A stretch of DNA of 49,767 nucleotides, from NCBI GenBank assembly GCA_035268685.1, contig DATFKK010000190.1:1-49767 (forward strand), in the 5' to 3' direction. This stretch comes from Candidatus Krumholzibacteriia bacterium (GTDB taxonomy: Bacteria > Krumholzibacteriota > Krumholzibacteriia > JAJRXK01). Within the stretch, counting starts at the first letter, position 1; the number at the start of each line of letters is the position of its first letter. The notes under the pieces are model-generated. The model was given only the letters and a program-made list of their open reading frames with translations, searched no databases and was not told where the DNA came from. Both the position numbers and the translations under genes were made by a program. Shown here one piece after another: positions 1 to 49,767 of the stretch.

Positions 1-549
1 GACTTCATGGGCGGTCGGTTGGCCACTGCGCAGGACCGGCTCAAGGCCGTGGCCGCCGAGGCGCCGCGGGCGGGGTACACCAACGACGCCCTGGATCTCG
101 CGCTCGTCCTCGTCGAACACGAGATGTCGGGCGACACCGACGAGGCGTCGCTGCTGCAGTACGGGGCGGCGCTCTACCAGAAGGCCACCCACCAGCCCGA
201 CGCCCTGGTCAACACGCTGGTCGAGATCGCCGAGGGCCCCCCGGCCGGCGTGCGCGAGCGCGCGCGGCTCGACCTGGCCCGCCTGGCGCGCGACCGGCGT
301 GATCACGACGAGGCGATCGTCTGGGCTTCGCGCGTGGCCGACGAGGCCGCGATCTCACGCTATGCCGCCCCGGCTCTCGACCTGCAGGGCGAGGTGCTGG
401 AAGAGGCAGGGCGTCCCGAGGAGGCCCTGGCCGTCTACGAACGCCTGGTCCTCGAGCACGAGGGCTACGTGCTCATGGACCGGATCCGCGACCGCGTCCG
501 CGCCCTGCGCGGTGATGGCGACGGTCCGGACGAGGAGGAACTGCCATGA
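1..549 (+). CDS. TPR-repeat protein, 5' end outside the window
   Basis: The frame is open to the window edge, so the N-terminus is missing; about 182 residues are visible. The protein is helical and Ala/Glu/Arg-rich, with TPR-like units such as ARLDLARLARDRRDHDEAIV and LDLQGEVLEEAGRPEEALAV near the C-terminus. No catalytic motif is seen. TPR proteins usually scaffold protein-protein contacts. The stop overlaps the next start as ATGA (546-549), so the two genes are probably co-translated and may act together. Function unknown. Confidence 0.75.
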   Translation, partial: DFMGGRLATAQDRLKAVAAEAPRAGYTNDALDLALVLVEHEMSGDTDEASLLQYGAALYQKATHQPDALVNTLVEIAEGPPAGVRERARLDLARLARDRRDHDEAIVWASRVADEAAISRYAAPALDLQGEVLEEAGRPEEALAVYERLVLEHEGYVLMDRIRDRVRALRGDGDGPDEEELP

Positions 550-1811
550 AGCGTCTGTTGTTGTCCGTCCTCGTCGTCCTCACGATCGCAACTCCGGCGA
601 CCGCGAACGCCGCGCAGCTGCTCGTGCCCATGGACGAGTCGCAGACGAACCACCTGAAGGCCTACGGACTCGCCTTCAAGGTGCTGAAGAAGGGTCAGCC
701 GATCAGCTGGATGCTCAACTACCGCGGCGGTTCCTTCCTCATGCCGGCGAGCGGCTTCGTCGACGTCGAGGCGCGGCTGATGGGCGTGGAGCTCGAGCGC
801 GTGAGCGCGGCCGACGTGGCCGCGATCCGTCGCACGGTGGCCGACGAGAACATGGACGAGGTCCTGCTCGAGGTCCCGCCGCGGATCGCGATCTACGCCC
901 CGCCCAATCATCAGCCGTGGGACGACGCGGTCACGCTGGCGCTGACCTACGCCGAGATCGAATTCGACACGATCTTCGACACCGACGTCCTCGCCGGGGG
1001 GTTGTCGGAATACGACTGGCTGCACCTTCACCACGAGGACTTCACCGGCCAGTACGGGAAGTTCTACATGAATTTCGGGCGCACGCAGTGGTACCAGGAG
1101 CAGCAGCAGTTCATGGAAGACCTGGCCGGATCGCTGGGCTTCACCACCGTGCGCGAACTCAAGGGTGCGGTCGCGCTGAGGATCAAGGAGTACGTGTCGG
1201 GGGGCGGCTTCATGTTCGCCATGTGCTCGGCCACCGACACCATCGACATCGCGCTGGCCGGTCTGGGCGTGGACTTCGCCCCGTCGGTGTTCGACGGGAG
1301 TCCGATCGAGGCCGGATTCTCCGAGCGGCGCCTGAACTACGACAACAGCCTGGCGTTCGAGAACTTCCGACTCCAGACCGATCCGGCCGTCTACGAGTAC
1401 AGCGACATCGACACGAGCAACTACGCGTCGATGCGCGGGGCCGAGGCCGACTACTTCACGCTGTTCGAGTTCAGCGCGAAGCACGACCCCGTCCCGACCA
1501 TGCTCACGCAGAATCACCGCAACGTGATCAACGGTTTCCTGGGTCAGACCACCGGGTTCCAGCGGCGTGTGCTCAAGGAGCACGTGACGGTACTGGCCGA
1601 GGTCGAGGGGACCGACGAGATCCGCTACCTGCACGGCAACCTCGGGCGCGGGACCTTCACCTTCTACGGCGGTCACGACCCCGAGGACTACACGCATCAG
1701 GTCGGCGATCCACCCACCGACCTCGATCTGCACCCCGACAGTCCGGGCTATCGGTTGATCCTGAACAACATCCTGTTCCCCGCGGCCAAGAAGAAACCGC
1801 AGAAGACCTGA
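546..1811 (+). CDS. Secreted conserved protein of unknown function (family often mislabelled asparagine synthetase B)
   Basis: 421 residues. It starts with a signal peptide (KRLLLSVLVVLTIATPATANA) followed by LLVPMDESQTNHLKAYG. Conserved-looking blocks are LNYRGGSFLMP (about 58-68), YDWLHLHHEDFTGQYGKF (about 157-174), YVSGGGFMFAMCSATDT (about 217-233), GQTTGFQRR and the C-terminal FYGGHDPEDYTHQVGDPPTD. I recognise the family from Bacteroidota and relatives, where database entries are often called asparagine synthetase B. I see neither an N-terminal nucleophile Cys amidotransferase domain nor an ATP-pyrophosphatase motif, so I do not accept that name. The glycine-rich central block resembles a Rossmann or GATase-like fold, which is inference. 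Translationally coupled to the upstream TPR gene. Confidence 0.8.
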   Translation: MKRLLLSVLVVLTIATPATANAAQLLVPMDESQTNHLKAYGLAFKVLKKGQPISWMLNYRGGSFLMPASGFVDVEARLMGVELERVSAADVAAIRRTVADENMDEVLLEVPPRIAIYAPPNHQPWDDAVTLALTYAEIEFDTIFDTDVLAGGLSEYDWLHLHHEDFTGQYGKFYMNFGRTQWYQEQQQFMEDLAGSLGFTTVRELKGAVALRIKEYVSGGGFMFAMCSATDTIDIALAGLGVDFAPSVFDGSPIEAGFSERRLNYDNSLAFENFRLQTDPAVYEYSDIDTSNYASMRGAEADYFTLFEFSAKHDPVPTMLTQNHRNVINGFLGQTTGFQRRVLKEHVTVLAEVEGTDEIRYLHGNLGRGTFTFYGGHDPEDYTHQVGDPPTDLDLHPDSPGYRLILNNILFPAAKKKPQKT

Positions 1812-1833
1812 CCCTCTCCGGCGTCGAGTTCGC

Positions 1834-1863
1834 TTGACACGCCGAACAGGGGCTCCGGATACT
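1834..1863 (+). promoter_or_regulatory. Candidate sigma70-type promoter of the zinc-ribbon gene
   Basis: TTGACA at 1834-1839, an 18-bp spacer and GATACT at 1858-1863. The -35 is perfect and the -10 matches 4 of 6. A transcript would start near 1870. It would contain a hairpin GCCCAC-GCCC-GTGGGC (1880-1895) and a strong Shine-Dalgarno stretch (GGGAGGAGGTGAG, 1905-1917). Confidence 0.5.
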
Positions 1864-1952
1864 CGTCGGGCCCCACGCTGCCCACGCCCGTGGGCGGTCT
1901 CGTCGGGAGGAGGTGAGCGATCCGGACTCCGGGGGGCACGTCCGGATCGTCG

Positions 1953-2150
1953 ATGGTGAGTCAGATCGAGAACGGGTTTCCGGACTGCCTGAAGTGCAAG
2001 ACGGGTGTCCTGCTACCCCTCAGCGACTACGGACGCGACGGCGCGCCGATCCATTTCAAGGCCTGGGTCTGCAACAACCCCGAGTGCGGCTTCAACATCC
2101 GGATCGACAACGGTGAGGTCAGCCTGGGACGGTCACCCCAACTCCGCTGA
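1953..2150 (+). CDS. Small zinc-ribbon protein
   Basis: 65 residues with Cys pairs C12/C15 and C40/C45 (CLKC and CNNPEC), typical of a four-cysteine zinc ribbon. The middle, LLPLSDYGRDGAPIHFKAWV, looks like a conserved core. No partner domain is present; the likely role is nucleic-acid or protein binding, but the function is unknown. The ATG at 1953 has no good ribosome-binding site. The strong GGAGG sequence lies about 40 bases upstream, and the frame is open back to 1917 without a standard start, so the true N-terminus is uncertain. It has its own candidate promoter and faces the convergent CPBP gene. Confidence 0.65.
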   Translation: MVSQIENGFPDCLKCKTGVLLPLSDYGRDGAPIHFKAWVCNNPECGFNIRIDNGEVSLGRSPQLR

Positions 2151-2161
2151 TCGGACGCGAG

Positions 2162-2977
2162 TCAGTCGTCGTCGGGCGGCGGATCGTTCCAGGCTCGCAC
2201 GCACCGGAGCCGGCCGTAGGCGGCCCAGCCCACGGCGAGTGCGCAGACGGCCCCGAATGCGGCGACGTCGGTCGGCAGGTCCGGCAACGTGGTCCCGTGC
2301 GCATAGATCAGCAGGATCGTCAGGTTGTAGGCGGCGTGCAGGATCAGCGGCGCGAGCAGCGAGCCCGTGGCCTCGAACACCAGTCCGAGGAACAGGCCCA
2401 CCAGCAACAGGCTGGCCAGGTTCCACTGCTGTCCGTGCCAGATCGCGAAGACGGCGCCCGTGAACACGATCGCGGCGGTGCGCCCGGTGGCCGTGCGAGC
2501 GGCCTGCTGCACCATGCCCCGGAAGACGATCTCCTCGGCGAGCGGCCCGATCACCACCACCGAGAGGATCGCCAGCACCCACTGTCCGCCGTTGGTCGGG
2601 ATCGAGCGCTCCACCGCGTCCAGGTACTCGGGAGGCGGCGGGACGAGCTGCTGGTTCCACGTGGCCAGGGCCAGCACCGCGGGCACGATGGCGATCGTGA
2701 TGCCGACCAGCCACAGGATCTGCGGCGGGGGAAGGGGGGCCACGCGCAGGGTCTCGCCCACTCCGACGCCCTGACGACCGAGGTAGAGCAGGGGAAGAGC
2801 GATCATCCCGGCGAGATTCGCCCCGATGCTCACCACGTGGATCGGGGCCTCGTCGAAGGCGACGGTCACGATCATCGCCACCAGGTAGGACGAGGCGACG
2901 GCCCCCATGCCGATGGCCAGGATCTGACCGGGGGACCGCAACGAGAAGAGATCGGCTCTGTCCGGTGGAGTCGTCAT
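2162..2977 (-). CDS. CPBP-family intramembrane metalloprotease
   Basis: 271 residues from the ATG at 2977. An in-frame start further upstream would overlap the divergent nnrD gene and adds a low-complexity Arg-rich tail, so I reject it. Several hydrophobic membrane segments are present. The CPBP signature is complete: EEIVFR (E148, E149, R153), a second metal-ligand block FAIWH (H181) and LILHAAYN (H214, N218). This family (CAAX protease and bacteriocin-processing) cleaves membrane-associated peptides or acts in bacteriocin self-immunity. The substrate here cannot be inferred. Divergent from nnrD with about 80 bases between starts; convergent with the zinc-ribbon gene. Confidence 0.85.
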   Translation of the reverse strand: MTTPPDRADLFSLRSPGQILAIGMGAVASSYLVAMIVTVAFDEAPIHVVSIGANLAGMIALPLLYLGRQGVGVGETLRVAPLPPPQILWLVGITIAIVPAVLALATWNQQLVPPPPEYLDAVERSIPTNGGQWVLAILSVVVIGPLAEEIVFRGMVQQAARTATGRTAAIVFTGAVFAIWHGQQWNLASLLLVGLFLGLVFEATGSLLAPLILHAAYNLTILLIYAHGTTLPDLPTDVAAFGAVCALAVGWAAYGRLRCVRAWNDPPPDDD

Positions 2978-3059
2978 GCCTAGACTGTAACCGCAGACGT
3001 GGATCGAGGCTCGGGTCGACCGAACCGCCCCGGGACCTCGGGGGCGAAAGGATGCGAGC

Positions 3060-4622
3060 GTGTACGTGACCGACACCGCGACCGTGCGCCGCGTGGACGC
3101 GGTCACGATCGAGACCGGGACTCCCGGCTACGAACTCATGGAGCGCGCAGGGCGTTCGGCGGCCACGATCCTGCGCGTGGATCCGCGGCCGCGCCGGGGA
3201 ACGACCCTTGTCGTCTGCGGCAAGGGCAACAACGGCGGCGACGGCCTGGTCGTCGCGCGCGAACTGCACCTGGCCTTCGACCGTGTGGTGGTCGCGCTGG
3301 TCGACGACGACCTCGACGGCGATGCCGGTCGCGCCCTCGCCGATGCCCGCGCGGCCGGGGTGCGTGTCGAGCTGCTCGGAGACGATCCGGCGGCGTGGCT
3401 CGATACCCTGCACGAGCGATTCCCGGGGGACGTGGTCGTCGACGCCGTGTTCGGCACGGGGCTCCGCCTGCCGCTGCGTGCGCCCTACGCCTCGCTGGTC
3501 GGCCGTCTCGGCGCGCTCGGCCGCCGCGTGTTCGCACTGGACGGCCCGAGCGGCCTGGACGGCGACAGCGGCGAGGTCGATCCGAACTGCCCGGTCGCCG
3601 ACACCTCCGTGAGCTTCGGGCTCATGAAGTGGGGCATGGTGCTGAAGCCGGGCCGTCGCCACTGCGGCACGCTGCACCTCGTGGATCTGGGCTTCGACCG
3701 CGAGACCGTCGAGGCCCAGCTCGACGCCGCGACGGACGCGGCACACCACGTCGACGCCGAACTGGTTGCCGGCTGGTGGCCTCGGCGCGCGATGGACGCC
3801 CACAAGTACCGTGCGGGATCGGTCTTCGCCGTGGGCGGATCGGTGGGCATGTCCGGCGCGATGGTCCTGGGCTGCAACGCCGCCTACCGCACCGGGGCGG
3901 GACTGGTCGAGGCCACGGTCCCGCGGTCGGTCGCGTCGGCGGTCGACACGCAGTGCGTCGAGACCCTGGTGCATCCCGCGGCAGAGACCGATCAGGGGGG
4001 GCTGGCCGACTCTCTCCTGCCCGGTCTGGTGGAGCGGTCCGCCCGACACCGCGCGGCGCTGATCGGCCCGGGCGCGGGGCCCGACCATGAGACGGCGACC
4101 CTGCTCATGGAACTGATCTCCGAGGTCGACCTGCCCATGGTCGTCGACGCCGACGGTCTGAACGCGTCGAGCCGCACGAATCGTCCGCACGAGTTCGGTC
4201 CGGACACCGTCATCACTCCGCACAGTGGAGAGCTCGCGCGATTGATCGACGTTCCCGCTGCCGACATCGAGAGCGACCGCCGTCGCTGGGTCCGTGAGGC
4301 CGCCCGCCGTCTGCGGGCGACCGTCCTGCACAAGGGGGCGCCGAGCTTCGTCGCCCACCCCGACGGCCGACTGGCGGTGATCGGCTCCGGAGGCCCGGAA
4401 CTGGCGTCGGCGGGGACCGGGGACGTCCTCGCCGGGGCGGTGGCCGCGCTGCTCGCGGCCGGACTCGGCCCGTTCGAGGCCGCCTGCGCCGCGGCCTTCG
4501 TCCACGGCGACGCCGGGGCACGGGCGGCCGCGCGCTGTGGAACGTCCGGCGTGATGGCCCGTGACGTCCTCGACGAACTCGCACCCGCGGTCCGCGCGCT
4601 CGAGCTGCGGCGCGTGCCCTGA
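3060..4622 (+). CDS. nnrD: Bifunctional NAD(P)H-hydrate epimerase / ADP-dependent NAD(P)H-hydrate dehydratase
   Basis: 520 residues from a GTG start, preceded by AAAGGA. The N-terminal epimerase (NnrE/YjeF_N) spans about 1-215, with GKGNNGGDG at 54-62 and SGLDGDSGEVDP. The C-terminal ribokinase-like dehydratase (NnrD) spans about 230-515, with VDADGLN, TPHSGELARL and the catalytic GTGD at 452-455. Together they repair damaged NADHX and NADPHX in the cytosol. The length is normal for the fused two-domain form. tsaD follows after 11 bases, suggesting an operon; nnr next to a t6A-pathway gene is common in bacteria. Confidence 0.95.
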   Translation: MYVTDTATVRRVDAVTIETGTPGYELMERAGRSAATILRVDPRPRRGTTLVVCGKGNNGGDGLVVARELHLAFDRVVVALVDDDLDGDAGRALADARAAGVRVELLGDDPAAWLDTLHERFPGDVVVDAVFGTGLRLPLRAPYASLVGRLGALGRRVFALDGPSGLDGDSGEVDPNCPVADTSVSFGLMKWGMVLKPGRRHCGTLHLVDLGFDRETVEAQLDAATDAAHHVDAELVAGWWPRRAMDAHKYRAGSVFAVGGSVGMSGAMVLGCNAAYRTGAGLVEATVPRSVASAVDTQCVETLVHPAAETDQGGLADSLLPGLVERSARHRAALIGPGAGPDHETATLLMELISEVDLPMVVDADGLNASSRTNRPHEFGPDTVITPHSGELARLIDVPAADIESDRRRWVREAARRLRATVLHKGAPSFVAHPDGRLAVIGSGGPELASAGTGDVLAGAVAALLAAGLGPFEAACAAAFVHGDAGARAAARCGTSGVMARDVLDELAPAVRALELRRVP

Positions 4623-4633
4623 GGGCGGACGCG

Positions 4634-5647
4634 GTGAAGGTCCTGGGGCTCGAGACGAGTTGCGACGACACCAGTGTCGCCTGCGTCGACGACGGAGGGG
4701 TGCGCTCGAATCTCGTGAGCAGCCAGATCTCCCTGCACGACCACTTCGGCGGCGTGGTCCCCGAACTGGCATCACGGGCGCACGTGCGCAACGTGCTGCC
4801 GGTGGTCGACGCCGCCCTCACCGAGGCCGGATGGACCCTGCGCCACGTCGAGGCCGTGGCCGCCACCGCCGGACCCGGCCTGATCGGCGCCGTGCTCACC
4901 GGGCTGACCGCGGCCAAGGCCCTGGCCTGGGCGCTCGAGGTGCCCTTCGCCGGCGTTCACCACATCGAAGCGCACATGCTGGCCAACGGCATCGACGCGC
5001 CCATGCCCCTGCCCGCGCTCGTCCTCGTCGTGAGCGGTGGACACACCGAGCTCGTGTGGGTCGAGGCGCCGGGGCGCTATCGTCGGCTCGGCGCCACGCG
5101 CGACGACGCCGCCGGCGAGACCCTCGACAAGGCGGCCAAGCTGATGGGGCTGGGCTATCCGGGGGGACCCGAGATCCAGCGCCTGGCCGCCGAGGGGCGG
5201 CCCGGTCGTGTCGAACTGCCGCGCGCCCTGCCGGGTCGGACCGATCTGGACTTCTCCTTCAGCGGGCTCAAGACCGCCGTTCGGCTCCATCTCGAGTCGC
5301 TCGGCCCGGCTCTCGGCGCACAGGGACTCGCCGATCTGGCCCACGGGCTCCAGGCCGCCGTGGTCGACGTGTTGGTGTCGAAGACCGAGCGGGCTCTGGA
5401 CCTGCTCGAGGTCCCGCCCGCCGGACTCTGCCTGGCCGGAGGGGTCGCCGCCAATGGCCCCCTGCGCGCGCGCTTCGCCGATCTGGCCCGCGCACGGGGG
5501 CTCGCCTTCACCCCACCGCCGCTGCCCTACTGCACCGACAACGCGGCCATGGTCGCGTGGACGGGTCGTCTGCGGCTCCTCGAGCGCGGCGGCGACCCTC
5601 TCGACCTGCGCGCCTTCGCGCGGGGCATCGTCCGCTCCTGGGACTGA
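4634..5647 (+). CDS. tsaD: tRNA N6-threonylcarbamoyladenosine transferase TsaD
   Basis: 337 residues from a GTG start. It transfers threonylcarbamoyl from TC-AMP to A37 of tRNAs reading ANN codons. Seen directly: the N-terminal ETSCDDTSVA motif, the metal-binding HHIEAH at 109-114 (H110 and H114 as ligands), VVSGGHTEL, FSFSGLKTAV and the C-terminal CTDNAAMVA nucleotide-binding block. Length is typical of the Kae1/TsaD family. Its usual partners TsaB, TsaC and TsaE are not in the window. The 235-base gap that follows holds no recognisable gene. Confidence 0.96.
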   Translation: MKVLGLETSCDDTSVACVDDGGVRSNLVSSQISLHDHFGGVVPELASRAHVRNVLPVVDAALTEAGWTLRHVEAVAATAGPGLIGAVLTGLTAAKALAWALEVPFAGVHHIEAHMLANGIDAPMPLPALVLVVSGGHTELVWVEAPGRYRRLGATRDDAAGETLDKAAKLMGLGYPGGPEIQRLAAEGRPGRVELPRALPGRTDLDFSFSGLKTAVRLHLESLGPALGAQGLADLAHGLQAAVVDVLVSKTERALDLLEVPPAGLCLAGGVAANGPLRARFADLARARGLAFTPPPLPYCTDNAAMVAWTGRLRLLERGGDPLDLRAFARGIVRSWD

Positions 5648-5882
5648 ACGTCCACGGCGATCCTGGCGCGTTCCCTGCTGCTGCTCCGGACGACGCCGCC
5701 CGCGCCGAACCTCCGAGGGGGTCCGAGGCCTCGACTTCGCTGCCCGTTCCGGTCGGTTCGTGGTGCCAAGGCGTTGCACGACAACCAGTTGAGTGGCTTC
5801 GCCGCCCGGTGCGTCCGTCCTGTCGGCCGTTCACTCTCGCGGGCGGGGATTTCCCATTCTGCGCGGCACATCGAGGCTCCGG

Positions 5883-6857
5883 GTGAAAGAACGCATCCTC
5901 ATCGTCGACGACGAGCCCCACATCCGCCGGATCCTGACCTTTCTGCTCGAACAGCAGGGATACCAGGCTCTCACCGCGCGTGACGGGGCCGAGGCCCTCG
6001 AGATGGCGCGATCCGAAATGCCCGATCTCGTCCTGCTGGACCTCATGATGCCCCGCATGGACGGCTTCGAGGTCTGCGATCGCCTACGGGCCGACTTCGC
6101 CACGGCCCAGATCCCGGTGATCATGGTCACGGCCAAGGGCGAGGTCACCGACAAGGTGCGGGGGCTGCAGGGCGGCGCGAACGACTACCTGACGAAGCCC
6201 TACGACAACAAGGAACTCATCGCCCGCGTCCAGAACGTGCTGACCTGGAGCCAGACCCAACGGCAGGCGAACCCGCTCACGGGGCTGCCGGGCAACCAGG
6301 CGATCGAGCAGCAGTTGCAGGAGCTGATCCAGGGACGCGAGCCCTTCGCGTTCATGTACGTCGACCTCGACAACTTCAAGGCCTTCAACGACTGCTACGG
6401 CTACCAGCAGGGCGACCGGGTGATCCGGTTCACCGCCGACCTCCTGCGCCACTGCTCCGCCGAGGTCGGTACGCCCACCGATTTCATCGGACACATCGGG
6501 GGCGACGACTTCTGTGTGATGACCGCCCACGACACGGGTGAGGTCCTCGGACAACGCATCGCCGACCGATTCGGCGAGGAGTTCACGCAGATGCTCGAGC
6601 CCGTGGACCTGTCGCGCGGTCACCTGGAGGTCCGGACGCGGCAGGGTGGTCTGCAGAGGGTGCCCTATCCGACCGTGACCATCGCCCTGGTGCTCGACGC
6701 AGGCGGAGAGTTCGAGCACTGGGCCCGCGTGGGCGATGCCGCGGCCGAGCTGAAGGCCTTCGGAAAGTCCCTGAAGGGCAACGTCGTGGTCAAGGAACGG
6801 CGCCAATCCGCCGATTCCGAATCCGTAGAACCGCCCCTCGCCGAGGGCCCGGCCTGA
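5883..6857 (+). CDS. Response regulator with C-terminal GGDEF-type domain
   Basis: 324 residues from GTG 5883; the frame is open upstream, but family-like sequence begins at KERILIVDDEP. Receiver domain about 1-120: acidic pocket D9/D10, phosphoacceptor D53 (LLDLMMPRMDG), K105 (LTKPYDN). GGDEF-type domain about 130-315: NPLTGLPGN, YVDLDNFKAFND and IGGDDF, so the signature is GGDDF (206-210). The RxxD inhibitory site expected five residues upstream reads TPTD, so product inhibition by c-di-GMP is probably absent. GGDDF can in principle remain active, but activity is unproven. First gene of a signalling cassette; the histidine kinase follows after 27 bases. Confidence 0.88.
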   Translation: MKERILIVDDEPHIRRILTFLLEQQGYQALTARDGAEALEMARSEMPDLVLLDLMMPRMDGFEVCDRLRADFATAQIPVIMVTAKGEVTDKVRGLQGGANDYLTKPYDNKELIARVQNVLTWSQTQRQANPLTGLPGNQAIEQQLQELIQGREPFAFMYVDLDNFKAFNDCYGYQQGDRVIRFTADLLRHCSAEVGTPTDFIGHIGGDDFCVMTAHDTGEVLGQRIADRFGEEFTQMLEPVDLSRGHLEVRTRQGGLQRVPYPTVTIALVLDAGGEFEHWARVGDAAAELKAFGKSLKGNVVVKERRQSADSESVEPPLAEGPA

Positions 6858-6884
6858 TCCGCCGGGCCAGGAGCGCCGAGGTCC

Positions 6885-9892
<3,008 letters not shown>

Positions 9893-9917
<25 letters not shown>

Positions 9918-10282
9918 TCGACGACGAACAACCGTTGGCCCGCATCCTGTCGTTCGCCCTGCAGAACGAGGGGTGCTCGGTCGAGGTGGCGAGCGACGGG
10001 ATCGACTGCATGAACAAGATCGCGCGTTTCGAGCCCGATGCCGTGCTCATGGACATCATGATGCCCAAGCTCGACGGGCTCGAGACGATCCGTCTGCTGC
10101 GACAGAACCATCTTCACCGTGGGGTGACGATCATCGCCATCAGTGCCAAGGCGGCACCGGTCGCTCAACAGGCAGCGCTGGACGCCGGCGCCGATCTGTT
10201 CATCAAGAAGCCCTTCCAGATCGCCCGCGTGGTCGAAGACGTCATGCAGCGTCTGACCGCGGGCGACTCCTCCGGCCGCTGA
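9893..10282 (+). CDS. Stand-alone response regulator (receiver domain)
   Basis: 129 residues, receiver domain only. ILVVDDEQPLARIL with D10/D11, phosphoacceptor D54 (LMDIMMPKLDG), conserved Ser in IAISAKA and Lys in FIKKPF. There is no output domain, so it probably acts as a phosphorelay intermediate or by protein contact. The ATG at 9893 is inside the end of the preceding kinase gene. Sits between the two kinases, with HK2 starting 27 bases downstream, so either kinase could be its donor. Confidence 0.9.
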
Positions 10283-10309
10283 CGCGCCCGACGAACGGGG
10301 AAGACCGTC

Positions 10310-12877
10310 GTGTCCTTCGTCCACCTCGCCGGTTTCTACGACACGCTCGGGCTCGTGGTGATCGGGGCCGTCGTCGTGGTGGGTCTGGTGTCGAGGGCGC
10401 GCGGTGTGTGGTCCCGAAACACGTACCTCGCTGGCACCGACGGAGAGCCTCGGCTCCGCCCCGTGGACGAGGCCACCCTGGCCGACACGATGCTCGGGCT
10501 GACCACCGCCACCGAGCAGGGGGCGGTCCTGAACGGTCTCGCCCGCGACGTGCACGAGCACTTCGGGCTGGCCGGTGTGGTCGTCCGCGTGCGCAACACG
10601 AGGGCCCGCATCTTCGAGGCGCGAGCCTTCGCCGGGCTCGACCCCGAGGACGTGGCGCGGGTGAGCACCTTCGACGTTCCGGTCGAGGACTTCGAGGAAC
10701 TCACCCGGGGCGCGTCGGTCGTGGGACGCTGCTTCTTCGTCCCCGCCGATGATCCGCATTGGTCCGACCACGTCGGGATGGTGGATTCGGTGGCCGGGGA
10801 CGGTGTCCTGGTGGTTCCCTTCCACGACGAGCGCGAGGAAACCCTGGGCTATCTCCGTGCGAGTACGCGCAGCGATCCCGATGTCCGCGTGGCGGCGCAG
10901 ATCCGAATGCTGGTGGCGGCCGCTGCGTCGGGGCTGGCGTCGGCGCGTCTGCGATCCATGCTGGAACGGCGAGAACTCGAGTACGCGATCGTGAGCGAAC
11001 GACTGCGCGAGGCGCACGGTCTGCGCGACAACTTCGTGGCCAACGTGAGCCACGAACTGCGCACCCCGTTGACCTCGGTCAAGGCCTACGCCGAGACCCT
11101 CGCCCGCGGGATCGACGACATGGACGCCGCCACACGGCGTGAGTTCGTGGGTGTGATCGAGCACGAGGCCGCGCGCCTCGACCAGATCTTCGACGACCTG
11201 CTGGACGTCGCCCACCTCGAGGGCAGGGCGCGGCGTGTGGTGCACGATCGCATCGATCTGCGCGATCTCGCCCGAACCGTGGCCTCCGACCAGCACGACG
11301 ACCTGGTGGGCGCCGGTCTCGACCTGCGTGTCTACGGACCCGAGAGCCCCGTGTACGTCCAGGGCGACGCCGATGGTCTACGCCAGGTCCTGTACCACCT
11401 GCTCGACAACGCGCGCAAGTTCACACCCGAGGGTGGACGGGTGCGCGTGGAACTGCACGAGGACGGAGGGTCGGCCGTCGTGACGGTCGAGGACACCGGG
11501 ATCGGCATCCCCGAACCCGAGCGGCACCGGGTGTTCGAGCGCTTCTACCAGGTCGACGGCTCGGCCACGCGCTCCGTCGGTGGTCAGGGGCTCGGGCTCG
11601 CCCTGTGCCACGACGTGGTCGGCTGGCACCACGGCCGCATTCGGATCGAGGAGGGCGCGGAGGGGGGTGTGCGGATCGTCGTGCAGTTGCCGCTGCGTGG
11701 GCTCGTGGTGCGACAGGTGGCCGACGATCCGGCTGCCGATCCGGCCGAACGCATGCAGTGGGAGTCCTTCCTCGGGCTGGCGACCCATCTGGTGAGCGAA
11801 CTCACGCGGACCCGGGTCGCATCGGTGATGCTCGTCGACGAACTCTACTCGGTGTTGAGGATCGAGGCGGCGGTCGGGCTCGACGAGGACGTGGTGCAGA
11901 ACACCATGGTGGGGCCGGGCGAGGGCGTCGCGGGTCAGGTCTGGGAACGCGGAGAATCGGTTCTGGCGCCGGATCTCGACGAGGACGTGCGGTTCTCCGG
12001 TCTGCGCGACGACGTGAACTACGAGCGGCGCAGTCTCCTGAGTGTCCCTCTGCTCTGGCAGGGGCGGACGGTCGGAGTCCTGAACGTCAACGTGAAGCAC
12101 GACGGGTCGGCCTTCGACGACGACGATCGTCTGCTGCTCGAGGCCCTGGCCGAGCGTCTGGTCGTGGCGCTGGATCGCTTCGAGCGGTTCCGGGCCGGAT
12201 TCCAGCGACTGGCGGCGGTCGAGAGCGGGGTGCGGGCCATGCTCGACGTGGGCCGCGAGCGTCAGTCCGCGATCCGCGAGCTGTTCGCGAAGGTCGGTGT
12301 GACCACCGGTCGACGGCTGGGGCTGGACGAAGAGCAGCTCCGATCGTTGGCCTACGCGTTGCGCACCTACGACGTGGGCCTGAACGAGATCAGCGGACGG
12401 ATCCTGCGCAAGGTCACGCCGCTGAGCCGCGACGAGCGGCAACGGATCGAGGAGCACGTCCGGCTCGGCGCGGAGCTCGTGGCCGACCTCGAGCCCTCGC
12501 CGCAGGTGCGGAAGCTCATCCTGCACCACCACGAGAACGTCGACGGCAGCGGGTACCCCGATGGCCTTCGCGGCGAGGCGATTCCCGTGGGGGCACGCAT
12601 CGTGCGTCTGGTCGACGTGCTGAGCGCTCTGCTGCAGGACCGGCCGTTCCGCAGTGCGGTGCCGCTGGGGCCGGCGATCGGACTCGTCGAGGAGGGCGTC
12701 GGGCAGGCCTACTGCCCGCGGGTGACGCCGGTCTTCCTCGAGGTGGTCGACGAGAACGCGTCCCGTATCCGAGAAGTCCTGGCGCCGGTGACCGCGGAGT
12801 CGCCGGCCGAGATCGAACTGCAGCTGCCGACGGCAGCGGTCGAGACAGGGTCGCCGACCCGGAACGGTGGATCATGA
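10310..12877 (+). CDS. Histidine kinase fused to GAF and degenerate HD-GYP domain
   Basis: 855 residues from GTG, preceded by GGGGAAG. One membrane segment (about 9-28), a GAF-like sensor (about 55-210), HisKA NFVANVSHELRTPL with H248, HATPase with N367 (HLLDNARKF), EDTGIGIP and GGQGLGL. A GAF domain follows at about 485-620, then an HD-GYP-like region at about 640-825. The architecture matches the kinase two genes upstream apart from the shorter membrane part. The HD pair is broken: RTYDVG has Tyr687 where His is expected, while D688, HHHE (739-742) and GSGYP (746-750) remain. The VDAYDAM block reads VDVLSAL. It is probably a non-catalytic sensor or scaffold domain. Ends in an ATGA overlap with the next regulator. 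Confidence 0.9.
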   Translation: MSFVHLAGFYDTLGLVVIGAVVVVGLVSRARGVWSRNTYLAGTDGEPRLRPVDEATLADTMLGLTTATEQGAVLNGLARDVHEHFGLAGVVVRVRNTRARIFEARAFAGLDPEDVARVSTFDVPVEDFEELTRGASVVGRCFFVPADDPHWSDHVGMVDSVAGDGVLVVPFHDEREETLGYLRASTRSDPDVRVAAQIRMLVAAAASGLASARLRSMLERRELEYAIVSERLREAHGLRDNFVANVSHELRTPLTSVKAYAETLARGIDDMDAATRREFVGVIEHEAARLDQIFDDLLDVAHLEGRARRVVHDRIDLRDLARTVASDQHDDLVGAGLDLRVYGPESPVYVQGDADGLRQVLYHLLDNARKFTPEGGRVRVELHEDGGSAVVTVEDTGIGIPEPERHRVFERFYQVDGSATRSVGGQGLGLALCHDVVGWHHGRIRIEEGAEGGVRIVVQLPLRGLVVRQVADDPAADPAERMQWESFLGLATHLVSELTRTRVASVMLVDELYSVLRIEAAVGLDEDVVQNTMVGPGEGVAGQVWERGESVLAPDLDEDVRFSGLRDDVNYERRSLLSVPLLWQGRTVGVLNVNVKHDGSAFDDDDRLLLEALAERLVVALDRFERFRAGFQRLAAVESGVRAMLDVGRERQSAIRELFAKVGVTTGRRLGLDEEQLRSLAYALRTYDVGLNEISGRILRKVTPLSRDERQRIEEHVRLGAELVADLEPSPQVRKLILHHHENVDGSGYPDGLRGEAIPVGARIVRLVDVLSALLQDRPFRSAVPLGPAIGLVEEGVGQAYCPRVTPVFLEVVDENASRIREVLAPVTAESPAEIELQLPTAAVETGSPTRNGGS

Positions 12878-13254
12878 GCAAGAGCATCCTGGTCGTCGAC
12901 GACGAGATGTACATCGTCAACATCCTGGATTTCACCCTGGCCACCGAGGGGCTGCGGGTGATCACCGCGGCCAACGGCGAGGAAGCGCTGCGGCAGGCGA
13001 TCGAGAACCCACCGGACCTCGTGATCCTGGACGTCATGATGCCGAAGATCGATGGCTTCGAGGTCTGCCGGGCGCTCAAGGCCAAGGACGAGACCAAGGA
13101 CGTCCCGGTGATCCTGCTCACGGCCAAGGATCGTGATTCCGACCGGGAGAAGGGCCGGGAGGCCGGTGCGGACCTGTACGTGACCAAGCCCTTCAGTCCG
13201 ACCCGTCTGCTCGAGGACGTGCGCTCCCTGTTGCAGATGCCGACCGTGGACTGA
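12874..13254 (+). CDS. Stand-alone response regulator (receiver domain)
   Basis: 126 residues, receiver domain only: SILVVDDEMYIVNIL (D9/D10), phosphoacceptor D53 (ILDVMMPKIDG), Thr in LLTAKD and Lys in VTKPFSP. No output domain. Overlaps the upstream kinase stop by four bases (ATGA), so it is the likely direct partner of that kinase. It is closer in sequence style to the receiver of the GGDEF-type regulator (LxDLMMP/LDVMMP, GFEVC) than to the middle receiver. Last gene of the cassette. Confidence 0.9.
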   Translation: MSKSILVVDDEMYIVNILDFTLATEGLRVITAANGEEALRQAIENPPDLVILDVMMPKIDGFEVCRALKAKDETKDVPVILLTAKDRDSDREKGREAGADLYVTKPFSPTRLLEDVRSLLQMPTVD

Positions 13255-13286
13255 GCCGGCGGCGCGACGCCGGGCGCGCGAGGGCC

Positions 13287-13292
13287 TATACT
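13287..13292 (+). promoter_or_regulatory. Candidate -10 element of priA
   Basis: TATACT lies only seven bases before the priA ATG (13300), which places the expected transcript start at or next to the start codon. No convincing -35 (GCGACG at the 17-bp position). Proposed because similar close -10 elements precede other genes here that lack a Shine-Dalgarno. Confidence 0.3.
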
Positions 13293-13299
13293 GCCGGCC

Positions 13300-15336
13300 A
13301 TGGACGCGTCCGCCCCGGAACCGGCCGGCGTGGACCCGGCGAGCGAACCGCGCTTCGTCGAGGTCGCGCTCGACCTTCCCGTTCCCAAGACCTTCACCTA
13401 TCGCGTCGCCCCCGGACAGCGTGTCGCCGAGGGCTCGGCCGTGCGTGTGCCCTTCGGGCCGCGCAAGCTCGTGGGCGTGGTGGTCGGGGTGTCCGACTCC
13501 GCCGAGGTGCCCCGCGTGCGGGACGTGCTCGAGGTCCTCGACCCCGTCTACACGGTTCCGGAGCCGGTGCGCCGCCTCGCCCGGGACGTGGCGCGGTACT
13601 ACGCATGCACCGAGGGAGAGGCCCTGCGCCCGACCCTGCCGCCGCGCCCCGGCACGAAGGGCCGGCGCTCGCCCTTCGATCCCGAACCCGACGCCACGGC
13701 CGACACCGGGCCGGAACTCACGGCGCCCCAACGGGACTGCGTGGAGCGGGTGGCGCCCGCCGTGGACACCGGACGCTTCGAGAGCTTCCTCCTGCAGGGA
13801 GTGACCGGCAGCGGCAAGACCGAGGTCTACCTGCGTCTGATCGCCCGGGCCCTCGAGCGGGGCCGCGGCGCGTTGCTGCTGCTGCCCGAGATCGCGCTCA
13901 CGCCGCAGACGCTGCGACGACTGCGGAGGCGCTTCCCGGGGGAGGTCGCTCCGTACCACAGCCGGCTCTCGCACGGTGAGCGCTGCGCCGTCTGGGAAGC
14001 CGCCGCGCGCGGTGAGGTCCGCGTGGTGGTCGGTCCGCGCAGTGCCGTGTTCGCCCCGGTGCGCGACCTCGGACTGATCGTCGTCGACGAGGAACACGAG
14101 TCCAGCTACAAGGCCGACGATCGCCCCCGTTTCCACGGACGCGACGTCGCCCTGTTGCGGGGTTCGGAGGAATCGGTTCCGGTGATCCTGGGTTCGGCCA
14201 CCCCCAGCCTCGAGACCGAACACAACGCCCGCGAGGGCAAACACGTGCGCCTCCGCCTCGACGATCGCGTCGGTGCGGTCGGAGGCATGCCCGAGGTGCG
14301 GATCGTCGACCGTCGTAGGGATCGCCGTGACGCGCGCGAACCGCTGGGCCGTGAGCTGGCCGGCGCGATCGAAGCAGCCCTGGGGCGTGGCGAGCAGGCC
14401 ATCGTCTTCCACAACCGGCGCGGTTTCGCTCGCTACGTCCAGTGCTTCTCGTGCGGCGACGTGGTCGAGTGCCCCCGCTGCGACATCAGCCTGACCCTCC
14501 ACCTGCAGGGCGACCGCCTGCGCTGCCACTACTGCGGCTACTCGCGCCGGCGCCCGGAGACCTGCGACGCGTGCGGGGCCGAGGTCCTCGACCCGCGCGG
14601 TGCCGGCACGCAGAGGGTCGAGTTGGCGCTCGAGGCCCGCTTCGGCGAGGCGCGGATCCTCCGTCTGGACCAGGACAGCACCAGCGGCCGCGACTCGCAC
14701 CGGAAGATCCTCGATCGCTTCGGCCGTGGCGAGGCCGACATCCTCGTGGGGACGCAGATGGTGGCGAAGGGGCTGCACTTCCCCCGGGTGACGGTGGTCG
14801 GGGTGGTCGACGCGGACCAGGGCCTGCACTTCCCGGACTTCCGCGCGCACGAACGCATCTTCCAGCTCCTGACCCAGGTGGCCGGACGCAGTGGGCGCGG
14901 CGACCCGGGCCTGGTGGTCGTCCAGACCTTCGATCCGGAACACCGGGTGCTCCGGCGCGTCCGGGAACACGACGTCGACGGTTTCCTGGCCGAGGAGTGG
15001 GAGGAACGCCGCGCGCTCGGGTACCCGCCCCATCGACGCCTCGCGGCGGTGACGGCCACCGCGCCCGACGAGGCGCGTCTCGACCGGGTCCTGGAGCACC
15101 TGGCGCAACTCCTTCGCGCAGGACTGCCCACCGACGAGGTGCAGGTCCTGGGTCCGGCCCGGGCCGTGTTGCCGCGGATCAACCGACGCCACCGCGGACA
15201 GATGCTCCTGAAGGGGCGCCTGGGGGCCGAACGGAAGGCGTGGGTTCTCGACCGCCTGGCCCGTACGCGGGAAGAGGTGGCGGGGGGGCGCGCGGTCGAC
15301 CTGGCCCTCGACGTCGACCCACTGCACCTGCTCTGA
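13300..15336 (+). CDS. priA: Primosomal replication restart helicase PriA
   Basis: 678 residues. PriA reloads the DnaB helicase at stalled or repaired forks. The N-terminal 3'-DNA-binding domain (about 17-110) contains LPVPKTFTYRV. Helicase core: Walker A GVTGSGKT (167-174), DEEH box (263-266), LGSATPSLE, and motif V/VI region GTQMVAKGLHFP and QVAGRSGRG. The inserted zinc-binding module, CFSCG-CPRC-CHYCG-CDACG (about 385-430), supplies eight cysteines. Somewhat shorter than the E. coli protein (732). No Shine-Dalgarno is visible at the ATG, consistent with a leaderless transcript. It follows the signalling cassette after 45 bases but is functionally unrelated to it. Confidence 0.95.
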   Translation: MDASAPEPAGVDPASEPRFVEVALDLPVPKTFTYRVAPGQRVAEGSAVRVPFGPRKLVGVVVGVSDSAEVPRVRDVLEVLDPVYTVPEPVRRLARDVARYYACTEGEALRPTLPPRPGTKGRRSPFDPEPDATADTGPELTAPQRDCVERVAPAVDTGRFESFLLQGVTGSGKTEVYLRLIARALERGRGALLLLPEIALTPQTLRRLRRRFPGEVAPYHSRLSHGERCAVWEAAARGEVRVVVGPRSAVFAPVRDLGLIVVDEEHESSYKADDRPRFHGRDVALLRGSEESVPVILGSATPSLETEHNAREGKHVRLRLDDRVGAVGGMPEVRIVDRRRDRRDAREPLGRELAGAIEAALGRGEQAIVFHNRRGFARYVQCFSCGDVVECPRCDISLTLHLQGDRLRCHYCGYSRRRPETCDACGAEVLDPRGAGTQRVELALEARFGEARILRLDQDSTSGRDSHRKILDRFGRGEADILVGTQMVAKGLHFPRVTVVGVVDADQGLHFPDFRAHERIFQLLTQVAGRSGRGDPGLVVVQTFDPEHRVLRRVREHDVDGFLAEEWEERRALGYPPHRRLAAVTATAPDEARLDRVLEHLAQLLRAGLPTDEVQVLGPARAVLPRINRRHRGQMLLKGRLGAERKAWVLDRLARTREEVAGGRAVDLALDVDPLHLL

Positions 15337-15755
15337 ACCTGCTCTGATGCCCGGATCACGGAAGTGGCGGTGGGGCCAGCGGTTGACACGTGCCGGCACG
15401 AAGGCTATACGTTTAAGCACCGAAACCGGCACGATGGCCTCCGGAAATCGTGTCCGGCCTCCGAACTGGCCGCCGTGCCGAATCTGCACTTCCCGCTCCA
15501 GCCCAACGCCGTCGCGACCCCCGTCCCCGCGGCCTTCTCGCCCTCGGACGGGATTTCGATCGATCGACGCCGTGGTCCGGTTTCCGCGGGACCTTCCCGC
15601 CGAGCCCTCCACGTGTCGACCGACGAGCCGTAGCGGCGGGGCGACCCGAACGCGTCCGTTGCAACGGCGTCCCCACCACCCGTTCGCTCGAATCGTTCGC
15701 CGGAGACGTCCGCATGAGCGTCCGCCCGAAGTACGGACACAAGGAGTTTCTTACG
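15337..15755 (+). other. 419-base gene-free stretch: promoter and long structured leader
   Basis: No supported coding sequence. It holds a near-consensus promoter (15383-15411) and then about 340 bases of presumed 5' leader before the lipoprotein gene. Early in the leader, nested inverted repeats could fold as CGGCAC (15427-15432) with GTGCCG (15475-15480), GGCC (15436-15439) with GGCC (15468-15471), and CCGG (15441-15444) with CCGG (15454-15457). I recognise no known riboswitch class. Confidence 0.5.
15383..15411 (+). promoter_or_regulatory. Near-consensus sigma70 promoter for the TPR lipoprotein gene
   Basis: TTGACA (15383-15388), exactly 17 bp, TATACG (15406-15411). The -35 is perfect and the -10 matches 4 of 6, in a locally AT-enriched patch. 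This is the strongest promoter match I found in the window. Transcription would start near 15418. Confidence 0.75.
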
Positions 15756-16967
15756 ATGCGCAGGACCGTCCACCTGGTGGCCTGGGCCCTGGTGCTGACC
15801 ACGACCGTTCTGGTCGGCTGCAAGTCGGCCTGGGTCAGCTCGGGTCTGATCTATCGCGAGCAGCAGGGTGACTACGCCAAGGCCGAAGAGATGTTCAAGC
15901 GCGCCATCGACCGCAGTCGCGGCACCGAGGCGATCGCGTTCTACGAATTGGCGAACACGCTCGTCTACCGCGTCGAGAACGAACACCTGGCCAACGGCGA
16001 GATCGACTCGGCGCGCATCAAGATGAAGCTCGCCCACGACAGCTACATGAAGGCGGCCGAGCTGGAGCCCGAGGAATACCGCTTCGATCCCGACGCCGAG
16101 ACCGAAGAGGAACGGCGTGTGGTGGAGACCGCGATCCAGTCGGCCTACGCGCGTATGTTCAACGGTGCCGTGCAGCGGATGAACAGTGGCCGCATCGACG
16201 AGGCGATCACCTGGTTCGATATCGCCTATCTCGCCGACCCGCGCGGCGCTTCGGGCTTCGAGGCGGCTCTACTGCGCAACCAGCTACGCTACAACCAGGT
16301 GGTGGACGAGGGCGGCACCGATCCCGACCCGGAGCGGCTGCTGGCCATCCTCGCGGACCTCGACCAGCTGGAGGTCGATTCCGAATGGGAGGCATCGGCC
16401 GAGAAGAAGGCCGAGCTGGTGAACGCGAAGGCGCGGATCCTGCGTGGGCTGGGTCGTGAGAGCGAGGCCACCGCTCTGTACGAGGGGATGCTCGCCGACG
16501 ACCCGAACAACATCGAGCTCCTGCAGCAGGTGGCGCGTGCGCGCCAGGCCGAGGGTGAGTACGTCCCGAGCGCCCGGCTGTACGAGCGGGCCTTCGAAGC
16601 CGCACTCGACGACCCCGAGCGCGACGACGACCTGCGTTTCGAGATGGGCTACTTCGCCATGAACGGTTACGTGCGCGGGGAATCCTACGAGAACGTTCTG
16701 CGCATGGTCGAGCGGACCCGTCAGTTCGCCGACACGAACGAACGGCGTTCGCGTCTGGCTCGGGCCAAGGCGCGTGCCCACTACGAACTCGAGGAATACG
16801 AGCAGGCCGTCGCTGCGATCGAGCCCGTCGTGCAGGACGGTGGCTACGACCCGAACAACATCGAGGCCTGGCAGATCTACTACCTGGCGCTCAACCAGGC
16901 CGGGCGCGTCGAAGAGTCCCAGGCGGCTCGCGAGCGCTTCGTCGCCCTGCGTGACGGAACCAGCTGA
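15756..16967 (+). CDS. TPR-repeat lipoprotein
   Basis: 403 residues from ATG 15756, preceded by AAGGAG (15741-15746). This start gives a clean lipoprotein signal: MRRTVHLVAW, a hydrophobic stretch, then the lipobox LVGC with C22. An in-frame ATG at 15714 would spoil it. The mature part is acidic and helical with TPR units throughout, for example YAKAEEMFKRAIDRSRGTEA, ALYEGMLADDPNNIELLQQV and YELEEYEQAVAAIEPVV. Likely anchored to a membrane facing the periplasm and acting as an assembly scaffold; the partner is unknown. Transcribed from its own strong promoter with a long leader; rho lies downstream on the same strand. Confidence 0.85.
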   Translation: MRRTVHLVAWALVLTTTVLVGCKSAWVSSGLIYREQQGDYAKAEEMFKRAIDRSRGTEAIAFYELANTLVYRVENEHLANGEIDSARIKMKLAHDSYMKAAELEPEEYRFDPDAETEEERRVVETAIQSAYARMFNGAVQRMNSGRIDEAITWFDIAYLADPRGASGFEAALLRNQLRYNQVVDEGGTDPDPERLLAILADLDQLEVDSEWEASAEKKAELVNAKARILRGLGRESEATALYEGMLADDPNNIELLQQVARARQAEGEYVPSARLYERAFEAALDDPERDDDLRFEMGYFAMNGYVRGESYENVLRMVERTRQFADTNERRSRLARAKARAHYELEEYEQAVAAIEPVVQDGGYDPNNIEAWQIYYLALNQAGRVEESQAARERFVALRDGTS

Positions 16968-16979
16968 GCCGCCGGCTCA
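16965..16979 (+). terminator. Weak hairpin overlapping the lipoprotein stop codon
   Basis: TGAGCC-GCC-GGCTCA gives a 6-bp stem with a 3-base loop and includes the TGA stop. It is followed by CAGTCTCTTTCCC, not a true T-run. Possible weak terminator only. Confidence 0.25.
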
Positions 16980-17118
16980 GGTCCAGTCTCTTTCCCGCGG
17001 GTGATCCGGCTCCGGCCGGATCGGCCCGCCCCCAGCCATCGAAAAGCCCACTCGCAAGAAGAAGCGCAGTTCGCGGACCCGCAGAGCGTCGCAGACGTCC
17101 TCGGCGCCGCGCGACGCC

Positions 17119-18567
17119 GTGCCCGTCGACAAGGCCCAGGACGACGAGGGTCTCGCGTCCCCGACCACCGCGGTCGAGGGCGAAGAGGACAGCTCTGCCG
17201 TCGGGGGGAAGGGCGACGAGTCCGGCCGGGCCGAGTCCGGGCCGCGGCCCGAGAGCCTGAACCTCGCGTCGCTGAAACAGAAGACCATCAGCGAACTGCT
17301 CGAGATCGCCGAGGAGTACGAACTCGAAGGGGTCGCCCACCTGCGCAAGCAGGAGCTGATCTTCCGTCTGCTCGAGGCCCAGGCCGAGCGCGACGGGCTG
17401 ATCTTCGCCGAGGGCGTCCTGCAGGTGCTGGCCGAGGGCTACGGATTTCTTCGCAGCCCCGACTACAACTACCTGCCCGGTCCCGACGACATCTACCTGT
17501 CGCCCAGCCAGATCAAGAAGTTCGATCTGCGCACCGGCGACACGATCAGCGGCCAGGTGCGTCCGCCCAAGGACGGCGAGCGCTACTTCGCCCTGCTGAA
17601 GGTCGAGGCGGTCAACTACGAGAACCCCGACGTCAGCAAGCAGATGCCGCTGTTCGACAATCTGACCCCACTCTACCCCGAGGAGCGGTTGTACCTGAGC
17701 CAACCGAGCCCCGAGGGCGTGGTCGACGAGGACGTCCCCGAACTCGCGCAGCTGCACGGCAACATGATCGCCGACGACCTGTCGATGCGCGTGATCGACC
17801 TGATGTGTCCGATCGGCAAGGGACAGCGTGGCCTGATCGTGGCGCCGCCACGCACGGGGAAGACGGTCCTGCTGCAGAAGCTGGCCAACGCCATCGCCAA
17901 GCACCATCCCGAGGTGACCCTGATCGTGCTGCTCATCGACGAGCGGCCCGAGGAGGTTACCGACATGCAGCGGACGGTGAAGGGCGAAGTCGTGAGCTCG
18001 ACCTTCGACGAACCGGCCGAGCGTCACGTGCAGGTGGCCAGCATGGTCATCAAGAAGGCCAAGCGCCTGGTCGAGCACGGCCGCGACGTGGTCATCCTGC
18101 TCGACTCGATCACCCGTCTCGCGCGGGCCCACAACACGGTGGTGCCGCACTCGGGCAAGATCCTGTCGGGTGGTGTGGACGCCAACGCCCTGCAGCGTCC
18201 CAAGCGCTTCTTCGGGGCGGCGCGCAACGTCGAGGAGGGCGGTTCGCTCACGATCATCGCCACCGCGCTGATCGAGACCGGCAGTCGCATGGACGAGGTG
18301 ATCTTCGAGGAGTTCAAGGGCACGGGGAACATGGAGTTGGTGCTCGACCGCAAACTGAGCGACAAGCGCGTGTTCCCGTCCATGGAGATCTTCAAGTCGG
18401 GCACGCGCAAGGAAGAGCTGCTGACCGACGAGAAGGAACTCAACAAGATCTGGATCCTGCGGAAGTTCCTGAACGACCGGTCGCCGCAGGAGGCCATGGA
18501 GTTCATGCTCGACAAGCTGGCCAAGACCGAGTCGAACACGCAGTTCCTCGAGTCGATGAACGCCTGA
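17119..18567 (+). CDS. rho: Transcription termination factor Rho
   Basis: 482 residues from GTG 17119. Rho is a hexameric RNA-dependent ATPase that ends transcription at rut sites. An acidic, low-complexity N-terminal extension (about 1-45) is followed by Rho-N ([21 protein letters not shown]), the primary RNA-binding cold-shock fold ([20 protein letters not shown], about 99-118) and the ATPase, with Walker A APPRTGKT (242-249) and [13 protein letters not shown]. The frame stays open upstream to 17005 and encodes a basic stretch [15 protein letters not shown] directly before the GTG, with no ATG, GTG or TTG. The true start may therefore be further upstream at a non-standard codon. Ends before a strong hairpin terminator. 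Confidence 0.96.
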
Positions 18568-18595
18568 CCGTCGCCGGATTCCGACCGGAACGACA

Positions 18596-18625
18596 CGAGG
18601 CCGTGGGTTCGCACCCACGGCCTCG
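18596..18625. terminator. Strong bidirectional terminator hairpin after rho
   Basis: A perfect 13-bp stem, CGAGGCCGTGGGT (18596-18608) with ACCCACGGCCTCG (18613-18625), closed by a TCGC loop. It lies between the convergent rho and DUF4397 genes and so can serve both. No U-run on either side. Confidence 0.7.
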
Positions 18626-18657
18626 CTCGTCTCCACCGTACGTCTTCCGTGGAACGA

Positions 18658-19458
18658 TCAGTTACCGTAGCCGGCCTTCAGTCCACCGAAACTCGACGCT
18701 TCGGTGTCGACGATGTCGGTCGGCGGCAGCTGGAGGACCGTCCCGTCGGGCAGGGCCGCGAAGACCCCGAACGCCGGGGACGCGCCGAGGAACCCACTGG
18801 CGAAGACCACGGCAGCTCCGCCACCGAGCGTCGACAGGTCGGCGGTGAAGCTACCGGCCACGGCGGCCGGATCGCCGGCCACCGTCACATCCACGATGTA
18901 GCTGTCGGCCGGGACGTCCACGTAGTCCGGACTGAACTGCTCGAAGCTCACACCCTCGAAGAGGGGGCCGACGTCCCGTGCGAGCACGTCGACCGCCGGG
19001 GCGTCCGGCGCACCGTGGTGCAGCAACAGCCCCACCTCGCCGGCGTTCGCCGTGGTACGCCACCCCTCGAAGGGAATCAGTGTGAAGCCCGTGTCGATGC
19101 CATCGGGGTTCGACGGCAGCGAGCCGTCGAGCACGCCGGTGGCCATGACCACGTAGCTCTCGCCCGCGGTCAGCGTGAACGGGAAGGTCCCGATGATGTC
19201 GGCGACTTCGGAGCCGGGACCGGGCGCGATGCCGATCTCGATCTCCTGTCCGGCCGGCAACTCGACCACACCGGCTGTCCGGAAGGCGAATCCCGGGACG
19301 GCGATCGCGCCGTCGAGATAGACGTCGACCACCTCGGCCGCCGGATCCGGCGAGTTGTGGATGACGAGGACGTCCGCCGTCTGCGCCGCCGCTGGCCCGG
19401 CCGCGACCACGAACGCCGTGATCAGGAAGAAGGACAGGAAGCGCTTTCCGTTGGTCAT
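18658..19458 (-). CDS. Secreted DUF4397-domain protein
   Basis: 266 residues from the ATG at 19458, preceded by CGGAGACC. The signal peptide is clear ([22 protein letters not shown]). The mature protein has two DUF4397-like beta-sandwich repeats. The first begins [20 protein letters not shown] and the second [20 protein letters not shown]; each carries the HxxPDAPxVDV pattern. DUF4397 proteins are extracytoplasmic and their function is unknown. The C-terminus, [10 protein letters not shown], shows no sorting signal I recognise. Lies on the opposite strand inside an otherwise conserved rho-rpmE-prfA neighbourhood, downstream of an NTF2-like gene with which it may share a transcript. Confidence 0.8.
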
Positions 19459-19585
19459 GTCGGTCTCCGGAAAAGGGGGTGGGGTCAACGGAAGCCACTC
19501 CAGCGCGGGAGTGTGAGCTCCCATACCAGGTCGCTTCGTGCCTCCACGGGTCCGTGGATGCAGTCGGCGTACGCCGGATTCCGGA

Positions 19586-19939
19586 CTAGCCGGCCGGGTA
19601 GTAGAAGCGCTCCCGGACGATCTTCCCGTTCTTCCACTCCTGCACCGCGACCTGCTCGACGTGGATCTCCTTGCCGTTCACGTCGACCCAGTCCATGACG
19701 TTCTCGTAGGCGGCGCAGCTCTCGCCGGTGCAGACGTTCTTCGCCTCGAAGCCCCGGAATTCCTTCACCGAGTCCACGAAGGCCTGCTCCCGCTCCAGGT
19801 TCGCGGCGAGACCCACGGTGGCGCCGTAGGCGGGCTCCTCCATGACGACCTCGTCGTCGTAGAACTCGTGCATGGCCTCGAGAATGCGGCCCGCCTGGAC
19901 GTATTCGAGCAGCTCGTGGATCCGGACGTCGGTGCTCAT
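19586..19939 (-). CDS. SnoaL/NTF2-like small protein
   Basis: 117 residues. The sequence fits the SnoaL-like cone fold: N-terminal helices (RIHELLEYVQAGRILEAMHEFYDD), VVMEEPAYG, a Glu-rich middle, and terminal strands KEIHVEQVAVQEWKNGKIVRERFYY. Members include ketosteroid-isomerase-like enzymes and many ligand-binding proteins, so the substrate cannot be named. The start is supported by GGAAAGG upstream. A candidate promoter with an overlapping operator-like dyad precedes it (19956-19985). DUF4397 lies 127 bases downstream on the same strand. Confidence 0.75.
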   Translation of the reverse strand: MSTDVRIHELLEYVQAGRILEAMHEFYDDEVVMEEPAYGATVGLAANLEREQAFVDSVKEFRGFEAKNVCTGESCAAYENVMDWVDVNGKEIHVEQVAVQEWKNGKIVRERFYYPAG

Positions 19940-19955
19940 GGTCGGCCTTTCCGGT

Positions 19956-19985
19956 ATTATGGGTGTGTGAACATGTGTTGTTCAA
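19956..19985 (-). promoter_or_regulatory. Promoter with overlapping TGAACA-N5-TGTTCA dyad
   Basis: Reading the minus strand: TTGAAC (19985-19980), 18 bp, CATAAT (19961-19956). A perfect 6-bp inverted repeat TGAACA (19968-19973) / TGTTCA (19979-19984) covers the -35 and part of the spacer, where a repressor would block transcription. The patch is AT-rich against a GC-rich background. Confidence 0.45.
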
Positions 19986-20181
19986 ACAATAGTAATTCGA
20001 GCCGATGCGCAAGGCGGGCGCCGGTCCGAGGCGACTCGGCCGCCGTCGCGTGGCGGACGGGCACCTTCCGTGGTACCCTCTCCAGTCGCGCCTTCGGGGC
20101 GCACCGCTGCCGGGTCGTCTGGAAGCGAGGGCAGTCCGGCCCTCCGGATCACACGGCCTCACCAATCCCAGGGCGGTCGAG

Positions 20182-20409
20182 ATGAAGCAGGGAATCCACC
20201 CCGAGTACGTGGACACCAAGATCACGTGCCTGTGCGGCCACGAGATCGAGACGCGCAGCACCGCAGGTCCCGCGATCCACGTCGAGGTCTGCTCGAACTG
20301 CCACCCCTTCTACACGGGTCAGCAGAAGATCGTGGACACCGCCGGTCGCGTGGAGCGCTTCCGTCAGCGCTACAAGGGTGCGTCGTACAAGAAGGAAAAG
20401 AAGGGCTAG
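20182..20409 (+). CDS. rpmE: Ribosomal protein bL31
   Basis: 75 residues from ATG 20182, the expected start (MKQGIHPEY). A large-subunit protein bridging to the small subunit. This is the zinc-binding C+ form, with cysteines C16, C18, C37 and C40 (CLC and [10 protein letters not shown]), and a Lys-rich C-terminus (YKKEKKG). First of the rpmE-prfA-prmC set; the prfA start follows about 98 bases later. Confidence 0.96.
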
Positions 20410-20507
20410 GCCCTCCCGGGGGCAGAGGCCGCCGCGATCCCGACCGTCGGGCGTCGACCGGCGGTCGCGCCGTCGTTGCCCCTCGGCCCATGGACCGAAG
20501 GACCACC

Positions 20508-21565
<1,058 letters not shown>

Positions 21566-21569
<4 letters not shown>

Positions 21570-22432
21570 CCATGGCGGGCTCGGAGCCCCTGTGGACTCC
21601 CATGCCGTTGATCCGGGTCACGGCGGAGTTCTTCACCGACAAGGGCATCGACTCTGCCCGCCTCGACGCCGAGCTGCTCCTGGCCCACGTGCTCGGTTGC
21701 ACACGTCTGCAACTGTACCTGGACTCCGACCGCCCGATCGTGCCCGACGAGCTGAACCGTTATCGGGAACTCGTGAAGCGGCGTGGCCGACGCGAGCCAC
21801 TGCAGCTGTTGATCGGCCACGTCGAAATCCTCGAGCACGAGTTCCTGGTGCGCCCGGGAGTCTTCATCCCGCGTCCGGAGACCGAGGTGTTGATCGAGGT
21901 CTGCCGCGGTCTGGACCTGCCCGAGTCGCCCACGATCGTCGAGGTCGGAGTGGGGACGGGGTGTGTCGGGCTGTCGCTGATGATGCATTTCGCCGGGGCG
22001 TCGTTGATCGGCTTCGACGTGAATCCGAGAGCGATCGAGTTGACGGGTGTCAATGCCGAGCGGCTCGGCCTGCGCTCGCGGGTCGAACTCCGCGAAGGCG
22101 ACGCCCTGGAGCCGGGCCTGCCCTCGTGCGATCTTCTCGTGTCGAATCCGCCCTACGTGCCCGGGCCCGTGGTGGAGTCGCTCCAGCCCGAGGTGCGTGA
22201 CCACGATCCGCCCGAGGCCCTCGACGGCGGTCCCGGCGGCCTCGACTTCCTGCGACGTCTCGTCCCCCTGGCTGCGCGTGCGGTGCGTCCCGGAGGCTGG
22301 ATCGCACTGGAGCACGGCGACGAGCAGGGCGCAGCGGTGGTCGCGCTGGTGTCGCAGTCCGGTTTCGGTGATGTGGAGGTCGTGTCGGATCTCGCCGAAC
22401 GGGACCGGGTGACGGTGGGTCGGCTCGCCTGA
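21566..22432 (+). CDS. prmC: Release factor glutamine N5-methyltransferase
   Basis: 288 residues; a second ATG two codons on is an equally possible start. PrmC uses S-adenosylmethionine to methylate the Gln of the GGQ loop in release factors. N-terminal helical domain (about 1-95), then GVFIPRPETEVLIE, SAM-binding VEVGVGTGCVGLSL (about 125-138), the acidic strand end D151 and the catalytic NPPY at 194-197. Translationally coupled to prfA, its substrate. A possible hairpin terminator follows at 22440-22468. Confidence 0.95.
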
Positions 22433-22439
22433 GCCCGTC

Positions 22440-22468
22440 GACCGCCGGTCCGGGATCGGTGGGCGGTC
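22440..22468 (+). terminator. Possible hairpin after prmC
   Basis: GACCGCC (22440-22446) can pair with GGCGGTC (22462-22468) across a 15-base GC-rich loop. No U-run, so this is weak evidence for a terminator before murA. Confidence 0.3.
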
Positions 22469-22576
22469 GGCGCGCGCTGGGCGCGCCACGATCGGCTCCC
22501 CTCTGGACGTCACCGGCCCGATCGCCTAGAAACGAACCCGTCCCACCCGCCTCGGTGCCCAACCCCGGAGCCCACC

Positions 22577-23842
22577 GTGGACCGCTTCCACATCGAAGGC
22601 CCCTGTACGCTTTCCGGCACCGTGCGTGTCGGTGGGGCCAAGAACGCCGTCCTGCCACTCATGGCCGCGACCCTGCTCACGCAGGGAGTGAGCCGCATCC
22701 ACAACGTCCCGCAGTTGAGGGATTCACGCACCATGGCCCGCGTGCTCGAGACCATGGGCGCGACGGTACGCTTCGAGGACCACGAGCTGGTCGTCGACAC
22801 CACCGACGCCCGCGGAATCGACGCGCCCTACGACCTGGTCAAGACGATGCGCGCGTCGATCTACGTGCTCGGTCCGACGCTGGCGCGCCACGGCGAGGCC
22901 AAGGTCTCGTTGCCCGGCGGCTGCGCGTGGGGCCCGCGCCCGGTGAACCTGCATCTCAGGGGCATGGAGGCCCTCGGCGCGACCATCGACCTCGAGGGTG
23001 GCTACATCCACGCGAAGGCCGACCGCCTGCGCGGTGCCGACATCTCCTTCGAGATCAGCAGCGTGGGCGCCACCGCGAACGTGTTGATGGCCGCGGTGCT
23101 GGCCGAGGGCCGCACCGTGCTCGACAACGCCGCGCGCGAGCCCGAGGTCACGCAGCTCGCGCAGGCCCTCGTCGCCGCCGGCGCGAAGATCGACGGCATC
23201 GGCACGACCCGTCTCGAGGTGACCGGTGTCGAACACCTCGAGCCCCTGGACATCTCCGTGATCCCCGATCGCATCGAGGTGGGGACGTTCCTCGCTGCCG
23301 GCGCGATGCTGCACTCGAAGATCCGCGTGGAGGGCGTGCGCCCCGAGCACGTGGCCTCGACCGTCGATGCGCTCTCGATGACCGGCGCCCGCTTCGCCGT
23401 CCACGACGACGCCGTCGACGTCGACGGCAGCAGCGCACACCGCCCGCTGAACGCGGTCACCCGGCCCTTCCCCGGCTTCCCGACCGACATGCAGGCCCAG
23501 ACCATGGCCGTGGCCTGTCTCATGGACGGCATCAGCGTGATCACCGACACCATCTATCCCGACCGCTTCACCCACGTGGCCGAACTGCAGCGTCTGGGCG
23601 CGAGCGTTCGTGTCGAGAACAACGCCGCGATCGTCCGCGGCGTCGAGCAGTTGAAGGGCGCTCCCGTCATGGCCACCGACCTGCGTGCTTCGGCCGCCCT
23701 GATCCTCGCCGGTCTCGCCGCCCATGGTACCACCGTCCTCGACCGCATCTACCACATCGACCGCGGCTACGAACGCATCGAGCAGAAACTCGGCGCCCTC
23801 GGCGCGAAGATCGAACGCGTCGAGGGCCCGGCCACGCCCTGA
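22577..23842 (+). CDS. murA: UDP-N-acetylglucosamine 1-carboxyvinyltransferase
   Basis: 421 residues from GTG. First committed step of peptidoglycan synthesis: transfers enolpyruvate from PEP to UDP-GlcNAc in the cytoplasm. KNAVLPLMAA binds substrate (K22, N23). The catalytic loop has C116 in GGCAWGPRPVNLHL, so the enzyme is of the fosfomycin-sensitive Cys type, not the Cys-to-Asp type. FPTDMQAQ and the C-terminal IYHIDRGYERIEQKL are as in the family; length is typical. Follows prmC after a 144-base gap on the same strand. Confidence 0.96.
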   Translation: MDRFHIEGPCTLSGTVRVGGAKNAVLPLMAATLLTQGVSRIHNVPQLRDSRTMARVLETMGATVRFEDHELVVDTTDARGIDAPYDLVKTMRASIYVLGPTLARHGEAKVSLPGGCAWGPRPVNLHLRGMEALGATIDLEGGYIHAKADRLRGADISFEISSVGATANVLMAAVLAEGRTVLDNAAREPEVTQLAQALVAAGAKIDGIGTTRLEVTGVEHLEPLDISVIPDRIEVGTFLAAGAMLHSKIRVEGVRPEHVASTVDALSMTGARFAVHDDAVDVDGSSAHRPLNAVTRPFPGFPTDMQAQTMAVACLMDGISVITDTIYPDRFTHVAELQRLGASVRVENNAAIVRGVEQLKGAPVMATDLRASAALILAGLAAHGTTVLDRIYHIDRGYERIEQKLGALGAKIERVEGPATP

Positions 23843-23976
23843 GCGGGTGACGGTGGCTCGTTCGACGCGTGGCGCGCCGCTGTGATCGGGCCGGGTGATC
23901 CCGATGGTCGGAGTCGTGTGGCGCCGTGCGCTTCGCCCCGGACGCGACGGCGTCCGAAGGTCACGCCCCACCCCGA

Positions 23977-25080
23977 TCACGACGCACCGACCGGATCGGC
24001 CGCGACGTCCCCCGGGACCGCGTTCGCGATCGGTCGCGATCCAAAGGTCTGCTCCGCGCGCCGACGATTGTGCGCCCCGCACAGCACACGAAGGTTGTCG
24101 GGTTCGTGGGTTCCACCCAGGGCGAAGGGCCGGACGTGGTCGACCTGGAGGTCGTGGGTGGCGGTGCAGCGCGTGCCATCGGGCGCGACGTAGGTGCAAC
24201 GGTGGCCGTCGCGGTCGAAGACCTGGTCGCGGGTGGCACGAGGGATGTGGCGGGTCGGATTCTGCGGCTTCGCGGGTTCGGCGTTCTTCCTCCGCGGTTT
24301 CGGCCCGTCGTGGTCCAGGTAGAAGTGGACCAGGGCGTTCAGCGCGTCCTCCATCGACATCGCCTGCGGCTTCGTCCGCGACAGCTTCGCGCGGGCGCGC
24401 TCGAAGGCAGCGTGGTCCTCGGCGGTGAGTGTGAACGAGAGGGCCATGCGGGATTCGACGGTGGGCTCGGGGGTCGTCGCAGGGGCCGAGGTCCTCGCTT
24501 CCGGAGCGGAACGGCCGGAGTCCGCACCGCGCGGCCGATCGCGTCCAGCGACTCTTGACGCAGGAGCACTCACGCCCGGTGCCACTTCCGTAGTGGAACC
24601 GCCGCCCGCTTGCGACGCGGAACTTCCACAGAACATCCCCACCTCGGCCGACGGCGCGGAACTCTTCTTCACCGCGACCGGCTTCACGCGTTCCGCTGGC
24701 TTCTCGACCGGCCGAACGCCAGCCACGATCGACTCGACCTCACGCGGCGAACGACCGTCGATCGACTGCAACAAAGCCGCGGGATCGGATGCCTCCTCCA
24801 ACACCGGCGCCATCTTCGCAAGAGCGCTGAGACTCGTGCGATGATCGCGCAACATCTCGATCACCACGGGACACCGCACCGCACACCGCATCGCCGCGAA
24901 CCGACGAGACGCCGCGGCCGGCGAGTACCGCAACCGCTCGACCAACAACTGGAACACCGATCGATACCCTGCATCGACGTGCGTCCGCGTGCGCTGGCAC
25001 TCGACCAGGACCGAAATCAACGCCACCGTCGCCGCGTGTTCGGACCGACGCAACGACTCCAACCGCTCGATCACCTGCAT
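23977..25080 (-). CDS. HNH endonuclease-domain protein
   Basis: 367 residues from ATG 25080, with GGAGG nine bases upstream. The N-terminal helical region (about 1-125) contains RLRYSPAAASRRFAAMR. A long low-complexity linker follows (about 125-205), then SFTLTAEDHAAFERARAKLS (DUF222-like or RHH-like) and the C-terminal HNH nuclease at about 283-350. There: C295 and C305, VDHVRP (D314, H315), ALGGTHEPDNLRVLC (N329, C334) and H337. The HNH core is intact and probably active. Such proteins are accessory, often multicopy in a genome, and of unclear role. Inserted on the opposite strand between murA and selB. A TACAAT -10-like hexamer lies at 25119-25114 (minus). Confidence 0.85.
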   Translation of the reverse strand: MQVIERLESLRRSEHAATVALISVLVECQRTRTHVDAGYRSVFQLLVERLRYSPAAASRRFAAMRCAVRCPVVIEMLRDHRTSLSALAKMAPVLEEASDPAALLQSIDGRSPREVESIVAGVRPVEKPAERVKPVAVKKSSAPSAEVGMFCGSSASQAGGGSTTEVAPGVSAPASRVAGRDRPRGADSGRSAPEARTSAPATTPEPTVESRMALSFTLTAEDHAAFERARAKLSRTKPQAMSMEDALNALVHFYLDHDGPKPRRKNAEPAKPQNPTRHIPRATRDQVFDRDGHRCTYVAPDGTRCTATHDLQVDHVRPFALGGTHEPDNLRVLCGAHNRRRAEQTFGSRPIANAVPGDVAADPVGAS

Positions 25081-25309
25081 GTCTTCGAACCTCCGGGGAG
25101 GCGGCTCGAAGGCATTGTACACCCTGTTTCGCGACGCCCTGACAGAGCCCAGGATGTACAGCGCGACATCGAGACGGCGGATCACTCCACCACGACGACC
25201 AACAACCACGACGGGGCGGATCAGCGCCCCAGGGGCCCGGTTCTACACACGACCCCACAACACCGAAATCCCGCCCACGAAAACCCTGTCAAGCCCCTCG
25301 CGAACAAAG

Positions 25310-25399
25310 CTGTGGATGCTTGTTGCGGAGTCGCGCTCCGGCGCGACCAGGCGGGCGACGCCGCGCACGTTCCACCGTTGCGACACGGAACATCCACAG
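25310..25399. repeat. Inverted repeat enclosing a perfect hairpin
   Basis: CTGTGGATG (25310-25318) is the exact reverse complement of CATCCACAG (25391-25399). Between them, GTCGCGC-TCCG-GCGCGAC (25330-25347) forms a 7-bp stem with a tetraloop. Short GGAACATCC motifs occur here (25388-25396) and again at 25454-25462. Possibly a dispersed structured repeat; no copy is seen elsewhere in the window. Confidence 0.4.
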
Positions 25400-25460
25400 T
25401 CTTCCCAGCACGACCCGGCGCCACAGCCCCTGCGACGCTCCCTGTTCCATCGCGGAACAT

Positions 25461-25608
25461 CCCCAAACCCCCAACGCCCCAACTCCCAACCGCCATCCCC
25501 CAGCGCCACCGCCCCAACGCCCAACGCCCCGGCGCCACCACCCCAACGCCCACCGCCCCGGCGCCACCGCCCCGACTCCCACCACCCCATCCCCCATCCC
25601 CCGACCCC
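25461..25608 (-). other. Two G-quadruplex-forming motifs on the minus strand
   Basis: On the plus strand, CCCC-AAA-CCCCC-AACG-CCCC-AACT-CCC spans 25461-25487. CCCC-AT-CCCCC-AT-CCCCC-GA-CCCC spans 25585-25608, with loops of only two bases. Each satisfies the four-run, loop 1-7 quadruplex rule on the minus strand; intervening runs could add more. Confidence 0.6.
25503..25583. repeat. C-rich imperfect tandem repeat, about 29 bp
   Basis: Two adjacent 29-base units (25526-25554 and 25555-25583) match at 26 of 29 positions; both begin GCCCCGGCGCCACC. A partial unit precedes them at 25503-25525. Plus-strand C-rich; embedded in the quadruplex-prone block. Confidence 0.65.
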
Positions 25609-25627
25609 GCTCCAACCCCAAGCACCC

Positions 25628-25656
25628 TCGACGCCCGCACCCAACCCTCCTATCTT
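25628..25656 (+). promoter_or_regulatory. Possible selB promoter
   Basis: TCGACG (25628-25633), 17 bp, TATCTT (25651-25656), each matching consensus at 4 of 6. This would give a leader of about 60 bases. Weak match in C-rich DNA. Confidence 0.3.
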
Positions 25657-25722
25657 CGCGCCAAGGCCCACTCACCGACTCACCCACCCACCTGACCGCC
25701 CATCCCTCCGCCGCCACACGAC

Positions 25723-27624
<1,902 letters not shown>

Positions 27625-27744
27625 CGGTCCGCCGGCGCGCGAGGACTCCTTCCCGAGGGTCCGTCCGGGATCGGGGCACAGCACCTGCATTCCGGACGAG
27701 GACCGCGCCACGGGTCGATTCCCGGCCCCCGCGCGGCGGAGACC

Positions 27745-29397
27745 ATGACCTCGCGCGAAGACCTCCACGACCTCCCGGGTGGCGTCACCACCGACGACGC
27801 GGATCCGGCGCCCCTCGGCACGACGGAAGCTCCTTCCACCGACGGGGCAGGGCCTGCCGACGACGTGATCGACGCCACGGAGAAAGCCATCTCGACCGCC
27901 GCAGACCCGCCGGCCGCCGACCCGTCGATCCCCGACCCGTCGGCCGCCGCAGACCCGCCGGCCGCCACCGATCCCGAACCCGACCCTCTCGCCGACGGTC
28001 TCTCGGTCCAGATCTCCGAGGACCGGATGACGGCGACCCTGACGCTGCCTCCGCTCATGGGCGCGCCGACCCCCGACCCGTCGGCGATCGTGGAATACCT
28101 GCGCGACGAGCACCGTCTGGTCGACGTCGACAAGGACGCCGTGGACCAGGCCGTGATCGAGGCGACCGGTTCCGAGTCGAAGGCGACCGCGGTCGTCGTC
28201 GCGCGCGGCGCCGAGGCCGTTCCCGGCGAAGACGGGCGACTGGAGTGGCTGGGAGACTTCTTCGAGTCGCGCGCGCTCAAGATGCCCGACGGACGCGTGG
28301 ACCACTACCACCACACGAAGGTCAGCGTGTGCGAGGGCCAGCCGATCCTGAAGATCCATCCGCCCAGCCGGGGCCAGCCCGGGACCGACGTGGTCGGCAA
28401 CACCGTCAAGGCCCACCCGGGCTCCGAGGCCGAGATCGAACTCGACGAGACTGTCCGTCGCGACGAGCGCGATGCGTCCCTGGTGTGCGCAGCGCGTCCG
28501 GGCATGGTGGAGTTCTACCGCGGCAAGGTCCTCGTGAGCGAGGTGCTGATCGTCGACGAGGTGGACTTCTCCTCCGGCTCGATCGACTTCGAGGGCGCGG
28601 TGCAGGTGCGCAATTCCGTGGCGCCGAAGTTCACGGTGGCCGGCAGCGGGACCGTGATCATCGGTGGTCCCGTCGAGAACGCGCGCGTCGAGTCGAAGAA
28701 GAGCATCACCATCGACAAGGGCGTCATGGGCAAGGGCGACGCGGTGGTGACCTGCGCCGGCGACCTGTCGATCGGTTTCGCGCGGGAGACGGCGATCCAC
28801 TGCGGTGGCCGGCTCGACGCGCGGCGCGAGCTGTTGTGGTGCGAGGGCGAGGTCCACGGCGACCTCATGGCCGAGACCGGACGCATCGTCGGAGGTCACT
28901 GGCGGGCCGGCGGACGCGTGGTGGCCGACGAGGTCGGATCGCGCGAAGAGGTCACCACGATCATCACGCTGGGCGAGGCGCCCGAGCAGAACCGCGCGCT
29001 CAAACTCCTGACCCGCGATCGCAAGAAGTACCAGGAGCAGCTCGTGGAGTTCCGCCGCAAGTACCTGCCCATGATCCAGGGAAGGCTCGGCCGGATCGGC
29101 GCGAAGGAACGCGAAGCCCTCGAGCAACGCCTCTTCCTGTACCAGCGTCAGGCCAGCCGCTCGCGCAAGCGCGAGTACGTGCTGCGCAAGAAGCTGAACA
29201 TCCAGCGGCGGGCGTCGTTCCTCTGGGTGAAGACCATGATCTTCGCCAGCACGCGTCTGCGCATGAATGGCGGCAAGCACGTCCACGAGTTCAAGGAAGA
29301 GCAACCCGGACCGGTGTGCGTGCGCTACGACGCCGACACCCGCAGCGCGGTGATCGAGCACATCGGGCTGGAGGACTGCGCCTCGCGCTTCCGCTAG
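27745..29397 (+). CDS. FapA/DUF342-family polymer-forming protein
   Basis: 550 residues. The N-terminus (about 1-90) is a Pro/Ala/Asp-rich linker built partly of repeats. The FapA-type N-domain follows (about 90-215), then a beta-helix of DUF342 type (about 215-400; GPVENARVESKKSITIDKGV, AIHCGGRLDARRELLWCEGEV, IVGGHWRAGGRVVADEVGS). The C-terminal part is a basic coiled coil (about 415-490; LVEFRRKYLPMIQGRLGRIG). Such proteins are cytoplasmic and of unknown function, some linked to cell-surface or polar structures. Not the Pseudomonas Fap amyloid protein of the same name. Its stop shares the tetranucleotide CTAG with the stop of the convergent NFACT gene. Confidence 0.8.
   Translation: MTSREDLHDLPGGVTTDDADPAPLGTTEAPSTDGAGPADDVIDATEKAISTAADPPAADPSIPDPSAAADPPAATDPEPDPLADGLSVQISEDRMTATLTLPPLMGAPTPDPSAIVEYLRDEHRLVDVDKDAVDQAVIEATGSESKATAVVVARGAEAVPGEDGRLEWLGDFFESRALKMPDGRVDHYHHTKVSVCEGQPILKIHPPSRGQPGTDVVGNTVKAHPGSEAEIELDETVRRDERDASLVCAARPGMVEFYRGKVLVSEVLIVDEVDFSSGSIDFEGAVQVRNSVAPKFTVAGSGTVIIGGPVENARVESKKSITIDKGVMGKGDAVVTCAGDLSIGFARETAIHCGGRLDARRELLWCEGEVHGDLMAETGRIVGGHWRAGGRVVADEVGSREEVTTIITLGEAPEQNRALKLLTRDRKKYQEQLVEFRRKYLPMIQGRLGRIGAKEREALEQRLFLYQRQASRSRKREYVLRKKLNIQRRASFLWVKTMIFASTRLRMNGGKHVHEFKEEQPGPVCVRYDADTRSAVIEHIGLEDCASRFR
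27901..27966 (+). repeat. 18-bp direct repeat in the FapA linker
   Basis: The 18 bases from 27901 (GCAGACCCGCCGGCCGCC) recur exactly at 27949-27966, coding for ADPPAA, with GACCCGTCG units between them. Probably replication slippage in a flexible linker. Confidence 0.65.
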
Positions 29398-30794
29398 TCA
29401 CCGTCGCGGCGTTCGCAGCCCGACGGGATCCCTGGTTCCACGAAGACGGTCTCGGCGCGGTCGGCGACGACCTCGCCGGGTGCCGCCTTGCGCGGCTTGC
29501 GGACGTGGCGGCGTTCGCACACCAGGACGGGAACCGTCGACGAGGTCTTCGCCCGGCTGTAGTGCGCGGCCACCTGCGCGACCCGGGCGATCAACCGCCG
29601 CGGCAGGTCACGGCCACCGCTGCGCAGGATCACGTGGCTGCCCGGGACGCCCTGGGCGTGCAGCCACAGGTCGCGGTTGTGGGCGTGATGCTTCAACAGT
29701 TCGTCGTTGTCGCGCGCGCTGCGCCCCACGCGCAACTCCCAGCCGTCGAGCTCGAAGCTCCAGTAGGGCAGCCGTTCCGCCGGGCGTTTCCCGCGTTCGC
29801 TCGCGGGTTTCGGTGCCTTCGGGACCGGGTCGAGTTCGTGGGCAGCGGCGAAGTCGAGCCACGCGTCGAGGTCGGCCCCGGCGTCGAGCTCTTCGAGCGC
29901 AGCGCGGCGTTCCACCAGCGTGGTCAGCTCGGTCCGCTGCTCGTGCAGCCGCCGCTCCACCTGTTCCAGTTTCCGCTCGGCGCGCGCGGCCCTCTTGTAC
30001 CAACGATCCAGATTGGCTGCGGGCGGGCGCGAGGGATCGAGGACGAGGCGCACCGTCTCGCCGTCGAAGTCGGTGAGGTCGACGTGGTCACGGCCGGCGT
30101 CCACCCGATGGAGGTTCGCCGCGAGCAGATCGGCCCTCGCGCGGATGCCCTGGTCGCGGCGGGCGTCGTCGAGGTCGCCCTCGAGCTGCCATACGCGTCG
30201 TTGGGCGCGTTTCGCGGCCTGGTCGGTGCGCTGACGCAGGGTGCGGGCGGTCTGCTGGAGCAGGCGCGCCCGGAGCGTGGCTTCGCAGCGGTCGCGGTGT
30301 TCGTCCGGGTCGAAGTCGGAGTCGGGTCGGGGCGGCCGGGGACGCAGGGGACGGTCGTCCATGCGCCCCTGGCGCGCGAGGTCCTCGCCCGCCGCTCCGG
30401 TCAGCCAGATCCCGCCGGGCCGCGGGAAGAAGCGCACGTCGAGGTGCAGCGGTGGCGCCGGGCCGAGTTCGAGACGCAGGCCGTCGACCTGGCCGTCGTC
30501 GGTCTCGAGAACTTCGGCGCCCGTCAGCACCCGGTCGCCGAGATGGGCGGGGAAGGGACTGCGGGCGTGGCGGCCGAGCAGTTCGAGGAAGCGGCGGGGC
30601 AGAGGGCGATCGGTCAGCCAGGCCATTCGTTCACCGCCCTGGGCCACCATCCACACGAAGCGTCCGCCGATTCGGACCGACACCCACCCGGGTCCGCTGA
30701 TCGCCCCTTCGACGCGGGCACCCGACAAGGTGTCGGTCAGCGCCTCGGCCAGACCGTCGAGCCATCGATGGGGAGGATCCACGCGCGTCTCCAT
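29394..30794 (-). CDS. NFACT-family RNA-binding protein (RqcH/Rqc2-like)
   Basis: 466 residues. The C-terminal NFACT-R domain is clear (about 344-455): ELRVGRSARDNDELLKHH, DLWLHAQGVPGSHVILRS, VAQVAAHYSRAKTSSTVPV and RKPRKAAPGEV. The centre (about 165-320) is a long charged coiled coil. The N-terminus (about 1-150) resembles a shortened NFACT-N. RqcH binds peptidyl-tRNA on split large ribosomal subunits and adds alanine tails; bacterial homologues are usually about 550-580 residues, so this one is short by about 100. I could not confirm the Asp-Arg pair needed for tailing. Candidate promoter 30827-30799; no Shine-Dalgarno. Divergent from yicC. Confidence 0.8.
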   Translation of the reverse strand: METRVDPPHRWLDGLAEALTDTLSGARVEGAISGPGWVSVRIGGRFVWMVAQGGERMAWLTDRPLPRRFLELLGRHARSPFPAHLGDRVLTGAEVLETDDGQVDGLRLELGPAPPLHLDVRFFPRPGGIWLTGAAGEDLARQGRMDDRPLRPRPPRPDSDFDPDEHRDRCEATLRARLLQQTARTLRQRTDQAAKRAQRRVWQLEGDLDDARRDQGIRARADLLAANLHRVDAGRDHVDLTDFDGETVRLVLDPSRPPAANLDRWYKRAARAERKLEQVERRLHEQRTELTTLVERRAALEELDAGADLDAWLDFAAAHELDPVPKAPKPASERGKRPAERLPYWSFELDGWELRVGRSARDNDELLKHHAHNRDLWLHAQGVPGSHVILRSGGRDLPRRLIARVAQVAAHYSRAKTSSTVPVLVCERRHVRKPRKAAPGEVVADRAETVFVEPGIPSGCERRDGD

Positions 30795-30798
30795 GCGG

Positions 30799-30827
30799 CG
30801 AAGCTAGACGGCGGCCCGCTCGCGGGC
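30799..30827 (-). promoter_or_regulatory. Candidate promoter of the NFACT gene, next to its ATG
   Basis: On the minus strand: TTGCCC (30827-30822), 17 bp, TAGCTT (30804-30799). The ATG occupies 30794-30792, so transcription should begin at the start codon, implying a leaderless mRNA. Confidence 0.45.
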
Positions 30828-30869
30828 AAGCCGCTGGCCCGCTCGTAGGCGAGCCGGCGACTTCCCCGC

Positions 30870-30898
30870 TTGCCGGCCGGGCCGGGCGGCTCCATCCT
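30870..30898 (+). promoter_or_regulatory. Candidate yicC promoter
   Basis: TTGCCG (30870-30875), 17 bp, CATCCT (30893-30898). A weak -10, but the spacing and TTGCCG resemble other candidate promoters here. It would give a leader of about 30 bases containing GAGGTGA before the ATG. Confidence 0.35.
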
Positions 30899-30935
30899 GG
30901 GGCCGGTCGATCGCGGACCCCTCCACGAGGTGACC

Positions 30936-31808
30936 ATGAGGAGCATGACTGGAATCGGGCACGGGCGCGCCCACGACGGCACGAACGAACTGCGCGTGGA
31001 GATCCGGTCGGTGAACCACCGCTTCCTCGACGTGGTCATGCGCCTGCCCGACGCCTTCGCGTCGTTCGAGACCGAGATCCGCCAACGCCTGCAGGAGGTC
31101 GTCGACCGCGGGCGTCTCAGCGTGACCCTCGAGTTCGAGCAGACCACGCCGCAGCTCGAGGTGACCTTCCACGAGCCCTTCGTGAAGGCCTTCGTGGTCG
31201 AGGCCCGACGGATCGCCCGGGCACACGGAGTGCGCGACGACCTGAGCGTGAGCGATCTCGCCCAGATCGACCGCGCCTTCGTCGTGCGCGAGAAGGATCT
31301 GCCCGAAGAGATCCTGCGTCCGTTGCTCGACCGGGCCTTCGACCAGGCGCTCGACGACTACCAGACCATGCGCGCGGCCGAGGGCGCGAAGCTGCGCGAC
31401 GATCTCAGCGCGCGCGTCGACCGCATCGAGCGGCACGTGCAGGCCGTGAGCGAACGCGCCCAGGAGGTCCCCGCAGAGTTGCGCCGTCGCCTCGAGGAAC
31501 GCCTGGAACGCATGGGCGCCAAGGACCAGGTCGATCCCCAGCGTCTGGCCGCCGAGGTCGTGCTCCTGGTCGACAAGGCCACCGTCCACGAGGAACTGGA
31601 GCGCATGGAGAGCCACCTCTCGCAGTTCCGCGAGACCATCGCGGGCGAGGGGCCGACCGCCAAGCGCCTCGGTTTCCTGCTGCAGGAGATGCACCGTGAG
31701 GTGAACACCACCGGGAGCAAGAGCAGCGACCTGACCATCACCGACGCGGTCGTACGGATGAAGGAAGAGATCGAGAACATCCGCGAGCAGATCCAGAACC
31801 TGGAGTAG
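30936..31808 (+). CDS. yicC: YicC-family endoribonuclease-like protein
   Basis: 290 residues from ATG 30936, the family-typical start (MRSMTGIGHG), preceded by GAGGTGA. N-terminal YicC domain about 1-155 (EIRSVNHRFLDVVMRLP) and C-terminal DUF1732 domain about 205-290 (RLGFLLQEMHREVNTTGSKS, ITDAVVRMKEEIENIREQIQN). E. coli YicC is reported to act in RNA turnover as an endoribonuclease; the role here is inferred by homology. Only four bases separate it from gmk; the yicC-gmk-rpoZ-coaBC order is widely conserved. Confidence 0.92.
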   Translation: MRSMTGIGHGRAHDGTNELRVEIRSVNHRFLDVVMRLPDAFASFETEIRQRLQEVVDRGRLSVTLEFEQTTPQLEVTFHEPFVKAFVVEARRIARAHGVRDDLSVSDLAQIDRAFVVREKDLPEEILRPLLDRAFDQALDDYQTMRAAEGAKLRDDLSARVDRIERHVQAVSERAQEVPAELRRRLEERLERMGAKDQVDPQRLAAEVVLLVDKATVHEELERMESHLSQFRETIAGEGPTAKRLGFLLQEMHREVNTTGSKSSDLTITDAVVRMKEEIENIREQIQNLE

Positions 31809-31812
31809 GCGC

Positions 31813-32418
31813 TTGGACCTCGGGACCTCTTTCCTGTTGCTCGTGACCGGGCCCTCCGGCGCCGGCAAGACCAGCCTGTACCGGGGCCTGCTGGCCGAGG
31901 ACACGCGCCTCGGGTTCTCGGTGAGCTGCACCACGCGTCCGCCACGCCACGGGGAGGTCGACGGCCGCGACTACCATTTCGTCGCGCGCGACGAGTTCGA
32001 GCGCCGGCGCGAGGCGGGCGAATTCGTGGAGTGGGCCGAGGTGCACGGCCGTCTCTACGGCACGCTGATCTCCGAGCTCGAGGCCGTGGCCCGCGAGGGA
32101 CGGATCCCCGTTCTCGACATCGATGTCCAGGGCGGCGTCGAGGTCATCGAACGCTTCGGCGACCTGTCCGTGTGCTCGGTCTTCGTGTTCCCACCGGATC
32201 TGGAGGTGCTCGAACAACGCCTGCGCGGACGCGGGACCGACGACGAGGCCACCGTCAGCCGCCGCCTGGCCAACGCTCGCGAGGAGATCCCTCGGGCGGA
32301 GCACTACCGCTACTGGGTCGTGAACGACGATCTGGAGCGCGCGCGCGACGATCTCCGCGCGATCCTGCGGGCCGAGCGACTGCGACGGGAGCGTCACGCG
32401 CGGCGGCCCGTCGACTGA
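31813..32418 (+). CDS. gmk: Guanylate kinase
   Basis: 201 residues from TTG 31813, four bases after the yicC stop. Phosphorylates GMP to GDP. P-loop GPSGAGKT at 13-20; GMP-binding SCTTRPPRHGEVDGRDYHFV and EWAEVHGRLYGT; LDIDVQGG; lid with RLRGRGTDDEATVSRRLANA. Length and motifs are typical of bacterial Gmk. Confidence 0.95.
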   Translation: MDLGTSFLLLVTGPSGAGKTSLYRGLLAEDTRLGFSVSCTTRPPRHGEVDGRDYHFVARDEFERRREAGEFVEWAEVHGRLYGTLISELEAVAREGRIPVLDIDVQGGVEVIERFGDLSVCSVFVFPPDLEVLEQRLRGRGTDDEATVSRRLANAREEIPRAEHYRYWVVNDDLERARDDLRAILRAERLRRERHARRPVD

Positions 32419-32425
32419 GCCGCGC

Positions 32426-32454
32426 TTGCGGCGGCCGGCAGGGGGACCTACCTT
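32426..32454 (+). promoter_or_regulatory. Candidate rpoZ promoter
   Basis: TTGCGG (32426-32431), 17 bp, TACCTT (32449-32454), just after the gmk stop; a leader of about 65 bases to the rpoZ ATG. Could supplement read-through from yicC-gmk. Confidence 0.4.
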
Positions 32455-32524
32455 CGATTCTTGCCGCGAACCGCGCGCCGCCCCCGCGGAGCGCTGTCCC
32501 ACGATTCGACCAGGAGACGCGTGC

Positions 32525-32818
32525 ATGACCTACATTCCCCGTCGTGAGGTGACCTCGCGGATCGCGAACAAGTACGAGGCGATCCGGGTGCTGGCCCTGG
32601 AGTGCCGCCGCCTGAACGACTCGATGCGGGCGCGCGAGGAGACCACCGACCTCAAGATCACCACCATGGCGGTCGACAAGCTGACCTCGCAGGGTATCGA
32701 GTACTACGACGCCCGCGAGCGCCGCGAGCAGGAGCGCTCCGAAGCCATGCTGTCCGATGCCGAGTCGATGCTCGGCGGCGCTGCCGAAGCGGTCGAGGGC
32801 GGCGGCGAAGAGGAGTGA
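32525..32818 (+). CDS. rpoZ: RNA polymerase omega subunit
   Basis: 97 residues. Omega helps fold and assemble the beta-prime subunit. The N-terminal IPRREVTSRIANKYEAIRVLALECRRLND matches the omega core (start of the conserved helix pair). The C-terminus is a Glu/Gly-rich tail. Sequence similarity alone is modest; the position between gmk and coaBC strongly supports the call. The coaBC GTG lies one base after its stop. Confidence 0.85.
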   Translation: MTYIPRREVTSRIANKYEAIRVLALECRRLNDSMRAREETTDLKITTMAVDKLTSQGIEYYDARERREQERSEAMLSDAESMLGGAAEAVEGGGEEE

Positions 32819-32819
32819 C

Positions 32820-34073
32820 GTGACCCCGACTCCGCACGACGTCGACACGACCCCGTCCGGGACCGGACGGGGTCGTCGTGTCCTGCTCCTGGTCACGGGT
32901 GGGATCGCCGCCTACAAGGCCTGCACCATCGTCCGTCGCCTGGTCGACGCCGGGTGTCACGTGCAGGTCGCCATGACGGCCAGCGCGCAGCGCTTCGTCA
33001 CTCCGCTCACCTTCCAGGCGCTGAGTGGTCTTCCCGTCGGGACCTCGCTGTGGGGCGAGGGCGGAGAGGATCCCCTCGATCACATCCACTGGGCCCAGGA
33101 CTGCGACCTGCTGCTCGTGGCGCCGGCCACGGCGAACTTCCTGGCGAAGATGGCGCACGGCCTGGCCGACGATCTCTGCAGCACGCTGGCCACCGCGAGC
33201 ACGGCCCCGATCGTGGTCGCACCGGCGATGAACGACCAGATGTGGCGCAACCCGCCCAACCAGGAGAATCTCGAACGTCTGCGTGGCCGCGGCGTCGAGG
33301 TGATCGATCCCGGGAGCGGCTACCTGGCGTGCGGGACGGTGGCCGAGGGCCGCCTGGCCGAGCCCGAGGTCGTGGCCTCCCACGCGCTCGCCCGTCTCGC
33401 GCCCGGGCCCTTGTCCGGGCGCACCGTGCTGGTCACCGCGGGTGGCACGCGCGAACCCGTCGACGCGGTACGATGGATCGGCAACCACGCCAGCGGACGG
33501 ACCGGCATCGCTCTGGCCGAGGCCGCCCGTGATCGCGGGGCACGGGTGGTCCTCCTGCTCGGACCCACCGAACTCCCGCCGCCGCAGGGCGTCGAGGTCG
33601 AGCGCTTCGTCACGGTCGACGATCTCGGAGAGCGCCTCGAGGCCCACGCGCCGTCCGCCGACGCGGTGATCATGAACGCTGCGGTCAGCGACTGGCGTGC
33701 GAAGGATCCCGCGTCGGCCAAGCTCAAGAAGGAGACCGGCACGCCCGAACTCCGGCTCGAGGCCACGCCCGATCTCCTCGCCGCGCTCGGCGCGTCGAAG
33801 CGCGGTGGCCAGGTGCTCGTGGGGTTCGCGCTCGAGACCGGCGACGATGCCGCGGTCGAGGAGCAGGTGCGTGGCAAACTCGGGCGCAAGAAGCTCGATC
33901 TGGTCTGCGGCAACCGCGCCGACGTCGAGGGCGAGGGATTCGGGGGCGACACGAATCGTCTGTTTCTCTACTCTGCCGACGGCGAGGGCCGGTGGACCGA
34001 GCGCGGTTCCAAGGCCGAGCTCGCGCGCGTCGTCGTCGACCGTGTGGCGCGTCTCCTCGATCCCACGACCTGA
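32820..34073 (+). CDS. coaBC: Bifunctional phosphopantothenoylcysteine decarboxylase / synthase
   Basis: 417 residues from GTG 32820, preceded by GGAG inside the rpoZ stop region. CoaC (about 18-190) is the FMN decarboxylase: GGIAAYKA, active-site H88 (HIHWAQDCD), [14 protein letters not shown] and C171 in [13 protein letters not shown]. CoaB (about 200-415) couples cysteine to phosphopantothenate using [30 protein letters not shown] and [10 protein letters not shown]. Together they perform two steps of coenzyme A synthesis. Length is typical. Confidence 0.95.
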
Positions 34074-34085
34074 GTCGGAATCCCC

Positions 34086-34928
34086 ATGAGCGATCCCCGC
34101 GACGACCTCCGCCGTTGGTTGGCGCAGCAGGCCGAGGCCGGCCACCAGCGTGTGTGGTTCGAGCCCCGTCCGGCGCCCGCGGTGCTGCGCACCGCCGCCG
34201 AGGCCGCGGACACGGCGGCGCAGGCCGTCCCGGCCGAGCCGTCGGGTCCTCCCGAGCCGCCCGCCCCCCTGCGTCCCGCCGCGCAGGTCGCGCCGCCCGA
34301 TCCGGACGCTCGGGCGCGCAAGGCCGAAGCACTGGCCGCACTCGACCGGACACAGGTTTCGATCTGCACGAAGTGCGTGTTGCACTCGTCGCGGACCCGG
34401 ACCGTGTTCGGCGTCGGCAATCCCGATGCGAACGTCGTGTTCGTGGGCGAGGCCCCCGGGCGTGACGAAGACCTGAAGGGCGAGCCCTTCGTCGGTCGCG
34501 CCGGACAGCTGTTGACGAAGATCCTCGCTGCCATCGGTTTCGAACGCGACGACGTCTACATCGCCAACGTTCTCAAGTGCCGTCCGCCGAACAACCGCGA
34601 TCCCTTGCCCGACGAAGTCGGTCACTGCGAGCCCTACCTGCTGGCCCAGCTCGACGTCATCCAGCCGCGGGTGATCTGTGCGCTCGGCAAGCACGCCGCC
34701 CAGACGCTGCTGCGAACGACCAGCGCGCTGGGTCGCCTGCGCGGAACGGTGCACGACTACAACGGCATTCCGATGATCGTCACCTACCACCCGGCGGCGT
34801 TGTTGCGCAATTCCCAGTGGAAGCGGCCGACCTGGGAGGACGTGCAGAAGCTCCGTGCCCTGCACGACGAACTGGTCGCGGAGAGCGCCGGTAGGGCATC
34901 GCCAAGCGTCGATGGTGACAGTGCTTAG
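34086..34928 (+). CDS. Type-4 (Fe-S) uracil-DNA glycosylase
   Basis: 280 residues. Removes uracil from DNA. Residues 1-85 form an Ala/Pro-rich extension not needed for the core. The core has four cysteines for a 4Fe-4S cluster: C94, C97, C165 and C181. GEAPGRDED (121-129) is the family-4 motif 1 and TYHPAALLR (H235) is motif 3. Related to the phage SPO1 polymerase-like UDGs. Starts 12 bases after coaBC, so likely in the same transcript. Confidence 0.92.
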
Positions 34929-35077
34929 AGAAGTTATCCCCGAAATCCTCACCAGTCGGTCCCAACGTCGTCCCCCGTTTTGTCCGCGGCACCGTTGGCA
35001 GCGTGGATCCACGTGTGCGACGTTTCGGGGCGTCCGAACGTGGTTGCAGTCGTGAGGAGTCCGACGGGAGACGTCGA

Positions 35078-36481
35078 TTGACCGAACCTCGCCTCCAAGT
35101 CCGAACCGAGCGTGGTCCTGGCCCCGGCCTGCCCACCGATCGGCCGGCTCCGCACTCGCTCGAAGCCGAACGAGCGGTGCTGAGCGCCTGCCTGCGAAGC
35201 CAGGACGCGATGGGCGAGGCCGCCGGACTCCTCACGGCGGCGGATTTCCACGCGCCGCGACACCGTGCGGTGTTCAAGTGCTGTGAAGGCCTCACCGCGC
35301 GTGGCGAACCCATCGACGCCGTCGCCGTGGCCGTCGAACTCGACAAGATGGGCGTGCTGGCCGAGTACGGCGGCCCGTCGTTCGTCGACGAACTGCTCGA
35401 CGTGGGCAGCAGTCCCGCCAACGTCCTGTACCACGCGCGTGTGGTCAGCGAGCGCGCCCGGCTGCGGGAACTCATCCGCGTGAGCCACGAGGTCAGCCGC
35501 GAGGCCTACGACGTGGCGACTCCGGCCGACACCCTGCTCGACCGCGCCCAGCAGGAACTCTTCGAACTGTCCTCGAAGACCGAGGCGCGGTCGTTCCGCC
35601 CACTGAAGGAGCTCGCGGGCGAGACCTTCGAACACATCCAGAAGGCCTTCCAGAACAAGGACAAGATCACCGGCGTGCAGACCGGTTTCGCCGATCTCGA
35701 CCGCATGACCGGCGGTCTCCAGCGCAGCGACCTGATCATCGTGGCCGGACGCCCGGCCATGGGCAAGACGAGCTTCGCGCTCAACCTCGCCTTCAACGCC
35801 GCGCACCAGTTCGACGCGCCGGTCGGCGTGTTCAGTCTGGAGATGAGCAGCGAGCAGCTGTGCATGCGGCTGATCTCGAGCGAGGGCCGCCTGGACAACC
35901 ACGCCGTGCGCACGGGCAAGCTGCGCGAAACGGACTGGCCGCGCCTCACCCAGGCCCTGAGCAACCTGACGAACACATCGCTGTACATCGACGACACCTC
36001 GTCGATCTCGCTGCTCGAGCTGCGGAGCAAGGCACGTCGTATGGTGCAGTACCACGGCGTGAAGCTGCTGGTGGTCGACTACCTGCAGCTGATCAACGCG
36101 GGTTCGCGGATCGAGAACCGGCAGCAGGAGATCAGCACCATCAGCCGTTCGCTCAAAGGTCTGGCCAAGGACCTCGACGTGCCGGTGGTCGCGCTCAGTC
36201 AGTTGTCGCGCGCCGTCGAGAGTCGCACCGGCAACCGGCCCATGCTCAGTGACCTGCGCGAATCCGGAGCGATCGAGCAGGACGCCGATCTGGTCATGTT
36301 CGTCTACCGGCAGGAAGTCTACGAACCCGAGAACCCCGACGTCCAGAACATCGCCGAGCTCATCCTGGGCAAGCACCGCAACGGGTCGATCGGAACCGTG
36401 AAGTTGTTCTTCGACCGCCAGTACACGCGCTTCAGCAACCTGGCGGCCGATCCGTCTGCGCACGCTGGGGGAGAGGGGTAG
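35078..36481 (+). CDS. dnaB: Replicative DNA helicase
   Basis: 467 residues from TTG 35078, preceded by GGGAG; no closer ATG or GTG fits the N-terminus. The N-domain (about 24-125, PHSLEAERAVLSACL) is followed by a RecA-like ATPase with Walker A GRPAMGKT (224-231), VFSLEMSSEQL, Walker B LLVVDYLQL, the arginine-finger region and the C-terminal GKHRNGSIGTVKLFFD. The hexameric helicase unwinds the fork, and PriA, also in this window, helps reload it. No intein. The gap upstream contains a 12-bp palindrome, CGTGGATCCACG (35002-35013), of unclear meaning. Confidence 0.96.
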   Translation: MTEPRLQVRTERGPGPGLPTDRPAPHSLEAERAVLSACLRSQDAMGEAAGLLTAADFHAPRHRAVFKCCEGLTARGEPIDAVAVAVELDKMGVLAEYGGPSFVDELLDVGSSPANVLYHARVVSERARLRELIRVSHEVSREAYDVATPADTLLDRAQQELFELSSKTEARSFRPLKELAGETFEHIQKAFQNKDKITGVQTGFADLDRMTGGLQRSDLIIVAGRPAMGKTSFALNLAFNAAHQFDAPVGVFSLEMSSEQLCMRLISSEGRLDNHAVRTGKLRETDWPRLTQALSNLTNTSLYIDDTSSISLLELRSKARRMVQYHGVKLLVVDYLQLINAGSRIENRQQEISTISRSLKGLAKDLDVPVVALSQLSRAVESRTGNRPMLSDLRESGAIEQDADLVMFVYRQEVYEPENPDVQNIAELILGKHRNGSIGTVKLFFDRQYTRFSNLAADPSAHAGGEG

Positions 36482-36567
36482 GGTCGCCGCCCGCGCGGAC
36501 CGGTACGAGCGAGGGGGAACGCCGCCCGGATCGACGACAGGGACCGTCGTGGGCCGACCTCCGCAAG

Positions 36568-36587
36568 ACCGCGGACGGATCCGCGGT
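36568..36587. terminator. Bidirectional hairpin between convergent dnaB and CysQ-like genes
   Basis: ACCGCGGA-CGGA-TCCGCGGT, a perfect 8-bp stem with a 4-base loop in the 121-base gap between two convergent genes. No U-run. Confidence 0.5.
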
Positions 36588-36602
36588 GCTCGTGCCGGGA
36601 GT

Positions 36603-37400
36603 TCAGACGCCGAGGCGTGTGCGGATGGTGTGCAGCCGCTGTGGTCCGGCCGCGACCAGCCCGGGGAAGAGCACGCTCTCACGATTGAAGCGTGGCGGCT
36701 GACCGTTCTTCAGCACGACGTCGCCGCCGGCCGCTCGCACCAGGGCCACGCCCGCGGCCACGTCCCACTCACTCTTCGGCACGAGCGTCCACGTGGCGTC
36801 GGTCTCGCCGGCTGCGACCATGGCGAACTTGAAGGCTACCGAGCCGGTCGGGGTGACCGTGAACTCGGCGTCGGTGAAGTCGTCCCACTCGCCGCGCTTC
36901 GTCTCGCTGCGGCTGGCCAGGACCTCGATCCCTTCCAGGCTGTCGCCATCGCGCACGTGGCACGGAGATCCCGCGCTCCAGCAGCCCTGACCCACGGCCC
37001 CGACCACGTGCAGTCCGCTCACGGGATTGAAGATCCCGCCGGCCACGGCTTCGCCGTCGATGGTCAGTCCGACGCTCACGCACCACTCGGGAATGCCCTG
37101 CACGAACTCCTTCGTGCCGTCGAGAGGGTCGACGATCCACACGCGGGAGTGGTCGAGGCGTGAGAGGTCGTCGGCCGTCTCCTCGCTGAGCCAGCCCTCG
37201 CCCTCGCGCAAGAGCTGTTCGCGCAGGACGGCGTCGACCGCCAGGTCGGCCTCCGTCACGGGGTCACCGCCCGCCTTGTGATCGACCCGTGCACCGTCGC
37301 CGGCGTAGCGGCTCAGGATGGGGCCGGCGGTGTTCAGGGCGCGGCGGATGCGGTCGAGGTCGTCGGGCAGGAGTCCGGAGACGGGATCGCTGGCGCTCAA
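36603..37400 (-). CDS. CysQ-like inositol-monophosphatase-family phosphatase
   Basis: 265 residues from TTG 37400, preceded by GAGGAG. Mg-dependent phosphatase fold: KAGGDPVTEADLAVD, E in LSEETADD, WIVDPLDGTKEFVQG and SEWDVAAGVALVRAAGG. The KEF after DPLDGT and the C-terminal RESVLFPGLVA point to 3'(2'),5'-bisphosphate nucleotidase (CysQ), which removes PAP from sulfate assimilation. Inositol or histidinol phosphatase remains possible. The start overlaps the STAS gene stop (TTGA), so both are co-translated, an unusual pairing. Confidence 0.85.
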   Translation of the reverse strand: MSASDPVSGLLPDDLDRIRRALNTAGPILSRYAGDGARVDHKAGGDPVTEADLAVDAVLREQLLREGEGWLSEETADDLSRLDHSRVWIVDPLDGTKEFVQGIPEWCVSVGLTIDGEAVAGGIFNPVSGLHVVGAVGQGCWSAGSPCHVRDGDSLEGIEVLASRSETKRGEWDDFTDAEFTVTPTGSVAFKFAMVAAGETDATWTLVPKSEWDVAAGVALVRAAGGDVVLKNGQPPRFNRESVLFPGLVAAGPQRLHTIRTRLGV

Positions 37401-37774
37401 CCCGCCGACTCCTCGGCCCGGGTACCGTGGGCAGGGCCGTCGAAGGAGGCCACGGCGCGTCGGGGATCGGGATAGACGTCCCACATCGCGAGCAGACCGA
37501 CGACCTTCAGGATGTCCTTCACCCGGTCGTTCACGCCGGCCAGGACCGCGCGTCCGCCAGCGTCCTCGATCTTGCGGCGCGCGCCCACGAGCAGGCCGAT
37601 GCCGGTGCTGTTGATCCACGCCAACTCGGTCATGTCGAAGACGAAGTGGCGCCGGCCCTCCTCCAGCAGATTCTCGATCTGCGGGACGAAGAGCTGCTGG
37701 GAGAAGTCACCGGTCAGAGGCGTGAGCAGTTCGAGAATGGTCACGCTGTCGGTGGAGTGCTCGCTGATGCGCAT
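37397..37774 (-). CDS. STAS-domain protein (anti-sigma factor antagonist-like)
   Basis: 125 residues from ATG 37774, with AGGAG seven bases upstream; a start at 37789 would lack one. STAS fold: TILELLTPLTGDF, then HFVFDMTELAWINSTGIGLL, where S56 occupies the position phosphorylated in SpoIIAA/RsbV. Such proteins switch partner kinases or anti-sigma factors, but no such partner lies nearby. A dyad overlapping a TACAAT -10 hexamer (37806-37833) precedes the gene. Confidence 0.85.
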   Translation of the reverse strand: MRISEHSTDSVTILELLTPLTGDFSQQLFVPQIENLLEEGRRHFVFDMTELAWINSTGIGLLVGARRKIEDAGGRAVLAGVNDRVKDILKVVGLLAMWDVYPDPRRAVASFDGPAHGTRAEESAG

Positions 37775-37805
37775 GACGCGCTCCTGCATCGTTCGGATCG
37801 TCGAT

Positions 37806-37833
37806 CGTGGTACCGGGTGGAGATTGTACCACG
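37806..37833 (-). promoter_or_regulatory. Operator-like dyad over the STAS promoter
   Basis: CGTGGTAC (37806-37813) and GTACCACG (37826-37833) form a perfect 8-bp inverted repeat whose half-sites are 20 bp apart centre to centre, two helical turns. On the minus strand one arm overlaps TACAAT (37828-37823), a good -10. No good -35 is seen, which fits an activator-dependent or repressed promoter. Confidence 0.45.
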
Positions 37834-37869
37834 GCCGTCGGCCGCGGGGGACCACGGGTCGCAACGGGA

Positions 37870-40623
37870 TCAGTCCACGGTGCGCGCCAGTCCTCGTTCC
37901 CGGGGATCGGCCACCGCCTGCAACGCGCCGTCGGCCGCGCGTTCGAGTCCGACGACCCTGGCCGTTCCGTCCGAGGGCTCGATCCGATACCCGAGGCGCT
38001 GGACGGCGCGGACCCATCCGGGCGGGACACGGTCGGACTCGAAGGTGACGGCGGAACCGGCGAGTCCGATCCGTGGCGCGGCGACGGCCCGGTCGAGGGG
38101 CCAGGCGTCGGCGAGGCGCCGGTGCAGGACCTGGGCGGCGGCGGCCGGGGCGTCGGCAGCGCCCGTGGCGGCGAGGGCCAGCCACACGTGGCCGTCGCGG
38201 GTGGTGATCCCCGGTGTCGACGCCGTGCGGATGGCGGCGCCGGGCCGGACACGGTCCGGGCGGGTGGGTGCCGACGTGGGGTCGGCGGCCGTGTCGAAGC
38301 GCAGCATGCCGTCGTTCAGTCCGACTCCGGTCCCCGGCGCGATCCAGGCGGCGCCGAAGCGACCGTTCAGTTCGAGGGTCATCGCGACCGCGTGGCCGGC
38401 GGCGTCGACGACGGCCAGGTGCGTCGCGCCGCGCTCCCGGCGCGGATCGGGTGCTTCGGTCCGGGGTGCCGGTCCGATGGTGCCGGCCCGGGGCAGGCGC
38501 CGCGTGAGCCGCGCCAGGTCGGAGTGCGACAGCAGTTCGCGCAACGGGACGGGCATCACCGATGGATCGCCGACGTGGTCGCGCGCCGCCGGTGTGACGA
38601 GCCGCAGCGCCTCGATCCAGGCGCGGGCGCGGTCGGCTCCGGCCGGGTCCGCGTGGTCGGCGCGCTGGGCGTCGAGCAGGGTCCAGGTCCAGGGCAGGAC
38701 CAGGGCGGATTCGCCCGGGGGCGTCGCGGTGTGGAGCACGACGCGCCCGTCCCGGCTCAACGGCCAGCGAACGGCTTCGCGCTCCCGGACGCGATAGGCG
38801 CGCAGGTCCTCGATCGACCAGATTCCGCCGGCGCGTCGGACGTCGTCGACCACCGACCTTCCGATCCGGCCTCTCGACCAGACGCCGGCACCCTCGCGAC
38901 CCAGCGCCAGCAGGGTCTCGGCCAGATCCGGGCGGACGAGTCGTTCCCCGGCCTGGACCAGGCGGCCGTCCGGCAGATAGGTCCTGCGCGTCGATTCGAA
39001 GGCCTGGAGACGGGCACGCTCGCCGGCCAGCGCACGCGCGGTGCCGGTACGCACGGCCGCGCCCCGTGCGGCCGCCTCGAGCGCCGGGCGGAGAAGGCTG
39101 GGCCAGGCCAGCGCACCGTACCGGTCGTGGATCCGTTGCAGTCCGGGCACGGTTCCCGGGATCGCCGCCGCGAGAGGCCCGCGTGATGCCGCCGCGGTCA
39201 GACCCTCGGCCTCGAGTTCGTCGAAGAAGAATTCGTGCGCGGCGAGCGGTGCGCGCAGTCCGAAGTCGAACGATCGCGTCGACATGTCACGCGCGTCGTG
39301 GACGACCGCGGATCCGCCACCCCCGAGTCCCGCGACGTCGGGACGGACCACGCACAGGGCGAAGGCCATGGCGACCGCGGCGTCGGCCGCGGTGCCCCCC
39401 TCGCGAAGGATCTCGATCCCGATGCGGGTCACCGCCGAGTCGGCGCTGACCGCCGCTCCGCCACGACCGAGCACGCGGTGGGCGCCACCGCCCCGGGTCC
39501 ACGCCGAAGTCAGCACGGCGAAGGCGCGCTTGTCGCGCACCGAGGAGCTCCGCGCCCACCGCCGACGGAGGTCGGCATCGTCGCCGGTCGCGAGGTCGTA
39601 GGCGTGCCACAGGACGCCCCGGGTCCACCCCGTCGCCCCGGTCCGGTCGAGGGCGCGTAGCGTGCCGGCGATCGCGCGCGCCTGGTCGCGCTCGTCGGGC
39701 GGCGCGAAGCGGTCCGCCGGTCCCCGTACGACGCGCCAGGCCCGGTCGACCGACCGGTATCCGGCTGCGGTCAGCACCACGGGTCTGCGCCATCGTCGCG
39801 CGGTCTCGGCCAGCAGTTCGAGACGCGGCGCGAGGGCGCGGGCGATCTCGTCGACGGCCACGCTGTCCTCGTCGGTGGCCGACCACACCGACGGTCGGGG
39901 TCGGGGATCGGGATCGTCGTCGCCCGGACGTGAGACCGGCTCGTCGAGTTCGATCCCGATCAGGTCGAACTCGTCCCAGAAGTCGATCCGCTCGACCTCG
40001 TCGATCGAGCCCGCGCCGAGCGTGAGGAGACCGTCATAGCGAGCACGGACGGTCGCCACCAGACGGCGCCAGTCCGCCTCGCGGTGCGTGGTCGCGCTCA
40101 GGGCCGAGGGGAGCACGAGCAGATCGACCCCGACGTCGTCGGCCGTCGTCGCCCAACGGCTGCACCAGGCCCGGAGCCGGCCGAAGAACTTCGACCACGC
40201 CGCGTCGTCGTGCATGGCGACCCGGCCACGGGGGCCGCCGTCCAGGCGATCGACCCGAAGTCGGAGGACCAGCCGGAGCCCGAGTGCGTGGGCGCGGTCG
40301 ACGGACCAGCGCAGACGTTCCACCTCGACGGAGCGAGGGGTCGCCGGTGTGTCGAGGAAGGGGCTGTCGGCGCGTGCGACGAGCGCGACCACGTCCACGG
40401 CCACGGCCGTCGCTCCGGCGCCGGCGATGCGCTCGAAGCCCTCGCTCGCGGCCGGGCCTCCCGGACTGCGCTCGGGTGGATCGTTCCAGCCCCGTTCCAG
40501 GATCACGCCGTCCAGGCGGGCGACGGTGGGGGAAGCGCCCACCGACCGGGGATCGGGTTCCCCCAGCGCGGATCCGGTGATCAGCAGGAGACCCGTCGCG
40601 ACGAGGAGGATCAGGGTGGGCAC
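37870..40623 (-). CDS. Secreted fusion of GH113-like barrel and gamma-glutamyltransferase-like domain, both apparently inactive
   Basis: 917 residues from GTG 40623, preceded by GAGG; signal peptide about 1-21. Domain 1 (about 35-345) follows the GH113 mannanase pattern: RAHALGLRLVLR, READWRRLVATVRARYDG, IDFWDEFDLIGIELDE, GYRS. The two glutamates expected in GTE and FTE are A174 (LPSAL) and A286 (LTAAGYRS). Domain 2 (about 370-915) is gamma-glutamyltransferase-like: IGIEILREGGTAADAAVAMA, GLGGGGSAVVHDA, GPLAAAIPGTVPG. The self-processing site TTH is ATH (A733), so the nucleophile is missing. Other usual active-site residues also differ: E751, R775, A796/A797 and GAA at 821-823. Probably a binding or scaffold protein. 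The frame extends further upstream but overlaps mlaE/mlaF antisense and is not part of the gene. Confidence 0.75.
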   Translation of the reverse strand: MPTLILLVATGLLLITGSALGEPDPRSVGASPTVARLDGVILERGWNDPPERSPGGPAASEGFERIAGAGATAVAVDVVALVARADSPFLDTPATPRSVEVERLRWSVDRAHALGLRLVLRLRVDRLDGGPRGRVAMHDDAAWSKFFGRLRAWCSRWATTADDVGVDLLVLPSALSATTHREADWRRLVATVRARYDGLLTLGAGSIDEVERIDFWDEFDLIGIELDEPVSRPGDDDPDPRPRPSVWSATDEDSVAVDEIARALAPRLELLAETARRWRRPVVLTAAGYRSVDRAWRVVRGPADRFAPPDERDQARAIAGTLRALDRTGATGWTRGVLWHAYDLATGDDADLRRRWARSSSVRDKRAFAVLTSAWTRGGGAHRVLGRGGAAVSADSAVTRIGIEILREGGTAADAAVAMAFALCVVRPDVAGLGGGGSAVVHDARDMSTRSFDFGLRAPLAAHEFFFDELEAEGLTAAASRGPLAAAIPGTVPGLQRIHDRYGALAWPSLLRPALEAAARGAAVRTGTARALAGERARLQAFESTRRTYLPDGRLVQAGERLVRPDLAETLLALGREGAGVWSRGRIGRSVVDDVRRAGGIWSIEDLRAYRVREREAVRWPLSRDGRVVLHTATPPGESALVLPWTWTLLDAQRADHADPAGADRARAWIEALRLVTPAARDHVGDPSVMPVPLRELLSHSDLARLTRRLPRAGTIGPAPRTEAPDPRRERGATHLAVVDAAGHAVAMTLELNGRFGAAWIAPGTGVGLNDGMLRFDTAADPTSAPTRPDRVRPGAAIRTASTPGITTRDGHVWLALAATGAADAPAAAAQVLHRRLADAWPLDRAVAAPRIGLAGSAVTFESDRVPPGWVRAVQRLGYRIEPSDGTARVVGLERAADGALQAVADPRERGLARTVD

Positions 40624-40734
40624 GGGTCGACCTCGCCTCGGCGGGTGTCCGGGGAACGGAGTGTGATCGGGTGCGGACACGGCGGGTCGGCCGTCGAACG
40701 CGTACCGGTCGAGCGAGTTCCGGAGGTTGTCGCG

Positions 40735-40763
40735 TTGCCGTCGATCGATCGCGCGTCCATACT
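40735..40763 (+). promoter_or_regulatory. Candidate promoter of the Mla-type operon
   Basis: TTGCCG (40735-40740), 17 bp, CATACT (40758-40763). The ATG of the permease gene is at 40774, so the leader would be only about four bases; no Shine-Dalgarno is visible. Confidence 0.45.
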
Positions 40764-40773
40764 GCCGCCCATC

Positions 40774-41559
40774 ATGTGGATCCTCTTCGAGCGCCTCGGC
40801 GCGTCGTTCCTCGGAACCCTCACCGACCTCGGCCGGGTGGGCGTACTGCTGGCTCGCATCGTGCGCGCCTTCGTGGCGTTGCCGAAGAGTATCCACCTCG
40901 TCCTCCACCAGATGCGCATCATCGGGAACGGCTCGATTCCGCTGGTCCTGGTGACCTCGATCTTCACCGGTGCCGTCGCCACGATCCAGGCCCACTACCA
41001 GTTCCAGGACTACGTCCCGATCCGTTTCCTGGGAACGGTGGTGGCCAAGAGTGTCCTGCTGGAACTGGGGCCGGTGCTCACGGCACTCGTGGTCGGGGCG
41101 CGTGTGGGCGCGAGCATCGCCGCGGAGTTGGGGACGATGCGGGTCACCGAACAGATCGACGCCCTCGAGATGATGGCGATCGATCCGACCCGCTACCTGG
41201 CCCTGCCGCGTTTCGTCGCCGCCTGCATCATGCTCCCGGTGCTGACGATCTTCTCCAACGCGATCGCCATCGGCGGGGGCTTCTTCGTGGCGGTGTTCAC
41301 GCTCGATGTCACGTCGAAGACCTTCAGCGACGGTTTGCGCTTCCTGTTCGAGACGCAGGACCTGTGGGGCGGGCTGATCAAGGCGCTGTGCTTCGGAGCG
41401 ATCATCGCGCTGTCGGGCTGCGTGCACGGCTTCCACGCGCGGGGCGGCGCGGCCGGTGTGGGGGAGGCGGCCATGCGCGCCGTGGTGATGTCGTCGTTGC
41501 TGGTCCTGGTGACCGACTACGTGCTGGCCGCGGTGATCTTCCAGGTGCTCTTCGGATGA
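40774..41559 (+). CDS. mlaE: MlaE-type ABC lipid-transport permease
   Basis: 261 residues. MlaE/YrbE permease fold with about five membrane segments. IPLVLVTSIFTGAVATIQAHYQF, LGPVLTALVVGARVGASIAAELGTMRVTEQIDALEMM (the conserved coupling region) and FCFGAIIALSGCVHGFHARGGA-like C-terminal sequence are diagnostic. It moves phospholipids between inner and outer membranes with an MCE protein and ATPase, both encoded next. Possibly translated from a leaderless mRNA. Confidence 0.93.
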   Translation: MWILFERLGASFLGTLTDLGRVGVLLARIVRAFVALPKSIHLVLHQMRIIGNGSIPLVLVTSIFTGAVATIQAHYQFQDYVPIRFLGTVVAKSVLLELGPVLTALVVGARVGASIAAELGTMRVTEQIDALEMMAIDPTRYLALPRFVAACIMLPVLTIFSNAIAIGGGFFVAVFTLDVTSKTFSDGLRFLFETQDLWGGLIKALCFGAIIALSGCVHGFHARGGAAGVGEAAMRAVVMSSLLVLVTDYVLAAVIFQVLFG

Positions 41560-41569
41560 GCGGGGTGCG

Positions 41570-42325
41570 ATGAGCCAGGGAATCGTCATCCAGGGACTGC
41601 ACAAACGCTTCGACGACAACGTCGTGCTCGACGGCATCGATCTGCGCATCGAGCGTGGCGAGCAGCGGGTGATCCTGGGCCGCAGCGGGCAGGGCAAGAG
41701 CGTGCTGCTGAAGCTGTTGGTGGGTCTGCTCGAGGCCGACGCCGGATCGATCGTGGTCGACGGGCAGGAGGTCACGCGCATGCGGCGCGAGGAGCTGTAC
41801 CAGCTGCGGCGACGGTTCAGCATGGTGTTCCAGGGCGGCGCGCTGTTCGACTCGATGACCATTCTCGAGAACGTGGGGCTCGGACTGCAGGAGCACACGA
41901 AGCTGTCCGACGGCGAGATCCGCCGGCGCGCCGAGGAGGCGCTGGCCACGGTGGAGCTGGTCGACGTGGGTTCGAAGCTCCCGTCGGCGCTCTCGGGTGG
42001 GATGCGCAAGCGCGCCAGCCTGGCGCGGGCGATCGTGACCGAACCCGACTACATCCTCTACGACGAGCCGACCACCGGCCTCGACCCGATCACCAGCGAC
42101 GCGATCAACCGTATGATCCGGCGGCTCGACGACGAACTGGGCGTGACCTCGCTGGTGGTCACGCACGACATGACCAGCGCGTTCACCGTGGGGGAGCGAT
42201 TCACCCTTCTCAACGACGGGTGCGTGTGTTTCGAGGGAACCGCCGACGAGGCACGCTCGTCCACGGACGGTCCGATCCGTCAGTTCATCGACGGGAACAG
42301 CGAGGGCTCGCTCGAGTGCAACTGA
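41570..42325 (+). CDS. mlaF: MlaF-type ABC transporter ATPase
   Basis: 251 residues, 10 bases after mlaE. Walker A GRSGQGKS (37-44), Q-loop VFQGGALFDSMTILENV, signature LSGGMRKRASLARAI, Walker B ILYDEPTTGLDP and H-loop VVTHDM. LSGGM in place of LSGGQ and the GALFDS sequence are typical of MlaF and its relatives. It powers the neighbouring permease. The C-terminus ends EGSLECN. Confidence 0.94.
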   Translation: MSQGIVIQGLHKRFDDNVVLDGIDLRIERGEQRVILGRSGQGKSVLLKLLVGLLEADAGSIVVDGQEVTRMRREELYQLRRRFSMVFQGGALFDSMTILENVGLGLQEHTKLSDGEIRRRAEEALATVELVDVGSKLPSALSGGMRKRASLARAIVTEPDYILYDEPTTGLDPITSDAINRMIRRLDDELGVTSLVVTHDMTSAFTVGERFTLLNDGCVCFEGTADEARSSTDGPIRQFIDGNSEGSLECN

Positions 42326-42383
42326 TCCGGGGGGGCGGCCGATCGAGGCCGCGCCGCCGGGTCGAAGGGAACGGGGGAAGACG

Positions 42384-43280
42384 ATGACGCGACGAGGTAC
42401 CGAGATCCAGGTCGGGCTGGCGCTGATCGCGGCCCTGTTCGTGCTGATCTTCGGTCTCATGTGGTTCCAGAACTACCAGATCGGCTCGTCCTACCAGCGG
42501 ATGAAGGTGCGCTTCGAGAAGGTCGGGGGGCTCGGGGCCGGCGATCCGGTCGAGGTCCGGGGGATGGATCTGGGCAAGGTGATCGGTGTCGACCTCGCCG
42601 ACGACGGCGTCCTGGTCACGCTGCGTCTGCCCGGCAGCGTGACGGTGCGCGACGACGCAGAGATCCGTCTGGGGTCGGCCGGGATCATGGGGGAACGGAT
42701 GGTCGCCGTGGAACCGGGAACGGGCACGCCCGTCGACCTCGAGGACCGCGTGTTCGAGGGCGTGTACCAGCCCTCCTCGACCGACATGGTGGGGACCCTC
42801 GAGACCATGAACGAGCGTGTCGTGCAGTTCCTCGACCGCACCGAGGATCTCGTGGTGAGCCTGCAGGAGGACCAGGTCCTCGTGCGGACGCTCGAGAACA
42901 CCGCCCGCGCGGCCGAGACCGCCACCGACGTGCTCGAGGAGAACCGCAGCGACATGCGCCGCGCCGCCACGAGCATGGCCGACCTCGCCGAGCGCATGGG
43001 GTCATTCCTCGATGAGAACGACGAGGAGCTCGGCGAGGGAATCGAAGGGCTGGCGCGCGCCAGCACGACCCTCGACTCGCTCGCCCACCAGATGGCGGGC
43101 GTTCTCGACGGCACCGAGGAGGTCCTGACCGCGTTGAACGAGCAGAAAGGTGCCGCCGGGCGGATGATCCACGACGAACAGGCCGGCGAGGACCTCGTCG
43201 AGAGTCTGCGGCAGCTACGCTTCCTGGTGGAGGACCTGCAGCGCAATCCCCAGCGCTATCTGACGGTGAAGATCTTCTAG
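42384..43280 (+). CDS. mlaD: MlaD/MCE-domain lipid-binding protein
   Basis: 298 residues. N-terminal membrane anchor (about 11-28), single MCE domain about 38-118 (MKVRFEKVGGLGAGDPVEVRGMDLGKV; GSAGIMGERMVAVEPG), then a long helical, Glu-rich tail of about 150 residues predicted to be coiled coil. MCE proteins form hexamers with a central hydrophobic pore. The long tail suggests a tube-like extension toward the outer membrane, which is inference. No MlaC or MlaB gene lies in the window. Confidence 0.9.
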   Translation: MTRRGTEIQVGLALIAALFVLIFGLMWFQNYQIGSSYQRMKVRFEKVGGLGAGDPVEVRGMDLGKVIGVDLADDGVLVTLRLPGSVTVRDDAEIRLGSAGIMGERMVAVEPGTGTPVDLEDRVFEGVYQPSSTDMVGTLETMNERVVQFLDRTEDLVVSLQEDQVLVRTLENTARAAETATDVLEENRSDMRRAATSMADLAERMGSFLDENDEELGEGIEGLARASTTLDSLAHQMAGVLDGTEEVLTALNEQKGAAGRMIHDEQAGEDLVESLRQLRFLVEDLQRNPQRYLTVKIF

Positions 43281-43386
43281 TTCGGTCGTATGCTGCCCGA
43301 CCCGGCGCGATCGTTCCCACGCCGGGTCACGCCTCCACACCCACGCCTCCCCCGCGTGTCCCGCCGGGCGGGACGGAGGAGGAACC

Positions 43387-44805
43387 ATGGCCAAGGACAC
43401 CCGCCGCTTCCAGTGCTCGGAGTGCGAGCACGTCGAGCTCCGTTGGATGGGCCGATGCCCGTCGTGCGGGGCGTGGAACAGCCTGCAGGAGACCCGTGTG
43501 GAGCCCCCGGAGGGGGACGGCGCACCGGGGCGGCGCCGGGCCGGTCGTCGCGGGGACTCGTCGCGCCCGTTGTCCCGGCCGACGCCGATCGACCGGGTTC
43601 CGCGTGCGGCCTTCGAGCGCCGTCCCATCGAACCCGAGGAGTTCTCGCGGGTGCTCGGCGGTGGTCTGGTCCCGGGCAGCCTGCTGCTGCTCGGCGGCGC
43701 GCCGGGCGTGGGCAAGTCCACCCTGCTGACCATGATCTGCGGACAGCTCGCCCGTCGCGGCGAGTCGGTGGTCTATCTCAGCGCCGAGGAGTCGGGCGCC
43801 CAGGTCCGTGCCCGGGCCGAACGTCTGGGCGCGACCCACGACGCGTTCCTGCTGGTCGAACAGCCGGTGCTCGAGCGCGTGCTCCCCGGTCTGTACGACG
43901 ATCCACCCGCTCTGCTCGTCGTCGACTCCATCCAGACGGTGATCTCGGAGGAACACGACTCGACGCCGGGTCTGGTGTCGCAGATCCGCACCTGTGGCAG
44001 CCTGCTCGCCGACTTCGCACGGACCACGGGCTGTGCGGTGGTCGTCGTGGGCCACGTGACCAAGGACGGAGACCTCGCCGGCCCGCGGGTGTTGGAGCAC
44101 CTGGTCGACACCGTCCTGTATTTCGAGCCGCAGGACGAGGACTCGGTGCGCATGGTCCGGGCGTTCAAGAACCGCTTCGGGCGTACCGGCGAGCTGGCCG
44201 TGCTCGAGATGACGTCGACGGGGCTCCGACCCGTTCGTGACGCCAGTGCGCTGTTCCTGTCGGGACGCCGGCAGGGAGAGACCGGCTCGGCCGTGAGCTG
44301 CATCGTCTCGGGGACCCGCCCGTTGTTGGTGGAGGTCCAGGCGTTGCTCGTGAGCAGTCAGTACGGAACCCCCACGCGCGTGGTCACCGGCATCGACACG
44401 AAGCGGGTGGCCCAGCTGGCCGCGATCCTGGAGGCGCGCGGCGACGTGCAGTTGATCGGCAACGACGTGTACGTCAAGGTGGCCGGTGGCCTGCGCCTGA
44501 ACGACCCGGCGGCCGACCTGTCCCTGCTACTCGCCATGGCGTCGAGCCTCAGGGAGGTGCCGCTGCCCTCGGACCTGATCGCCCTCGGCGAGGTCGGTCT
44601 GACGGGCGAACTGCGACGCGTGGGTCAGCTCGACCTTCGATTGGAGGAAGCACGCGCGCACGGCTTCCGGCGGGCCCTGGTCGCGGCCCATGATCCCGGA
44701 TCGGTGCCGCGGATCCAAGGGATCGAGGGAATCGCCGTGTCGACGGTACGCGACGCCATCCGCGCGGCCTGGGCCGGGGCGACCACGGCAGGAGGGACCC
44801 CGTGA
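43387..44805 (+). CDS. radA: DNA repair protein RadA
   Basis: 472 residues, with GGAGGA just before the ATG. Branch-migration helicase in recombinational repair. N-terminal zinc finger C10, C13, C24, C27 (CSEC, CPSC); RecA-like ATPase with Walker A GGAPGVGKST (103-112), LLVVDSIQT, and the RadA-specific KNRFG at 261-265; C-terminal Lon-like domain (LNDPAADLSLLLAMASS, LGEVGLTGELRRV). Start of a five-gene chain joined by four-base overlaps with ispD, ispF, ddl and cysS. Confidence 0.96.
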   Translation: MAKDTRRFQCSECEHVELRWMGRCPSCGAWNSLQETRVEPPEGDGAPGRRRAGRRGDSSRPLSRPTPIDRVPRAAFERRPIEPEEFSRVLGGGLVPGSLLLLGGAPGVGKSTLLTMICGQLARRGESVVYLSAEESGAQVRARAERLGATHDAFLLVEQPVLERVLPGLYDDPPALLVVDSIQTVISEEHDSTPGLVSQIRTCGSLLADFARTTGCAVVVVGHVTKDGDLAGPRVLEHLVDTVLYFEPQDEDSVRMVRAFKNRFGRTGELAVLEMTSTGLRPVRDASALFLSGRRQGETGSAVSCIVSGTRPLLVEVQALLVSSQYGTPTRVVTGIDTKRVAQLAAILEARGDVQLIGNDVYVKVAGGLRLNDPAADLSLLLAMASSLREVPLPSDLIALGEVGLTGELRRVGQLDLRLEEARAHGFRRALVAAHDPGSVPRIQGIEGIAVSTVRDAIRAAWAGATTAGGTP

Positions 44806-45542
44806 ACGCGAAGCGCAGCCGAGGGCCGGGTACGATCGGGTTGGTCCTGGCCGCCGGCGAGGGTCTGCGAGCCGGCGGCCGCAAGCAGTTCCGCGAGGCC
44901 GGGGGGCGCAGTGTCCTGCGCCACGCGGTCGACGGGCTGTGCGCCCTGCGTGAGATCGGCGGGGTGATCGTGGTGGTTCCCGAGGACGCGATCGAGGCCG
45001 TGCGCGAGGAGCTGGACGACGTTCCGCGGCTGGTCGACGTGATCGGCGGTGGGGTCACGCGCAACCGGTCGTCGCGCAACGGCGTCGCCGCGCTTCCCGA
45101 CTCGTGCCGCTACGTCCTGATCCACGACGCCGCGCGGCCCTTCGCATCTCCGAAGCTGATCCGCCGCGTCCTGCGTGCGGCCCGCGACGTCGGCGCGGCC
45201 GTCCCCGCCGTGCCGGTGAGCGACTCGGTGGTCGAACTCTTCGCCGACGGCGGTCTGCGCCGCTATCTCGAGCGCGATCGCATCCGCGCGGTGCAGACCC
45301 CGCAGGCCTTCGCCCGCGAGGTGATCGAGGCGGCCTTCGCCCGTACCCGCCGCGACGACTTCACCGACGACGCCGGTGTGGTCCGCCGGACGGGGCGTCC
45401 GGTGGCCGTGGTCGAGGGCGACGCGACGAACGTGAAGATCACCTCGCAGGAGGACCTCGAACACGCCCTGCGGCTGCTCGCGCCTCCGGCCACGGTGACC
45501 CCCCTGCCCGAGCTCCCGCGTCGCCGGAGGAAGAAGACGTGA
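44802..45542 (+). CDS. ispD: 2-C-methyl-D-erythritol 4-phosphate cytidylyltransferase
   Basis: 246 residues from GTG, overlapping radA by GTGA. Third step of the non-mevalonate isoprenoid pathway: joins MEP to [21 protein letters not shown] is the nucleotide-binding loop; [18 protein letters not shown] (108-113) and the C-terminal [13 protein letters not shown] are typical. The last residues are basic (RRRRKKT). Next to ispF as in many bacteria. Confidence 0.95.
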
Positions 45543-46024
45543 TCCGCGTGGGGCAGGGCATCGACCGGCACCGTCTCGAGGCCGGCCGTCGTCTCGTTCT
45601 GGGCGGCGTCGAGATCGAGCACACGCACGGACTGGTCGGCCACAGCGACGCCGACGCCCTGCTGCACGCGATCTGCGACGCGTTGCTCGGCGCGATCGCC
45701 GACGGCGACATCGGCCGCCACTTCGCCGACACCGACCCCGCCCACGCCGGCCGCGACAGCCGCGACTTCCTGCGCTCGGTCCGCGACCGCGTGCGCGGCG
45801 CCGGCTACGCGGTGGTGAACGTCGACTCCACGGTCATGGCCGAGGCACCCCGCCTGGCCCCGCACGTCGAGACCATGCGCGCGAACATCGCCGAGGACCT
45901 CGGGATCGACGTCGGGCGCGTGTCGGTGAAGGCGACCCGCGGCGAGGGGCTGGGCCCGGAGGGGCGGGGCGAGGCGATCACCGCCCACGCCGTGGTCCTG
46001 GTGGCCGCGGAGGACACGGCATGA
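45539..46024 (+). CDS. ispF: 2-C-methyl-D-erythritol 2,4-cyclodiphosphate synthase
   Basis: 161 residues from GTG 45539 (GTGA overlap with ispD). Cyclises CDP-ME 2-phosphate in the MEP pathway. Metal ligands D9 and H11 (GIDRHRL) and H43 ([16 protein letters not shown]); [36 protein letters not shown] with the conserved TxxEGLG pattern. IspE is not in this window. Confidence 0.95.
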
Positions 46025-46959
46025 CCGCGCCGCTCGCCGTGACCGTGCTCATGGGCGGCGGCACCCGCGAGCACGAGGTGTCCCTCGACACCGGCACCGC
46101 CGTGGCCGATGCCCTCGACCGGCGCGGGCATCGCGTGCGCCGCGCCGTGCTGACCGACGCCGCGCTCGGTCCGCTGCTCGGGGCCGTCGACGGCGCCGAC
46201 GTGGTCTTCGTCGCCCTGCACGGCGGCGCCGGCGAGGACGGCCGGGTGCAGGCGGCCCTGGAACTGGCCGGGGTGTGCTACGTGGGCAGCGGACCGGGGC
46301 CGAGTGCCGTCGCCATGGACAAGATCTGGACGAAGCAGATCGCGCGGGAATGCGGGGTGCCGACGACGCCCGAGCACGTCCTCGCTCCCGACGCCGCCGA
46401 CGACGAGGTCCGGGCCGCGGCCGAGGATCTCGGGGGAAGGGTCGTCCTGAAGCCCACCGGCGAGGGCTCGGCGGTCGGCGTCACCCTCTGCGCCGATGCC
46501 GACACCGCGGTCGCCGCCTGGCGCGAACGCGACCTGCCCGGCGTGCGCTTCATGCTCGAGCCCTACGTCGAGGGCCACGAGCTGACCGTTCCCCTGCTGT
46601 GGGACGAGTCCTACGGGGTCATCGAGATCCGCCCGCGCGAGGGCTTCTACGACTACACGAACAAGTACACCGCCGGGCGCACCGAGTACGACTGCCCGGC
46701 CGATCTGCCCGCACCGGTGGCCGAGGCGGTGGCCTCGCACGCGCTGGATCTGTATCGTGCGCTGCACCTGCGCGACATGGCGCGGATCGACTTCCGCATG
46801 GACCACGACCACCGGCCGTACCTGCTCGAGGTCAACACGATCCCGGGCATGACGGGAACCAGCCTGTTGCCCATGGGCGCCGCCCACGCCGGCATCGACT
46901 TCGACGAACTCTGCGATCGCCTGTGCCGCCGGGCCTTCGCGAGGGGGAGCGCGACGTGA
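46021..46959 (+). CDS. ddl: D-alanine--D-alanine ligase
   Basis: 312 residues, ATGA overlap with ispF. Makes the D-Ala-D-Ala dipeptide for peptidoglycan. [15 protein letters not shown] (the usual Ser before EHEVS region is Thr-Arg), [33 protein letters not shown]-grasp [27 protein letters not shown], and [24 protein letters not shown] with the metal ligands. Length is typical of Ddl. Placed in a translation and isoprenoid gene chain rather than the mur cluster. Confidence 0.93.
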
Positions 46960-48428
46960 CCGACACCACCACCCGGCCCACCCTGCGGGTCCACGACCAC
47001 TTCACGGGCAAGAAGGAGGACTTCGCGCCCCTCGATCCCGACCGCGTGACCATGTACGTGTGCGGGATGACCGTGCAGGGACCGCCGCACATGGGCCACA
47101 TGCTGGCCTTCGTGGCGGCCGATCTGGTGCGGCGGACCCTCCAGTTCCTGGGCTGGGAAGTCTTCCACGTCCAGAACTTCACCGACATCGACGACAAGAT
47201 CATCGTGCGGGCCGCCGAGATGGGCATGACGGCCGAGGAACTCGCCCAGAAGAACATCGATCTGTTCCTGGAGGCCTCCGACGCGCTGAACATCCAGCGC
47301 GCGCACCTGTACCCGCGGGTGACCGAGCACGTCGACGACATCATCGCCTACATCCAGCGCCTGATCGACGCCGGCCACGCCTACGCCGCCGGCGGGAGCG
47401 TGTGGTTCGACGTGCGCAGCTATCCGGAGTACGGCCGCCTGAGCCGGCGCAACGTCGACGACATGATCAACGCCGTGCGCAAGGACCTGGACGAGAGCAA
47501 GCGCGATCCCCTGGACTTCGCCCTGTGGAAGGCGGCGAAGGAGGGCGAACCCGCCTGGGACAGTCCCTGGGGTCCGGGGCGCCCCGGGTGGCACATCGAG
47601 TGCTCGGTCATGAGCACCAAGTACCTGGGCGAGACCTTCGACTTCCACGGCGGTGGGCGCGACCTCATCTTCCCGCACCACGAGAACGAGCTGGCCCAGA
47701 GCTGCTCGCTGGGTGGGGAGTTCGTGCGCTACTGGATGCACAACGGGCTGCTGACCCTCGACGGGCAGAAGATGGCCAAGAGCACGGGGCACTTCTTCTC
47801 GGTCGAGGACGTCCTCGGTGCCTTCGATCCCGACATCGTGCGCTACTACCTGCTGCGCGGTCACTTCCGCAACCAGATGGAGTTCAGCCGCGAGCGCGTG
47901 GAGGAGGCGGCGTCGGCCTACGACCGCATGCGGCGGGCGCTGTTGCAGCTCGAGGAGCTGAGTGCGGACGAGGAACTCGGATCGGGGATCGAGCCCGGGA
48001 TCACGACGAGCGCCGGGGTCGACATGGAGGAGGCCGCCGACCGTGCCGAGCAGGCCTTCGTCGAGGGGTTGTGCGACGACTTCAACGCCGAGGCCGCGAT
48101 GGCGGGTCTGTTCGAGCTCGTGCGCACGGTGAACCCGCTGATCGCCCGTCTCTCGCCCGCCGAGCTCGATGCCGGTCCGACCCGGCGCGTCCTCGCGGTG
48201 CTTCGCGGCAGTCTCGACGCCATCGGGTTGTTCGAGGACGTGCGGCCGGAGGCCGCGGAGGTCCCGCCCGAGATCCTCGAAATGGTCCGTCGAAGGACTA
48301 AAGCCCGCGAGGAGAAGGATTTCGGACTGGCGGACTCGCTGCGCGACGAGGTGCACGCTCGCGGATACGTGATCGAGGACGGGCCCGACGGAGCACGGGT
48401 GCGACCGGCGGGATCCGCCGCCTCTTGA
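46956..48428 (+). CDS. cysS: Cysteinyl-tRNA synthetase
   Basis: 490 residues from GTG (GTGA overlap with ddl). Class I synthetase charging tRNA-Cys. Zinc ligands C36 (YVCGMTV), C216 (WHIECSVMS), H241 and E245 (FPHHENE). The HIGH motif is HMGH at 45-48, within QGPPHMGHML where many homologues have YDYAHIGHAR. KMSKS is KMAKS at 272-276. C-terminal helical DALR-like domain with ARKEKDFxxAD-type sequence (REEKDFGLADSLRDEV). Last gene of the radA chain. Confidence 0.95.
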   Translation: MTDTTTRPTLRVHDHFTGKKEDFAPLDPDRVTMYVCGMTVQGPPHMGHMLAFVAADLVRRTLQFLGWEVFHVQNFTDIDDKIIVRAAEMGMTAEELAQKNIDLFLEASDALNIQRAHLYPRVTEHVDDIIAYIQRLIDAGHAYAAGGSVWFDVRSYPEYGRLSRRNVDDMINAVRKDLDESKRDPLDFALWKAAKEGEPAWDSPWGPGRPGWHIECSVMSTKYLGETFDFHGGGRDLIFPHHENELAQSCSLGGEFVRYWMHNGLLTLDGQKMAKSTGHFFSVEDVLGAFDPDIVRYYLLRGHFRNQMEFSRERVEEAASAYDRMRRALLQLEELSADEELGSGIEPGITTSAGVDMEEAADRAEQAFVEGLCDDFNAEAAMAGLFELVRTVNPLIARLSPAELDAGPTRRVLAVLRGSLDAIGLFEDVRPEAAEVPPEILEMVRRRTKAREEKDFGLADSLRDEVHARGYVIEDGPDGARVRPAGSAAS

Positions 48429-48453
48429 CCCGGTGGGCGCTCTGGACTAATCT
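48425..48453 (+). promoter_or_regulatory. Candidate promoter of the tRNA-tuf operon
   Basis: TTGACC (48425-48430), 17 bp, TAATCT (48448-48453), overlapping the cysS stop. Five of six match at -35 and four of six at -10. About 180 bases of leader precede the first tRNA. Confidence 0.6.
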
Positions 48454-48639
48454 TCCCGGTCCGCGCGGATCGAGCGGATCGGTGAACCGGTCGGCCCCCG
48501 CGGTCCGGAGCACGGGAGTGCGGAATCCACGACAGATTCGAGCCCAGGCTCAGCGCGCCGCCGCGATGGGTGGCGCAGCGCCGGGCTCGCGCGCCGTGGG
48601 TCGGGCCGGATCTGCGGGCTCCGGGAACGAACGACGACC

Positions 48640-48715
48640 GCTGGCGTAGCTCAATCGGTAGAGCGTCTCACTTGTAATGAGAGGGTTGGGGGTTCGAGTC
48701 CCTTCGCCAGCTCCA
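48640..48715 (+). tRNA. tRNA-Thr(TGT)
   Basis: 76 bases. Acceptor GCTGGCG/CGCCAGC, discriminator T, encoded CCA. Anticodon stem TCTCA/TGAGA with loop CTTGTAA; anticodon TGT at 48673-48675. D-arm GCTC/GAGC and T-loop TTCGAGT are normal. Confidence 0.95.
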
Positions 48716-48850
48716 GATGGATCGCGCCGGCCGGTCCGGCCGCCGGTGAACCGTCCGGAGGCGGGTGGCGCCCGCCGACGCGCGTTGTTATGAGTGTACG
48801 CTCCCGTGCCGTGTGGCGCCGCCACGGCGACCGCGGACGACGGGACCCGT

Positions 48851-48935
48851 GGGGAGGTTCCCGAGTGGTCAAAGGGGGCAGACTGTAAATCTGTTGCGTT
48901 ACGCTTCGGAGGTTCGAATCCTCCCCTCCCCACCA
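48851..48935 (+). tRNA. tRNA-Tyr(GTA)
   Basis: 85 bases, class II with a long variable arm as expected for bacterial tRNA-Tyr. Acceptor GGGGAGG/CCTCCCC, discriminator A, encoded CCA. Anticodon loop CTGTAAA; anticodon GTA at 48885-48887. Confidence 0.95.
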
Positions 48936-49110
48936 GCGCATCTCGTGCCGGGTCGACGGACCGCCCCGGACCGGACGAAGACGAAACGAGACGGTCGGCG
49001 CGACGAGTCGAGGAACGACTCCCGCCCCGACCACCACCGCGCGGCGCACCCCCATCCGGTCGGGCGCGCCCGGTGGTGAGCGGCCGGGCCACGACCCGGG
49101 ACGGATGAGA

Positions 49111-49186
49111 GCGGGAATAGCTCAGTTGGCAGAGCATCAGCCTTCCAAGCTGAGGGTCGCGGGTTCGAATCCCGTTTCCCGCTCCA
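49111..49186 (+). tRNA. tRNA-Gly(TCC)
   Basis: 76 bases. Acceptor GCGGGAA/TTCCCGC, discriminator T, encoded CCA. Anticodon stem TCAGC/GCTGA with loop CTTCCAA; anticodon TCC at 49144-49146. Confidence 0.95.
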
Positions 49187-49265
49187 GTCGAGACGTCGAG
49201 GCTCGAGCCCGGCGTGCAGGAAGAACGGACCCGCACGGCGCCGCGCGGGTCGGAAGGAGTCGGGA

Positions 49266-49341
49266 GCCCTCGTAGCTCAGCAGGTAGAGCACTTGCATGG
49301 TAAGCAAGCGGTCAGCAGTTCGAGTCTGCTCGAGGGCTCCA
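49266..49341 (+). tRNA. tRNA-Thr(GGT)
   Basis: 76 bases. Acceptor GCCCTCG/CGAGGGC, discriminator T, encoded CCA. Anticodon stem CTTGC/GCAAG with loop ATGGTAA; anticodon GGT at 49299-49301. Position 32 is A where a pyrimidine is usual. Confidence 0.95.
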
Positions 49342-49609
49342 TTCGAATCCGGACGGTCGTCACCGGCCGAGGGCCCTGGCCCTGAACTCCGGCGACGACC
49401 CGAGGTGGTGCTCCGGCGCCGGTGATTCCGGCCCGGTCGCATCGAGAGCGATGCGCCGCGACGCGGAGCGGTTCCGCGTGCGGCGCTTTCGTGTCAGACA
49501 GCAGGGCCCCTCGGTGGCACGTCGGCCGCCGCCCGGGTCCGGTCCACAGAACGGGGCTTTCCCCGACCCCTCGGCCCTGGGTCGCGCGTCCGTCGTGGTT
49601 CGACCCTCC

Positions 49610-49615
49610 AGGAGG
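49610..49615 (+). promoter_or_regulatory. Strong ribosome-binding site of tuf
   Basis: AGGAGG, a full Shine-Dalgarno match, 11 bases before the tuf ATG; fits a very highly translated gene. Confidence 0.7.
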
Positions 49616-49626
49616 CACGCGTTTCA

Positions 49627-49767
49627 ATGGCTCGCCAGAAGTTCGAACGTACGAAGGACCACGTGAACGTGGGGACGATCGGGCACGTGGATCACGGGAA
49701 GACGACGCTGACGGCTGCGATCACGAAGACGCTGGCGGCGAAGGGCTTCGCGGATTTCCAGAAGTTC
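49627..49767 (+). CDS. tuf: Elongation factor Tu, 3' end outside the window
   Basis: 47 codons are visible. [20 protein letters not shown] leads into the P-loop GHVDHGKT (19-26) and [15 protein letters not shown], unmistakably EF-Tu, which brings aminoacyl-tRNA to the ribosome. Codon use is notably biased toward ACG, ACC and GGG forms, different in feel from its neighbours. Preceded by four tRNA genes on the same strand, probably co-transcribed. Confidence 0.96.

Follow-up and report, generated by a model that had tools for sequence, protein, structure and literature searches.

A GH113-gamma-glutamyltransferase fusion protein of a Krumholzibacteriota bacterium that appears to have lost its two active sites stepwise

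Introduction

In the gamma-glutamyltransferase (GGT) of Escherichia coli, alanine in place of the threonine nucleophile (T391A) yields a chain that shows neither autoprocessing nor detectable activity (PMC8062742). Enzymes of this family (PF01019, TIGR00066, MEROPS T03) are the closest described relatives of one half of the protein reported here, which has in common with E. coli GGT, and with the mutants E. coli T391A (2E0W) and Bacillus licheniformis T399A (4Y23), the complete GGT fold and the order of the motifs, and with the two mutants the alanine at the nucleophile position. Unlike the E. coli and B. licheniformis enzymes, however, it naturally lacks the nucleophile and most of the donor-binding residues, lies behind a GH113 barrel and scores under the equivalog cut-off of the family. 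The other half resembles the GH113 endo-beta-1,4-mannanases (AaManA, 3CIV/4CD6; AxMan113A, 5YLH; PcMan113, 7DV7), whose catalytic pair in PcMan113 is E152/E232 (PMC10992819). It shares their barrel fold and Pfam family, but both catalytic glutamates are alanines and the barrel is fused to a GGT. As in pseudoenzymes generally, such as the non-catalytic glycoside hydrolases that serve as carbohydrate-binding proteins, the fold has been kept and catalysis apparently lost, whereas the presence of two dead enzyme domains in one chain, with an order of loss that can be read from relatives, sets this protein apart. A search of the literature on gamma-glutamyltransferase as a pseudoenzyme returned nothing relevant.

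The protein is encoded in a contig of 49,767 nucleotides from Candidatus Krumholzibacteriia (DATFKK010000190.1), which is called the window below. Relatives were sought in 80 Krumholzibacteriota genomes, phylum-wide and class searches having given the same 80.

Results

The gene and its neighbours

The fusion gene and the genes around it are the following:

37870..40623, minus strand: GH113-GGT fusion coding sequence, 917 amino acids, GTG start and TGA stop, with same-locus orthologues at L033:8644-11418 and L034:8026-10758
40561..40623, minus strand: probable Sec signal peptide, residues 1-21, a hydrophobic stretch recognized by eye that forms a helix (2-18) in the structure model
37397..37774, minus strand: STAS-domain gene (Pfam), downstream in the same direction, between the fusion and cysQ
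36603..37397, minus strand: inositol-monophosphatase/CysQ-like gene (Pfam), downstream, also found downstream of the fusion of a congener
40774..41559, plus strand: mlaE permease gene, divergent, the syntenic anchor in three genomes, with an ATG start chosen by eye

The GTG start of the fusion is preceded, 7 nt upstream, by a GAGG (40631-40634). From this start the n-region carries no positive charge and is weak; an alternative in-frame GTG at 40680, which would add RRGR, lacks a Shine-Dalgarno-like site. A hydrophobic N-terminus, read from sequence as a putative export signal, is present in all three fusions known. No counterpart of the STAS gene was found in the 18 kb around either of the two other fusions.

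A GH113 barrel with two alanines for the catalytic glutamates

The earlier note had described a signal-peptide protein with two degenerate enzyme domains, and both domains were indeed recovered behind the putative signal. The family search that it proposed for the first half matched the GH113 profile PF22612 (E 4.3e-21; score 76 bits, cut-off 27), and the N-terminal half of the structure model matches the GH113 mannanases 5yli and 3civ in Foldseek (TM by target 0.83-0.84; 5yli 0.84). Its assignment of A174 and A286 to the positions of the GH113 glutamates was also verified by alignment:

39604..40455, minus strand: residues 57-340, a GH113 (beta/alpha)8 barrel that has lost its catalytic residues (Pfam PF22612 and Foldseek)
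40102..40104, minus strand: A174 at the acid/base position, where the G003 fusion and every separate GH113 relative have Glu
39766..39768, minus strand: A286 at the nucleophile Glu position, which is Glu in separate GH113 relatives and lost in all three fusions

The family profile and the barrel fold are therefore found in this half and the acid/base and nucleophile glutamates are not. Two positions used for binding by mannanases have also changed by alignment, W104 to P and Y204 to D.

A complete GGT domain with a dismantled active site

The second half was matched by PF01019 (G_glu_transpept) at residues 404-911, covering 2-512 of the 512 profile positions (E 2.4e-102), in agreement with the GGT search that had been suggested. 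Against TIGR00066, the NCBIfam equivalog model for GGT with a cut-off of 357.85 bits, the window protein scores only 263.1 bits. Alignment with canonical GGTs places the following changes in the active site:

37873..39468, minus strand: residues 386-917, a gamma-glutamyltranspeptidase domain whose active site is lost (PF01019, TIGR00066, Foldseek)
39259..39261, minus strand: G455 at the position of E. coli R114
38425..38427, minus strand: A733 where E. coli has T391, the nucleophile for processing and catalysis; the two orthologous fusions and all 24 of the other canonical GGTs aligned have Thr here
38371..38373, minus strand: E751 at the position of T409
38299..38304, minus strand: L774-R775 at D432-D433
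38221..38226, minus strand: T800-A801 at S462-S463, T800 keeping the hydroxyl of S462
38158..38160, minus strand: A822 at G484, G483 being retained as G821

The replacement of the nucleophile by A733, as first read from the window alone, is thus confirmed. The further changes proposed at T409, D433, S462/S463 and G483/G484 hold in part, since T409, D433, S463 and G484 have indeed become E751, R775, A801 and A822, while S462 to T800 is conservative and G483 is conserved. Three losses had been overlooked, namely R114 (now G455), Q430 (now G772) and D432 (now L774). In the donor-binding set formed by R114, N411, Q430, D433, S462, S463 and G483/G484, only N411 (as N753) and G483 are retained, with S462 as Thr. 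Sequence along the whole domain and fold are those of a GGT enzyme; the threonine nucleophile, the donor-binding residues and a score above the equivalog cut-off are missing. The overall claim of a lost GGT active site is, as judged from the alignments, right.

The AlphaFold2 model (pLDDT 84.4, pTM 0.76), for which the protein was aligned with related ones, has as its best PDB matches in Foldseek the non-processing precursors 4y23 and 2e0w (TM by target 0.88-0.91; 2e0w 0.91), so that overlaying the model on known structures, another of the proposed checks, returned both the GGT and the GH113 mannanase folds. These matches, together with the behaviour of E. coli T391A (PMC8062742), support the prediction that without the threonine a single uncleaved chain would result. 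A733 is followed by T734, just as the substituted position is followed by T392 in the E. coli T391A sequence of 2e0w. T734 as a substitute nucleophile was ruled out, because E. coli T391A remains unprocessed with this neighbouring Thr (PMC8062742). The window chain should consequently not self-cleave, since its nucleophile is an alanine and the E. coli mutant is neither processed nor active.

Orthologous fusions and separate relatives

Among the 80 genomes, the fusion was found in only two others, one of the same genus (G001, JAJRXK010000092.1, Dive96_bin3.147) and one of the same family (G003). Both adjoin a divergent mlaE-mlaF-mlaD-radA cluster, with cysQ also downstream in G001, and are orthologues by position because the locus is the same. 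They share with the window protein the domain order and a GH113 part devoid of its nucleophile, but differ in that their GGT half retains its nucleophile and almost every motif residue (Thr, TTHL, MDDF, LSSM and GG), so that they are predicted to self-process. Both pass TIGR00066, with 431 and 446 bits as against 263 for the window protein. G003 (L034:8026-10758) has Thr at the position of the donor-carboxylate Arg114, and its specificity may already have shifted; in the GGT of B. licheniformis, R109S at this same position keeps 85% of the activity (PMC8062742).

The GH113 nucleophile Glu is gone in all three fusions, whereas the acid/base Glu is gone in the window and G001 proteins and kept in G003 (VGTEL). 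Separate GH113 proteins in genomes of the same family, including that of the window itself, keep both glutamates (VGTEL, TELGY), and another genome of the family (G002) has a separate canonical GGT. The window genome also contains a second, divergent GGT (L001, G000:C74) that scores 387 bits with TIGR00066 and keeps the Thr in the motif DTVYLATAD; similar second copies occur in G001 and G003.

A GH113 alignment search of genome contigs yielded no further fusions, its matches being the G001 record and, from other phyla, two GH113 proteins that stand alone. Neither did the long frames around the GGT matches of four genomes (G050, G029, G037, G044) contain another GGT fusion or any recognizable fused barrel, and viral contigs gave no match. 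Two frames of 653 and 504 amino acids (L040 in G019 and L042 in G027, the latter ending at a contig edge) carry an intact-Glu GH113 domain at the C-terminus behind an uncharacterized N-terminal part, and are possibly another type of GH113 fusion. A link to glutathione synthesis found no footing in four family members, with no GCS2-type gshA, only weak matches to the ATP-grasp of GSH synthase, and no pattern tracking the loss of the GGT.

Order of the losses and rate of change

The three fusions form one clade of the GGT tree (100/98), with the window and G001 proteins as sisters (98/93) and the separate G002 GGT next. The window branch measures 2.67 against 0.25 for its sister, and the corresponding lengths from a three-taxon LG fit are 1.41 and 0.29 in the GGT half and 0.91 and 1.01 in the GH113 half, although exact lengths are unsure owing to the long window branch and its odd composition. 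Tajima tests agree, with unique changes (window to sister) of 123:34 in the GGT half (chi2 50) and 33:35 in the GH113 half, while among five neighbouring genes mlaE, mlaF, mlaD and radA stay near 1:1 and dnaB shows 50:28. Taken together, the comparisons locate the apparent acceleration mostly in the GGT half.

Inactivation was accordingly stepwise, with the loss of the GH113 nucleophile common to all fusions, that of the acid/base residue common to the congeners, and that of the GGT private to the window lineage. This order follows because the orthologues keep the GGT nucleophile and the separate GH113 proteins keep both glutamates. A shared, long-selected state of paired degeneration is not supported, as the GGT Thr and the greater part of the pocket persist in the two orthologous fusions, and only the window copy, on an accelerated branch, has lost the Thr.

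Remaining constraint on the GGT half

The uninterrupted frame of 2.7 kb had been put forward as an argument for selection, but it is weak at about 70% GC, where long antisense frames occur: the frame of the fusion stays open for 462 more codons upstream over mlaE/mlaF (37870-42009, minus strand), and other antisense frames measure 880-1,090 amino acids, the spurious frames opposite real genes, this extended one included, covering lengths of 880-1,440 amino acids. The character of the substitutions is more informative. Over the GGT sites that G001 and G003 share and at which the window protein departs from them, BLOSUM62 scores average -0.52, as compared with -1.13 +/- 0.12 in neutral simulations and -0.03 for the changes of G001 itself. 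The proposed comparison of dN/dS across orthologues rejects omega = 1 for the GGT on the window branch (2dlnL 41.4), although synonymous sites are saturated among only three fusions and absolute omega values are not to be trusted. The GGT part has no stops, where neutral simulation expects 1.4-6.6 (the probability of none ranging from 0 to 0.23 with the GC equilibrium assumed), and no frameshift was seen (probability of none 0-0.12 at assumed frameshift rates of 1 in 40 or 1 in 100 substitutions). The C-terminal ADPRxxGLAxxVD is still present. On the other hand, 46 of 116 strongly conserved GGT positions have been lost, GC2 has risen to 0.595 from 0.53 in the orthologues, and the content of Ala (16.8%, with Lys at 0.2%) and Arg is up, all as expected if constraint were fading. 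The local GC content, 0.754 at 38001-40000, is the maximum of the window and is due to the GC1 (0.788) and GC2 (0.596) of the fusion rather than to its GC3. Constraint on the GGT half has clearly weakened, yet is probably not gone, since mild replacements, the lack of stops and frameshifts at this divergence and the rejection of omega = 1 favour a retained but relaxed constraint.

Discussion

The most probable reading, which we hold with somewhat more than even confidence, is that of an exported pseudoenzyme made non-catalytic in two steps and probably kept for its fold. Comparison among relatives shows both steps. In the first, a family of Krumholzibacteriota gained a fusion of a GH113-type barrel to the N-terminal side of a working GGT; the nucleophile Glu of the barrel is missing in all three known fusions, and the acid/base Glu also in those of the window species and G001. 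In the second, confined to the window lineage, the GGT lost its Thr nucleophile and most donor-binding residues (R114, T409, Q430, D432, D433, S463 and G484), and the branch concerned is some five to ten times as long as that of its sister. From the mutants of other GGTs, the product would be a single exported polypeptide of about 100 kDa, without autoprocessing and with neither activity. Less surely, weak purifying selection may hold the fold, and the protein could be a periplasmic or surface module for binding or scaffolding. Its working part would most plausibly be the barrel, which went on evolving at an unaltered rate as the GGT was lost. The more specific proposal that a non-processing GGT pseudoenzyme and a non-catalytic GH113 barrel have together taken on the role of an exported binding protein, the orthologues of sister species being arrested at an earlier stage with a dead barrel and a live GGT, is tentative and holds on balance the lesser part of our confidence; the binding of wall sugar-peptides is speculation.

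The main and serious rival, which we consider rather unlikely, is a slow decay in which the GGT became dispensable in this species and erosion is under way across the gene, with no new role acquired, the fairly recent date of the loss being the sole reason that it is still intact. The strong domain-specific acceleration, the GC-driven drift in composition and the disappearance of active-site residues along with many structural glycines all speak for it, as does the persistence of the second, Thr-bearing GGT in the genome. Yet the neutral change that it implies predicts roughly 1.4-6.6 stops and several frameshifts where there are none, the replacements are some 5 SD milder than neutral ones, the GH113 half is unaccelerated, and both the putative export signal and the C-terminus have been retained.

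A remodelled GGT pocket carrying out a different reaction is an improbable alternative, for which the new charged residues E751 and R775 at T409 and D433, the hydroxyl kept in T800, the preserved oxyanion glycine G821 and a well-modelled fold (pLDDT 84) could speak. No N-terminal nucleophile can be freed from this chain, however, as T392 does not rescue E. coli T391A (PMC8062742); moreover, the donor-carboxylate Arg is also gone, and E751/R775 are conserved in no second species. An artefact of sequencing, assembly or gene calling is very improbable: the assembly is of metagenome type with 202 contigs, but the changes are in-frame, affect single codons across the whole domain and come with a genome-typical GC3, in a neighbourhood that matches two relatives.

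For the pseudoenzyme kept for its fold, the chief interest would reside in the close orthologues that preserve an intermediate stage, and not in the joining of dead enzymes as such. A natural series can be read, from a separate live GGT to a fusion of a dead barrel with a live GGT, and from there to a chain in which both are dead. A practical consequence is that a Pfam score alone is unsafe ground for annotating a gamma-glutamyltransferase. The protein would offer a clear example of an enzyme turning stepwise into a non-enzyme, and allows a direct test of what use a bacterium may make of a GGT fold predicted to be unable to mature or to bind a gamma-glutamyl donor.
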